Made by a program: the position numbers and the translations under genes. A DNA stretch of 46,816 nt from a virus. The stretch lies in IMG/VR virus record IMGVR_UViG_3300021420_000056, positions 1-46,816 of that record. One strand, given 5' to 3'. The notes beneath the pieces were generated by a model, which was not told the DNA's origin, ran no database searches, and saw only the letters and a list, made by a program, of their open reading frames with translations. Shown piece after piece: positions 1-46,816 of this stretch (position 1 is the stretch's first letter; every line of letters starts with the position of its first letter).

Positions 1-150
1 AGCGGCGGCGGCTTCTTCACTCAGTTTTGAAGGCTTAGTCGCCGAGGGCTTTAGCGAAAAGAACTCCAGGTCGTTCTCGATGGCATCGTATCCCTTTGAC
101 TTAGCCAACTCGGCGGCATAACGGTCGGCGATAGCTTGGTGAATGTCGCC
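1..150. repeat. Terminal direct repeat, left copy
   Basis: These 150 bases recur at 46667-46816 with mismatches only at positions 13 (t versus g) and 129 (c versus g). A long open frame crosses the join without a break. This is the usual signature of an assembled circular or circularly permuted phage genome. The two mismatches look like read-end errors, though a true short terminal redundancy cannot be excluded from the sequence alone. Confidence 0.9.
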
Positions 151-2808
151 GGCTCCTCCGATTCCCTTAGATAGCTTGGCGACTTGCGCCTCAGGCACGC
201 CCACCGACCGAAGGAGCCCAACAGCTTCCGATAGCGGCATGGTTCCCTTATCAAAACCTTCAGCAATCCGTGCGCCCTTTTCGCCTGGTACGAGTTGCTT
301 GATCGCCTGAAACGAAGGGGTAGACCAACCTTGTATTCGGAGTGGGTTAGCGGCGCTAGGAGTGCGGACCACCTCATGCTTGCCGTAAAGGCGCTGGATG
401 TGCTCACTCGGCTTGGATTTATGGAAGAACGCTCCCCCGCGAAGTGACTCTTCCGGTTCGCCGGGGCGATCCTGGTAGCGGAATAGACGCGCGACCTCGC
501 CAGCGACCTTCGACGCCTTCTGAGCCTCGTTGATGAGCCGCTGAACGGCGGCCGGGTTCGCGCGCCGAATGGATCTGATATCCGATAGGGGTATCCCCGC
601 GGCCTTCGCTCCAGCGACGAGCGCAGCGCCTTCGTCCGCGCGCTTGCCGAGGTTCTGCGCCGCCGCCATGCCCGCCGCGCCCTTTCCAGTGGTCGAGATT
701 CCGAGCGAACCCGTGAGCGGTGCGCCGCTCTTGGGGTCGGTGTAGGTGAGCTCGCGGCCATACCCAGCGCCGTAGAGATCGTGGAGGGTGGACTCGAGCC
801 CGACGCGTGTGCCGCGGTTGGTCAAGAAGCGCTGGATATTGTCGGCCGGATCGTACCGCGACGAGAGGTTTCCGGACGCTTGCGCTTCGTCGTAGGTCTC
901 GTAGGCTTTGTGTTTACCGACCGCTGCCGTATCGGCGCCCTTGCCGGCGCCCCGTCCGCCGCGCGCGCCCGTCCCGTAGTAGTCCATCACGTCGGAGGCT
1001 CCGTCGAAGCGATAGACCGAGCCGCGCGGACCGCCGCGGTAGGTGTAGCGCGACGTGTCAAACATGCGGTTCTCGTCGATGAGCGCGTGCGCCAGGCTGT
1101 CGTCGTCCATCGCCAGCATCGTGCCGCGGTGCCGCGCGGCCCGCTCGTCGAGCGACGGCCCCTTCATCGGCTCTGGCACGTTTTTGTTCGGAGCGCCTGC
1201 CTTCGGATCGCCGCCGAGTTGCTCAGACCGGCGTTCGATCTCGACGCGCTGCTCGCGGGTCGTGTCGCTAAAGATATCCCGGCGCGCGAGCGACGCACTG
1301 TATCCAGCGCGAGCCTGCGATGATACCCAGCCTCGCCCGAGCCGCACCGCCTCCTCGGCGTTGAGACCGAGATCCTTGGCCGCGTAGCGCAGGACGGCGC
1401 TCGGCGTGAACATCGAGACGAGTCCGCGTACCGCCGGAGAGTTCCGAATAACGTCGCCATGCTGAGCGAGGTCGACCATGACCCGCTCGAGCTCGGGAGA
1501 TTTGGAGGCGACGTTGCGAAGCAGCTTGAGACCATCGCCAACCAATCCAGTCCCGGGCGAGATGAGGTCGAACGCCGTCCGAAGAGCTGCGTCGAACCGC
1601 GGATGGTGCTCGCTCCCCGTCGTCGCCTTGATGAATCCGGGCGAGCCGATCGAGTAACGCTGCTCAGCCTGCGCGAGATGCGACGGACCTTGCATGAAGG
1701 CGTGGCCGACGTCGCCCTCCGCCGCCGCGATATCCCCAAGGCTGCGAGCCTGTGCGAATAACCCGGTACGCTGCGGCGTAATGTAGCCGGCAAGCTGGAC
1801 GAGCCGCGCCGCGATCTCGGCTGGTGGACCGAGGCGCTGCACCCACGGGTTTTCCGCGAGATGCTTTCCAAAGGCTTCGACGCCCGCCGACTGCCGCGAG
1901 AGATTCGCGTCGTATGATTCGGGGACAGGCTTGCGCCCAACGAGCGCTCCGAGGAACGGAGACGCCAGCGTGATCGTCTCGAGGTAGGACCCAATCGCCG
2001 CGAGCGGTCCCTGCACGTCAATGAGCGGCGAAGCCTGCTTTAGCTGATAGTGGCCGTTTCCGTCCATCGTGGTCATCCGCCCCAGCGTTGCCTTCGCCGC
2101 GGCGACGCTGGCCGCTACGCGCCGATGCACGGCGTCGAGCTGCGCGTTCTGCTGAGCCTTGTGGTAGCTATCGAACTGCTCGCCCTCATAGGCCCCACGA
2201 ACGCGCAGCATGTAGGAGCGCACGTCGTTACTCTTTGAGCCGGTGATCTTGTTCGTGACGTCGGTTACGTCGTCGAGGTTCCCCCCGCCGTGAAGCCATT
2301 GATCGATCGCGCCGCCGCCCGTATTGTAGGCGCCAGCCGCCAGCCCCCAATCGTTATATTTTTTGTAGGCCGACGATAGCGAGCCAGCCATATAGTTGAA
2401 GGCTTGCTCGGGATTGGTTCGGTCGAAGCCTTTGCCTTGAGAGGCGACGTTCGCCGCTTCGATTTGCCCCGGACCGTAGGCGCCTGCCGGGTCGCCCGAA
2501 TGCTGCGGGTCGGGAGTCCATCCAGATTCGATTGCGTAGACTGTCCGCATAACGCTGCGCGGGACTCCGCGCTGGTCGGCCACCTTGTCGAGCAACGGCA
2601 AGAGCTTCTGCCCGGCGCTTGAGAAATTCGGGGTTTGCGGCGGAGTGTATTTTCCCCAGTTGAGTCCGGAGGTAGGGGTTGGAGTCGCGTGAGTATCGGG
2701 AACAAAGGCTTTAGCCTGAACGGGTTTATCCGGAGTGAATCCACGCTGCGGCGGAGGCCCTGTCGTTTGTGCCTTTGTAGGAGCGTCGGGAACGAACGCA
2801 GCCGTCAC
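1..2808 (-). CDS. Giant internal virion protein with lytic transglycosylase domain, N-terminal part (936 codons)
   Basis: I translated this frame from a GTG at 2808-2806, which overlaps the upstream stop (GTGA), down to base 1 and found no stop. It continues through the circular junction to 44651, giving about 1,607 aa. Residues about 65-175 form an SLT/goose-lysozyme-type transglycosylase domain: catalytic Glu94 in YAIESG, then GAYGPGQI and AAGAYNTGGGAI. Such domains in large podovirus internal virion proteins (as in T7 gp16) open peptidoglycan during DNA ejection. The rest is Ala/Arg-rich, mostly helical in character and unrecognised. It follows the 645-aa virion protein, as expected for an ejection protein. 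The fold of the remaining 1,400 residues is unknown. Confidence 0.9.
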   Translation of the reverse strand, partial: MTAAFVPDAPTKAQTTGPPPQRGFTPDKPVQAKAFVPDTHATPTPTSGLNWGKYTPPQTPNFSSAGQKLLPLLDKVADQRGVPRSVMRTVYAIESGWTPDPQHSGDPAGAYGPGQIEAANVASQGKGFDRTNPEQAFNYMAGSLSSAYKKYNDWGLAAGAYNTGGGAIDQWLHGGGNLDDVTDVTNKITGSKSNDVRSYMLRVRGAYEGEQFDSYHKAQQNAQLDAVHRRVAASVAAAKATLGRMTTMDGNGHYQLKQASPLIDVQGPLAAIGSYLETITLASPFLGALVGRKPVPESYDANLSRQSAGVEAFGKHLAENPWVQRLGPPAEIAARLVQLAGYITPQRTGLFAQARSLGDIAAAEGDVGHAFMQGPSHLAQAEQRYSIGSPGFIKATTGSEHHPRFDAALRTAFDLISPGTGLVGDGLKLLRNVASKSPELERVMVDLAQHGDVIRNSPAVRGLVSMFTPSAVLRYAAKDLGLNAEEAVRLGRGWVSSQARAGYSASLARRDIFSDTTREQRVEIERRSEQLGGDPKAGAPNKNVPEPMKGPSLDERAARHRGTMLAMDDDSLAHALIDENRMFDTSRYTYRGGPRGSVYRFDGASDVMDYYGTGARGGRGAGKGADTAAVGKHKAYETYDEAQASGNLSSRYDPADNIQRFLTNRGTRVGLESTLHDLYGAGYGRELTYTDPKSGAPLTGSLGISTTGKGAAGMAAAQNLGKRADEGAALVAGAKAAGIPLSDIRSIRRANPAAVQRLINEAQKASKVAGEVARLFRYQDRPGEPEESLRGGAFFHKSKPSEHIQRLYGKHEVVRTPSAANPLRIQGWSTPSFQAIKQLVPGEKGARIAEGFDKGTMPLSEAVGLLRSVGVPEAQVAKLSKGIGGAGDIHQAIADRYAAELAKSKGYDAIENDLEFFSLKPSATKPSKLSEEAAAA

Positions 2809-4742
2809 TGCTTATACTGCTGTCCGTTGTCATAGAAAAGCGTTCCGCGCAGTTGATAGCCATGCTTGCCGTCTGGAAGCGTTCCGGGCGTAGCTCCCGG
2901 AGGAATCGGGTGGCCTTTAACCTTGGCGCCGCCCGACGCCGCGTTAACGGTACTCGTCGCGGAGTTTCCAGCCTGCCCTTTAAGTATGTTGATTGCGGAC
3001 TGCGCCGCGTCGCGCTGGTCCTTCGCGGTCTGGAGCGCCTGCGCCAACGGAGTTCCATCTGGAAGCGTCGCAGAGGTCGGATCTTGGAAGCTGGCTACCA
3101 GGCTCTTGCTGTAAGATAGGATATCGCTATAGTTTTTGTTAGCGCTGGTTAGCAACGCCTGAGCGTCGCGCATTTGGTCCGTGACGCTCCGGTTCTGCGC
3201 GGTGTTCTGCTGGAACCAGGACCCGTCTTGGATCGCTCCTGCCTCGGCGTTATTGCGGCTTACCGAAGCCCACGCTTCCGCTATGTGCGCCTGAGCAAGC
3301 GATCCGACCCATTGAACCTGCTTTCCGAGGTACTGCGTGCGAGCCTGATTGAGTTCGCGGGTCGTCTTCGCGGTGGCGATCTCGGAAAGATAGTTCTGAT
3401 AGCGAGCGCCTTTGAGCACGCCGTTTTGTCGGAAGATCGTCGAGTAGTTCTGCGCTGCCGCACGGAGGGGCTCCATAAGCTGCGGATTCTGCAAGAACGA
3501 CGCCGCCATATCCGGAGTTATCACCCCGCCGGCCGCCGCGCTTTGAATGACTCCGGTGGGGTCCTGGCCGTTCTTCGCCATCGTAATCGCGTCGGTGTAG
3601 ACGCGCTGCCATTCGATCCCGCGCTGCGTTTCGGTCATCACCGGCTTAGCGTTCATTATGTCGCTCGGCACGGTCGTCGGGTCGATCATCGCCGCGGCGT
3701 AGAGCTGCGGCCTATCCGAAGGCTGAGCCTGAGCGATTTGCTGCGCCATGCCCGCCTCGATCGGCGAGGTTCCGTAGGCTTGCATCCCGGTCGGCGTGAC
3801 TCCCGCGGCGGCCATGAGGCCCTGCATCGCTGGCGGAAGCGCGTGCGGTCCTTCGTAGCTCGTCGGTCCCGCGGCGCCCGCACCAGGCGTTCCTGGCGGC
3901 ACGGCGGAAACTTGCGGTTGTGGAGAGCCTTGTGACACACCGCTGGCCGGTGCGGATTGTGTCCCAGGTTGCGACGGAGTTCCGGCTTGCGTTCCCTGCT
4001 GTAGCGCTTGCTGCCGTTGCGTGCGAACCTGAGCCTGATCCGGCGGCATCGTCTCGGGATGCGGACCCTTCCCAGCCTTCACCTGATACGCCTTAACGTC
4101 CGCCGCGATCTCGCTGTTCGTTCGCCCCACAGCCCGCCCATCTTTCACGATCTTTTGGTGAAAATCTGGATGCCCGGTGAGCGCTGGCGTGCGCGCCGCA
4201 GCTTCGAGGTCTTGGTTGTAAACGTCGGCTAGCTGCTTCAAGCGCGGGTCGGCCCACTTCGTACCGAGGTCAGGTTCGCTGCCAACGGGTTTCGTGGTAG
4301 GCTGTGACTGTGAAGCCGCTGACGACGTTTGAGACGGAGAAGGCTGTGCAGCAGGGGCTCCTTGCGATGGAGCGCCGGCGCCTTGAGGAGCGACTTGCGC
4401 GGGGCCCGTCTGAACTGCGCCGCTTCCTGTCATCCCTGCCGAACCAGTCCCGCCAAGTTGACTCCGAACCTGCTGAATCGCCTGATCCAACATAGGTCCG
4501 CTAATCCGGTACATTTGCGCGATACGCTGCATCTGTCCGGTGAACGTGTTGTTCTGCGCGAGGTTCGGATTGCGCGACATAGCCGTGACGTAAGGCGCTA
4601 ATGCTTGCCAGCCTTTTTGATTCAAGGCCGCGTTCTGATCGGCCGCCGCAACGGGCGCGTTCGCAAGCGCAGAGCTAATCCCCTCGATGGGATTCTCCAA
4701 CGCGCCTCCTAAGTTAGGCAAACCGCTAAATCCGGGCATCAC
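2805..4742 (-). CDS. Internal virion / structural protein, 645 aa, unrecognised
   Basis: The ATG at 4742 overlaps the stop of the HNH gene (ATGA), and its own stop overlaps the GTG of the transglycosylase gene. Composition is striking: about residues 95-310 are a low-complexity Gln/Ala/Pro/Ser/Gly linker, the flanks are predicted helical, and Cys appears absent. In podoviruses the gene just before the transglycosylase ejection protein usually encodes another ejected internal core protein (T7 gp15 position), and the sequence fits that. No family was recognised, so the role is inferred from position and composition. Confidence 0.8.
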   Translation of the reverse strand: MMPGFSGLPNLGGALENPIEGISSALANAPVAAADQNAALNQKGWQALAPYVTAMSRNPNLAQNNTFTGQMQRIAQMYRISGPMLDQAIQQVRSQLGGTGSAGMTGSGAVQTGPAQVAPQGAGAPSQGAPAAQPSPSQTSSAASQSQPTTKPVGSEPDLGTKWADPRLKQLADVYNQDLEAAARTPALTGHPDFHQKIVKDGRAVGRTNSEIAADVKAYQVKAGKGPHPETMPPDQAQVRTQRQQALQQGTQAGTPSQPGTQSAPASGVSQGSPQPQVSAVPPGTPGAGAAGPTSYEGPHALPPAMQGLMAAAGVTPTGMQAYGTSPIEAGMAQQIAQAQPSDRPQLYAAAMIDPTTVPSDIMNAKPVMTETQRGIEWQRVYTDAITMAKNGQDPTGVIQSAAAGGVITPDMAASFLQNPQLMEPLRAAAQNYSTIFRQNGVLKGARYQNYLSEIATAKTTRELNQARTQYLGKQVQWVGSLAQAHIAEAWASVSRNNAEAGAIQDGSWFQQNTAQNRSVTDQMRDAQALLTSANKNYSDILSYSKSLVASFQDPTSATLPDGTPLAQALQTAKDQRDAAQSAINILKGQAGNSATSTVNAASGGAKVKGHPIPPGATPGTLPDGKHGYQLRGTLFYDNGQQYKQ

Positions 4743-5230
4743 CGCACCTCCGAGTAAGTCTTACCGTTTATAATGTTGCACACAATTGGCCTAGTCACGC
4801 CGAACTCTTCAGCTAATAGGAACTGGCGTTCTCCATTTGCGTGTCGTAGCCGTATTTCAGCCGCCTGTTGATTTGTTAGTCGTGCTTTATAATGTGATTC
4901 TCCAGGTCGCTTAGGAGGATAGACGGCTCGGCCCTTGGCTTCCTTGTCTCGATTATTATCGGCGAAGGTTCCCATGAATAAATGCGAAGGTCGAACGCAA
5001 GCCGGGTTATCGCAGGAATGGCAAACGCAAAGGTTAGGATCATAGTCGTCAAGGTATCGCTCTGCGACAAACCGATGAGCTTTTATTGTATGCTTTCCGC
5101 GAGTTCCGAAAGATCCATATCCCCATGACTGAATGGCTCCTAGCCAGTTCCAACACCCAGTTGGATGACGGTCGACCTTTATCCAGAACCTATCTTCCAT
5201 TGGACCGCGCAAGTAACTATGAACTTTCAC
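4739..5230 (-). CDS. HNH homing endonuclease (HNH_3 type)
   Basis: 163 aa. Residues about 25-105 carry the pattern of phage free-standing HNH nucleases: GCWNWLG, a conserved HR, then CHSCDNPACV followed by PSHL and NNRDKEAKGR. His and Cys residues for zinc and catalysis are intact. The C-terminal part (about residues 115-160, LTNQQAAEIRLRHANGE onward) resembles the DNA-binding helix-turn-helix common in these enzymes. It sits between the ATP-grasp and the 645-aa gene with 4-base overlaps on both sides, as expected for a mobile gene settled into an operon without disrupting it. Confidence 0.9.
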   Translation of the reverse strand: MKVHSYLRGPMEDRFWIKVDRHPTGCWNWLGAIQSWGYGSFGTRGKHTIKAHRFVAERYLDDYDPNLCVCHSCDNPACVRPSHLFMGTFADNNRDKEAKGRAVYPPKRPGESHYKARLTNQQAAEIRLRHANGERQFLLAEEFGVTRPIVCNIINGKTYSEVR

Positions 5231-6555
5231 TTCACCAGACCTTCGTGGATCGCGACGCCCGACTCTTTGAGCGTCTCTGCTATCTTCGCAATCTTAGCCG
5301 CGCCGTCCGTTCGGCAGTAAATTCCCGAGCAATCTATATCGTCGGCGAAAGCGATGACCTCTTCGTGAAGCTCCGAGAGACTGTCGCCTTGCGCGAGCGA
5401 CAGGCCGACGATCCCCTCGGGGCTCGCCATCTCAAGCCCCTTTCCGACGTCACGCACCTGATAGGCGATGAAGTTTCCCGACCATAGGCTATCGCCGTAC
5501 TCGCTTATCCGCACGCCGACGCACGTTTTTTTGTCGCTCCATTCGACATGCTCCCACGGATACGGCGGAATGGAAAGGCGCACCGCGTAGGCGAGCTCGT
5601 CGGAGAAGCCTGAGCCTCCTTGGCCCGTTCCCACATACCAAAACCACGCTCCGAGGTCGTCGATGAGCCGCGTTGAGGTCGGCTCTGAGTCGTAGCCCAT
5701 GCGCGGAGTCCATTCAAGGAACCACGGCTGACCATCCTTATCGATGATCGCGTTGATATCGTAGAGACACGGCGGCGCGTCGTTCTCCCGAAAGAGCGCG
5801 GCGAGGTTCTCGAAACCGCAGCGAATCGCAGTCTCGTTCTCTTCGGTAAACCACACGGCGTTCGCCGCGCATCCGGTACTCGGTCCGAAATCGTCGTTGC
5901 CGTAGGCTTTGAGCTCAATCGTCGATTCCCACGGTCCGACGAAGGCTCGGCCGTTCCACCAGCGCCCGACCGAAAGCGCAACGCCCGGGATCTTATCTTG
6001 CAGCATCCCGGCCGTGAGGTCCGCAACGCCTTGATCGCGCAGCTCTTGAATGTAGCGAATAAGCTCCTCGGAGTTGTCGCAGCCGCGCGTCGCGTCGGCG
6101 CTTACATACTTGTTGGTTTTGAAGTAGACTTCGCGGTCGAGCGTCTTAGCCCACGTCCGAACTTGAGATAGGGAAGAGAAATCCTGATGCGAAGGAATCC
6201 GGCAACCAGCTTCCTCGGCGATCCCTTGACCAAAGAGACGGTCTTTCTCCAGCCGGTCGCAGAAGGTTCCTCCGCCGACAACGATAAGCCCGCGCTCGCG
6301 CAGTTCGTCGGCCTTGTCTCCAAGCCCAGAGGTTGTGAACAGGACGAGCGATTCGACGGCTCCTTCGGCCCAGGCGACGAACGCTTCGTAATCCTGCTCA
6401 AGATCGAGTATCCCCTCTCCTACGTGCGCGTGGGTGTCCGACCGTTCGCGGCCCTTTCCCTTATCGCAGTAGCACTTTACCTCGTGGCCCTCATCGAGAA
6501 GCCGCGCGGCCATGCTAACGTCCGGGCCTTCCGCTCCAATCATGGCGAAGCGCAT
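5227..6555 (-). CDS. PurD-like ATP-grasp ligase
   Basis: 442 aa, close to phosphoribosylamine-glycine ligase (PurD, about 430 aa). The N-terminus (MRFAMIGAEGPDVSMAARLL) resembles the PurD pre-ATP-grasp domain. Residues 91-120 match the PurD segment in which the VVG strand is followed by the LE-K-F-K-E helix. Lys146 in YFKTNK and the acidic ATP/Mg site around 265-291 (YDINAI, FLEWTPRMGYDSE; compare EFNVRFGDPE in PurD) look intact. ATP-grasp enzymes join a carboxylate to an amine via acyl phosphate. A purine role is unlikely in a late virion operon with no other purine genes, so the substrate is unknown. It is flanked by HNH (4739) and HNH-like (6556) genes. Confidence 0.82.
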   Translation of the reverse strand: MRFAMIGAEGPDVSMAARLLDEGHEVKCYCDKGKGRERSDTHAHVGEGILDLEQDYEAFVAWAEGAVESLVLFTTSGLGDKADELRERGLIVVGGGTFCDRLEKDRLFGQGIAEEAGCRIPSHQDFSSLSQVRTWAKTLDREVYFKTNKYVSADATRGCDNSEELIRYIQELRDQGVADLTAGMLQDKIPGVALSVGRWWNGRAFVGPWESTIELKAYGNDDFGPSTGCAANAVWFTEENETAIRCGFENLAALFRENDAPPCLYDINAIIDKDGQPWFLEWTPRMGYDSEPTSTRLIDDLGAWFWYVGTGQGGSGFSDELAYAVRLSIPPYPWEHVEWSDKKTCVGVRISEYGDSLWSGNFIAYQVRDVGKGLEMASPEGIVGLSLAQGDSLSELHEEVIAFADDIDCSGIYCRTDGAAKIAKIAETLKESGVAIHEGLVK

Positions 6556-6849
6556 TTACACGCACGCACTTACGGTCCGATGTACGACCGCGACGCAAGC
6601 CGATGGTTCGCACAGGCGCATAAGGCGGAACGCCGGCAGAATACCGTACTCGTAGAACCAGAGCGCGCGATGCACTTGAACTTGGTGGCCGTGCCACTTG
6701 ATGAACGGCCCCGTCTTGCGATGGTTCGATCCGAGCCAAAGTTCGCAGCCCGTGTCAAGCGGAACGATGCGCTCGTAAAGCAGCTCGAGTGGAGGGAAGT
6801 CCTCGGTTTGGATCGGAGCGAGAGAAGCGATGTTCTCCGTCGTCATCAT
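6556..6849 (-). CDS. Degenerate HNH-like small protein
   Basis: 97 aa. Residues about 33-90 follow the layout of the HNH gene at 4739 (GCELWLG, conserved HR, then LMRLCEPSACV and a late His), but the histidine expected before the CxxxxC segment is Arg and the region after the last His is truncated. It is probably a decayed or repurposed HNH domain. Its stop abuts the ATP-grasp ATG (TAA then ATG), and its own ATG overlaps the previous stop. Confidence 0.65.
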   Translation of the reverse strand: MMTTENIASLAPIQTEDFPPLELLYERIVPLDTGCELWLGSNHRKTGPFIKWHGHQVQVHRALWFYEYGILPAFRLMRLCEPSACVAVVHRTVSACV

Positions 6850-7778
6850 AACGGGATGAGCCCCGAACCCAGGAAACTCGTGAGGCCGCCCAGCACCCCG
6901 CCGTAGCCGCCACCACTCTGCTGAGAACTTCCGTAGACCTGGTCGAGGATATTGCTGATTGACGAGCCCGCGTTTCCAAGCAACCCAGCTCCGGTCGAAA
7001 GCTCCGAGGACTGGATTCCGAGAGAATCAAGCGCGTTAGTAAACTCGGATTCTGAGAGCCCTGCGTACTCGCTCGACAGGCCGCTATAGATTCCGCCGGC
7101 CGCCGACTCGGCAGACGTGTACTCCGAACCCTGCGCGAGCTTTCCCTGAAGCGCATCTTCCATCGCTTGGAGGTGCTGCTGCGATGCGATCGATCCGAGC
7201 TGCACGGCGGTCTGCGATGACTGCGTTCCGGCCGCTCCAGCGAGGTTCTCGGCGAGCAAAGCGGGATTCGCCACGCCACCGCTCTGTGCGGCCATCGTTT
7301 TCGCGGCGCTGGAGGCCGCCTCACCTGCTCCGGTCGTGAGCGCGGCTTCCTCTTGCGGGGTAAAGCTCTTGTAGTTTTCGAGGCCGCCGATAAGTGGCGT
7401 CGCTCCGCCGATGTACGGGTTGCTTTCGAGCGCGCCTGCTGCGCCCGCCGCGCCGCTCGCGTAATTACCCGCCGTTCCGTAGCTCTGGCCGCCAAGAGCG
7501 GTCTGTGATCCGTAAACTCCCTGAAGCTCTGGCGCGACCTGGTTCTTGAAATTGCTCAGGAACCCGGTCCCCATGTTGACCTCTGGCCCGAGAACCGAGT
7601 TCATATCGTTGGTCAACCCGCCGAGCAATTGCGAGTATTGCGAGCTTTGAAGCAGCGACCCGATAATCTCGCCGATTCCGCCGACTCCGCCTAGGATGCT
7701 GGTAAGGTTGAAAGGCGACGAGCCACCACCACCGCCTCCTCCGCCTGAGCCGCCTCCGGACGGGGGGAACCAGCCCAT
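6846..7778 (-). CDS. Gly/Ala/Ser-rich virion protein, 310 aa
   Basis: A poly-glycine N-terminus (PPSGGGSGGGGGGGG) is followed by a mostly helical Ala/Ser/Gln-rich body and a Gly-rich C-terminus. Cys is absent. Location between the nozzle and the ejection proteins and the low-complexity make-up fit an internal core or tail-associated protein. Its start overlaps the GNAT stop. Not recognised at family level. Confidence 0.75.
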   Translation of the reverse strand: MGWFPPSGGGSGGGGGGGGSSPFNLTSILGGVGGIGEIIGSLLQSSQYSQLLGGLTNDMNSVLGPEVNMGTGFLSNFKNQVAPELQGVYGSQTALGGQSYGTAGNYASGAAGAAGALESNPYIGGATPLIGGLENYKSFTPQEEAALTTGAGEAASSAAKTMAAQSGGVANPALLAENLAGAAGTQSSQTAVQLGSIASQQHLQAMEDALQGKLAQGSEYTSAESAAGGIYSGLSSEYAGLSESEFTNALDSLGIQSSELSTGAGLLGNAGSSISNILDQVYGSSQQSGGGYGGVLGGLTSFLGSGLIPL

Positions 7779-8212
7779 TACGCTCCCTCTAAGACGGCGC
7801 GGCGCTCAGCGTCTAGCGCAGCCCCCGGAAACACGAACCCGGCGATTACCGGATCGAGGCCGAGATAATCCTTAGCCCACTTCAGCGCGCGTTTGTTGCG
7901 CGCGAACGTGGACGCCATGCAGTACGGAAAAGCTCCCTGAGCTAGAAATAGCTTTAGCGTCTCGCCGGCATACTTCACGGCACGGACGCCGCGCTTGGAC
8001 GGATGCAGGTAGACGTCGGTCAGTTCGATTCCACCGTCGTCGCGATCGAGATAGCCAAACGCCAACGCAAACTTGTCGCCCTCGTAGAGTCCCCACCAAT
8101 GTTTCGGAGGCTGCGGTCCTACCCGCTCAATGTGGTACTTCCAAAGATACGTGCGTAGCGCCGATTCAACGAACGGATCATCTTCCGAAAGCTCGACGAG
8201 TTTGAAGCTCAC
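7778..8212 (-). CDS. GNAT-family acetyltransferase-like protein in the virion module
   Basis: 144 aa. The order of elements fits a GNAT fold: the beta strand LAFGYLDRD, then GGIELTDVYLHPSKRG (the TDVYLHPSKRG segment resembles GNAT motif A, where acetyl-CoA pyrophosphate binds), helix AVKYAGETLKLFL, then a final strand with FARNKRALKWAK. Small GNAT-like proteins recur among internal virion genes of podoviruses; their substrates are mostly unknown. Here it lies one gene upstream of an HNH-like gene and two upstream of the ATP-grasp enzyme. Confidence 0.72.
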   Translation of the reverse strand: MSFKLVELSEDDPFVESALRTYLWKYHIERVGPQPPKHWWGLYEGDKFALAFGYLDRDDGGIELTDVYLHPSKRGVRAVKYAGETLKLFLAQGAFPYCMASTFARNKRALKWAKDYLGLDPVIAGFVFPGAALDAERRAVLEGA

Positions 8213-8760
8213 GCGTTCGCGATACCTTGGAGACCTCCGAAGCCTCCACCACCCAGGATTGGCGGCGTTGGCATTCCGGGTCCGGTGCGCTGAATGGGAT
8301 TAGAAACCACCCCACCGCCGCCACCTATTCCGCCGTGGCCCCCGCCTCCGCCGTGCATGGAGCCTCCACCACCTCCGCCGCCGACCCCACCGTGGTGTTG
8401 CTGGCCGGTCGCCTTCATGGCGTTTCCACCGCCGTTGCGGTTGCCGCCGAACATCGATCCAAGGTAGCCGTAGGGTGTTCCGAATTGGCCTTGCGCGGTT
8501 CCAGAGGGTCCGGTGCGGCCGATGATAGAGCCGCCGCTCGATAGCGTGGCGCCCGGCGAACCCATGATGCTGCCGCTGTTGCCGCCTCCCTGGGCTCCCC
8601 CGAGGATGCTGAGCAGGCCGCCAAGGCCGCCCATCCCTCCAAAGTTTCCGCCGCCGCCAGGTTGCATCGTACCGCCGCCGGGAAAACCAGAGATCCCGCC
8701 GCCGAAACCGCCGCCTCCGCCGCTCATCAAAAGTTGAAGGATTCCGCCGAGCCCTGCCAT
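8209..8760 (-). CDS. Extremely Gly-rich protein with Gly-His stretches, 183 aa
   Basis: Glycine makes up roughly half the protein, with runs such as GGGGGGGSMHGGGGGHGG. A short hydrophobic N-terminus (MAGLGGILQLLM) precedes it. No domain can be assigned. The ATG overlaps nothing upstream (19-base gap to 8780) and the stop overlaps the GNAT start. A flexible virion linker or a metal-binding Gly/His protein are both possible. Confidence 0.75.
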   Translation of the reverse strand: MAGLGGILQLLMSGGGGGFGGGISGFPGGGTMQPGGGGNFGGMGGLGGLLSILGGAQGGGNSGSIMGSPGATLSSGGSIIGRTGPSGTAQGQFGTPYGYLGSMFGGNRNGGGNAMKATGQQHHGGVGGGGGGGSMHGGGGGHGGIGGGGGVVSNPIQRTGPGMPTPPILGGGGFGGLQGIANA

Positions 8761-8779
8761 CGCTAGCCCCTATTCTACA

Positions 8780-9292
8780 CTAAGCTGCCGTCGCGGGAGG
8801 AATCCCGACGACGTGGGCGTTGCAAAGGACCGTCAAGGTCTGAGCCGCGGCGGTCGCAAGAGCGACAATCCGCGCAACCCCGACCACTTTGCCGCCGTTG
8901 AAGGTTGCCCCTGGTGGCAGCGTCCAGACGTTCTGCGGAGATATCCCGCCGTACTGAAGCTGCCGAGAAAAGTTTACGGTGAATCCGTTGCCCTGCTCGG
9001 CGAGATCGAGCGTCACAATGACGAGCCCCGCCGCGCCTTTCGCCAGCGTGATATTCGGCAATCCGAGAGCCTGCGTGAAGTGAACGTCGGCCGTCGCTCC
9101 CTGCTGCCCAAGGTGCGGAACCGGCAGCGAAAAGGTCGTAACCATCGATCCGAGGACTTGCTGAATCTGGGCGTTCGAGACAGCCGGCGCCTGAGATTGA
9201 AGCGCTCCGGTCGAGCGAGACGCGGCATGGAAGCCCGGGCCGCCCGAGCCTGGGCTGATCGATACGGGAATTCGTTGCCCAGTGCCACTCAT
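8780..9292 (-). CDS. Hypothetical structural protein, 170 aa
   Basis: A Gly/Ser-rich N-terminus (about 40 residues) is followed by a beta-rich, Val/Thr/Leu-rich domain (FSLPVPHLGQQ, NFSRQLQYGG) ending in an Ala/Thr-rich tail. Its start overlaps the stop of the nozzle gene. Position suggests a tail or nozzle accessory protein; no family recognised. Confidence 0.7.
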   Translation of the reverse strand: MSGTGQRIPVSISPGSGGPGFHAASRSTGALQSQAPAVSNAQIQQVLGSMVTTFSLPVPHLGQQGATADVHFTQALGLPNITLAKGAAGLVIVTLDLAEQGNGFTVNFSRQLQYGGISPQNVWTLPPGATFNGGKVVGVARIVALATAAAQTLTVLCNAHVVGIPPATAA

Positions 9293-11343
9293 GGCTGATT
9301 GTGCCCCGTCTCTGGAATCGCTGGCTTATCGGGCGAGCGAATCGTCCACTGACGCGACATAGTGCCGCCGACCTTAGCTCGGTAGATAACCGCCGGCCCG
9401 ATCGCGTTCGCCGCGTTGTGCAGCACGAGTTGAAGCTGGCAGGTATAGCCGCGGTTTGAGGCACCGTTCGGAAAGCTCTGCCCGGTCGGCAACACGGTTC
9501 CTGGCTGCTGATTGTTCGGCACGTTGAACGCTTTGGTCGGCGGACCGCTCCCGAGATCAACGTCCAACCAAGTGAAATACGAGACCTCGTTTATAAAGAG
9601 CGTGATATCGACGGAGACTCCCGGCTGAATCGGAGCCTCGACCGCGACGTTCTTGTAAATCTTCTCCCACATGCCTTCGCCCGTGTCGCTCTCCTGGCTA
9701 ACGAACGTTGCTACAATGGCGTTTCCGAGATCCGTATCGCCGGTCTGCCAGAGATCGATCGCAAACGAGTTTGGGCGAACCGCCGCGATTTGGTTCATAC
9801 TCAACGGAAAGAGGGTGAGATCGCTAGGCAAGGACGTTCCGAAGCTGCACGACGGGGTCGAGTACGGCAACACGTCCCAGGTCTGCGTGGGAATGTAGTA
9901 CCGTAGCGTTAGTCCGCCCGCATAAACCGAGTTTTGCGGGAACGACCAAAAACAAGTGAGGTCTTTGTACGCTCCCACCGCCGTTTGTAGCGTTGCTGGT
10001 CCGAGCGATTGGAGCAGGTTGTAGATCGGTTTAGAAATCCACTGCACGTTGCTGCCGTCGAAGCTATAGAAACCCTGCGCCGAAAGCCACCAATTGAGGC
10101 CGTTACCCTTGATGAGCGAAAGCGGCGCGATGCAGCCGAGGTCCGCGAAAATCTTTAGCGGCTGGTACGTTGACTCATCCACGCCGTAGACAAGGCTTGT
10201 GGTCTGCCGACGCAAGACCATAAGCGATGAACCGACCGCGCACAGCCCAGAAGGAAAGTCCCCGAACGGAACGCCAGTTATGCCTGGCTGGTTCACTCCT
10301 AGCGTCGTCTCGTTATCCTCGACGAGAAGCACCGCGTTTAGCTTATCGAAACTCCACGGCTCGCCAGCCTGAGAATACTGCACTTGAGTTTGAGGTAAGT
10401 TCTTCGTACCCCTGTCGTTGATTATTGCGCAGACCCACAGCCGGTTTTGGTGCGACTCTATCGGGTTCTTACCCTGGCCTCCTCCGGTGGGGGGCTGGTC
10501 CTGGTTGAGCACGATCTGCTGATTACCCGCGATTGAGGCGTCGGTCGCGTTGTCGGTGTATTGGCTATTGTTCGTCAGCTCTACGAGGAAGAACCAGTTT
10601 GGGGAGTTGGTCGAATAGCGGAACACTTGCGTCGTAAAGGCTGAGCCGTCGTCCTCGTATCCCGCAAAGATTCCTGAAATCAACGTCGCCTTCGTCCCGT
10701 TCTGGTTCTCTATGTTGTACGGGAAAATATCCGACCCATTGTTACGCTGCCCGGTAGAGATCGCGCCCTCGGGAGTCGTGTATTGGTAGGTCGTCGAGTC
10801 CTCGTTGACGTGAGCTATCTTTTGCACGAAGGCGTAAGAGTAAATTCCCGGGGCGAGGGGGTTTGCGACTCCCGGGACGGCCGACACCGCATACCCGTAT
10901 TGTCCTTGTGTGGGCTTCGCGTACTGCCAACGGGCGATGACTAAGCCGCTCGGGCCCATAAAGATTTGCTGGCCGTTGTTCATCCACAGAACGCCGTTGG
11001 CTTGCTTCGACTGCGTGAAAAGCGTGTAGGTTCCGAGCGTTCCGTAAATCGCGTTGAACACGTCGTAGTAAACGATGTTCCCCGAGTTATCCTGAGCGAT
11101 GTAGAAGATTTGGTTCTGCGATACGGTGTAGACCGCCATTTGGATGACGGGGCCTTCGAGGTTCTCGAAGTTGAGGAAGATCGATCGCCCTAGCGCGGTA
11201 GCGAGCGCGCCTTCCAGCCGGTGCGTATCGGAATTGGATAGCGTCGTGGCCGTCTTGGGGTCAGCGTAGATGCTCGCCGTTCGGGTATCGATCCCGGTGA
11301 ACGGACCGCAGACCAGGAGATCGACGATCTCTTGATCCGGCAT
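9289..11343 (-). CDS. Tail nozzle / tail hub protein (P22 gp10 or T7 gp12-like beta-propeller)
   Basis: 684 aa. Repeated beta-blade-like units can be read through the middle, including ESHQNRLWVCAI, QVQYSQAGEPWSF and SLMVLRRQTTSLVYG, then GFYSFDGSNVQWISK. The order 'contact with samples and measurements, hub residues, then YSFDG...WISKPI' is characteristic of podovirus nozzle propellers. The C-terminal 200 residues are a separate beta domain (MSRQWTIRSPD). It would cap the tail tube below the adaptor. The gene follows the fibre-like gene and precedes the internal virion genes. Confidence 0.8.
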   Translation of the reverse strand: MPDQEIVDLLVCGPFTGIDTRTASIYADPKTATTLSNSDTHRLEGALATALGRSIFLNFENLEGPVIQMAVYTVSQNQIFYIAQDNSGNIVYYDVFNAIYGTLGTYTLFTQSKQANGVLWMNNGQQIFMGPSGLVIARWQYAKPTQGQYGYAVSAVPGVANPLAPGIYSYAFVQKIAHVNEDSTTYQYTTPEGAISTGQRNNGSDIFPYNIENQNGTKATLISGIFAGYEDDGSAFTTQVFRYSTNSPNWFFLVELTNNSQYTDNATDASIAGNQQIVLNQDQPPTGGGQGKNPIESHQNRLWVCAIINDRGTKNLPQTQVQYSQAGEPWSFDKLNAVLLVEDNETTLGVNQPGITGVPFGDFPSGLCAVGSSLMVLRRQTTSLVYGVDESTYQPLKIFADLGCIAPLSLIKGNGLNWWLSAQGFYSFDGSNVQWISKPIYNLLQSLGPATLQTAVGAYKDLTCFWSFPQNSVYAGGLTLRYYIPTQTWDVLPYSTPSCSFGTSLPSDLTLFPLSMNQIAAVRPNSFAIDLWQTGDTDLGNAIVATFVSQESDTGEGMWEKIYKNVAVEAPIQPGVSVDITLFINEVSYFTWLDVDLGSGPPTKAFNVPNNQQPGTVLPTGQSFPNGASNRGYTCQLQLVLHNAANAIGPAVIYRAKVGGTMSRQWTIRSPDKPAIPETGHNQP

Positions 11344-12659
11344 CAGGTAATTCTTATCGCCTTAAATCCGAGCGAGATAAAGCTGGTTCCGCTATTGAGC
11401 GTCACGCCGCTTCCCGTGATCGTGACGGAGGGCGTCTGCCCGGCGGAGACAACGGCAGCAACGTAGAGCGTTCGAGTTCCCTGGCATTGAATAATGTCGT
11501 CCCCAACCACGGCTCCCCAGTTGGCTCCGGTAAGCGTAATTGAGTTGCCGGTGCAGGTTGAATCCGCCGCCGGTACTCCGAGACCGAACCCGTGGCAAAT
11601 GCATTCCACGTACCACGTTCCTGAGCCCGGAAGGGATGGAAGAGAAACGGATTGACCCGCTCCGTTGATCGCCGAAGGGCTGAGATGCGCGACGACCGCG
11701 ATGGTGAACCCAATCGGGTTCGCTAGGTCAAAGTTGATCGCGTTGTTCGCAACGTCTTTGGTGATATTCAGGCTGTCGCCGATCGATTCGAGCAGCACGT
11801 TCCCGGTAAAGGTAGATCCAGGGTTTCCCTCCGGGATGAGGCCGGTGACGCCGCTGTTGACAATCGTCCAAGCGTTCGCCCCGCTCGGCTGGAAAATGTT
11901 CCCGCTGATCGTCAGTCCAGCGCCCGCCGTCAAAGCCGGAGACGAGTATCCGGTCCCGCCGTAGTTCAGCGCGAGAGGCGTGTTGAGCCCAATCGTAGCG
12001 GTCGGTCCGCTGCCGCCGGCAACCGTAATCGGACCGCTGCCCACGATGCTCGAGATACCGCCGCCGCTGGCTGATATCGTCCAGTTGAACGGCGTCCCGG
12101 TGATCGTGATTCCCGTCCCGGCGATAAGCTGCGGGTTCGTCGTTCCGGTGCCGCCATCGGCAATCGGCAAGGGGCTCTGCTTGAGATAGACGTTCGGCGT
12201 ACCCGAAGGTCCGTTGATCCCGAGCGGTAGGGAAGCGGTGACGGCTGACACCGCGGCGCCGAGCGGCCCTACTCGGAACGGTCCGGTCGGCAGGCTACGC
12301 ACGAAAACGTAGATCGGAACGCCTGAGTAGACGCCTGAATGATACGCGAGCGTTAGGTACGCGACACCGTCGAAGTCGACGCTCTCGCAGCCAGCGTTCT
12401 GCGTCGTGTAGTTCGGAAGAACGCCCGCCGGAACGCCCTGGTAGCCGAGGTAGAAGTCAATCGCTCCGGGGATGACCGGGAAGTAAATCTCGCGTATCGG
12501 GATGGAGCTCGGGTTGTTCGGGTTGCCGAAGATATTGCAGACGAGCGACGCGCCTCCGGTCGGCGTGGTTCCGTCCCACAGCAGAATCGATCCGCTCGGC
12601 TTCTCGCTGCCAGGGGTATAGGGATACGCTCGCTTCGAAGGCCACGGTCCAGAGCTCAT
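11343..12659 (-). CDS. Tail fibre-like protein, 438 aa
   Basis: The middle has the Gly/Thr-rich fibre pattern ADGGTGTT...GTGITITGTP and NYGGTGYSS, typical of tail fibre and spike shafts that start a beta-helical or triple-stranded region. The C-terminal 130 residues form a predicted compact beta domain (residues from about 310; contains ADSTCTGNSITLTGANWG) likely for receptor or glycan contact. The first 150 residues probably attach it to the tail. No signal peptide, unlike the two fibre-like genes at 15.1-17.7 kb. Confidence 0.75.
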   Translation of the reverse strand: MSSGPWPSKRAYPYTPGSEKPSGSILLWDGTTPTGGASLVCNIFGNPNNPSSIPIREIYFPVIPGAIDFYLGYQGVPAGVLPNYTTQNAGCESVDFDGVAYLTLAYHSGVYSGVPIYVFVRSLPTGPFRVGPLGAAVSAVTASLPLGINGPSGTPNVYLKQSPLPIADGGTGTTNPQLIAGTGITITGTPFNWTISASGGGISSIVGSGPITVAGGSGPTATIGLNTPLALNYGGTGYSSPALTAGAGLTISGNIFQPSGANAWTIVNSGVTGLIPEGNPGSTFTGNVLLESIGDSLNITKDVANNAINFDLANPIGFTIAVVAHLSPSAINGAGQSVSLPSLPGSGTWYVECICHGFGLGVPAADSTCTGNSITLTGANWGAVVGDDIIQCQGTRTLYVAAVVSAGQTPSVTITGSGVTLNSGTSFISLGFKAIRIT

Positions 12660-12991
12660 CAGGTAATCACCGCCTTATAGGGCGCTATGTAGTACGTCAG
12701 CACGAACACATACATTAGCGCGCCGCTGCCGTTGCCGACGATTCGCATTTGCGTCATCCCATCCATATCGAACGGAATCGCCTCGGCGACGAACACGCCG
12801 CCAACTGCAGTTATTTGGTAAATCGTCGTCCAGCCGCTCAGACCGGGAACCTGAAAAGATACGGCGGTAGTCGGTGCGGGGAGCCACACTCCGTGAATGT
12901 TCGCGAAGTTAGGGAAAGCGAGACTCATCGGATCGTCCGCGCCGCCCGGGGTGAAAGCGAGAATCTGCTGCGACGGATAGGTGTCGTACAC
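12659..12991 (-). CDS. Hypothetical head-tail or tail protein, 110 aa
   Basis: A beta-rich small protein between the adaptor and fibre genes (FPNFANIHGVWLPAPTT, GWTTIYQITAVGG). It shares overlapping stops and starts with both neighbours. Position suggests a connector or fibre-attachment protein, without family recognition. Confidence 0.7.
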   Translation of the reverse strand: MYDTYPSQQILAFTPGGADDPMSLAFPNFANIHGVWLPAPTTAVSFQVPGLSGWTTIYQITAVGGVFVAEAIPFDMDGMTQMRIVGNGSGALMYVFVLTYYIAPYKAVIT

Positions 12992-13855
12992 TTAGAACGA
13001 CCCCTGCCGGGATATCTGCCCGTTGAAGGCGCGATACTGGCGCCCGGTGATCATCTTGGGCTGGTCGATCGAGCCAGCGCCCTTGATGACCAGCACGTCG
13101 GATCGGCGCTGGCTCATCTCCGACTTGTATTGCTGCAGCGCTAAAGTCCCGAGCTGCATAGCGGATTGCGTCTCTTCACTGAAGCGACACTCGGACACAA
13201 CGTAACGCGCTAGCGCCGAGCGGCACGACCGCGGAAACCATAGCGTCATCTCGATATCATCGACCACCGGATGCGCCAGGACCACGCGCACGTCCACGTT
13301 GTTCTGGATCTCGCCGTTGATGACATTCGGGCCGCTGTTGGGCGCCGGGACTATCCCGAGGAATCCTCCGTTCATATAGAACGAGGGGCGGTTGCAGACC
13401 GACCAGGGCTGCGTCGTCGGAGCAGGCCAGACGCATTGGTTGAGTTCGCTCGCCGCGGGGAAGGCCGCCGGGGTCTGCGTCGTCCACACGGGGGCGTACT
13501 GGCCGACGTTGCCGCTAGGGCCGCCGCCTCCGGGGACCGGAGGTCCCGCCATCGAGCGCTGGTCGTAGTAGAGCAGCGCGCTCCCCTCCAGAACGTCCAT
13601 GCTCGGCGCCGGCGGGCAGAGCCGCCCGTCGACGTAGACCGCGCGCGGGTAGTCCATGATCTCGGGAAGCTGATACTCCTGGGTGTTGGGCATCGTGGCG
13701 AACGTAACGCGGCACTCCGGAAAGAGAATATCCCGCATGAGCTGGTCGCATGCAGCGGTCAGAAAGTCGAGCATATCGGACGTGTTGTAGCGCCCATCGC
13801 TCCACGGGTCGTTGATTCTGCGGCGCGAGAGCGAGATTACGTCGCTGGCAAGCAT
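12992..13855 (-). CDS. Head-tail adaptor protein (P22 gp4 / T7 gp11-like position)
   Basis: 287 aa. The N-terminus LSRRRINDPWSDGRYNTSDML followed by FLTAACDQLMRDI has the look of phage adaptors that dock under the portal; the C-terminal helix carries SRRRINDP-like Arg-rich contacts and a Gln/Arg-rich tail. Genomic order portal, capsid, adaptor, nozzle supports the assignment. Family call is from order and helix pattern rather than a decisive motif. Confidence 0.7.
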   Translation of the reverse strand: MLASDVISLSRRRINDPWSDGRYNTSDMLDFLTAACDQLMRDILFPECRVTFATMPNTQEYQLPEIMDYPRAVYVDGRLCPPAPSMDVLEGSALLYYDQRSMAGPPVPGGGGPSGNVGQYAPVWTTQTPAAFPAASELNQCVWPAPTTQPWSVCNRPSFYMNGGFLGIVPAPNSGPNVINGEIQNNVDVRVVLAHPVVDDIEMTLWFPRSCRSALARYVVSECRFSEETQSAMQLGTLALQQYKSEMSQRRSDVLVIKGAGSIDQPKMITGRQYRAFNGQISRQGSF

Positions 13856-14025
13856 TCGTGCCTATATTCCGGGCAGTACGCCCGCTTGCATTCCTGGCAA
13901 GTGACGTGGTGGTGGATCGTTAGCGGGAAGGTCTGCGAGCAGGTGGTACAGCGCAGCGATAGACGATAGCCGTCTTTGATCGGCTCTTTTTCGATCGAGA
14001 CGAGCTTAGGATGCTCCTTGTTCAT
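13837..14025 (-). CDS. Small zinc-finger-like protein, 62 aa
   Basis: Contains CTTC and CQECKRAYC with additional His (HHHVTC, YRHEC), a plausible zinc site. Its last 19 bases overlap the adaptor start. Unknown function. Confidence 0.65.
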   Translation of the reverse strand: MNKEHPKLVSIEKEPIKDGYRLSLRCTTCSQTFPLTIHHHVTCQECKRAYCPEYRHECLPAT

Positions 14026-14041
14026 CCAGCACCTATTTGCC

Positions 14042-14170
14042 TCACCAGTTCGTGTTCCCGTTATTCTTCCAGGCGGCCTTGGCTATCCAGTAGGCGCAAG
14101 CGAACAGGACCGAAGATGCGGCGAAGCAGACCAACGTGTACCCATAGTTGAGTACGTCGGAGCTTTTCAT
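14042..14170 (-). CDS. Single-span membrane microprotein in lysis cluster, 42 aa
   Basis: Read directly: ATG at 14170-14168 shares its A with the endolysin stop (TAATG), and the stop is TGA at 14044-14042. The middle (YTLVCFAASSVLFACAYWIA) is one hydrophobic helix, followed by a short basic/polar tail. Right after the endolysin, it could be a holin, pinholin or antiholin; the sequence cannot tell which. Confidence 0.75.
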   Translation of the reverse strand: MKSSDVLNYGYTLVCFAASSVLFACAYWIAKAAWKNNGNTNW

Positions 14171-14604
14171 TAGTAGCCGACAACCTGGACGTGTAAATGA
14201 TCGCTCTCGTTGTCCTCGAAGAGCTTGCTACCTTCGTTGTACCCACCGCAGGCGTCGGCATAGACTTGATAAGGCCCGCCCAAGCCGATGCCTCGCGCAT
14301 CCTCACACGCCTGGGTATCTTCAATCAAATGCAAGCTGGCATCGTTTTCGATTTGCGCGTAGTCGATCGCGTTCCCCCCACTATGGCCGTCGGGACCATC
14401 GTAGGTTGGGTGGTCGGAGCGCACCGCCGTACACACGAGCTTGTCCACCCAAACGCCACCACGCGCCAAAAACAGTTCTTGGAGGAACGCGATGAGATTC
14501 GTGCTGGTCCCAGTTGCCGGGTCCTCGTTCATTAAGTCGTCGATCTGCCCTTGCGTGATTTGGCCGAAGTTGTTGACGACTTCCTGGCGTGCTTGTGAAC
14601 TCAT
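14170..14604 (-). CDS. Endolysin, M15-type peptidase (D-Ala-D-Ala or L-Ala-D-Glu peptidase-like)
   Basis: 144 aa with the M15 zinc-site layout: His74 in GHSGGNAID with Asp81, and DHLHVQV near the C-terminus supplying the final His (SxHxxGxAxD then HxH is the family pattern; the first Ser is replaced by Gly here). It would cut peptide cross-links of peptidoglycan from the cytoplasm once a holin opens the inner membrane. Membrane-protein genes flank it (14042 and 14611). No signal peptide. Confidence 0.8.
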   Translation of the reverse strand: MSSQARQEVVNNFGQITQGQIDDLMNEDPATGTSTNLIAFLQELFLARGGVWVDKLVCTAVRSDHPTYDGPDGHSGGNAIDYAQIENDASLHLIEDTQACEDARGIGLGGPYQVYADACGGYNEGSKLFEDNESDHLHVQVVGY

Positions 14605-14610
14605 TACCCC

Positions 14611-15033
14611 TCATTTCCAAAAGTGGGACAGCACGGTGACACCGATTCCCCCCACGACGCCGAACACACCGACGATATAACCGAGCGCCCCTGTTGCCCC
14701 CTGGTTGCGTCCTTCGTTAGTGGTTACGCGCTTATCCACGTTGTCGGCTTTTGAATCGACTGTACCGATCTTAGAGTCAAGCCCTGCGATCAGCGCATCC
14801 ACCGTATCGCGCGTGACGAATGTAGCTTGCTGGTCACGCAGCGTATCTCGGAACTCGTTGACGCCTGCAAGCCGCGTAGTAAGATCACGCGCCTGCTGTT
14901 CGTCGGCGCGTTGCTTGGTCTGAAACCGTTCGGTGTAGCGCATATCGTCGGAGCGGCGCAGTTCCATGAAATGGATAAACAGCGTTTCAACGGACCAGCC
15001 TGTGGTTCCAGACGCTACCGGGGAGTCAGCCAT
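14611..15033 (-). CDS. Holin-like protein with coiled coil and C-terminal membrane span, 140 aa
   Basis: Residues about 25-110 are charged, Gln/Arg/Asp-rich and likely a coiled coil (RFQTKQRADEQQARDLTTRL). Residues about 115-137 form a single hydrophobic segment (GALGYIVGVFGVVGGIGVTV), followed by a short tail. Proteins of this layout next to endolysins are often annotated as holins. Six bases separate it from the endolysin. Confidence 0.65.
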   Translation of the reverse strand: MADSPVASGTTGWSVETLFIHFMELRRSDDMRYTERFQTKQRADEQQARDLTTRLAGVNEFRDTLRDQQATFVTRDTVDALIAGLDSKIGTVDSKADNVDKRVTTNEGRNQGATGALGYIVGVFGVVGGIGVTVLSHFWK

Positions 15034-15101
15034 GTTTTACCGATGCAGCGTAGGCGTCGTGAAGTACGATTCGCCATGCTAGGGCCCTAACGCCGCGAAA
15101 G
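15034..15101. other. Short intergenic region with 10-bp palindrome
   Basis: 68 bases between the holin-like and the secreted gene. It holds the palindrome TAGGGCCCTA (15080-15089) and, at 15075-15092, a segment matching 18883-18900 in 17 of 18 positions. A 20-codon frame (starting MANRTSRRL) follows, but I see no support for it being a gene. Confidence 0.4.
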
Positions 15102-16220
15102 CTATAAGCATAAATAATCTGCAGCCGCCGTACCGGTTGCGGTCGCGGCACCCTGCATGCCCACGCTAAGGGTGGTCGTAACGACCTTAACGGTCAGTGG
15201 TAAAAGTAACGCTGCCGTGACGGTCGTGGCAGCAGTGTCGTATGATGCCGTGCAAACCGCTCCCGATGGAACGGTGGCCGTGGCGGTGCACACGAGCGTC
15301 GAAAGCGAACAGCTAACTTGACCTTTATTCAGCGTATTAGCCGTCATAACTAGCGTACATGTTCCACCGCTTAGAGGCCCGAAGTTGATGACTCCTGACC
15401 CCGCTCCAAAGAATGCACATGGGTTTGACGTCGTCGAGGTCTGCAGAAACTCATACGACGACCCGCTCGGTATGGTGATATTTCCGTTAGCAGCATAACC
15501 CGCCGCCGTTCCGATCGCGCCGTTTTGATTTATCGCGAATAGATTTGTTCCGCCGCATTTGATCATCATGGCGGGACCTGAGATGCCGTTGATGCTCTGA
15601 GCGCTGTTCGTTCCCCAAAGGCTTTGACCGCCACAGCTACCGTTGCTAGCAGAAAGTTGGAACGCGCTCGGTACATCGAATCCGGTTGGCATTGGCGATG
15701 GACCGATAACGATGCCACCGGTAAGAGCCGCATATCCCACGTCGGGCGGCGAGGCGGTTGGTGCCGCTCGCAGCGTAACGAATGCTCCGCCAGAACCAGC
15801 GGTGGGACAGCTAAAGGTTTGCGACGGCCATGTTCCCGTTATGGTGCAGCCGTTACTACTCGTAGGAGCCGGTGCAGCCGTACCCGTTCCTCCGTTTATA
15901 ATCGAGAGAGGCAACGACGGACCAGGAGAGGCCGTGGGGCAAACGGGTACTTGAACAAGGGGACTCGGGAAAGGCGTGGTCACCGCTACCGCAGCCCCGC
16001 AGGCCGTAGCCGTCGCCGTAACCGCAGTCACTCCGCTTCCCGAAGGCGCGGGGGTCACGCAGGTAATCGTCGTGTTTATGAGCGACCCACCGGGACCGTA
16101 TGCGGCGAACTGGCACACACCAGCTTGAGCTAGCGCTCGGAACTGACCGGGTTTAATGTTGATATTGAACCCGACCAAGAGAACCAAGATTCCGAATGCG
16201 ATCGCTAGTTTGTGTTTCAT
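15102..16220 (-). CDS. Cys-rich tail-fibre-like protein with signal peptide, 372 aa
   Basis: The N-terminus MKHKLAIAFGILVLLVGFN followed by IKPGQFRALAQAG is a good Sec signal: basic start, hydrophobic core, AQA-type cleavage site. The mature part is Thr/Ala/Pro-rich and has paired cysteines (CQFAAYG, CVTPAPS, CTITGTWPSQTFSC). It also contains an INGGTGTAAPAP fibre-type motif and a C-terminal domain ending ADYLCL. Fibre-like motifs combined with a signal peptide are unusual for a virion protein made in the cytoplasm. It may be exported or membrane-anchored, or the hydrophobic N-terminus may have a virion role. Its neighbour at 16228 has the same architecture. Confidence 0.75.
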   Translation of the reverse strand: MKHKLAIAFGILVLLVGFNINIKPGQFRALAQAGVCQFAAYGPGGSLINTTITCVTPAPSGSGVTAVTATATACGAAVAVTTPFPSPLVQVPVCPTASPGPSLPLSIINGGTGTAAPAPTSSNGCTITGTWPSQTFSCPTAGSGGAFVTLRAAPTASPPDVGYAALTGGIVIGPSPMPTGFDVPSAFQLSASNGSCGGQSLWGTNSAQSINGISGPAMMIKCGGTNLFAINQNGAIGTAAGYAANGNITIPSGSSYEFLQTSTTSNPCAFFGAGSGVINFGPLSGGTCTLVMTANTLNKGQVSCSLSTLVCTATATVPSGAVCTASYDTAATTVTAALLLPLTVKVVTTTLSVGMQGAATATGTAAADYLCL

Positions 16221-16227
16221 TTCAGCC

Positions 16228-17664
16228 TCACGTATTTCCGCAGGTAAAGGTAAGCGTTAGAGCATGAGCCCCGCCCGTAGTCGCCAAGGGGCTAAAGGTC
16301 CAGGTTACGGCGGTTGTGCTAATGGCAGAAATCCCCGTGACCCACATTTGCGCTGCCGTTGTGGCGTCTTGAACCGCCGCACCGCTACAGTTTGGAGCAG
16401 TTCCATACGATACCGGCCAGTTGAACGTGACCGTTCCACAAGAGACGAACGCCGTGCAGGCTCCTCCCGTATTGACGGCCACCGAATAGGCGTGAACTCC
16501 GGTCGTATCAGGACACGCGATAAGCGCGTGTCCATTCCCCGTCGTATCCGTGCAAAGTACGGAAGTAGCCGTAATATCCGGGAGCAGAAAGGTGCAGGTT
16601 CCACTCGTAGCGTGGACCAGCTCGATTCCATAAGGGGCCTGGGCATCGATCACGTTGCAGCCGTGATCTGATGTAGAAGAGTTGGGGAAATTAATTCCGG
16701 TTTGGCTTTGAACGAAGATCGATGGGTTGTTGGCTCCGACCGACCCGGTATAGAGAGAACCGGAAATAGCTAAGTTTCCACCACCGTCAAGCGTGAGGGA
16801 GCTAAATCCTCCGCTTCCGGTAGTATAGCAGCCGACTCGCAGCAATACTCCAAACAACGTGTTTGGAACTCCGATTACCGGGTCGGTATTATCCGTTCCC
16901 CAAGAAACATGGCCTTGATTTCCTCCAGCGGCGCACGCGCTAGCGACGGTCGGAATGATGATCGCCTCGGGCCATGTCGTCGGACTGGCTTGCGGTCCTA
17001 TGAAAACTCCACCGACTGATATGTAGCCCGGCTGAGGCGTAGCTGCTCCAACGCTCGGGATCGGAACTGGCGTATAAAGATTGACTCCGGTGCTCGCTCC
17101 ACCGCACGCCGAGAAGTTTCCGGTGAGTAGATAGGGCCAAGATCCAGACCAAGCCAGCGTCCCGCATCCCGTGGACGTGGCGCTCGGAGACGGCGTCGCG
17201 TTCGCCGCGCACGAGGAAAAGTTACCCGTCAGAAGATACGGAAACGAACCGGACCACGCGAGCGTTCCACAGCCCGTCGCCGTGGCTTGCGGGGACGGGG
17301 TCGCTTGCGGCGCTCCGGTGGGGCAGGTATATTGCAGCGCTCCTCCACCCGATACGCCGAGGCAGTTGCCAATGTTCAGGCCGATTTGGTAGGTGAGGGG
17401 CGACGACGTGACTTGCGTTACGGTGATCGGCGGAGAAGGCTGAATAAGCGTCGTTCCGCCGCCGCCTGCCGGTCCCGGAGTCCCGCATTGGATGCCGCTG
17501 TTAAAGAGATTGTTGAATTGGTTGAACGCCGCGAAGAAGCATGAAAACGGTGGCGGCGTCGTCTGAGCGATAGCCTGAGAAGTAAAAAGGCCCGGCGCTG
17601 CCGAGCCTCCGACGCCGGCCAGCGCAAGGACCAGCAACACGAAGAAAGCTCGCTGTAACCTCAT
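16228..17664 (-). CDS. Larger Cys-rich fibre-like protein with signal peptide and internal repeat, 478 aa
   Basis: I prefer the ATG at 17664, which overlaps the upstream stop (ATGA), over the GTG at 17673. MRLQRAFFVLLVLALAGVGG with a later AIAQ site is a strong signal peptide. The mature protein is Cys-rich (CFFAAF, IQCGTPG, TCPTGAP and more) with Pro/Ser/Thr spacers (TPSPQAT, TPSPSAT). Two copies of a 25-residue unit (TGCGTLAWSGSFPYLLTGNF) lie 35 residues apart. The C-terminal half has fibre-like beta sequence (SLTLDGGGNLAISGSLYTG). Function unknown; it may be a secreted partner of the 372-aa protein. Confidence 0.78.
   Translation of the reverse strand: MRLQRAFFVLLVLALAGVGGSAAPGLFTSQAIAQTTPPPFSCFFAAFNQFNNLFNSGIQCGTPGPAGGGGTTLIQPSPPITVTQVTSSPLTYQIGLNIGNCLGVSGGGALQYTCPTGAPQATPSPQATATGCGTLAWSGSFPYLLTGNFSSCAANATPSPSATSTGCGTLAWSGSWPYLLTGNFSACGGASTGVNLYTPVPIPSVGAATPQPGYISVGGVFIGPQASPTTWPEAIIIPTVASACAAGGNQGHVSWGTDNTDPVIGVPNTLFGVLLRVGCYTTGSGGFSSLTLDGGGNLAISGSLYTGSVGANNPSIFVQSQTGINFPNSSTSDHGCNVIDAQAPYGIELVHATSGTCTFLLPDITATSVLCTDTTGNGHALIACPDTTGVHAYSVAVNTGGACTAFVSCGTVTFNWPVSYGTAPNCSGAAVQDATTAAQMWVTGISAISTTAVTWTFSPLATTGGAHALTLTFTCGNT
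17104..17283 (-). repeat. Tandem protein-level repeat, two 25-residue units, period 35 aa
   Basis: Unit 1 is encoded at 17283-17209 and unit 2 at 17178-17104. GCGTLAWSGSxPYLLTGNFSxC is nearly identical in both, yet many third codon positions differ, so the units have diverged in DNA while staying conserved in protein. A Pro/Ser/Thr linker joins them. Confidence 0.85.
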
Positions 17665-18242
17665 GGAACCCACAACGCGTAAACGGCGATTCCATTCGAC
17701 GGTGTCGCGGTAACGGTGGTGACGACAACGCGGAAGGCCGCCGCAGAGCGCGAGGCGCTGAGAATCGGATTGGTCCCGCTAGTCATCGGATTGGCGTCGA
17801 CGCCGGTTCCGGTCTCGTCAGCGTTAGCGGGCAGCAAAGCCCAAGATCCCGGAGGAAGCTGCGTCGATCCGTCGAGAGACAGACCCGCTCCCTGATTCGA
17901 GTTGTTCAGAATAGTGTTGAGCGTTTTGTCCAGCGTGTAGTAGACCGATACGCTGTAGCCGCTGGCAAGGGCCGTCGAGTTCCCCGAGGCGTAGGGAAAC
18001 GTCGGAGGAGGCGGGCAAATCTGAAACGACGGCTTAGTGAAGCCGCGGCCAGAGAAGAGGCGAGCGCCGCTATCGTTTAATCCGATCGTTCCGTAACCCG
18101 TGGTCGGAGTCGATACCGCGGCCGTTGACGGAGCAACAAGCAGCAGCAGCTCCCAAATTAAGTTTCCACCAGCGCTCGACCCGCCAAAAAGCTGGAGGTC
18201 GAACTCGAAGGGGTCTAGGCGACTACCTTTCTTATCACGCAC
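17661..18242 (-). CDS. Structural protein with N-terminal FDLQLF motif, 193 aa
   Basis: Begins MRDKKGSRLDPFEFDLQLFG. The (F/W)EFDLQLF segment also starts the scaffold at 21577-22410, and related DLQLF N-termini are common in phage capsid-associated proteins. The rest is beta-rich (TGYGTIGLNDSGARLF, YSVSVYYTLDKTL). It is plausibly a head decoration or minor capsid protein. Overlaps the secreted gene start by 4 bases. Confidence 0.75.
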   Translation of the reverse strand: MRDKKGSRLDPFEFDLQLFGGSSAGGNLIWELLLLVAPSTAAVSTPTTGYGTIGLNDSGARLFSGRGFTKPSFQICPPPPTFPYASGNSTALASGYSVSVYYTLDKTLNTILNNSNQGAGLSLDGSTQLPPGSWALLPANADETGTGVDANPMTSGTNPILSASRSAAAFRVVVTTVTATPSNGIAVYALWVP

Positions 18243-18255
18243 ACGTCAACTCGCT

Positions 18256-18885
18256 CTAGTAATCGACCGTGGGCTGCGCGTCAAGGTTCTGAGCACAGTT
18301 GGTGTCGATCAGCATTCCTGTAAGCGTAACGATCAAACCCGTGATCGATCCGGTCGAAGCGTTCGTTGTCACCACCAGATTTAGCGCTCCTGGAAGATAG
18401 CAGCCATCATAGTTGGTCGGCTCGAACTCGTTGTAGCCGCCCGTGGCGGTTGCGAGGTTCGGAAAGTTTGCCACCGTGAAGGCGACGTCCGTCGCAAACA
18501 AGAGGTTTCCAGCCGCCGCGAAGGCAGTCGGATAACCGTTGTTCCGCTGGTTGTCCGGGGGAGCGACGTTCCCGGAAACACCCGACGTATTCGGAGTCCC
18601 GTTCCCGACGACGATGTTGAACGAGTCGCCGGTGAGCGCGTCAATCGCCGTACACCATACGCCGACCTTGGAGACTTTGAACGCCTGCGGGATAAAGATG
18701 ATTCCCTGGCTCGTCGTTCGGGCGACGCCCGCTCCAGGCGAGACTACCGGGAACTGTCCCAGGACGCAGAGCGTATCAAAGACGACCGAATCGATCGAAT
18801 GGCTCTTGTTACGCTTGACCGGATACCCGGCGGTTCCCGTAATCGGGTTGGTCCCGAGGTATGCGAACCCTGGAGCTGCACTCAT
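18256..18885 (-). CDS. Hypothetical structural protein, 209 aa
   Basis: A beta-rich protein (VKRNKSHSIDSVVFDT, IIFIPQAFKVSKVGVWC, GLIVTLTGMLI) directly downstream of the capsid gene. A decoration or head-stabilising protein is likely from position; no family recognised. One base separates it from the capsid gene. Confidence 0.7.
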   Translation of the reverse strand: MSAAPGFAYLGTNPITGTAGYPVKRNKSHSIDSVVFDTLCVLGQFPVVSPGAGVARTTSQGIIFIPQAFKVSKVGVWCTAIDALTGDSFNIVVGNGTPNTSGVSGNVAPPDNQRNNGYPTAFAAAGNLLFATDVAFTVANFPNLATATGGYNEFEPTNYDGCYLPGALNLVVTTNASTGSITGLIVTLTGMLIDTNCAQNLDAQPTVDY

Positions 18886-18886
18886 G

Positions 18887-19873
18887 CTAGAGCCCTAACG
18901 GTCCGCCGCCCTGCGACCCTACGATATCTCTCCAGCCACGCGGGCCGAAGGTGGAACGGAACTCGTTGACCATGTGCCACGAACCGTTGTTGTCCGTGTA
19001 CCAGGTGCGAACCTTATTACGCCACTTGTGCGAGGTGATCGTCGAGCTCATGCCGCGGCGCAGCGCGGTGCGAGCGGCCGTGACGAACCAGCCGTTGGGC
19101 CAGACGAAATACCGGTACGCATACGGCGCGAGAGCCTGGTACTCGGGATTGATCCGGTTGTCGGTGGTGTTCGGAGCCGCTTCGGTTCCGGTGATCTCTC
19201 GGGCGACCTGCATCATCGCGGCATTGGCCGGGATGACCAGGCGGACGCCGTCGCGCGAGATTGCCAGGCCGCGAGCCGAGAGCATATTCTGCAGAATCGC
19301 AATCGCGGTGTTGAGCGCATCGGGCGAAAGCGAAGTGTTGGTCAGGGAGTTTGAGAAGACCGGCTGATTCTTGAACGAGACCGGGCCGGTCGATCCGGGC
19401 ACCGGGTCGAGAATGTGGAAGCTCGAGACGAGTGGCTGGCCGTCCGGCAGCGCGTAGCTCGGATTCCAAGCCAGGTTGTAGGTTCCCGAGTAAATCCGGT
19501 CCTCGGTGTTCTGCTCCGAGAAGGCGAACATTTCGCCTGCCTCGCCCATCATGTGCATGGGATCTTCGGTCTGAGCCTCTTCGGAGAACTCGACCTCGAG
19601 CGCGTAGGTGAAGAAGTTGAAGTGCGCCGGGATCAGCTCGTAGGGCGCGTCCTTGCGCGGGACCTCGAACTCGTTGCGGCGGTGCATAACGCCAATCTCG
19701 GCGTACTCGCCAATGTCCATCGAGGAGCGCTCCGGGTTGTTGTCAACCTCGGTGAACATGTTGGGGTATTGCGCCGGAGTCTTGTCGTACATTTCCGACA
19801 CGATCGCCTCGAGCGCTTTGTTTTGCGCGTAGTAGGACGACCGAGTTCCGTAGAGACCGATGTTGCCAGCCAT
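18887..19873 (-). CDS. Major capsid protein (HK97 fold)
   Basis: 328 aa. The layout is of a single-domain HK97-type shell protein: N-arm (about 1-30), E-loop region rich in charged residues (IGVMHRRNEFEVPRKDAPYEL), then P-domain helix (DALNTAIAILQNML), and a C-terminal A-domain with GVRLVIPANAAMMQVAREI and the end KWRNKVRTWYTDNNGSWH. The scaffold lies just upstream. ATG follows the previous TAA directly. No cleavable delta domain is apparent, consistent with a separate scaffold gene. Confidence 0.85.
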   Translation of the reverse strand: MAGNIGLYGTRSSYYAQNKALEAIVSEMYDKTPAQYPNMFTEVDNNPERSSMDIGEYAEIGVMHRRNEFEVPRKDAPYELIPAHFNFFTYALEVEFSEEAQTEDPMHMMGEAGEMFAFSEQNTEDRIYSGTYNLAWNPSYALPDGQPLVSSFHILDPVPGSTGPVSFKNQPVFSNSLTNTSLSPDALNTAIAILQNMLSARGLAISRDGVRLVIPANAAMMQVAREITGTEAAPNTTDNRINPEYQALAPYAYRYFVWPNGWFVTAARTALRRGMSSTITSHKWRNKVRTWYTDNNGSWHMVNEFRSTFGPRGWRDIVGSQGGGPLGL

Positions 19874-20812
19874 TTACGGTAAAGTCCCCGAGTTGAATGC
19901 GGCGATGACTTGCGCGCCGACGAGTCCAGTGTCGAACGGCTGCGATGCCGGCCAGTTGTCGAGGTTGTCGTCGATATCGACGATGGTGACGATCTTGTTC
20001 GACTGCGCCGTGTCCAGATAGAACACGCCTTGCGCCGCTGAGTAGACGAGTCCGGCGGTTGCGTTCAGCAAGCCGCTGTTGGCCGTCTGAAGCAGCGAGA
20101 TCACGAAGCGCTGGGACGGCGAGCCGCCCATCTTCGCGAACTTGACTTGGTACTGCTCCGGGTCGAGCGCCGTAACGTCGCCTCCGAAGAGGAGCTTGTT
20201 TCCGGTCTGCGCGATCGGTGGGCCGCTCTGGAAGAGAACGTCCCAATCGTCCTGCGCCATACCGAGAATGTTTGAACTCGGGTTGTTGGCCGATTTGCCC
20301 GCGCCCTGGTAGTTCGTGAGAGGGTTCGGGACCGTTGCGGCTGAGCCGAGCGCCGTGTTGAGAACCTGCTGCCACGCCTGGTAAGGATTGTAGCCCAGGT
20401 ACAGAGCGAAGTCGGTTGCCCACGATGGGGCGCCCGCAGCCGGGACCGTTACCGTTGAAACCGTGCCAGCCGGTACGACGAACTGGAACCACGGCGACGG
20501 CAGCGAGACGTTCGACGTCGAGCCGTCCGTGTAAGTGTAGAAGCCGTAGAGCGTTACCAGTCCGGCGGTTCCGGAAACCGAGTTCGCGATCGTCGGAGCG
20601 ACGGTCGGCTGGTAAGCGAGCCCTGACCCAAGCGGTATGGCATACGTCAGGGTTCCCACGGTGATGAGCTGCAGAATGTCGCCCGCGTGAAAAACCGCGC
20701 TTGCGTTTGAAAGCGGGAGCGGATAGGCGCGTGCGGTGACCGGAGATCCCTGATTGTAACCGTCTACCAGCGAGGGCCGGCAATAATTTAATGGCCCGGT
20801 GAGCGAGTACAT
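19874..20812 (-). CDS. Head-associated beta-sandwich protein, 312 aa
   Basis: The open frame extends to 20923, but the added N-terminus would run through two strong hairpins, so the ATG at 20812 (MYSLTGPLNYCRPSLVDGYN) is preferred. Sequence such as GLVTLYGFYTYTDGSTSNVS and WATDFALYLGYNPYQAW reads like Ig- or FN3-type beta sandwich. A second part contains LLFGGDVTALDPEQYQVKF. It lies immediately before the capsid gene and is probably a decoration or minor head protein. Confidence 0.7.
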   Translation of the reverse strand: MYSLTGPLNYCRPSLVDGYNQGSPVTARAYPLPLSNASAVFHAGDILQLITVGTLTYAIPLGSGLAYQPTVAPTIANSVSGTAGLVTLYGFYTYTDGSTSNVSLPSPWFQFVVPAGTVSTVTVPAAGAPSWATDFALYLGYNPYQAWQQVLNTALGSAATVPNPLTNYQGAGKSANNPSSNILGMAQDDWDVLFQSGPPIAQTGNKLLFGGDVTALDPEQYQVKFAKMGGSPSQRFVISLLQTANSGLLNATAGLVYSAAQGVFYLDTAQSNKIVTIVDIDDNLDNWPASQPFDTGLVGAQVIAAFNSGTLP

Positions 20813-20864
20813 AAATCGGACAATAAGCGGCCTAGCCGCCGGGGCCAAGGTTATAAAAAAGATT

Positions 20865-20886
20865 ACCACCCGTAAAAAAGGGTGGT
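20865..20886 (-). terminator. Hairpin followed by T-run (leftward), candidate terminator or processing site
   Basis: Perfect 7-bp stem ACCACCC (20865-20871) / GGGTGGT (20880-20886) with an 8-base loop. Read leftward it is followed by AATCTTTTTTAT. It lies between the 210-aa gene and the head-protein genes, so a full terminator would need a new promoter for the capsid. Attenuation or RNA processing is equally possible. Confidence 0.6.
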
Positions 20887-20891
20887 GTAGC

Positions 20892-20921
20892 GAGAAGCCC
20901 CGGGTCGCCCCGAGGCCTCTC
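20892..20921 (-). other. Strong 13-bp GC hairpin upstream of the capsid genes
   Basis: Arms 20892-20904 and 20909-20921 pair over 13 positions (two G-U wobbles) around a 4-base loop (GCGA on the minus strand, a stable GNRA-type tetraloop). Five bases separate it from the second hairpin at 20865-20886. Likely an RNA element between early and capsid parts of the late operon. Confidence 0.65.
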
Positions 20922-20942
20922 ACCTTCCACTAGCTACTTCGC

Positions 20943-21575
20943 TTATCGTCCCCGGCGGGAGTCTCGGATGACCTCCTGCGCTTGCGTTGCCGGATCCTTT
21001 CGCTCTACCTTTGCCGTACCGAGCCCGGCTTCCTCGAACTCGTCGTTCGTTCTCTCGGGAATTTCAGCGATCAGCCGCAGATGGTACTTGCCCGGATCGA
21101 TGAACCACTGCTGCGCCTTGTCGGGGCGAACTTCGTAGAGCCCGGCTTTGCGCCAGCCGACGCACGTTTGCGTTGTGCGCTGCCCGTTCGCATCGGGGAT
21201 CCCCGCCTCTTGATAGCCGAACAAATGGATCGTGACGGCGTTGTCCTTGAGCTCGGAAAAGAGAACGGGCCGGATGAAGTGGAGCTCGATCAAGCGGAAG
21301 GTGGAGTCGTCGGAGCGCGGGCGCCAGACGTAGACGCACCCCGGCTTGGGATGCTTGAGAAACTCGTGGATCTTGTCAACGACGCCGTCGTACTCCGCTC
21401 CCGGCGGCTGAACGTCCATGTAGTCGTCCGCATCGATCGCGATTTCGTGGCCGCCGGGAACCGTCGCCTTGGCTCCCTTGTAATGGCGCATTCGCCAGGC
21501 TTGCGCGACCGCCCAATCGCGGGAATCGGTTCGGACCTCCATCCCCAGGCTGCGGTCTCGCTCTTGAACGCTCAT
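20943..21575 (-). CDS. Conserved-looking hypothetical protein, 210 aa
   Basis: Mixed alpha/beta, highly charged. Segments RDWAVAQAWRMRHYKGAKA and GQRTTQTCVGWRKAGLYEVRP stand out; the C-terminal 30 residues are acidic-to-basic low complexity. It follows the scaffold with one base between. It may be a head-morphogenesis or DNA-packaging accessory protein; no family recognised. Confidence 0.65.
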   Translation of the reverse strand: MSVQERDRSLGMEVRTDSRDWAVAQAWRMRHYKGAKATVPGGHEIAIDADDYMDVQPPGAEYDGVVDKIHEFLKHPKPGCVYVWRPRSDDSTFRLIELHFIRPVLFSELKDNAVTIHLFGYQEAGIPDANGQRTTQTCVGWRKAGLYEVRPDKAQQWFIDPGKYHLRLIAEIPERTNDEFEEAGLGTAKVERKDPATQAQEVIRDSRRGR

Positions 21576-21576
21576 C

Positions 21577-22410
21577 CTATGCTAACCCCGCCGAAATGGC
21601 TTCTTCTTGCTTTTTGATCTTGGCATCGTCCCAACCGCGCGCCTTGAGCGCTTCGCGTTGCTGCGCCGGGAAATGGAACTTCCCTTGCTTATCAAACGGG
21701 CCTCCCGCCTGCGGAGCGAACTCGGGCATCGTTCCGGCGCCGCGCCCGCCGGCGTCCGTTCCGGCTCCCGGCTTGATCTTCGGGCGCGCGAGCGGCATGA
21801 GATAGTCGCCCGCCGCGGCCTTGTATTCTTTCTTCAGGAGCGCCTCTCGCTGCTCGGCAGGAACCTTCAGAAGCGCCGCCTTCGCTTGTGGGCCGAGCTC
21901 GTCGATCGCCTTGCGGAAGATTGGCTCGATCTTCGGAGCGAGGATCGGGTTCTCGTCTCCCGCTTTGCGGAGGAAACGATCGATAATCGCGTCGGCGGCG
22001 ACGTCGCCTACCTCGCCGATGATCCGGTCCGCAGCACGGCGTTCCGCGCGCGACCCGACCTCGGCTAAGACCTCGTCGGGGTTCGTCGCCAGGGCCATCG
22101 CGAGACGCGCGTTGCGCTCGGCGCGCTCCTCTTGATTGGGCTGCTGCTCCTCGCGGCGCTCCCGCTCGATGATGCGCTCGGTGACTTGCGGCCGGGCGCG
22201 GAGTTCCTCGATGACGCCGCCAAAGGTATCCATCCGCTCCTTCAAAGAGCGGTTTTCGTTTTCTAGGCGCTCGGCTCGCGCCTCCGGGGTTTCATCTTCT
22301 GGCGGACCGCCGCCGAGGTTTTCCTCTTCCTCAACTTCGACTTCTTCGCCAGTCGTAAAAAGCTGTAGATCGAACTCCCAATTCGGGATGGTATCTTTCA
22401 TACCACCCAC
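21577..22410 (-). CDS. Capsid scaffold protein
   Basis: 277 aa from GTG (22410) or 274 from the ATG at 22401 (MKDTIPNWEFDLQLF). It is highly charged: an acidic run (GEEVEVEEEENL), a long coiled coil (residues about 45-105, LENENRSLKERMDTF onward), and a helical C-terminus with basic residues (KPKIKPGAG, KIKKQEEAIS). This is the usual make-up of phage scaffolds: acidic/coiled N-part, basic capsid-binding C-terminus. It lies between the portal and capsid genes. Confidence 0.78.
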   Translation of the reverse strand: MGGMKDTIPNWEFDLQLFTTGEEVEVEEEENLGGGPPEDETPEARAERLENENRSLKERMDTFGGVIEELRARPQVTERIIERERREEQQPNQEERAERNARLAMALATNPDEVLAEVGSRAERRAADRIIGEVGDVAADAIIDRFLRKAGDENPILAPKIEPIFRKAIDELGPQAKAALLKVPAEQREALLKKEYKAAAGDYLMPLARPKIKPGAGTDAGGRGAGTMPEFAPQAGGPFDKQGKFHFPAQQREALKARGWDDAKIKKQEEAISAGLA

Positions 22411-22411
22411 T

Positions 22412-22645
22412 CTACCCCGAAGATAAAGTTCCCGTCAAACGAGCCTCCGCCTCTTTCTCGTCGAGCCCGGCCTGCCGGTAGAAATGCCGAGCGAGCCCTT
22501 TGATTGCCTGAATCTTGGCCGACAGCGCCGTGGACTTCTGCGCCAGGCGCGTATCGAACGAGTCGAGGGCCGTAATCTGCGTGACGTATCGCTGAAGCTC
22601 GGCGCGCATCTCACGCTCGACCAGTTCCCATTCCGGGGACCGCAC
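22412..22645 (-). CDS. Small helical hypothetical protein, 77 aa
   Basis: GTG start at 22645. Two charged helices (EREMRAELQRYVTQI and KSTALSAKIQAIKGLARHF), no Cys. It lies between portal and scaffold. Could be a portal- or scaffold-associated factor. Unknown. Confidence 0.65.
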   Translation of the reverse strand: MRSPEWELVEREMRAELQRYVTQITALDSFDTRLAQKSTALSAKIQAIKGLARHFYRQAGLDEKEAEARLTGTLSSG

Positions 22646-22673
22646 AATCTCCGCGAGGGTGAGCGCCCCGAGA

Positions 22674-24722
22674 TTAGGAGACTCCAGCGGGGGCCGCCTC
22701 TCCGTTCTGGCTCATCGCTTCTTTCGCGAGCTGGGTCTGCTGGTCGAGCGGCGGCGGCGACTGCTGCTCCTTGGCCTGAGCGGCCTCTTGCGGCGTTCCC
22801 TTCAGGTCGTGCGCGATCTTCGCCTGAGCGGCTTGAACCTCGAGCTGCTGTTTCATCTGCCCAGCCTGGTCCTCGCCCTGCTTTTTCTGCGCCGCATCCT
22901 CGGCGGTTCCGATGATCGCTTCGAGGTTCTCGATCTTGAACACGCGGCCGAGCTGCTGCTTCAAGGCAAACCGTTTTTCGGCGTCGCCCTGGATATCTTG
23001 GTCCCGGCTCATCATTTCGTACCAGGTGAGATACTCTTGCGCGTAGGTCTGGAAGTCGATAGGATCGCCCGTTCCAGCCACGTCGATGTTGACGTTCTGC
23101 TTGAAATCCGCCTTGGCTGGCATATCTGAATCGGCCGGCGGGTTATCGGGAAGGTTTTGAATGTTGAGCTCGTGCTCGTACTGCAACGCTCGGCGCAGAA
23201 CGAAGCGCAAGAAGAGGGCGATGAGGTCGGACCGCGTACCCGAGCCCGCCGACGATTCCTTGATCTCCGTCGCGGATTTTCGGCCGCTCGTAAGGCCGCC
23301 AGCGCCCACGGCGGTCTGCCCCACAAGCTGGTCGGCGAAGCTCGTAATGATCTGAACCATTTGGTACGCGCCTTGCAGCACGGCCGGGTTCGTGTAGTCC
23401 ACGAGAGGCTTGAACGCGGTGTTGATATCGTCGACGTACCAGCGCTTCCCGAGCGCCCAGGTGTAGTCTCCGTCGCGCGATTGGTTGTTGATATCCGCGA
23501 GCATCGGGGGCTTCAGCGAGAGCGAGACGTAGTCGTTCGCATTGTTGAAAACCGTGTTGAGCTCGGCGTTTAGCGGCGCCTCGCGCTCAAGAACCGAGAA
23601 GCCGTAAGGGCTATTTTTGCGCGGCATAGGCGCGAAGAGGAAGAGGCCGCGGCGCTGCGAGACAGCCTTGGACGGAAGCCAGCCGAGCAGATAGTTAGAA
23701 AGCTCAGCCCACCAAAAGACGTTGTTTCGCTCGGCCCACCCGTCGTGGTTCATATCGAACTGTGACGAGACGTAGTACCAAATCTTGAACGGTCCGCGGT
23801 TGGCGAACTGCTTACTCGAAAGCGTTCCTTGGCCCTGGCCGATTTGAAGCTGGCCGCCGGCGCTCTTATCCCAATAACCCTGCCGATCGCTCGCGACGTC
23901 GGACTGCCCCTGCGGATCGAACACGAGGAGCTTCTCGACCCACTCTTCCTTGAGGTTCCCCGACTCGACGAGCGCCCATAAATCTTCTTCGTACAGCCAA
24001 TCGCACACGGCGTAAGCCGCCGCGGCGTGCGGGTTGAGCGATTCGTTGGGAATGAGGAGCCAATCTTTTAGCTGGCGGCAGCGCCACGAAGCCTCGTTGA
24101 GCTGGAGAATCTTCTGGACTTCCTGGCTGTCCATGATGAAATCGCCGTCGTCGCCGAAGGATAGGTCGCCACCGTCGTCCTGCTTGGGGATCTCGACGTC
24201 GTAGAGTTCGGTTTGCTCCTGGCGGTTCCAGCGAATGTCCATCCCGGCCGTGCCTTCGAGTAGCCCCCAATGCAAAAGCTGAAGCGACTCGCCGAGCTTG
24301 GAGGTCTGATCGTACCGCTCGCGGCGGAAATCGTTGTTGTACCAGCGCTGGAGTTTGTAGCTGACCTGCTGAGCCGGAACGCCGTTGCCCGTGACCAGCG
24401 CGAGGTTCGGAACGAACACCTTCGAGGCGACCTGCGCCCAAAGCGCGTCCAGCTTCGAGACGGCCAGCGGCAGAAATACCGAGGACGAATCGGCGAACGG
24501 CTCGTTGCGCGGCTCGGAGTAGAGCTCGTAGATGCGATTGAAAAGCCGGAGGTTATCCTCTAACGGCTGGCGCGCGGACTGCGCGGCGTAGATGCAATTG
24601 CGAATGTCCGAGGCGATTAACTGCCACTCGCCCTCGTCTATTTCTACGCTGCCGGTGGTTCTTTCGACGGTCGCGTCGGGGAAGGGGGTGCTGGACCGCC
24701 GGAGCGCCGGTCGGCGCGGCAT
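22674..24722 (-). CDS. Portal protein
   Basis: 682 aa, in the size range of podovirus portals. The N-terminal half has DLRLFNRIYELYSEPRNEPF-like helices and IPKQDDGG/WRCRQLKDWLLIP clip and wing features. The conserved middle (WALGKRWYVDDINTAFKPL, SGRKSATEIKES) resembles portal stem/clip sequence, and the C-terminus is Gln/Ala-rich coiled (KQQLEVQAAQAKIAHDLKG). Position downstream of terminase and upstream of scaffold fits. ATG follows the previous TAG directly. Confidence 0.85.
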   Translation of the reverse strand: MPRRPALRRSSTPFPDATVERTTGSVEIDEGEWQLIASDIRNCIYAAQSARQPLEDNLRLFNRIYELYSEPRNEPFADSSSVFLPLAVSKLDALWAQVASKVFVPNLALVTGNGVPAQQVSYKLQRWYNNDFRRERYDQTSKLGESLQLLHWGLLEGTAGMDIRWNRQEQTELYDVEIPKQDDGGDLSFGDDGDFIMDSQEVQKILQLNEASWRCRQLKDWLLIPNESLNPHAAAAYAVCDWLYEEDLWALVESGNLKEEWVEKLLVFDPQGQSDVASDRQGYWDKSAGGQLQIGQGQGTLSSKQFANRGPFKIWYYVSSQFDMNHDGWAERNNVFWWAELSNYLLGWLPSKAVSQRRGLFLFAPMPRKNSPYGFSVLEREAPLNAELNTVFNNANDYVSLSLKPPMLADINNQSRDGDYTWALGKRWYVDDINTAFKPLVDYTNPAVLQGAYQMVQIITSFADQLVGQTAVGAGGLTSGRKSATEIKESSAGSGTRSDLIALFLRFVLRRALQYEHELNIQNLPDNPPADSDMPAKADFKQNVNIDVAGTGDPIDFQTYAQEYLTWYEMMSRDQDIQGDAEKRFALKQQLGRVFKIENLEAIIGTAEDAAQKKQGEDQAGQMKQQLEVQAAQAKIAHDLKGTPQEAAQAKEQQSPPPLDQQTQLAKEAMSQNGEAAPAGVS

Positions 24723-24875
24723 CTACTTCTTCTTGACTACTTTTTTCTTGGCGGGATGCGGTCCGCCGCGCTTGGCCTTGACGACGGCGCCCTTCTTGGC
24801 GGCGTTCTTCGGGCCGAACTCCATCTTCATTGCGCCCTTTTTCTTGGGCATCTTTTTCTTGGAGGTTTTCTTCAT
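24723..24875 (-). CDS. Highly basic Lys-rich microprotein, 50 aa
   Basis: Read directly: ATG at 24875-24873, TAG at 24725-24723, immediately before the portal ATG. It starts MKKTSKKKMPKKKGAMKM and ends PAKKKVVKKK; about two fifths of residues are Lys/Arg. It resembles nucleic-acid-binding tails. A role in packaging or nucleoprotein is inferred only from charge and place. Confidence 0.75.
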   Translation of the reverse strand: MKKTSKKKMPKKKGAMKMEFGPKNAAKKGAVVKAKRGGPHPAKKKVVKKK

Positions 24876-24903
24876 TCGGAATTCCGTTCTGGTCGAAACC
24901 AAG

Positions 24904-25098
24904 CTACTGATGCATCAAATCCTTCACCGTGCGGTGGCCCTGTCCTGGAAACTTTTTGGGCTTACCCTGCTTTTGCAGCTCAGCCACCGACATTGGAGTT
25001 GGATGCTTCTGGCCCGAACTTACCTGGCCCATGAGTTCGCCGGGCGTCCTACGCCCGACCGGAGCGAATTTCCAACGATTACGTCTTGTCACTGCCAT
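24904..25098 (-). CDS. Small basic hypothetical protein, 64 aa
   Basis: Starts MAVTRRNRWKFAPVGRRTPG. Rich in Lys, Arg, Gln and Pro, with a His-containing tail (HRTVKDLMHQ). 18 bases after the terminase stop. Not recognised. Confidence 0.65.
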   Translation of the reverse strand: MAVTRRNRWKFAPVGRRTPGELMGQVSSGQKHPTPMSVAELQKQGKPKKFPGQGHRTVKDLMHQ

Positions 25099-25116
25099 GC
25101 TCGCAAGTATCGCAGG

Positions 25117-26733
25117 TTACGAGCGTGGGGTCAACGGCCCGGTCCAGCCGCCCCGCGGGACGCCGCGCTGGTCTGGCGATCCGAACCCCGGAGGCTTCTT
25201 CTCCATCATATCGAGGTGCTGGTGAAAGAGGTCCACCGGCTCGCGATCGTCCCGCTCCATCATTATGGTCCGAGCCTTGGGAGCCATCTTCTCCATCTTG
25301 CGGCACATGGCGAGCGAGTCGAGGCAGTCGTCGTGGGAGAGCGACGGGTAATTATCCATCTCCCGAATGACCGGCCCGCACATTCCCTTGCGGAAGCGGA
25401 TCTTCTCGCCGTGGACCTTGTGCTCAAGCCCGAGGATGCGCTGAGCCTTGCCGGTCTTACCCTTCTCCTCGTCCTGAAGCGCGGCGTAGGATCGGACCAT
25501 CGTCGCCATCCCGGATTGGCGGATGAATCCAGTGAGCACGTTCATCATCTCGACGTCGGCCTGAGCCGTCTCGACGAGGAAGCAATCCGGATCGTATTTT
25601 AGGAGCAGCTTGATAATGTCGTGAGCCGCCTGCGACGGAAGCTTGCGCCACTCCTGGCTCTCCAGTACCCACCAGTTTTTGTCCGGATCGAATCCCACGA
25701 CGTTGAGCCCGAAGTTATCCGACGACGCCGCGGCGGTCAGCGCCGGGTCCATCGCAAGGACGACGTAGAGCGGCAGGAGCGCGGTCTCGCCGGGAAGCTG
25801 GAGCGCCTTGAACGGGCCGCGGATATACTCGCCCTCGAAAATCTTGATCTTGTCTTTGGGAAACGGCGCCATGCCAAGCTCGTGGACTTCCTGGAAATAC
25901 CACGAGGCAAACCAGCGCGGCAGCACGGTAAGGCGCTGCTGCTCAAGGAACTCTTCGTTTAGATCGCGCGGGAAGAAATAGACGAGGTCCCCGTTTTCAT
26001 CGCGCGTGTAAACCTTGCGAATATACTCCCGAAAGTCTGGCTGGTGACCGTTCTCGACCAGCTCGATGTTCTTCTCACGAATCTTGTGGTAGACGTCGAT
26101 GTTCGACCACTGCGTTCCGGTGACGAGCAGCACGCCCCACTTCGGGAGGACCGGCTTGGTCGAATCGATCAGCTTCTCGGCCTTCTGCATTTCCACGATC
26201 GAGTCGCAGTTCGTCTCGGTAACAAGGTCGTCACAGAGGATGAAATCGACGTGCTTGCCGGCGGCGGACGATTTGAGCCCGGATACCGCTACGGTCGGGT
26301 CGAGGATGCCCGCTCGCGTGCGCGTGTTGACCGTGAACTTAAACGTCGTCCAGAGCGGCGATCCGATTGAAACGTCGCCGAACGTGTCAAGAATCTCGGG
26401 ATTCTTCTGTAGCACCTCTTGGATCGCCGCGAGCATATCCTTGGCAAGCTCGCGAGCCGCGCGGTAGATCATAATGGAGATATCGGGAAAGCGCAGGACG
26501 AGGTAGACGATGAGCGCCTTAGCGAGCGACGTTTTGTAGGTGTAGCGCGGCGCGAGGTAAAGTTCTCGCGTCTGGGTGTTGGCGCTGAAATCCGGAATGC
26601 AGTGCTCCATCTCTTGCATCATCTCATCGTGCGGGAACTCTTCGAGCTTGTCCAGGATGCGCGTTATCCGGCAAAATCTGCGAAAGTCTGCGAGTAACCA
26701 CGCGGCTCGCTTCGGACGCGGGTAGACGTGCAA
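25117..26733 (-). CDS. terL: Terminase large subunit
   Basis: 538 aa. ATPase Walker A at residues 61-70 (APRYTYKTSL; Tyr replaces the usual Gly before Lys-Thr) and Walker B at about 164-169 (FILCDD). The C-terminal nuclease carries AMDPA around 335 and SHDDCLDSLAM around 480, the usual acidic metal-site residues of TerL nucleases. It would translocate DNA into the procapsid. The start is a TTG directly after the previous TAG (TAGTTG). Confidence 0.93.
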   Translation of the reverse strand: MHVYPRPKRAAWLLADFRRFCRITRILDKLEEFPHDEMMQEMEHCIPDFSANTQTRELYLAPRYTYKTSLAKALIVYLVLRFPDISIMIYRAARELAKDMLAAIQEVLQKNPEILDTFGDVSIGSPLWTTFKFTVNTRTRAGILDPTVAVSGLKSSAAGKHVDFILCDDLVTETNCDSIVEMQKAEKLIDSTKPVLPKWGVLLVTGTQWSNIDVYHKIREKNIELVENGHQPDFREYIRKVYTRDENGDLVYFFPRDLNEEFLEQQRLTVLPRWFASWYFQEVHELGMAPFPKDKIKIFEGEYIRGPFKALQLPGETALLPLYVVLAMDPALTAAASSDNFGLNVVGFDPDKNWWVLESQEWRKLPSQAAHDIIKLLLKYDPDCFLVETAQADVEMMNVLTGFIRQSGMATMVRSYAALQDEEKGKTGKAQRILGLEHKVHGEKIRFRKGMCGPVIREMDNYPSLSHDDCLDSLAMCRKMEKMAPKARTIMMERDDREPVDLFHQHLDMMEKKPPGFGSPDQRGVPRGGWTGPLTPRS

Positions 26734-27366
26734 CTATTCGCCTTCGGGTTCGGCTTCGGGGGCGTTGCGCGCGGCGTCTACGAGCGCAGGCGACGCATCA
26801 ATGGTGCGCGCCTTCACCGAGCGCGGGGTGTCGTCAATCACCATCGCGCGACGGCGCCGTTCGCGGCCCTCGTTCTGCATCATCCGCATGAAGCGCGTTC
26901 CGGCGTCGAGCGCCTTGACTGCATCGCCCAAGCTCTCCGCTCCTTGGCCGTCTTTGAGGACGCGCGCGAGGAGCTTGCTGAAAGCTGGCGTGTTGGCCGC
27001 CTTCGCATTGGCGAGCCCCGCATTGGCGAACTGCTCGAGGAGATACTGCACCGCCGGATGATCGAATGCCTCGAACGCTCGAACGCGGCAGGTGTAGGAT
27101 GACGGATCGAGTTCGTAGGCCGCAGCGTAGGCGTTGACGATCGCTTGACGCTGGGGGTTGCGGCGCTGGTGCGTGAGGTAATCGAACGCGCAGACAAAGC
27201 GCAGAATGCCAAGGTCTCCGCCGTAGTAAACGAACCCCTCGGCGTCCTCCTCGCTAATCCTCGAGCGCCACTGCTCGAACATTTCCAGGTCGATACCGAA
27301 CCGGATACCCGATCCGTCCATGCCCAGCAGCGGGCGCTCAGGTTGTGGCGGACTTTCCTCTAGCAC
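26734..27366 (-). CDS. Probable terminase small subunit, 210 aa
   Basis: It directly precedes the large subunit and ends where that begins. Charged, helical, Arg/Ala-rich (QRRNPQRQAIVNAYAAAYE, RRRRAMVIDD), with a C-terminal disordered stretch. A role in DNA recognition is inferred from position; no HTH motif is convincing. Start uncertain: GTG at 27366 overlaps the previous gene by 29 bases, and an ATG at 27321 would not. Confidence 0.6.
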   Translation of the reverse strand: MLEESPPQPERPLLGMDGSGIRFGIDLEMFEQWRSRISEEDAEGFVYYGGDLGILRFVCAFDYLTHQRRNPQRQAIVNAYAAAYELDPSSYTCRVRAFEAFDHPAVQYLLEQFANAGLANAKAANTPAFSKLLARVLKDGQGAESLGDAVKALDAGTRFMRMMQNEGRERRRRAMVIDDTPRSVKARTIDASPALVDAARNAPEAEPEGE

Positions 27367-27526
27367 GATACTTTTCTAAGGCGTCTAGGAACTTGGCGGC
27401 CGGAACGACCTTGCGCCAGAGAAGGCGTCGGCTGCCGAACTGCACGAGTTCGATACCGCCCTCCTGCGCGTCGTTTATCTGAAACTCGGAGTGCGTCTCG
27501 ACAACAACGTCCGTGGGTTCAGCCAC
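27338..27526 (-). CDS. Small hypothetical protein, 62 aa
   Basis: GTG start shares a base with the previous stop (TAGTG). Mixed composition (VVVETHSEFQINDAQEGG, RRLLWRKVVPAAKFLDALEKY). Part of a chain of overlapping small genes before the terminase. Unknown. Confidence 0.65.
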   Translation of the reverse strand: MAEPTDVVVETHSEFQINDAQEGGIELVQFGSRRLLWRKVVPAAKFLDALEKYRARGKSATT

Positions 27527-27687
27527 TAACCGCGGCCTTTATTTCGGGGACGGCGCGAACCGCTCGGGGTACGGCGCGCTTGCTCTTTCTTGAACTTGAC
27601 GCTCGGCATGATTTTCGTCTCGCCGTCCTCTGGCTTGTTGCCGCGCTCCATGAGGTTTTTTATCCGCTTTGGATGGATGACGTTCAC
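27526..27687 (-). CDS. Basic small protein, 53 aa
   Basis: Read directly: GTG at 27687-27685 overlaps the DUF6496 stop (GTGA); stop TAG at 27528-27526. Sequence VNVIHPKRIKNLMERG then Arg/Lys-rich to the end (ARRTPSGSRRPRNKGRG). Probably nucleic-acid binding by charge. Function unknown. Confidence 0.68.
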   Translation of the reverse strand: MNVIHPKRIKNLMERGNKPEDGETKIMPSVKFKKEQARRTPSGSRRPRNKGRG

Positions 27688-27890
27688 TTCTTGGCCTTCT
27701 TTCTCTTCGGAACTTTCGCCCCGGATTTGCGCGCTTTGCTTAGACCGATAGCGATAGCCTGCACCTTGGATTTTACCTTTGGACCAGCCTTCGATCCACT
27801 GTGGAGTTTACCGCGCTTGAACTCGTGCATCGCGGTTCGTACCCCCTGGGCGGATTTCTTCTCGCCTTTCTTGCGCTTCAGTAGTGGCAT
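27684..27890 (-). CDS. DUF6496-like Lys/Arg-rich protein, 68 aa
   Basis: Contains the family core MHEFKRGKLHSGSK...VKSKVQAIAIGLSKARKSGAKVP, seen in many phage genomes. The remainder is Lys-rich. Function of the family is unknown. It overlaps the next gene and precedes the terminase block. Confidence 0.82.
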   Translation of the reverse strand: MPLLKRKKGEKKSAQGVRTAMHEFKRGKLHSGSKAGPKVKSKVQAIAIGLSKARKSGAKVPKRKKAKK

Positions 27891-27938
27891 CCGTCGAAGT
27901 CCTCCGATTCCTCCCCATTCTCCCCGAACGGGTCGTGG

Positions 27939-28037
27939 CTAGTCGTCAACATCATACACGCTTCCATCGTCCTCCTCCATCCACTCCTCGCTGGTATCCT
28001 CCCGAACGGGGAGCGGCGGGATATAGTCGCAGCTCAC
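27939..28037 (-). CDS. Acidic microprotein, 32 aa
   Basis: GTG at 28037-28035 overlaps the zinc-ribbon stop (GTGA); TAG at 27941-27939. Sequence runs VSCDYIPPLPVREDTSEEWM then EEDDGSVYDVDD. Overlap with the stop supports translation, but it is tiny and could be spurious. Confidence 0.5.
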   Translation of the reverse strand: MSCDYIPPLPVREDTSEEWMEEDDGSVYDVDD

Positions 28038-28222
28038 CACGCCCTCTTAGACGCGCCGGTCCCGCCAGGAACCTTGGCTCGTCCGGGAACGCAAACCTGG
28101 CGCTCGCACTTCCCAGTGATCTTGCAGCGAACGCATTCAACCGCATCGGCTTCTAGGTTGATATTGTGCAGCGCCTCGAACTCGTGGCCGCACGCTCCGC
28201 AGTGGTAAGAGTAAAAGGGAAT
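28034..28222 (-). CDS. FmdB-like zinc ribbon, apparent ATT start, 62 aa
   Basis: The frame IPFYSYHCGACGHEFEALHN followed by VECVRCKITGKCERQVC fits FmdB-type zinc ribbons, which typically begin MPFYEY...C. No ATG/GTG/TTG is available in this frame: the preceding codons are TAG, ACG, GCA, then ATT. A GAGGT Shine-Dalgarno lies 8 bases before the ATT at 28222-28220, which supports translation from ATT. Confidence 0.68.
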   Translation of the reverse strand: MPFYSYHCGACGHEFEALHNINLEADAVECVRCKITGKCERQVCVPGRAKVPGGTGASKRAW

Positions 28223-28233
28223 TGCCGTCTACC

Positions 28234-28515
28234 TCACTTCGCCAGTATGCAGTGTTTTTCGGAGAGGAATGTTAGCTCCTCGCCTTCGCTATCCCGCACC
28301 GCGTTCTCCGCTCCGTAGCGGTAGACGACGGTGTCGCCCGGTTTGACCTGGTCGCATCCGAAGGTGGCGAGAACCTCTCCGACCATTTTAGTGCGGCGCG
28401 TTACGTCTTTATTGTAGAGCCCGATCTCGACGTGCAGGCCGCTGGCGGTTACCCCGCTTCCGATGCGCGGTGTAATAATCATCAGGCCGCGATGGAACGG
28501 GCGCCACGCCTTCAT
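28234..28515 (-). CDS. GroES-like co-chaperonin, 93 aa (first copy)
   Basis: Start chosen at ATG 28515, overlapping the upstream TGA (ATGA), rather than the GTG at 28524. Cpn10 layout: N-terminal strand LMIITPRIGS, loop GVTASGLHVEIG, the segment MVGEVLATFGCDQVKPGDTV, then EGEELTFLSEKHCILA near the end. GroES-type phage proteins (T4 gp31) help host GroEL fold the capsid. A second copy lies at 29628. Confidence 0.8.
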   Translation of the reverse strand: MKAWRPFHRGLMIITPRIGSGVTASGLHVEIGLYNKDVTRRTKMVGEVLATFGCDQVKPGDTVVYRYGAENAVRDSEGEELTFLSEKHCILAK

Positions 28516-28658
28516 GGAAACCACTGCGTAGGTTTATATCCTAGCCGCTTCTCCATCTCGCGCAGGCGTCGTCGATTTCCGACTAACCCGAACCATGTGA
28601 ACCCGATAACCATCCAGGTAACCGCTAGCACGCAATCAGTAATTTGGCAAGAGTTCAT
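28512..28658 (-). CDS. Single-span membrane microprotein, 48 aa
   Basis: Read directly: ATG 28658-28656 overlaps the upstream stop (ATGA), TGA 28514-28512. Hydrophobic segment ITDCVLAVTWMVIGFTWFGLV then a basic tail (RRRLREMEKRLGYK). Positive-inside placement suggests an N-out, C-in topology. Function unknown. Confidence 0.68.
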   Translation of the reverse strand: MNSCQITDCVLAVTWMVIGFTWFGLVGNRRRLREMEKRLGYKPTQWFP

Positions 28659-29290
28659 ACGACCGTCACCTCGATATCGTCCTCGACGGGAGCTTCCGCC
28701 GCCGCGGCGCCGCTATCTTCCGGTGGCGTCGGCTTGGTGAAAGCGGGCGCTGCGGCTCCTCCCTCCTCTTCTGGAGGCGGCTCCTGAATTGATACGACGG
28801 CGACGGTCGCTTCCTCCGGCGGGGTCCAGACGCGAGTCGACGCTACAGGTAGCCCAGCATCCTGACCCATCCAGCCGGCGCCTCGTGGCTCAGCCTTCGT
28901 CGGCGCGCGATGCAACGGAGCATCTCCACTTTCTATTACAGTTCCCTCACGCACCTCGGGGAGATGCTCGAGCGGCCGGGGTCCGCCGAACGGCGTGTTG
29001 TCGTTCTCGTAGAAGCGCACGCCCAGCTCGAGGCAGAGCTCGGCCTGGATCTTCGGCTCGCGCCCGAACTTCTCGGACAGCTTGAGCAGCGAGAGATACA
29101 CCGGCCCGCGCACCAGCACGCGGAGGGGTTTGCTGTTCTTGCGCTCGGCGGCGCGGCGCTCTTTGAACTCCCGCTCCTCGCGATCGAGCTCGGACAGCGC
29201 AGCTGCGTCCTTGGTGCGGCGCGGCTTCGCTCCACCCGGGTTGTGCGATCCGCTCCGGCGGACCGGGATTACCGTTTTTGGCTCGGCCAT
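28655..29290 (-). CDS. Hypothetical protein with acidic C-terminus, 211 aa
   Basis: A basic, helical N-terminal half (DREEREFKERRAAERKNSK) with a probable globular core (RVLVRGPVYLSLLKLSEKF). The last 80 residues are Pro/Glu/Ala low complexity ending DDIEVTVV. Possibly a scaffold-like or binding protein. Not recognised. Confidence 0.65.
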   Translation of the reverse strand: MAEPKTVIPVRRSGSHNPGGAKPRRTKDAAALSELDREEREFKERRAAERKNSKPLRVLVRGPVYLSLLKLSEKFGREPKIQAELCLELGVRFYENDNTPFGGPRPLEHLPEVREGTVIESGDAPLHRAPTKAEPRGAGWMGQDAGLPVASTRVWTPPEEATVAVVSIQEPPPEEEGGAAAPAFTKPTPPEDSGAAAAEAPVEDDIEVTVV

Positions 29291-29628
29291 TGTTCGGACG
29301 CGGTGCGGGCGGGAGGTTCATTGACGGAGAGAACCGGAACGTCGGCTTCCGGCTGAAAGCGCAAGCTCGCAACGAACCCATCGTAGAAGTCGTCATCGCT
29401 TACCGCTGGCGGCATATAGAAACCGATGGAGTTTAGGCTAAAGACCGGGTCGTCCCGCGGCGTGACGCGCCTAACCCAGCAAGTCGAAATGGTTCGGAAT
29501 AGGTCCTGCTCGGTAATGTCGCGGCGGAAGGCGTGGGTCCGCATGAAGGCATGGAGCGCTGGCGGTAGCGGCATGTTGAAAGGCTCCGTGCATGGTGGTC
29601 CGCGGTATCCGCCTCTCGGTCGTCCCAC
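29269..29628 (-). CDS. Hypothetical protein, 119 aa
   Basis: GTG start shares a base with the GroES stop (TAGTG); a later ATG at residue 19 is possible. Contains HAFRRDITEQDLFRTISTCW and NSIGFYMPPAVSDDDFYDGF. No family recognised. Confidence 0.6.
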   Translation of the reverse strand: MGRPRGGYRGPPCTEPFNMPLPPALHAFMRTHAFRRDITEQDLFRTISTCWVRRVTPRDDPVFSLNSIGFYMPPAVSDDDFYDGFVASLRFQPEADVPVLSVNEPPARTASEQWPSQKR

Positions 29629-29981
29629 TACTCTCTCCCGAGCGCCGCCTTGCGGACTTCATCGTCGACGGTCTGGCCGTAGAACTCGGCGCTGTCGTCG
29701 TCGTCCAGGACGGCGAGAATGTCGCGGTCGGTGACAAAATAGAGCGTCTCGCCGTTGATCGTCGCGGTGTAGCCCTGGCGCAGGTAGAGGACGCGGTCGC
29801 CCTTGCCGAGATCGATCGGGATGCGCTTGCCGTAGCTCATCTCGCCCGGCCCGACCTCGACTACCTCGGCCTCTTGCGAGCGCTCTCGAACCTCCTGGGC
29901 GAGAATAATCTTGCTGCCCTGGGTGGCCTGCTCGCGCATGAGCTTCGGGCGCAGCGCGATTTGCGCGTTCAGGCACCTCAC
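29628..29981 (-). CDS. GroES-like co-chaperonin, 117 aa (second copy)
   Basis: Cpn10 landmarks: IALRPKLMREQATQGSKIIL, then AEVVEVGPGEMSYGKRIP, LGKGDRVLYLRQGYTATING, ETLYFVTDRDILAVLDD. The C-terminal extension (AEFYGQTVDDEVRKA) is extra. It differs clearly from the copy at 28234, so it is a paralogue, not a recent duplicate. Probable role with host GroEL in head or tail protein folding. Confidence 0.85.
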   Translation of the reverse strand: MRCLNAQIALRPKLMREQATQGSKIILAQEVRERSQEAEVVEVGPGEMSYGKRIPIDLGKGDRVLYLRQGYTATINGETLYFVTDRDILAVLDDDDSAEFYGQTVDDEVRKAALGRE

Positions 29982-30511
29982 GTCGTGGTCTCCACGAACT
30001 CAGCCTCGACCGACTCGGGACGTTCCTCTTGACCTGCATTGAGGGCCGCCGAGGCGTCGGGCATCTTCCCGGTCATGTAGACACGCGCTATTTGAGGCTG
30101 CAGATATTCCGAAACCGTCTGCTGATTCGGAAGAACAGTCCCCGAAAGGAACTCGTCCTCGAAGGTAGAGATACCTAAAGCGACGGCTTCGATCTTTGCC
30201 TTAATAACGAGATAGAGCGCTCGCCAGCGCGAACGAATGAGTTGTTCGTACGCCTTCACTTGCTCTTTCGGAGTACGCATGAAACGTCCGGAATCGGTGT
30301 AGATTACACGGTCGTCCTCTCTGCTGGGCAAGGGCAACACGAGTTTGATGCGGCGACCTTCCATTTCAAAACCCACGGTATCTTCATCCGGCGAGTTTAG
30401 ATATCCAAAGTGCGTAGCGCCATTTTTCGTGAGTAATTTATGAATGTCGTTGCGCGTGCGTTCGCTCGGAGTTTCGCTGCTGGCCGCATATGCGCGGCGG
30501 GTGGCAGTCAT
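29978..30511 (-). CDS. Hypothetical phage protein, 177 aa
   Basis: Charged alpha/beta protein with segments GATHFGYLNSPDEDTVGFEM, IKLVLPLPSREDDRVIY and QLIRSRWRALYLVIKAKIEA. C-terminus low-complexity acidic. It starts with an ATGA overlap. No assigned function. Confidence 0.68.
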   Translation of the reverse strand: MTATRRAYAASSETPSERTRNDIHKLLTKNGATHFGYLNSPDEDTVGFEMEGRRIKLVLPLPSREDDRVIYTDSGRFMRTPKEQVKAYEQLIRSRWRALYLVIKAKIEAVALGISTFEDEFLSGTVLPNQQTVSEYLQPQIARVYMTGKMPDASAALNAGQEERPESVEAEFVETTT

Positions 30512-30663
30512 GGTTTTTCCTTGGTTGATGGACGCGGCGGATCGACAGGCGGCTCTCCGTATTGAAGTCCGAGTCTCCGAGCAATAGCTTCGACCTGCGT
30601 TCGCGTCTTTCCGAGCTTAATTTGTCGATAGCCAGTATTATTGTGGTGCCGTCGAGTTTTCAC
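30508..30663 (-). CDS. Small basic protein, 51 aa
   Basis: Read directly: GTG 30663-30661 overlaps the upstream TGA (GTGA), TGA 30510-30508. Begins VKTRRHHNNTGYRQIKLGKT and ends in Pro/Lys-rich tail. QVEAIARRLGL is a possible helix-turn-helix-like segment. Unknown. Confidence 0.65.
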   Translation of the reverse strand: MKTRRHHNNTGYRQIKLGKTRTQVEAIARRLGLQYGEPPVDPPRPSTKEKP

Positions 30664-31016
30664 TGCTCGCTCTCCACGACCGGGCGCTGCCCGAGCCCCT
30701 GCGGCTTCTCGCCTTCACCCTCGGTCCCAGCACGCGGCGCGGCGCCGTAGCGTTCCGCGATGTTGCGCGGCATTTGCTCGGGAACGTCGCCCGCGGCCTG
30801 CGCCTCCATGATCTCGCGAAGGTCCGACCCTGGGACGCGAGTCACCAGCGCGCAGCCCTCTTCGATGATCCCCAGCAGCTCGTCGGCGATATGGTCGTCG
30901 ACGCCGCCGTATTGCTTCAGCACGCCTTGGAAAGTAACGACGGCGATGACGAATTCGTTAGGGACGTTCTGCCCGGACTCACGAGCGGTTAAAACAACCA
31001 CGTCTTGCGACTTCAC
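30660..31016 (-). CDS. Hypothetical protein, 118 aa
   Basis: Globular N-terminal 70 residues (VVVLTARESGQNVPNEFVI, TFQGVLKQYGGVDDHI) with a Glu/Gln-rich tail. Overlaps both neighbours by 4 bases. Not recognised. Confidence 0.62.
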   Translation of the reverse strand: MKSQDVVVLTARESGQNVPNEFVIAVVTFQGVLKQYGGVDDHIADELLGIIEEGCALVTRVPGSDLREIMEAQAAGDVPEQMPRNIAERYGAAPRAGTEGEGEKPQGLGQRPVVESEQ

Positions 31017-31240
31017 GGCTTGTACTCCCGGAGAGCATCTACGACAAGGTTGCTATGATGCATCACGATTCCCGCTAGATCATAGTTCGCTTTTCGGGCT
31101 CGCTTAGCGGCTGCCTCGCTTGGATCGTCATTATGATCAGCATCCCAGCATTTTGCAACCGCCTTGGCTATCGCGGTCGCTAACTTCTTCGGACTGTCAA
31201 ACCATGGCTCGTGGCAGGCTACCATCTCGCTAACTTTCAC
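31013..31240 (-). CDS. Small hypothetical protein, 75 aa
   Basis: Helical with KKLATAIAKAVAKCWDADHN and a tail DLAGIVMHHSNLVVDALREY. The MHHS segment could bind metal. Overlapping start and stop with neighbours. Unknown. Confidence 0.62.
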   Translation of the reverse strand: MKVSEMVACHEPWFDSPKKLATAIAKAVAKCWDADHNDDPSEAAAKRARKANYDLAGIVMHHSNLVVDALREYKP

Positions 31241-31593
31241 TTGTAGAACTCGCTCCTTTCATTGAAGCGGTGGCTGCGGGCTAGCACGCGGTCGGCCTCG
31301 TCGGCCTGCACGTCGAAGAACTCCTCGGCGATCTCGCGCTGGGCGAGAAGCAACAGCGCTGCGTCGTTGTCGAACGCGAAGCCTTTGCGGATATGCGGAT
31401 GCTCACGAAGGCGCCGCCAAACCCCAGCCCCGAGCAGCATGAGCATACCGCCCACCTCCGGGTAGCGCCGCCGCTCCGTCTCGACGATCTCCCAAACGAC
31501 GTCGTCCAAAATGGGGGAAACTCGGACCTCCCGAGCGATCTTGGCAGAGCGTTTGTTCCTCGGTCGCCCAGGACGACGCTTGAGCTGGTTCAC
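31237..31593 (-). CDS. Hypothetical protein with AT-hook-like N-terminus, 118 aa
   Basis: LKRRPGRPRNKRSAK near the start carries a GRP core flanked by Arg/Lys, as in AT-hooks. The remainder is a helical domain (LDDVVWEIVETERRRYPEVG). A DNA-binding role is inferred from this motif only. Confidence 0.6.
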   Translation of the reverse strand: MNQLKRRPGRPRNKRSAKIAREVRVSPILDDVVWEIVETERRRYPEVGGMLMLLGAGVWRRLREHPHIRKGFAFDNDAALLLLAQREIAEEFFDVQADEADRVLARSHRFNERSEFYK

Positions 31594-32057
31594 TCACTTG
31601 CGGGCTCGGGCGGCTTCTCTTCCTCGGGCGGCGGCGCGATATCAAGCTGCGCCACGCCATGCTCGTCGGCCATCTGCGCTCCGGGGACGAACTCGTGCCC
31701 CTCAATCGGATGATCCGCTCGCCGCTGGTTACACATGCCCGTCGCGAGCGGCGCCGCGCAGAGCCGGTCCGGATTCTCGTCGTCCGCCGGCACGCTCGCA
31801 GCTTGCGGCTGGAAGGCTTGAACGATCAGCGCCGCGATCCCGGCGATCATATCGCGCATCGAATCGGTCGTGGCTTGACGGACGACGTGATAGATTTGCT
31901 TCGCGGCGTTCTCGTCGAGCGCGGCCATGTACGTAAACGGCATGGCGAAGGTGTTGCCCTTCGCGTCGCGGACGACCATGTGACGGAACTGCGGTTGACC
32001 TGGCGGCGGCGCGCCCGGAATGTGCAAGCGCGATGGTCCGACTTGTTCGGCGCTCAC
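31590..32057 (-). CDS. Hypothetical protein, first gene of leftward block, 155 aa
   Basis: The frame extends to a GTG at 32111, but that start has no ribosome-binding site. The GTG at 32057 (VSAEQVGPSRLHIPG) overlaps the stop of a tiny leader ORF that has a strong GAGGAG site. The protein is mixed, with a hydrophobic helix (MRDMIAGIAALIVQAF) and Cys pair (CAAPLATGMC), ending in a Pro/Glu-rich tail. Start choice is uncertain. Confidence 0.58.
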   Translation of the reverse strand: MSAEQVGPSRLHIPGAPPPGQPQFRHMVVRDAKGNTFAMPFTYMAALDENAAKQIYHVVRQATTDSMRDMIAGIAALIVQAFQPQAASVPADDENPDRLCAAPLATGMCNQRRADHPIEGHEFVPGAQMADEHGVAQLDIAPPPEEEKPPEPASE

Positions 32058-32083
32058 GCTTTGCGGCCCAAAGTTGACTCCAT
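32054..32083 (-). CDS. Leader micro-ORF MESTLGRKA (9 aa)
   Basis: ATG 32083-32081 has GAGGAG five bases upstream on the minus strand. Its TGA overlaps the GTG at 32057 (GTGA), so ribosomes finishing it could re-initiate on the next gene. Too short for certainty. Confidence 0.4.
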   Translation of the reverse strand: MESTLGRKA

Positions 32084-32111
32084 CGTGTCTCCTCGTGTCA
32101 CCGCGCGACAC

Positions 32112-32263
32112 GCGCGTGACGGCTCGTGACTGCTGCTAATCGCTTTGTGTTACAGAGTGCCACTTATTTGGCACACTGTGCCATTTTGTTGGCACACCGG
32201 GTGGTATCGCTGGGGCCAATGTTTTGTATAACATTACCACCCTAGACTAAAAAGCGCTAGAGT
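32112..32263. promoter_or_regulatory. Regulatory region with tandem palindromic operators and a leftward promoter
   Basis: About 150 bases without a convincing gene. Palindromes GTGCCA-N6-TGGCAC at 32157-32174 and 32178-32195 have centres exactly 21 bp apart. AATGTT-N6-AACATT at 32218-32235 and GGGTGGTA...TACCACCC (32199-32206 / 32235-32242) overlap nearby. On the minus strand TGTTATACA (32232-32225) looks like an extended -10, giving a start near 32218. The GTGCCA palindromes would then lie downstream of the start. No regulator gene was recognised. Confidence 0.7.
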
Positions 32264-32509
32264 GTGAGGGTGGAAAATTGCGAAAAATGTGGCTATAGGG
32301 GCCCGCTCTGCTACGACTGCGGCGAGCCGCCCTACTGCCCGGCGTGCCTTTCGCGGGACCTAGCGGTGAACGGCGGCTCCGAAAACCTGCCAGCCCAGCA
32401 CGAGGATGCAGACGACCCACGGCCAGAACGACCAGCGCGCGAGGTTCGGCTGCGACGGAGCCCAGAGGCCGAATACGATCGCGACCACGGCGATCACCCA
32501 GAAAAGTAA
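32264..32509 (+). CDS. Possible zinc-ribbon ORF, antisense to a small membrane gene
   Basis: 81 aa from GTG. The first 27 residues are dense in Cys (ENCEKCGYRGPLCYDCGEPP, then CPACLSRD), a clear zinc-binding look. The C-terminal part is charged low-complexity and overlaps the minus-strand gene at 32360-32521 almost entirely. Either only the N-terminal part is functional, or this is fortuitous. No good ribosome-binding site. Confidence 0.42.
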   Translation: MRVENCEKCGYRGPLCYDCGEPPYCPACLSRDLAVNGGSENLPAQHEDADDPRPERPAREVRLRRSPEAEYDRDHGDHPEK

Positions 32510-32521
32510 TCCAAGCGTCAT
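32360..32521 (-). CDS. Two-span membrane microprotein, 53 aa
   Basis: Read directly: ATG 32521-32519, TAG 32362-32360. Two hydrophobic stretches, LLFWVIAVVAIVFGLW and WPWVVCILVLGWQVF, joined by a polar loop. Last gene of the short minus operon. Function unknown. Confidence 0.75.
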   Translation of the reverse strand: MTLGLLFWVIAVVAIVFGLWAPSQPNLARWSFWPWVVCILVLGWQVFGAAVHR

Positions 32522-32528
32522 GTTGGCC

Positions 32529-32684
32529 TTATTCCCCGCTCGCCTTGGTTTCCCGCTCCCCGATGACGAGCTGCAGCGCGGCGCGGAGATCCATGTCCCG
32601 CGTTAGCTCACAGAGAGCCCGCGCGCGGTCGTAGTCGCCCGGCTCGATCTTGGCGAGGATTCGGCGCACGTCGACGTCCTTCAC
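32529..32684 (-). CDS. Small helical protein, 51 aa
   Basis: Read directly: GTG 32684-32682 overlaps the upstream TGA (GTGA), TAA 32531-32529. VKDVDVRRILAKIEPGDYDR and LRAALQLVIGERE suggest a helical, charged protein. Unknown. Confidence 0.65.
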   Translation of the reverse strand: MKDVDVRRILAKIEPGDYDRARALCELTRDMDLRAALQLVIGERETKASGE

Positions 32685-32836
32685 GTTCGGTTCCTTCGGC
32701 GCGCCATGCGCGCGAGCTTGTTCTTGCGGCGGCGCTTCGCCCTATCCGGATCGGCGGACGGAGTCGCTTTGCCAGAGGGGTACTCCCACCACGCGCGCCG
32801 CTCGACCATGATCCCCACCTGCTCGAGATCGCTCAT
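32681..32836 (-). CDS. Small basic protein, 51 aa
   Basis: ATG at 32836 overlaps the previous stop; the frame is open farther upstream but this start fits the gene order. MSDLEQVGIMVERRAWWEYP then a Lys/Arg-rich tail (RRKNKLARMARRRNRT). Unknown, possibly nucleic-acid binding. Confidence 0.6.
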   Translation of the reverse strand: MSDLEQVGIMVERRAWWEYPSGKATPSADPDRAKRRRKNKLARMARRRNRT

Positions 32837-33054
32837 GCCGTCGCCTCCAAGTACGCCTCGCCTTCCTCGGTGAGATACCAAGCTCGGTGCCGACGCGCGC
32901 GCTCGTGGCCTCCTGGCTTCTTGCGGGCTCGGAGGCGCGGCGAGCAAGTCGAGCACATGAGCACTGAGCCCTGGCGATGTGATCGGTCGCTGCACTCGTG
33001 ATACCCCGGCGGAGGCAGCGGCCGCTTCCCGTGAGAGCGGTAGACATTACTCAT
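32833..33054 (-). CDS. Zinc-finger-like protein, 73 aa
   Basis: ATG 33054 overlaps the upstream stop (ATGA), better than the GTG at 33060. HECSDRSHRQGSVLMCSTCS gives Cys/His ligands; the end AWYLTEEGEAYLEA resembles a winged-helix-like tail. Function unknown. Confidence 0.65.
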   Translation of the reverse strand: MSNVYRSHGKRPLPPPGYHECSDRSHRQGSVLMCSTCSPRLRARKKPGGHERARRHRAWYLTEEGEAYLEATA

Positions 33055-33323
33055 CCCCACACCACGATTGGCGGCGGTAGCGTGATCCCCTCGGGCGCCG
33101 CGGGAGGGTTCCCCCCAAAATACGCCGACCCCGGGAAGCCGTTCTTCTGAGCAAACGTCAGCACGATCGAAGCGGCGTTGAGCTCCACTTCCGCCGCCCC
33201 GAACAGCAGCGTCGTGGGCGGCTCGTTCGGCGTCCCGCCGCTAGGCCCACCAAGCGTGGCGTTCCCGAAGCCTTGTTCGCGAGCGCAGGTGAGAACGTCG
33301 GTCGCCGGCCCCGGGCTATACAC
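33051..33323 (-). CDS. Hypothetical protein, 90 aa
   Basis: GTG directly after the preceding TGA. Gly/Pro-rich with NEPPTTLLFGAAEVELNAA and FAQKNGFPGSAYFGGNPPA. No domain recognised. Confidence 0.55.
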   Translation of the reverse strand: MYSPGPATDVLTCAREQGFGNATLGGPSGGTPNEPPTTLLFGAAEVELNAASIVLTFAQKNGFPGSAYFGGNPPAAPEGITLPPPIVVWG

Positions 33324-33425
33324 TCAGCGATACGCCGGGTCGGTCGACACCCACGTCACCACCCCGGCGAAGACGAGCCACAGCCCGAGCGTGATCCACT
33401 CCACCCCTTGACGATACCGCTTCAC
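33324..33425 (-). CDS. Single-span membrane microprotein, 33 aa, start of minus operon
   Basis: GTG at 33425-33423 is chosen; a longer frame would start at a TTG at 33521 across the inverted repeat in the divergent region. VKRYRQGVEWITLGLWLVF then AGVVTWVSTDPAYR: basic start then one membrane helix. Neither start has a clear ribosome-binding site. Confidence 0.5.
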   Translation of the reverse strand: MKRYRQGVEWITLGLWLVFAGVVTWVSTDPAYR

Positions 33426-33546
33426 AGTCCTAGAATGCAAGAACCGCCGGGCAACACGTCCCAGCGGTTCTAAAAGGTCGTTGCAGCCGACCCGCGCCCA
33501 CCATAGCACGAAGGCCGCCAACGACGCAAGAAAGGCGGTTCTTTTT
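33426..33546. promoter_or_regulatory. Divergent intergenic region with inverted repeat
   Basis: AGAACCGC (33440-33447) and GCGGTTCT (33464-33471) form an inverted repeat whose stem extends through GGG/CCC with one mismatch. A third GCGGTTCT lies at 33535-33542 just before the plus-strand ATG. It is a likely control region for the minus operon and the early plus operon. No convincing -35/-10 pair seen for either direction. Confidence 0.55.
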
Positions 33547-33840
33547 ATGGCTCAACCAAAGCTCGAGGCGGTCGACGGCGACCGCAAGCACCCCAAGTCT
33601 GAGAACGAAAAGCGCATCGAAGAACTCTCCGGTATGACCGGCGAGCAGCTCTCTTTTGCCGACCTCTTCGTCCTGGGTCGCATCCGCGATCTACGCGCCT
33701 CCGTCCTGGAGACCGAAAACGAGATGGTCGAACTGCGAGCCGTCCTCAAAGCCCGCAAGAAATCGCTGGACACGGCGCTCCTCGAAGCCGCCATGCACTA
33801 CGACAACCGCAACCTCGCCAAAGCCTTCGCCGGCAAATAG
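33547..33840 (+). CDS. Coiled-coil hypothetical protein, first early gene, 97 aa
   Basis: ATG at 33547 has AAAGGCGG upstream, preferred over the TTG at 33481. Segments ENEKRIEELSGMTGEQLSF and LETENEMVELRAVLKARKKS are heptad-rich. Being first on the early operon it may be regulatory. Not recognised. Confidence 0.7.
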   Translation: MAQPKLEAVDGDRKHPKSENEKRIEELSGMTGEQLSFADLFVLGRIRDLRASVLETENEMVELRAVLKARKKSLDTALLEAAMHYDNRNLAKAFAGK

Positions 33841-33862
33841 GGTGCAGGGAATCCGTCGCCGT

Positions 33863-34267
33863 ATGCCCGCTTGGAAAACCGAGCGGGCTAGGCAATTCCG
33901 CGAGAACCCGACGCCGTCCGAGGCGCGGTTATGGGAGTCCCTCCAACATACGGACATGGCCCATCCGCTGGGATACCGCTTCACCCGACAGGCTCGCATG
34001 CTTGGATACATCGTCGATTTTTGCGCGCGAACGCCCAAGGTCGTCGTGGAGGTCGACGGTCCGGTTCACGATCGGACCCGACTCTACGACGCTCAACGTG
34101 ATCGAGTGCTTCGGGGGCACGGCTACCTCGTTCTCAGGTTCTCCAACGCCCAGGTCCAGCAAGAACTCGACGCCGTCATCTCGGAGATATCCGCTGCGCT
34201 CCTATCGCGAGCCGCGGTCAGTCGAGCCGGGACTCGCCGACAACTGAAGCTGGCCGAGGCTTCGTAG
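33863..34267 (+). CDS. DUF559-type PD-(D/E)XK endonuclease, 134 aa
   Basis: Start at ATG 33863 (MPAWKTERARQFRENPT); a longer version from GTG 33842 is possible. It has the DUF559/Vsr-like core: ARLWESLQHTDM, YRFTRQARMLGYIVDFC (Asp52), KVVVEVDGPVHD (Glu63, Asp65, His69), then GYLVLRFSN. Such proteins are Vsr-like nicking nucleases of unknown phage role, or mobile elements. Confidence 0.82.
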   Translation: MPAWKTERARQFRENPTPSEARLWESLQHTDMAHPLGYRFTRQARMLGYIVDFCARTPKVVVEVDGPVHDRTRLYDAQRDRVLRGHGYLVLRFSNAQVQQELDAVISEISAALLSRAAVSRAGTRRQLKLAEAS

Positions 34268-34949
34268 GCAAAAACTCGGCTGACCGTTCCGGAGCACGAA
34301 GCTCTCAGTAAACGACAGACTGCGCTGTCCAACTCCGTCGTCTCAGCGTGCGGCTTTCAGGGGGCTTTAAACTTCCTTTTCGAGCCGGGACGGCGAGACA
34401 GCCGCAGGCTGGATGAACCACACCAAGGCGCCACGCGCCGACCAAACCCACCTCCCAATGCCTCCCCTAGAGCGCGCGCAGCATATCGGGCAACCCGCGA
34501 TGCACCCGGGCGGGGGGAGCCCGCCCCCGGGGCTCTCCGAGCCAAACCATCAGGGGCGAGAGTGTACCGCTCACCGTGGATTGCTGCGCTTACTCTACCG
34601 ATCACCGCACAATCCAACGTGAGTTGTACCGTAAGCCTGCGATACGGCTGTGACCTGGGCCTAGCTGGCGTGGTTAGATGACTACGTGGCGTGCTGGTTG
34701 TACCTATCGGAATCGTGGCCTTTGATAGTGACAATGAGAACACTGTGGACGGCAAGATGGCTCGCGGCCACGGCTACAAATGGGTGCTGGGCGTGGCTTG
34801 GCGTGGCACGAGTCGTCGCTCTGAGCGTGAGAGGAAAGCTCGGTGGCGTGCTCGCGTGAAGGCCGGGCTGGTTGGCCGAGGGCTTGACGCTAGTGGTATC
34901 GTGGAGTCACACAAGCCGCGCCAGGACGGCGCAGAAAGCCAGAAGGCTG
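34268..34949. other. About 680 bp without a convincing gene; structured
   Basis: Open frames here (for example 34691-34981) look fortuitous. The stretch contains a long imperfect hairpin (34564-34583 with 34610-34629: blocks of 4, 5 and 7 pairs separated by 2x2 mismatches), a GC-rich hairpin around 34505-34535, smaller hairpins near 34310 and 34400, and several copies of TGGCGTG between 34669 and 34850. An origin, regulatory RNA or packaging site are candidates. Confidence 0.5.
34564..34629 (+). ncRNA. Candidate RNA hairpin in gene-free segment
   Basis: GTAC-CG-CTCAC-CG-TGGATTG (34564-34583) pairs with CAATCCA-AC-GTGAG-TT-GTAC (34610-34629), giving 16 paired positions interrupted by two symmetric internal loops, with a 26-base loop. 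Could also be a DNA operator with CTCACNNTGGATTG half-sites. Transcription not shown. Confidence 0.35.
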
Positions 34950-35363
34950 ATGGAACCCCAAGAAAAAGACCACGCGGTTGAGAATGCCCAAGGGCATCTT
35001 CAATCCATCCTGGAGCTCGTCGCTAAGTACAACGCGTCCGTCACTAACCAAGGAGGAGCCGATTACAAGACTGACGCGATCGACGAGGAGTTCCACGAAT
35101 ACCCGCTGTCTGTTCAGGTACGAGAACCGTGGCATAATCCCGGCGAGACCGGAGCGCGACCGGCGGAGTTCGAGGTGCTGCTAACTACAGGCGGCCCTGG
35201 CCTCAGAATCATAGGTGATCTCAACGAATACGGTCAGCCGACAAGCGTCGACCTTCAGATTCAAGATTGGGGTATACCGTGGACCTCGATGAACCTGCTG
35301 CGCGACGATGAGGCAACGCTTCTAGAGTTTGCGTCGCATCTCTACTTCGGGGATGGCGAATAA
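34950..35363 (+). CDS. Hypothetical phage protein, 137 aa
   Basis: ATG at 34950 with AGAAGG before it. MEPQEKDHAVENAQGHLQSI then PLSVQVREPWHNPGETGARP and EYGQPTSVDLQIQDWGIPW. Resembles small conserved phage early proteins, but no function is assigned. Its stop overlaps the next ATG (TAATG). Confidence 0.72.
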   Translation: MEPQEKDHAVENAQGHLQSILELVAKYNASVTNQGGADYKTDAIDEEFHEYPLSVQVREPWHNPGETGARPAEFEVLLTTGGPGLRIIGDLNEYGQPTSVDLQIQDWGIPWTSMNLLRDDEATLLEFASHLYFGDGE

Positions 35364-35515
35364 TGCGGTCCGCGCCCAAATACGGTCGCGGCCTCTCGCC
35401 GCTGCCTATCCGCGACGCCACGTACTGCATCCATGGGGTCGGCGTGGCCGCCGAATGCAAGCGCTGCAACTCCGAGTTGTACCCGCGTCGGCGCAGGGCG
35501 GTGAAGCATGGCTAA
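35363..35515 (+). CDS. Small Cys-containing protein, 50 aa
   Basis: Read directly: ATG shares A with the previous TAA (TAATG), stop TAA 35513-35515. Contains TYCIHGVGVAAECKRCNSEL, a possible zinc site of Cys/His, and a basic tail (RRRRAVKHG). Confidence 0.65.
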   Translation: MRSAPKYGRGLSPLPIRDATYCIHGVGVAAECKRCNSELYPRRRRAVKHG

Positions 35516-35927
35516 CGATACGCAAGACGCGCTGCAACGCGCGATCGACTACCTCGGCGCTGTTTGCGTTCGTCCCGGGATCAAAGAGACGATCATCGGC
35601 GGCGATGGGCGCGGCGCAGATCGAACGCGCGTTGTCCGCGAAGCGTTATACGCTCGGCGCGAGTGCGCCAGCGTGCCCTACGAAATCATTCCCGGGGCCA
35701 TCCTGCGCGAGTACACGCCGGAGCGAATCGCAACCTTCGGACATCGCGACCGGCAATTTTGCGGGATCGTTACAATGCCCGCCTGGTGGTCGCCGGAGCA
35801 ACGGTTCAAGTGGCGCTCGCTCAGCGGCGGAACGGTTATCGCGGACGCGCTAATCGGCGAAGAAGCCAAGGCGTACTGCGAGCGCATCACCGCCGACCTG
35901 GAAACCGGCGAGGAGGTGAGCGCATGA
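35508..35927 (+). CDS. Hypothetical protein, 139 aa
   Basis: Alpha/beta protein starting MANDTQDALQRAIDYLGAVC, with GGDGRGADRTRVVREALYAR and ATFGHRDRQFCGIVTMP. No family recognised. Its stop overlaps the next ATG. Confidence 0.65.
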   Translation: MANDTQDALQRAIDYLGAVCVRPGIKETIIGGDGRGADRTRVVREALYARRECASVPYEIIPGAILREYTPERIATFGHRDRQFCGIVTMPAWWSPEQRFKWRSLSGGTVIADALIGEEAKAYCERITADLETGEEVSA

Positions 35928-36013
35928 GCGGCTGGGACACCTGGGAAATCCTCGGCGTCTGCGCGTTACTCGCCATACTCCTCGACCTCGCCATAAAGGT
36001 GGCTCCGGTATGA
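35924..36013 (+). CDS. Membrane microprotein 1, 29 aa
   Basis: ATG overlaps the previous TGA (ATGA); TGA 36011-36013. One hydrophobic helix, WEILGVCALLAILLDLAIKV. First of three consecutive tiny hydrophobic proteins linked by ATGA overlaps. Confidence 0.6.
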   Translation: MSGWDTWEILGVCALLAILLDLAIKVAPV

Positions 36014-36144
36014 GAGAGTTTGTAACCGCGCTCTTCCTCGCCACGCTCGCGACGGTGTTTCTGTTCGCGATGCGCGGACCGGTGGCCGACCTGTCACAGG
36101 CGTCGTTTGGTCAGGCTGCCGCCGCGCTAACGGTGTCGCGATGA
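36010..36144 (+). CDS. Membrane microprotein 2, 44 aa
   Basis: ATG at 36010, TGA 36142-36144. FVTALFLATLATVFLFAMRG is a signal-anchor or signal-peptide-like segment, then a polar tail (ADLSQASFGQAAAALTVSR). Coupled to both neighbours by ATGA. Confidence 0.6.
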   Translation: MREFVTALFLATLATVFLFAMRGPVADLSQASFGQAAAALTVSR

Positions 36145-36257
36145 CCCGGGCTGCGGTGCTGCTTGGCGCGTATCTCGCCTTTGATGCGGTGGCAGGCTCG
36201 TGGATCATCGCGCACGTTACGCTGCCGCTGCTGCGGACGCTGGCGGGCGCGCTATGA
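36141..36257 (+). CDS. Membrane microprotein 3, 38 aa
   Basis: ATG at 36141, TGA 36255-36257. Hydrophobic throughout: VLLGAYLAFDAVAGSWIIAH and TLPLLRTLAGAL. Unknown function; could form part of a small membrane complex with the two preceding genes. Confidence 0.6.
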   Translation: MTRAAVLLGAYLAFDAVAGSWIIAHVTLPLLRTLAGAL

Positions 36258-36472
36258 GCCCCCACATTCACCGCGAGAACGGCCGCGACGTGGAGATCGT
36301 CTTCCGCGCGTATATCGACACGACGGGCGACAAGAGCGCCACGCTGAGCCGCGAGGGGGCGACGTGGACGGTTAGCGGCCAGCACCTGAAGGGCAGCTAC
36401 TACGGGGCAAGGGAGGCGTGCGCGGCGATACGCCATTTCATCGCGGGCTACAATGTGGGATACCTAACATGA
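36254..36472 (+). CDS. Hypothetical protein, 72 aa
   Basis: ATG 36254 overlaps the preceding stop. Small beta-rich protein: MSPHIHRENGRDVEIVFRAY, REGATWTVSGQHLKGSYYGA. Unknown. Confidence 0.65.
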   Translation: MSPHIHRENGRDVEIVFRAYIDTTGDKSATLSREGATWTVSGQHLKGSYYGAREACAAIRHFIAGYNVGYLT

Positions 36473-36702
36473 GCGTCGAGGACAAGTACGCCCGCGCGCT
36501 CGACCACTTCTTCACCGCCTTCAGCAGCCCATCGCGCCGCAAGTGCCTCGACGCCCACGACGTGAAGATCCTGCTCGCTAACGGCGACGTGGGACGCGGC
36601 ACAATGTTCTGCGAGCGCGAGTACGGCCACCCGCTACCGCACCACGCCGGCGGCCAATACTCCTGGCCTTCGCGAGAGGAGATCATGGCGTCGCAGGAGT
36701 AG
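36469..36702 (+). CDS. Hypothetical protein, 77 aa
   Basis: ATG 36469 overlaps the preceding stop (ATGA). MSVEDKYARALDHFFTAFSS, then CLDAHDVKILLANGDVG and CEREYGHPLPHHAGG. No recognised domain. Confidence 0.65.
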   Translation: MSVEDKYARALDHFFTAFSSPSRRKCLDAHDVKILLANGDVGRGTMFCEREYGHPLPHHAGGQYSWPSREEIMASQE

Positions 36703-36732
36703 AGATCGAGCCTCAGAGGATGATGAGACGAG

Positions 36733-36761
36733 AGCCGCGCTGGAGAAATCTAGGCGCGGTT
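36733..36761 (+). terminator. Weak hairpin after early genes
   Basis: AGCCGCGC (36733-36740) pairs with GCGCGGTT (36754-36761; one G-T wobble) around a 13-base loop, followed by CTTGCTTATC. This T-content is modest, so termination would be weak. The hairpin overlaps the -35 of the next promoter. Confidence 0.4.
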
Positions 36762-36762
36762 C

Positions 36763-36798
36763 TTGCTTATCAGGGCCTCGTCATGGTAAAATCAGGGC
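36763..36798 (+). promoter_or_regulatory. Promoter with near-leaderless downstream gene
   Basis: TTGCTT (36763-36768), 18-base spacer, TAAAAT (36787-36792). The GTG of the next gene is at 36799, about where transcription should start, so its mRNA may be leaderless. No Shine-Dalgarno lies upstream of that GTG. Confidence 0.6.
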
Positions 36799-36990
36799 GT
36801 GAATCGAAACGCTAAGCGCGCGATCGCCAAACACGAAGGCCGCTGTGTGAACTGTTACAAACGGAAAGCCGTGCGTGATAGGGTCCGCTGCCGCAAGTGC
36901 TTGGCGAGTAACCGCGCCGAAGCGGCGAAGGTTCGCAACGGCAAGGAGAGCGCGGTAACACCTGCCGCGCCCCCCACTAGCTACCATTGA
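36799..36990 (+). CDS. Zinc-finger-like basic protein, 63 aa
   Basis: GTG start. NRNAKRAIAKHEGRCVNCYK then RVRCRKCLASNRAEAAK: two CxxC pairs in a Lys/Arg-rich context, typical of small nucleic-acid binding proteins. Promoter directly upstream. Confidence 0.72.
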   Translation: MNRNAKRAIAKHEGRCVNCYKRKAVRDRVRCRKCLASNRAEAAKVRNGKESAVTPAAPPTSYH

Positions 36991-37003
36991 AGGATGAGCT
37001 ACC

Positions 37004-37225
37004 ATGGACGAAGATACCACGACCACGGCAACCGAGCAAGAGTGCCCGGATTGCCAGCACCCAGTTAATCGGCACGCGACTGCGGCTGGGTGCCTGATTA
37101 AAACTTCCAGCGGAGAGATTTACACTAGCCCGAGCGGCGTTAAGACCGCAATTTTAAGCTACTGCAAATGCCAAAACAGCGACGAAGCCCTGCGAGAGTT
37201 CTTTGCGGCTAAGATCGATGCATGA
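37004..37225 (+). CDS. Zinc-binding-like protein, 73 aa
   Basis: ATG with GGATGAG upstream. ECPDCQHPVNRHATAAGCLI carries a CxxC-H-H-C set, with a later CKC. Stop overlaps the next ATG. Unknown function. Confidence 0.68.
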   Translation: MDEDTTTTATEQECPDCQHPVNRHATAAGCLIKTSSGEIYTSPSGVKTAILSYCKCQNSDEALREFFAAKIDA

Positions 37226-37344
37226 AACGCTGCACGAAATGCCGCAAGCGCAAGCCAAGCGCCGAGTTCCACCCCGAGCCGCTGCTGTGGGGGGCGCTCT
37301 GTCTTCTGTGCTACGCGAGCCAGCCGGGGATGGGCGGGAGCTGA
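37222..37344 (+). CDS. Small CxxC protein, 40 aa
   Basis: Read directly: ATG 37222 overlaps the previous TGA, TGA 37342-37344. MKRCTKCRKRKPSAEFHPEP then LCLLCY: two CxxC pairs, an HNH-like or zinc-ribbon N-terminus. A following 15-codon frame ending at 37397 also overlaps the next start. Confidence 0.65.
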   Translation: MKRCTKCRKRKPSAEFHPEPLLWGALCLLCYASQPGMGGS

Positions 37345-37393
37345 GCCCCGTGTCGCCTGCGGTCGTCGCCTACTTTGGCGGGGCGGTGTTGCC

Positions 37394-38203
37394 GTGAACG
37401 CCGAGAATATCAAATCCGCGATCGAGACCGCGCTTCGCACGCCGGAGCTTCTCGAGCGCGCGCAAGCGTACCACGCCGAGATAGCCTCGAGCGTTCTCTC
37501 GCGCAACCACGACCGCGAGCCTGGCAAGCTGCGAATCAGCGACGCTGGCGCGTGTTCGCGTGAGCTTTGGGCGAAGATGAACGGCAAGCTCGACCTGCCC
37601 GAAGATCCCAAGAGCCTGCTGCGGATGCACAACGGAAGCCTGTTCGGCGCGTGGATGGCGTGCTTACTGAAAGCCGGGCTCGAAAGCCCCGGGCCGCGCG
37701 AAAGCGGCTACGTTGTCATCGCTGAGAACGAGGTCGAGCACGACGGCATCCCGGGGCACGTCGACGTCGTCGTTCTGCGCGCCACTGAATCCGGGATCGC
37801 TCCGACGCTCGCCACGATCGAGTTTAAGTGGAGCGCGTGGACTGGCGACTGGCGCAACGATTGCAAGCCAGCGCACCGTATCCAGAGCGGTAAGTACGCC
37901 CTAGCAGAAGCGGCGCCGCAGCATTTCGTCGTCATCTACTACGCCGCGTCGCCTGCCACGATATACGTCAAGGACGAAGGCGCTCGCATCCCCGGAAACT
38001 ATCTCGTCGTGCATCCGTTCGAGACGGACGAAACGGCGTTCGACGTCGCGGTTGAATACGATCGCCTCGCCGCCGCGCTAACCAAGGATATGCCCGACGC
38101 CGATCCGCCCGAGGAGTACCTCTGCAAATCTTGCAAGTTCAGCGCCTGCAAGCTTAATAAGAACCCACTGAAAGTTAAGGTTCCACATGCCGCTCAAGTT
38201 TGA
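37394..38203 (+). CDS. Cas4-like / RecB-like 5'-3' exonuclease with Fe-S cluster, 269 aa
   Basis: GTG start. Nuclease core: GHVDVVV (Asp124), TIEFKW (Glu143, Lys145), RIQSGKY (QxxxY, 164-168). Cys54 (DAGACSREL) and C244, C247, C252 (LCKSCKFSACK) give the Cas4/AddB 4Fe-4S pattern. Phage Cas4-like enzymes act in recombination, resecting DNA for single-strand annealing. It overlaps the Sak4-like gene by 17 bases. Confidence 0.88.
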   Translation: MNAENIKSAIETALRTPELLERAQAYHAEIASSVLSRNHDREPGKLRISDAGACSRELWAKMNGKLDLPEDPKSLLRMHNGSLFGAWMACLLKAGLESPGPRESGYVVIAENEVEHDGIPGHVDVVVLRATESGIAPTLATIEFKWSAWTGDWRNDCKPAHRIQSGKYALAEAAPQHFVVIYYAASPATIYVKDEGARIPGNYLVVHPFETDETAFDVAVEYDRLAAALTKDMPDADPPEEYLCKSCKFSACKLNKNPLKVKVPHAAQV

Positions 38204-39242
38204 AACCATCGCCAAGCAAAACCGACGCGCTAAGGTGCTCCTCATCGGCGAGGCGGGCGTCGGGAAAACCCATGCCGCGCTTACGTTTCCGAACCCCGCA
38301 GTCATCGACGCGGAAGGCTCGATCGATTGGTTTTCAGACCGATTCGCGTTCACCGCCGTTCCCACCAAGAGCTACAGCGACGTGCGCGACCTAACGAAGC
38401 AAGTGCGCGAAGGCAAGGTGCAGTGCGAGACGCTCGTCATCGATTCGCTAACGTCGATATACAACGGCTTAGTGAACGCCGCTACGATGGAACGGCAGAA
38501 GCAGGGCAGCGACGACCTGCGCCCGCTCGATTGGGGACGCATTAAACGTAAGTTCTCTTCGCTGCTGGACGAGCTTTACCACAAGCTGAAGGTGAACGTC
38601 GTATGCGTCGGCTGGATCAAAGCGGAGTACGCGAAGCCGGGTGACACAGTGCAGGGTAAGGTGGTCGCGCAGAACGACCTCGTTAAAATCGGCGAGGTGT
38701 TCGATGGCGACAAGAAAACGATGTACGCCTTCGACTTCGTGATTAAGGTTCTCGGTAACGACGGGAAGCGCGCTCGAGCGCAGATCGTCAAGAGCCGCAG
38801 CGGAGCGCTGAAGGCCGGGCAGATCATCGATGACTTCTCCTGGAAAACGCTCGAGGGTTTGCTGCCGAAGGGCGCGTCGACGTATGAGGGGATGACCGAC
38901 GAGGGCCAGGAGGCGAAGGACCAATCGCTATTCGTTGGCGGCCCGGCCGCACAGCCCGCAGCGAACGGTGCGCCGCGCGATACCGATACTCCCGAGAACC
39001 GCGACAGCGGCCGCAAGGCGGTTATGGCCTACGCCACGAGCCAATCGATCCCCGACGCGCATCGCCACGAGATCGCGCAAGCTTTCTTCGGAGAACCGTC
39101 GTCGACGAAGCTCTCGCACGCCGACCTTCGCAAGCTGTACCGCCTGCTAACCGTTTGGGTTCGCGACCGCGACAAGGACGCGCCGTTTGAGCTCTGGCTC
39201 GAGCAGCAACTCGCGCTGGAGAAAGAGGCCGCGAATGTATGA
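38187..39242 (+). CDS. Sak4-like RecA-fold ATPase, 351 aa
   Basis: Walker A GEAGVGKT (21-28), Walker B TLVIDSLTS (82-90), and the GWIKAEYAKPGDTVQGK segment. The C-terminal 130 residues are a distinct helical extension. Sak4 proteins promote single-strand annealing in phage recombination. Paired with the Cas4-like nuclease upstream, this makes a recombination module. Confidence 0.85.
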   Translation: MPLKFETIAKQNRRAKVLLIGEAGVGKTHAALTFPNPAVIDAEGSIDWFSDRFAFTAVPTKSYSDVRDLTKQVREGKVQCETLVIDSLTSIYNGLVNAATMERQKQGSDDLRPLDWGRIKRKFSSLLDELYHKLKVNVVCVGWIKAEYAKPGDTVQGKVVAQNDLVKIGEVFDGDKKTMYAFDFVIKVLGNDGKRARAQIVKSRSGALKAGQIIDDFSWKTLEGLLPKGASTYEGMTDEGQEAKDQSLFVGGPAAQPAANGAPRDTDTPENRDSGRKAVMAYATSQSIPDAHRHEIAQAFFGEPSSTKLSHADLRKLYRLLTVWVRDRDKDAPFELWLEQQLALEKEAANV

Positions 39243-39501
39243 GCTTCCTGACCCGCTTGCGTCGAGGCCCGTTCCGACCATTTTGGAACAGCTGCTTGGT
39301 GGATTCCCGCAGAGTGGGCCATTCTCTTGGCCTGGCGCCTCGCTAATGGGCTCGAAGATACCGCCAGAGGTTGGCGAGCGTTACGAGCGCGACGTGCGAG
39401 CGGAAACGTACTATCGTAGAGCTGAGGAGCGAATACGGCATTGGCGCTTCCGCCTCGCGGGGTTCGTCGACGATCTGAAGGCGTTGGTGTTCGGTGCGTG
39501 A
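39235..39501 (+). CDS. Hypothetical protein, 88 aa
   Basis: ATG 39235 overlaps the previous stop. MYELPDPLASRPVPTILEQL, then RYERDVRAETYYRRAEERIR. Charged helical C-terminus. Unknown. Confidence 0.65.
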   Translation: MYELPDPLASRPVPTILEQLLGGFPQSGPFSWPGASLMGSKIPPEVGERYERDVRAETYYRRAEERIRHWRFRLAGFVDDLKALVFGA

Positions 39502-39592
39502 GCGCTGGTACACCGTCGCCGCGATCCTGCTGTGCTGCGCCGCCTACGGGGTCCTCGCTGGCTGGGTTTACACGAGCGCCTCGCCGCGATGA
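39494..39592 (+). CDS. Membrane microprotein, 32 aa
   Basis: GTG 39494 overlaps the previous stop; TGA 39590-39592 overlaps the next ATG. VRERWYTVAAILLCCAAYGV then LAGWVYTSASPR: one membrane helix. Unknown. Confidence 0.6.
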   Translation: MRERWYTVAAILLCCAAYGVLAGWVYTSASPR

Positions 39593-39741
39593 CCGTCGCC
39601 GAGCTCCGAGCGCTGCTAGCGGACACAGCGCTCGACCCGCACGTCGAGATTCAGTTCGGCAACGGCTGGCTCGCGATACCGTATCGCGACGGAGCAATCA
39701 TGGTCTTTCCAGAACTTACCGAGCAGGAGGCTCCCGGATGA
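39589..39741 (+). CDS. Small hypothetical protein, 50 aa
   Basis: ATG 39589. MTVAELRALLADTALDPHVE and QFGNGWLAIPYRDGAIMVFP. Typical of small early phage proteins; no function assigned. Confidence 0.65.
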   Translation: MTVAELRALLADTALDPHVEIQFGNGWLAIPYRDGAIMVFPELTEQEAPG

Positions 39742-39938
39742 CCGTTTTCGCATACGCCGAAATAGCGATGGAGTGGTGGAAGCCACCGATCCCGCAAGGC
39801 ACCGCCGGCGAGGTGCTCCACACCTTCGGCCCCAATCCAGAAGGCCCGAACGTCCTGATTGTGCGCTTCGGCACGCGCAACGTCGTTTGCCGAGCCGATT
39901 GCCTAGCCTACGAAATGCCGCTAGAGGCGAGCGCGTGA
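39738..39938 (+). CDS. Small hypothetical protein, 66 aa
   Basis: ATG 39738 overlaps the previous TGA. MTVFAYAEIAMEWWKPPIPQ then VRFGTRNVVCRADCLAYEM, with a possible Cys-x3-Cys site. Unknown. Confidence 0.62.
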   Translation: MTVFAYAEIAMEWWKPPIPQGTAGEVLHTFGPNPEGPNVLIVRFGTRNVVCRADCLAYEMPLEASA

Positions 39939-40321
39939 AAACGCCATGCTGCCCGACTTGCGGCCAGACACTTTCGAGCACGCTGCCGGGGTTTAACGAA
40001 CCTTCTAACGGCAACGGCAAGCAGCGCAGAGACCGCCCACTGCCCTTCGACGTCGAGGTCTACAAGCTCCGAGACGCGATCCTGGTCGCCGTGTGGGAGT
40101 GCCTCGAGCCGTTCATCGGCCGAGCGCAAGGGGTGACGGCCTGGAAGGACGCTAACCGCAAGCACGCCCTGGCTATGGCCCGGCAGAGGATCGCTCCCTC
40201 CGCTGCGGTCGCCGGATGGAAGCAGGCCACGAAGCGGATCGGCGAGCCGGTTAGGAGCGTCAAGATCGTTCACGACGAGATTATCGGGGCGCACGCCCGC
40301 AGAGCGGCGGCGCACGCATGA
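39935..40321 (+). CDS. Hypothetical protein with N-terminal CPTC zinc motif, 128 aa
   Basis: GTG overlaps the previous TGA. VKTPCCPTCGQTLSSTLPGF, then a helical, positively charged body (RDAILVAVWECLEPF, AVAGWKQATKRIGEPVRS). No family recognised. Confidence 0.65.
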   Translation: MKTPCCPTCGQTLSSTLPGFNEPSNGNGKQRRDRPLPFDVEVYKLRDAILVAVWECLEPFIGRAQGVTAWKDANRKHALAMARQRIAPSAAVAGWKQATKRIGEPVRSVKIVHDEIIGAHARRAAAHA

Positions 40322-40704
40322 GAAACGACCTGTCGAAGCTCTCGACGCTCATCGGGCCTATGAGCGGCCTCAAGGACATTCGCCCGCCAGGCCGATCGTT
40401 CGGGGATTGGGAGCGCTGGCTACGAGAGGTTGCGCCGATCGCGCTGGATAGCCCGCTCGGGTTTGTAATCATCCGCCGCAAGCGCTGGCTCGACGATGCC
40501 CGCCGGCGCGGTCTCGTGTACGAGCAGGCCGAGCAAGAATGGAGCGCGGCATACGAGCGCGACTCCGCGGCGATTAGCGCCTCGCTGCACCGGCAGGATC
40601 AGCAGCGAGCTCGAGCGTTGCGTGAACGCGATGGGAAGCGTCGGCCGCCCGAGGACGCCGATCCGCTGTTCGACTACGCCGATGAAATGATCCCGCCTCC
40701 ATGA
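40318..40704 (+). CDS. Hypothetical protein, 128 aa
   Basis: ATG overlaps the previous stop. Arg-rich, helical: RSFGDWERWLREVAPIALDS and DQQRARALRERDGKRRPPED. Acidic C-terminus. Unknown. Confidence 0.62.
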   Translation: MRNDLSKLSTLIGPMSGLKDIRPPGRSFGDWERWLREVAPIALDSPLGFVIIRRKRWLDDARRRGLVYEQAEQEWSAAYERDSAAISASLHRQDQQRARALRERDGKRRPPEDADPLFDYADEMIPPP

Positions 40705-40732
40705 GGCGCACCTCGCTACAGGAGCCTACTGC

Positions 40733-41062
40733 ATGAGCCAGCCTCTGCCTCTGAGCGCAAAAGAGCTAGACGAACTGCGCGACGTTGCAAGCTACGAAGC
40801 GAAAGGGGTGCGCGTTAGGGCGCTGGTTCTCAGTATGCGCCGCCTTCTCGCCACCATCGAGGCGCGCGACGAGCAAAAGGCGCTTCTTAACGGCATTATC
40901 AACGATAAGGTCTGCGAGAACGCCGCGCTTGAGGCAAAGCTCGCCAACATTCGCAAGCTGTGCGATGAGAACGGATGCTGCTGCGATTGCGGGCGGGCGA
41001 CGATCCACCGCCACGATATTCTCGCCATCTTAGACGACGGACCGGGAGTGGAGGAAACCTAG
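40733..41062 (+). CDS. Coiled-coil protein with C-terminal CCCDC motif, 109 aa
   Basis: CAGGAG ribosome-binding site before the ATG. Helical body (KELDELRDVASYEAKGVRVR and ENAALEAKLANIRKLCDENG) ends in CCCDCGRATIHRHD, a candidate metal site. Unknown. Confidence 0.68.
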   Translation: MSQPLPLSAKELDELRDVASYEAKGVRVRALVLSMRRLLATIEARDEQKALLNGIINDKVCENAALEAKLANIRKLCDENGCCCDCGRATIHRHDILAILDDGPGVEET

Positions 41063-41221
41063 GTGCCGGAAATCACCAATAAAATGCACCTCGCTGCTTA
41101 CGACGTACTGCGGCCCGAGGTGAGCTACAACGACCCGCGAGAGCCAGGGCAAGCCGATTGGACGCCATCGCTTACGCACCATATCGTTGACTTGATGCTC
41201 AAGGCTGCGCTTTCAGCATGA
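41063..41221 (+). CDS. Small hypothetical protein, 52 aa
   Basis: Read directly: GTG follows the previous TAG directly, TGA at 41219-41221. VPEITNKMHLAAYDVLRPEV, then PREPGQADWTPSLTHHIVDL. Unknown. Confidence 0.62.
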   Translation: MPEITNKMHLAAYDVLRPEVSYNDPREPGQADWTPSLTHHIVDLMLKAALSA

Positions 41222-41256
41222 CCACCTACCGCGAGCACGCAGGATTTCTACGATGA
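41218..41256 (+). CDS. Micro-ORF MTTYREHAGFLR (12 aa)
   Basis: ATG overlaps the upstream stop and TGA overlaps the next ATG (41253), so it forms a perfect two-sided coupling. Could be a translational bridge rather than a protein. Confidence 0.4.
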   Translation: MTTYREHAGFLR

Positions 41257-41519
41257 CCTACCAGGAAGTTAAGCGTGGGGATCCGGTAATTGTGCGGACC
41301 TATGGGGGCTACCCCAGAATCAGGCGTATATGGGGTATAGACGGGGCAGCCTGTCTGGTTGTAGAGGATAGGTGGTTTCGCGCCGTCGAGGAGGGCGATC
41401 TCTCCTACATAGTATCCTTGCCTCTGGAGGACGTTTTCCGCTTTAAGCCTGATCTGCCGCTGAACCCTCAGGCGCCCTTTACGGGCTGGGGCTCGCTCCA
41501 GCACATTGCCGCCTACTAG
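41253..41519 (+). CDS. Hypothetical protein, 88 aa
   Basis: Begins MTYQEVKRGDPVIVRTYGGY and contains RIWGIDGAACLVVEDRWFRA. SH3-like beta-barrel character (GDPVIV, WGIDGAACLVVED). Function unknown. Confidence 0.62.
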   Translation: MTYQEVKRGDPVIVRTYGGYPRIRRIWGIDGAACLVVEDRWFRAVEEGDLSYIVSLPLEDVFRFKPDLPLNPQAPFTGWGSLQHIAAY

Positions 41520-41537
41520 TTTTGTGAAGTATATAAT
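41506..41537 (+). promoter_or_regulatory. Promoter-like sequence
   Basis: TTGCCG (41506-41511), 18-base spacer, TATATA (41530-41535) inside GTATATAAT. It overlaps the end of the previous gene and would start transcription near 41543, ahead of the GTG at 41574. Confidence 0.55.
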
Positions 41538-41573
41538 GCCCAACCCAGGCCGCGTCGTTTGGACGAACGAGCC

Positions 41574-41717
41574 GTGAATAAGCCGTCCGACGATTTAACG
41601 TCGCGTGAGCTTTCCGAAATAGACGCTCGCCATACTCCTGTCATACGCTTTGGGGGATGCCTTATATGCAAGCTCGTCAAGCAAGCCCGACGCCATGCTA
41701 AAAAGGCCGCAGCATGA
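41574..41717 (+). CDS. Small basic protein, 47 aa
   Basis: Read directly: GTG 41574-41576, TGA 41715-41717, with an upstream 13-codon frame overlapping the GTG. VNKPSDDLTSRELSEIDARH then CLICKLVKQARRHAKKAAA: CxxC plus basic tail. Follows a promoter-like sequence. Confidence 0.6.
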   Translation: MNKPSDDLTSRELSEIDARHTPVIRFGGCLICKLVKQARRHAKKAAA

Positions 41718-42169
41718 GCGCCCCCACATCGCAGCCCCCGCGTGACCTCGCCACCCGCTTGCGTGAAATCCAAGAGCGTTGCGACAATGCCACACCGGGT
41801 CCGTGGAACTATCAAATGCGAGAGGATAACGGTCGTGCAAAGTACGGCTGGATTCGGGGACCCGAGGCCCTATGGATTGCAGACATTCCCGGCCTTCCCG
41901 ATAGACCCGATGGCGACTTCATCGCCCACGCCCGTCAAGATATTCCCTTTCTGCTCGCAGAGATAGCCCGGCTTCAGGCAATCGAGCAGCGACTTATAGA
42001 GACATTGCCTGCGATTTCATCCCCCGGCTTAAAGGCGGACCTCCGCCGCATTCTTACAGGAGAAAATGTGCTTTGTTCTCGCGAATCCATGCACGAAGGA
42101 CCCCACGAGGGATGGGCGGACGGACCCGTAAGCACGGGATTTCCGTATCTTGTGCGGTGGGAATCATAA
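41714..42169 (+). CDS. Ead/Ea22-like phage protein, 151 aa
   Basis: Matches the pattern of a common phage protein: ATRLREIQERCDNATPGPW, then DGDFIAHARQDIPFLLAEIA. Family function unclear. Stop overlaps the lipoprotein ATG (TAATG). Confidence 0.72.
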   Translation: MSAPTSQPPRDLATRLREIQERCDNATPGPWNYQMREDNGRAKYGWIRGPEALWIADIPGLPDRPDGDFIAHARQDIPFLLAEIARLQAIEQRLIETLPAISSPGLKADLRRILTGENVLCSRESMHEGPHEGWADGPVSTGFPYLVRWES

Positions 42170-42330
42170 TGCGCTGCATCCTCGCTGCCCTCTTGCTCTG
42201 TATCTTGGCTGGCTGCTTGGGCGGCCCGGTTGGTGCGCCGTTACAGCCAGCGCCAACTCCGTGTGCGTCACCATCGCCGACTAAAGGCTGTCCGGCTTCT
42301 CCCCATCCGACGAAAGGCAAATACAGATGA
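42169..42330 (+). CDS. Lipoprotein, 53 aa
   Basis: MRCILAALLLCILAGCLGGP is a type II signal peptide with lipobox LAGC; the mature part is Pro/Ser-rich and short (about 38 residues). TAATG overlap with the previous gene. Phage lipoproteins are known as superinfection-exclusion proteins or o-spanins. Its early position argues for exclusion or membrane defence over lysis. Confidence 0.78.
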   Translation: MRCILAALLLCILAGCLGGPVGAPLQPAPTPCASPSPTKGCPASPHPTKGKYR

Positions 42331-42497
42331 GCGATTTGAGCGTACAACTCCGCAGCACGGCACTGGCTAACGGTGAAATGGCAAGCGCTATTAACTTGGG
42401 ACAGGCACCTGCTTCTTTCGATATAGCGAAACAGTTAGCTGATAGTTCAGACGTTATGTATGCCGCAGCGAAAGCGCTTGAGGGGGCCGCTCCGTGA
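42327..42497 (+). CDS. Small helical protein between two lipoproteins, 56 aa
   Basis: Read directly: ATG overlaps the previous stop, TGA 42495-42497. MSDLSVQLRSTALANGEMAS then FDIAKQLADSSDVMYAAAKA, an amphipathic helical protein without Cys. Unknown. Confidence 0.62.
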   Translation: MSDLSVQLRSTALANGEMASAINLGQAPASFDIAKQLADSSDVMYAAAKALEGAAP

Positions 42498-42631
42498 CCC
42501 GTGCGATCCTCGCGGCCCTCTTGTGCCTGGCTATGGCTGGATGCTGCGGCCACGATTGGGGCTGCACCGTAGGCCATCAATGCGGCGTAGATATTCCTGA
42601 CTGCCCGCCGACGCAGAACGTGACGCCATGA
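42494..42631 (+). CDS. Second lipoprotein, 45 aa
   Basis: GTG 42494 overlaps the previous TGA; TGA 42629-42631. VTRAILAALLCLAMAGCCGH is a signal with lipobox AMAGC. The mature part has several Cys (CCGHDWGCTVGHQC, DCPP), suggesting disulphides at the periplasmic face. Partner of the first lipoprotein by spacing. Confidence 0.75.
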   Translation: MTRAILAALLCLAMAGCCGHDWGCTVGHQCGVDIPDCPPTQNVTP

Positions 42632-42636
42632 TAATT

Positions 42637-42678
42637 GCGGCAGCCTCCCGCATCCCTAGAAAAGTTACGGGAGGCCGC
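42637..42678 (+). other. Hairpin preceding the tRNA-like element
   Basis: GCCTCCCG (42643-42650) pairs with CGGGAGGC (42668-42675); an outer GCG/CGC pairs after a 3-base bulge. Loop of 17 bases. It lies six bases before the tRNA-like structure, maybe one RNA with it. Confidence 0.5.
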
Positions 42679-42683
42679 ACAAG

Positions 42684-42758
42684 ACAGGAAGGTCACCTAG
42701 GGGCGACTGCGGCCTTGAGACGGCTGCAATCCCGAGGTTCGAGGCCTCGGCTTCCTGT
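42684..42758 (+). tRNA. tRNA-like structure, degenerate, anticodon GAG possible
   Basis: Acceptor stem ACAGGAAG (42684-42691) pairs perfectly with CTTCCTGT (42751-42758). Anticodon arm GCGGCC-TTGAGAC-GGCTGC (42709-42727) gives loop with U33-like T and anticodon GAG. T-arm CCGAGG-TTCGAGG-CCTCGG (42732-42750) has the TTCGA loop. The D-arm is only GTC/GAC with no 2-base linker before it, and no CCA is encoded. It resembles but is not a standard tRNA; a tRNA mimic is possible. Confidence 0.4.
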
Positions 42759-42791
42759 TCAGATTTTACCAAAACTCCAAGGGAGAAGCAA

Positions 42792-42806
42792 ATGCTGAAG
42801 CCGTGA
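42792..42806 (+). CDS. Leader micro-ORF MLKP
   Basis: ATG 42792-42794 has GGGAG seven to eight bases upstream. Its TGA overlaps the GTG at 42803 (GTGA). It probably serves re-initiation on the next gene, which lacks its own site. Confidence 0.4.
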   Translation: MLKP

Positions 42807-43246
42807 GCGACCTAATGCTTGCCGACGAGTTTGCGTACTTCAGCGCCGACCGCTGCGGAGAGTGTGGCGACTTCTTTGTGCGGCGAAACCCGAACGTCGG
42901 CAACGGCTATCACCGAGACTGCTGGGAAGCGGTCTGCGACATTGACGGGCGCTACTTCCCGTTTTGCTGGAACTGTGACGAACCTCAGACGGGGACTATC
43001 GAAGATCAGTGGCCCGTGTGCGGCGATTGTATCCTACGCCTAGGCCCCGAGCACGTTTGGTGCGGGCCAGAGGAATGGGACACAGTTCTTAATCCCGCCG
43101 CGCAGCTCTCGTTTTGCCCGTATAACCACGCGTTTTGGGGAGCCTGGGAATACGTTTGGCAACGCCGCGCCCTGCCTTCACCCTCACAGCCAAGCCCTGC
43201 TGCTAACGTGAGTGTAGCCTCACAGCCAATGAAAGGCCATGAATGA
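42803..43246 (+). CDS. Multi-CxxC zinc-binding protein, 147 aa
   Basis: Three Cys pairs: DRCGECGDFF, FPFCWNCDEPQTG, VCGDCILR, plus HRDCWEAVC. This suggests two or three zinc ribbons, typical of nucleic-acid or protein binding. C-terminal 30 residues Pro/Ser-rich. Stop overlaps the resolvase ATG. Unknown. Confidence 0.7.
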   Translation: MSDLMLADEFAYFSADRCGECGDFFVRRNPNVGNGYHRDCWEAVCDIDGRYFPFCWNCDEPQTGTIEDQWPVCGDCILRLGPEHVWCGPEEWDTVLNPAAQLSFCPYNHAFWGAWEYVWQRRALPSPSQPSPAANVSVASQPMKGHE

Positions 43247-43590
43247 GCACGCGCCAACAGGGTAACGCCACCGAGAACTTAGCTATCGCGCATCTCGAGG
43301 AGAAGCACGGCTACTTCTGCTACCCCAGCCGTGGATCGAGAGGCGTCGACGTCGTTGCGCTATCGACGACGGAGCTCCCGCATCTCTTGCTGGAAGTTGG
43401 GACGAAGAACAAACGCGCGCGTGGAGCCTTCGCGAAGATGGAGGCTCAGCCGAACTTTCCAGGAGCGTTCCTATTGGTGGTCCGCAAGATAAAAGTAAAA
43501 GGCCGCAATCTCCTCCGCTGGCATGTGCCTGGAATCGTTCGCGGCCTTGATGATTTCACGGCGGCTATCGCCGCTGTGAGGTCGGTCTAG
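43243..43590 (+). CDS. Hjc-like Holliday junction resolvase / PD-(D/E)XK nuclease, 115 aa
   Basis: MSTRQQGNATENLAIAHLEE (Glu11), SRGSRGVDVVAL (Asp36), LLLEVGTKNK (Glu51). This follows the archaeal Hjc / RusA-less resolvase order G...E, D, ExK. The expected Lys is Gly (EVG), with a Lys two residues later (K55), so activity is uncertain. It would resolve recombination intermediates before packaging. Confidence 0.75.
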   Translation: MSTRQQGNATENLAIAHLEEKHGYFCYPSRGSRGVDVVALSTTELPHLLLEVGTKNKRARGAFAKMEAQPNFPGAFLLVVRKIKVKGRNLLRWHVPGIVRGLDDFTAAIAAVRSV

Positions 43591-43889
43591 CTCGGAACTG
43601 CCTTAATATCGGCGCTGCCGTTTACCGTTTCGGTGAACGTGTACGCCGTCCCGAGGATCGTGCCGTCCTGCGACTTACTGTAGTCGCCCTTCACGCTCAG
43701 GTCGCCGCCGATTCCGGTCAGAATGCCGACGATAAACTCGAGGACCTTCTGCAAGAACGGCGACAGTTGCGGCTTGATAGAGTTCAGCGTTTTAACCGTT
43801 GTGCCAACGTCGTCTTTTGGGCCGGTTGGACCTGAGCTGGTCGGAACGGCGGGCGGAGTCGCGGGGTGGAAACCATCTTCTACGGTCAT
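43587..43889 (-). CDS. Hypothetical protein, 100 aa
   Basis: Start at ATG 43889 (AAAGG upstream) preferred over 43955. SGPTGPKDDVGTTVKTLNSI, then QKVLEFIVGILTGIGGDLSV, a hydrophobic amphipathic segment. It converges on the resolvase gene and shares the CTAG at the shared stops. Near the holin-like gene; function unknown. Confidence 0.6.
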   Translation of the reverse strand: MTVEDGFHPATPPAVPTSSGPTGPKDDVGTTVKTLNSIKPQLSPFLQKVLEFIVGILTGIGGDLSVKGDYSKSQDGTILGTAYTFTETVNGSADIKAVPS

Positions 43890-43900
43890 TGGATGCCTTT

Positions 43901-44368
43901 CTATTGAAGAGCTTGGAGAGCTTCTTGTGAAGTCGGCATGTTCGCGGCTCTCCATGCGCGAGCTGCCGAATCGGCTTCTTCCGCCGTAGAGAAACGCCCA
44001 ATATGGCGCCGTTTTCCGTGGAGCGTAGCCTGCGCTGCCCAGGGCGTCTTGCGCTCCGGTTCAGAAAGATACACGCCACGGAATCCACTCTTATTTGTGA
44101 ATCTCGTGCGGTTGCATTGATTTTGCTGGTGCGAAAGTACTCGAAGGTTAGAGCGCCGGTTATCCCACCGAAGACCGTTTATGTGGTCCGCTTCGAGACC
44201 TTTAGGGCATGATGTAATCTCACGGTGTAAATATATGCCTCGACGCTTACCCTCACTTTGGACAAAGCTCAGGATATAGCCATTTGGCAGCAAAAACCAG
44301 GGCCTCGAAAGGACTAGCTCTCGGTCGCAGGCGTCAACCATAAAACACATAACCCTGGTTTTTGCCAC
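43901..44368 (-). CDS. HNH-AP2 homing endonuclease, 155 aa
   Basis: HNH core LHREITSCPKGLEADHINGL...NRRSNLRVLSHQQNQCNR, then AP2-like DNA-binding domain SGFRGVYLSEPERKTPWAAQ...IGRFSTAEEADSAARAWR. All key residues appear intact. It lies between the holin-like and the 100-aa genes, a typical insertion position for free-standing homing nucleases. Confidence 0.9.
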   Translation of the reverse strand: MAKTRVMCFMVDACDRELVLSRPWFLLPNGYILSFVQSEGKRRGIYLHREITSCPKGLEADHINGLRWDNRRSNLRVLSHQQNQCNRTRFTNKSGFRGVYLSEPERKTPWAAQATLHGKRRHIGRFSTAEEADSAARAWRAANMPTSQEALQALQ

Positions 44369-44382
44369 GGTTAGGGTATTCT

Positions 44383-44637
44383 CTATGGGGACGGAGAGCT
44401 ACTTGTTCCAATGGGGTGAGCAAAGTACAAAAGTAATCCGGTAATAATCGTCCCGGCGGCCGCTCCGACGCCCTGCAGTGTCGGATGCTGGATAATATAG
44501 ATGAGCCCCTGTTGCACTTGCGGGATAGCGATGATCGTTGCAAGCCCCGTACCGATCGCGACCCAGACGGTGGCCTTCTTGTTAATCGCGTCGAGTGGCT
44601 TGGCTGGCTGCGAGGGGAGAGGAGGTGTCGCGCTCAT
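44383..44637 (-). CDS. Holin-like two-span membrane protein, 84 aa
   Basis: Two hydrophobic segments: ATVWVAIGTGLATIIAIPQV and GVGAAAGTIITGLLLYFAHP, joined by a short loop with polar ends. This matches a class II holin topology. No endolysin is next to it; the M15 lysin lies at 14170. It precedes the giant virion gene. Confidence 0.68.
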   Translation of the reverse strand: MSATPPLPSQPAKPLDAINKKATVWVAIGTGLATIIAIPQVQQGLIYIIQHPTLQGVGAAAGTIITGLLLYFAHPIGTSSSPSP

Positions 44638-44650
44638 AGGGGGTTCCTTT

Positions 44651-46816
44651 CTACGGTGGAGGTGAGGCGGAGAAGCCTGGTGGCGACGTCGGAGCCGGGT
44701 TGTCCGGCTTAAAGCCGGGAATGCTTTGAGCTCCGCTCGGGTTGGACTGTAGCATTTGGATGCGCTGCGCGCCCGTGTTGAGCGCCTGCATCTCCATCTG
44801 GATTTGCTTGATGAGGGTCTGAGTCTGAGCCGTGATCGCCTTGCGATCCTTCGCCGTTACGGACGGGTCCATAAGCTGCGCGTGCGCCTTCATCTGAACG
44901 TAGGAAATCATTTGAGCGTCGCGGAGCGCCGCCGTCCGAAGCTCTTTGAACTCGGGTAGTCCGGGCTGCTGACGGATATTGCGGATCGCCGACTCGATCT
45001 TGCCCGACGTATCGGTGTATTGGTAGAACATCTTACGCTGCGCCTTCTCGACCTGCGGCGACGGGCGCGAGTACGGCACGAGCGAGAGTGCCGAGAGATA
45101 GGCGCTCGGGTCGCCCTTGAAAACGCTGTCCACGTTGCTGACCGTTCCGGCGATGACTTGCCCGAACGGAAGGCGCTGCAAGAGCGACGTCGTCGCCTGC
45201 GAGAGCTGCACGCGCGGGGGCGCGGCGTTGTCCCAAAGCGTTTGAAAGTTCGGAGGCCCGGGTTCGGCTGGCTTGCCAACCGCCGTCGCACCGGCCGCGG
45301 CGAGTATCCCGGTTGGCATCGGCTTTAGCTCCGAGGTCGCGAGATTCAGCATCTTCGTCATCCGAGGCGTGAGCCCGGCGGTCGTGTCACCGCCGGCAGG
45401 GTCGAACACGGAGAGCACGTCCTCGAGATACTTCTGCGGCCCGGGCCAGGACATATAAGCGTCCTTGCCGTTCCAGTTTCCGAGGTGGTAGGTCCCCTCG
45501 GTCTGCGCCCGCCAGCGCGGATCTTGCGTCGCGCGGTTCCAATCCTGCGATCGGGCGTAGGGCGTCCAAACGTAGGACGGCGCGCGGTACATCGCCCGCA
45601 TCATCAGCGGGATCGTCGCCTTGAGCCACGGGTAGAAAAGCAGCGCCCGGTGGAGCATGTTGTCGATCCCGGTTTTCGACAGGTCCAGCGCTGAGCCGAA
45701 GATGCCTGAGACCTTGTTGGCGGCCTCGTCCATCGTGAGGCCCTCGTCCTCGACCATCTCCCGGAAGCGCGCGGTCGCCAGGCGCGTCTCGCCCCAATCA
45801 AAGACGAGCCGCTGGTTTCCTTGCCACGCGCGCGAGAGCGCAGCGTTGCCGGTTTCCCCGAGCGCCGCGAGGACTTGCGTTGCTTTGTCGCCTTGGGCCA
45901 AGTCGGCCGCCTTAGCGTAAGCCTCCTTGAACACGCGTTTGAAGGGCGTATCGAACGACGTGCCAGCGGAGCCACCGAAAACACTCGTGTCACCCATGCG
46001 CTTGATTCCGTCGCGCTCCTCGAGCTTCGCCGTCCATTCGGGCGAAACGTAGCCGTCATCGACGAAGGCCCGCAGAATGTTGATCGGCTTGCCACCCGAC
46101 GCGAGATAGTTCGTCGGCATGTTTATGAACAAGTGGCGCACAGGGTTGTAGATGATCCCGACCCGATAGAGCTTGTTGAAGCCGTCCATGAGCTGGGACC
46201 ACGCGCCGGCCTCCTCGCCGGTCGCGCCCATATCGCGCAAGAACTTGGCGACGCCCGAGTGGTAGGAGAAGTACGGCTTGAGCGACGGGAGGGAGACCTT
46301 CAGGTCACGCGCGAGGTCTCCGGCTGGGACGAAGCCGCTTGTGCGCTCCGCCGCCTCGGCGTTCTTTTGGATGCGGTCGAAGGTCTTGTATTGGTGCGCT
46401 TCGAGATGCTCGTTGATCGCGGCCTGGAGCTTGTCGGACTTGGCCTTGTTGACCACGGCCCGGTCGAGTTGGTCGCCCAGCGCGGAGATGCGCCGCTCAA
46501 GCTTAGAATTAGGGCCGTAGATGGCCTTTGCTACGCTTCTTCCGAGGTCGGCGCCTGCGACGGACTTCCTCGCGCCCGAAGCCTCTGAGACGCGCCCAGT
46601 GGCACGCTGCTCCGCGTTTTCCGCATTTTTTAGCGCCGCGTCCCGCGCAGCTTTAAAGTTTGCCGCAGCGGCGGCGGCGTCTTCACTCAGTTTTGAAGGC
46701 TTAGTCGCCGAGGGCTTTAGCGAAAAGAACTCCAGGTCGTTCTCGATGGCATCGTATCCCTTTGACTTAGCCAACTCGGCGGCATAACGGTCGGGGATAG
46801 CTTGGTGAATGTCGCC
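44651..46816 (-). CDS. Giant internal virion protein, C-terminal part (continues from base 1)
   Basis: This is the C-terminal portion of the same gene. Codons in the duplicated 46667-46816 stretch equal those at 1-150, and the frame continues to a stop at 44651. An apparent internal ATG at 46774 is not the real start, because the frame is open upstream across the junction. The segment is rich in helical, Ala/Arg/Lys/Gln sequence without a recognised catalytic motif, and ends in a Pro/Ser-rich tail (PGFSASPPP). I infer a role in the ejected core or channel, as for large podovirus ejection proteins. A holin-like gene begins just downstream (44637). Confidence 0.88.
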   Translation of the reverse strand, partial: GDIHQAIPDRYAAELAKSKGYDAIENDLEFFSLKPSATKPSKLSEDAAAAAANFKAARDAALKNAENAEQRATGRVSEASGARKSVAGADLGRSVAKAIYGPNSKLERRISALGDQLDRAVVNKAKSDKLQAAINEHLEAHQYKTFDRIQKNAEAAERTSGFVPAGDLARDLKVSLPSLKPYFSYHSGVAKFLRDMGATGEEAGAWSQLMDGFNKLYRVGIIYNPVRHLFINMPTNYLASGGKPINILRAFVDDGYVSPEWTAKLEERDGIKRMGDTSVFGGSAGTSFDTPFKRVFKEAYAKAADLAQGDKATQVLAALGETGNAALSRAWQGNQRLVFDWGETRLATARFREMVEDEGLTMDEAANKVSGIFGSALDLSKTGIDNMLHRALLFYPWLKATIPLMMRAMYRAPSYVWTPYARSQDWNRATQDPRWRAQTEGTYHLGNWNGKDAYMSWPGPQKYLEDVLSVFDPAGGDTTAGLTPRMTKMLNLATSELKPMPTGILAAAGATAVGKPAEPGPPNFQTLWDNAAPPRVQLSQATTSLLQRLPFGQVIAGTVSNVDSVFKGDPSAYLSALSLVPYSRPSPQVEKAQRKMFYQYTDTSGKIESAIRNIRQQPGLPEFKELRTAALRDAQMISYVQMKAHAQLMDPSVTAKDRKAITAQTQTLIKQIQMEMQALNTGAQRIQMLQSNPSGAQSIPGFKPDNPAPTSPPGFSASPPP
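46667..46816. repeat. Terminal direct repeat, right copy
   Basis: Second copy of the 150-base end repeat, 148 of 150 identical to the left end. It lies inside the coding frame of the large transglycosylase gene, whose codons remain in phase when position 46667 is equated with position 1. Confidence 0.9.

Follow-up and report, generated by a model that had tools for sequence, protein, structure and literature searches.

The genes for phage ejection proteins normally form one small operon (PMC8954989), and a GNAT neighbouring internal virion proteins has been taken as the equivalent of T7 gp13, for which a part in virion morphogenesis was suggested (PMC6775973). The term ATP-grasp is absent from the ejection-protein review (PMC8954989), and our search of the literature for an ATP-grasp ejection protein found no paper. 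ATP-grasp ligases of the R2K/CDC123 type are known from caudate phages; their predicted activity is the attachment of peptide tags to proteins, they are proposed to modify host proteins, and bacterial R2K.3 genes are linked to GNAT genes (PMC4431377). Viral genes for phosphoribosylamine-glycine ligase ("purD" or "GART") have been reported as purine genes in two virome studies (PMC11360552, PMC11097641), one of which states that the virus copies outnumber their cellular homologues.

Here we describe a PurD-like ATP-grasp ligase encoded among ejection genes in a viral sequence of 46,816 nucleotides (IMG/VR record IMGVR_UViG_3300021420_000056; the whole of this stretch is referred to hereafter as the window). 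The features on which the analysis draws are as follows.

1-2808, minus strand: gp16-like ejection protein, front part, continuing at 44651-46816 over the contig join
2805-4742, minus strand: ejection protein, gp15-like judging from its size and place
4739-5230, minus strand: intact free-standing HNH endonuclease gene, between ligase stop and gp15-like start (HNH_3, E=1.4e-5; phrog_59, E=4.6e-29)
5227-6555, minus strand: PurD-like ATP-grasp ligase, 442 aa, ATG start, intact ORF (codons of K146 at 6118-6120, E281 at 5713-5715 and T283 at 5707-5709)
6556-6849, minus strand: HNH-like ORF of 97 aa, truncated and without the catalytic region (phrog_1872, E=1.3e-8)
6846-7778, minus strand: ejection protein, gp14-like judging from its place and its richness in Gly, Ala and Ser; matches no family
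7778-8212, minus strand: GNAT-fold protein (predicted fold), 144 aa, at the T7 gp13 position
9289-11343, minus strand: nozzle/stabilization-type tail protein (phrog_511 "internal virion protein", 3.2e-8; phrog_3287, 4.2e-4)
12992-13855, minus strand: head-tail adaptor-like protein (SU10_adaptor, E=1.6e-5, slightly below the cut-off)
25117-26733, minus strand: large terminase, the marker in the presence/absence test
44651-46816, minus strand: gp16-like ejection protein, rear part

The gene order in the window is nozzle-type, GNAT, gp14-like, (HNH remnant), ligase, (HNH), gp15-like and gp16-like, the names gp14-like and gp15-like being given by gene order and size. Homologues elsewhere carry recognizable domains: the gp16-like protein of locus L001 (1481 aa) matches an SLT transglycosylase (3.5e-12) and phrog_342, "internal virion protein with endolysin domain" (1.5e-15), and the gp14-like counterpart in another clade (L041:3721-4560) matches phrog_598, "DNA ejection". 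The GNAT assignment comes from the predicted fold (AlphaFold2 pLDDT 84; the PDB fold matches listed are GNAT/acetyltransferase structures); comparing the profiles of two GNAT groups yielded nothing. The two contig ends (window 1-150 and 46667-46816) are 98.7% identical over 150 bp, and the gp16-like gene is cut by them; the genome in this record is therefore probably near-complete, and either circular or terminally redundant.

The ligase frame lies exactly where the initial annotation had placed it, and the description of its product as PurD-like was borne out by profile and fold alike. TIGR00877 (purD) aligns with residues 1-420 over profile positions 1-421 (E=5.8e-8), and a profile made from five ligase-family sequences finds solved PurDs, down to E=2e-21. 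The AlphaFold2 model (pLDDT 94, pTM 0.92, from an alignment of 56 phage and Patescibacterial sequences) has PurD architecture with all four domains, and its PDB fold matches 1-15 are all GAR synthetases (Foldseek, TM 0.70-0.81), with biotin carboxylases next. No Pfam or PHROG model matched the single window sequence, no PHROG model matched the family members tested, and a search of a viral structure library with the ligase model found no full-length relative.

A full-length TIGR00877 match and a PurD fold are also compatible with a true PurD, carried as an auxiliary metabolic gene that boosts purine synthesis. The score, however, is far too low for this (32 bits in the NCBIfam profile search, against a curated cut-off of 288): in the family search, true PurDs reach 362-540 bits and Patescibacterial members of the ligase family 76-101. 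Two PurD motifs are lost, the protein falls in a separate clade and, as had been remarked at the outset, no other purine gene was found among the window proteins. Score, motifs, tree and context all tell against the PurD auxiliary gene, which we reject as highly improbable, and agree with the earlier proposal of an ATP-grasp ligase of PurD type that is not PurD. The ligase is PurD-like in predicted fold and probably also in its chemistry, yet every sequence test made sets it apart from PurD.

To locate where the two families part, residues of 12 true PurDs were set against 83 family rows (71 phage and 12 Patescibacterial; the window and 82 relatives). K146, E281, R285, G287, R415 and D417 are kept from PurD, and the claim that the lysine and the acidic ATP/Mg-site residue persist is correct. 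The claimed PurD-like N-terminal motif is so in fold only; its R-E-H residues are absent. The Arg of G-G-R-E-H, present in 12/12 PurDs, does not figure in the residues common in the family at this column, and the window reads P-D-V. In the motif E-x-N-x-R-x-G-D-P-E, Thr replaces Asn in 83/83 family rows and D-P-E is lost. From PurD to the family the further changes are K106R, E186Q (all but one row), D214E and G268N, with Tyr at position 266 becoming Asp in nearly all family rows. The metal site accordingly reads N268 ... E281-x-T283 in the family versus G ... E-x-N in PurD (the Asn to Thr exchange being N283T), and both N268 and T283 are invariant in 83/83 rows. To our knowledge, Thr at the position of the third metal ligand, where PurD has Asn, is unusual among known ATP-grasp families, a point that weighs against an active ligase.

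Loss of the ATP-grasp catalytic residues had been named as an outcome that would count against a ligase, and these residues are invariant in 75 sequences, reaching down to 22% identity (E103, R106, K146, G191, E214, K216, N268, L280, E281, T283, R285, G287, R415 and D417). The fold, the B-domain Lys and the Mg-binding acid that characterize the ATP-grasp superfamily are all present, K146 and E281 among the invariant positions. This conservation bears on the idea that the protein is a former enzyme which no longer catalyses and is kept in the ejection apparatus as a structural component or chaperone. Placement between the gp14-like and gp15-like genes suits such a role, as does the change of the metal site from E-x-N to E-x-T, but ATP-site and substrate-side residues that stay invariant at 22% overall identity do not, and neither do the family-specific N268 and T283. 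Because these two residues are themselves invariant, the site appears retuned, not dead, and a purely structural role is improbable. The ligase has a dN/dS of 0.074, i.e. it is under purifying selection.

A single-protein search of IMG/VR returned three relatives of the ligase (96, 46 and 43% identity), and among GenBank phages MW202796.1 is related at 25% identity. With the five-sequence profile, one scan found relatives at 532 IMG/VR loci, the best 80 of which were kept and are those whose contexts are described here; the ligase frame is open in all 80, a few being clipped by contig ends. The first cellular relative was seen in one Kaiserbacteria MAG, and the gene is present in 13/380 genomes of the Patescibacteria phylum and in 70/384 (18%) of one class. 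In a tree, the members from phages and Patescibacteria group together in a single clade, and the sampled PurDs in another (SH-aLRT 100 for both clades; quick tree method without bootstrap, with PurDs from Patescibacteria only). The family is large and apparently undescribed, occurs in environmental phages and some Patescibacteria (ultra-small bacteria), and has a consistently altered metal site.

Two phage members, L068 and L080, group with the Patescibacterial branch (SH-aLRT 99), a placement that hints at gene exchange of Patescibacteria with the phages that infect them. One Patescibacterium (G151) has two tandem ligase copies (L111:6202-8946).

The PurD Pfam domain GARS_A is matched at E<=0.001 by 54/75 family members, such that annotation by domain alone would produce a false metabolic story and viral purD calls could take in members of this family. 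Published viral "purD/GART" auxiliary genes may therefore include it; purD-type genes are reported from ocean and snow viromes, and a gene called "purD" in a virus need not stand for purine synthesis.

As first described, the ligase has an intact HNH nuclease gene on one side (downstream) and a degenerate HNH ORF on the other (upstream), an arrangement for which a mobile cassette had been suggested. In L001, whose ligase is 96% identical, the gp15-like gene starts directly where the ligase gene stops and no HNH gene intervenes, which makes the gene at 4739-5230 specific to the lineage of the window, and neither HNH gene is present in L002, L003 or L005. For a presence/absence test, contigs were chosen by terminase so as not to select for the ligase. 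Of the 30 contigs (each 30 kb or longer), the ligase is present in 12, which all belong to the closer terminase group, and absent from 16 with distant terminases. The remaining two are closer-group fragments without ligase: one stops 2.2 kb beyond its nozzle gene, and the other has no nozzle gene. Every contig that reaches the ligase site thus carries it (12/12; 11 had already appeared in the ligase search and G334 was new), and the ligase is therefore a core gene of this podovirus clade. The L001 junction and this core presence, together with the constant place of the ligase in the 28 clade-A loci mapped, refute the notion that it is part of an HNH-borne cassette, to which we accord next to no probability. 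The HNH genes come and go beside the ligase and are no part of the ligase system.

The HNH remnant is common to the window and L001 (L001:9710-10000, 96 aa), with ~17 synonymous and 5 nonsynonymous changes between them (dN/dS 0.07); judged from this comparison it does not look to be decaying and may have a role of its own. L001 also has a second HNH gene (4672-5202, minus strand), antisense and between tail-fibre-like and nozzle genes, a junction at which the window has none. It seems that HNH genes move from one junction of this module to another.

Whether homologues in other phages share the virion context had been posed as a check, and the clade-A loci do so, with gp14-like, ligase, gp15-like and gp16-like genes in this order. 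In the 28 loci mapped, the gene next after the ligase encodes 388-654 aa and the one behind it is large (at least 750 aa); the exceptions are L024, where the contig ends first, the window, where the HNH gene intervenes, and L027, which has a 95-aa ORF. In most other clades, among them those of L066, L071, L041, L040 and L037, the ligase comes after the gp16-like gene. The L038 group has it adjoining a lysozyme gene, away from the ejection genes, and this counts against a tie to ejection. At L054 (459-7994) a 2512-aa protein with a ParB-like stretch directly precedes the ligase, in a context unlike that of the other clades.

We propose that the protein is an active ATP-grasp carboxylate-amine ligase, of a family split from PurD and with another substrate, that is made late and serves virion assembly or entry; we put the probability of this reading at roughly 55%. 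Activity with a new substrate is suggested by the conserved ATP-site residues, by purifying selection and by a metal and substrate side that is altered yet invariant. The ligase would bind ATP-Mg via K146, Q186, N268, E281 and T283, activate a carboxylate as acyl-phosphate and join it to an amine other than phosphoribosylamine. It would be made late together with the ejection proteins and would act in virion assembly or in entry, the most likely target being an ejection protein; alternatively, it may enter the cell with the ejection proteins and modify a host target. Protein modification in or by the virion is our first choice because of the place in the ejection operon and the precedent of phage ATP-grasp ligases of another clade, with their GNAT links in bacteria (PMC4431377).

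The main rival to virion protein modification is a free metabolic role, in which a small-molecule ligase of auxiliary metabolism (amidating, for example, a polyamine, an amino acid or a peptide) is merely carried in the late operon. The Patescibacterial relatives, in those 70/384 genomes, are chromosomal, so the basic chemistry of the ligase need not concern virions. At two of their loci the neighbours point to polyamines: L086 has a pyruvoyl-dependent arginine decarboxylase (PF01862, E=1.6e-23) just upstream of the ligase, and L110 has the ligase with an Orn/Arg decarboxylase, two saccharopine-dehydrogenase-type enzymes and a SAM synthetase-like gene. Such neighbours, however, occur in just 2/51 Patescibacterial loci and in no phage locus tested (the pyruvoyl arginine decarboxylase was sought in 16 phage records and found in none), and with no pattern across the 51 loci the polyamine link is a lead only. 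The strict clade-A place among ejection genes is also not easily accounted for if the enzyme has a free metabolic role, and we regard this role as possible, though on the unlikely side.

The L110 cluster (G253, 122-10833) also has an adenosylhomocysteinase-like gene, and one of its saccharopine-dehydrogenase-type genes resembles homospermidine synthase. Nearly all loci of a Kaiserbacteria-like subclade (L086, L270-L283) have a gene for a membrane histidine kinase next to the ligase or close by.

Within the proposed role in virion assembly or entry, the ligase might itself be packaged and ejected with the gp14-, gp15- and gp16-like proteins, tagging a host or ejection protein or capping a small molecule early in infection. 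We consider this rather doubtful; if true, a packaged ATP-grasp ligase would be a kind of ejection protein for which we found no description in the literature. As a core gene of the ejection operon in one clade, the ligase bears on how podovirus virions are built and how they enter cells.

Set against known systems, the ligase shares with PurD the four-domain fold, the B-domain Lys (K146), E281, R285, G287, the G-x-x-T-G loop and the C-terminal R-x-D. It differs in the loss of R-E-H and D-P-E and in the exchanges E-x-N to E-x-T, Y-x-G to D-x-N, adenine-side Glu to Gln and D-H-K to E-x-K, as well as in its separate clade and its setting without purine context. The R2K ligases belong, by description, to another ATP-grasp clade, and the available part of that account notes no tie to ejection genes (PMC4431377). 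The operon resembles the T7 type in its order of GNAT, gp14-like, gp15-like and large gp16-like genes, the last with a transglycosylase domain (PMC8954989, PMC6775973), and departs from it in having an ATP-grasp ligase gene set between the gp14-like and gp15-like genes.
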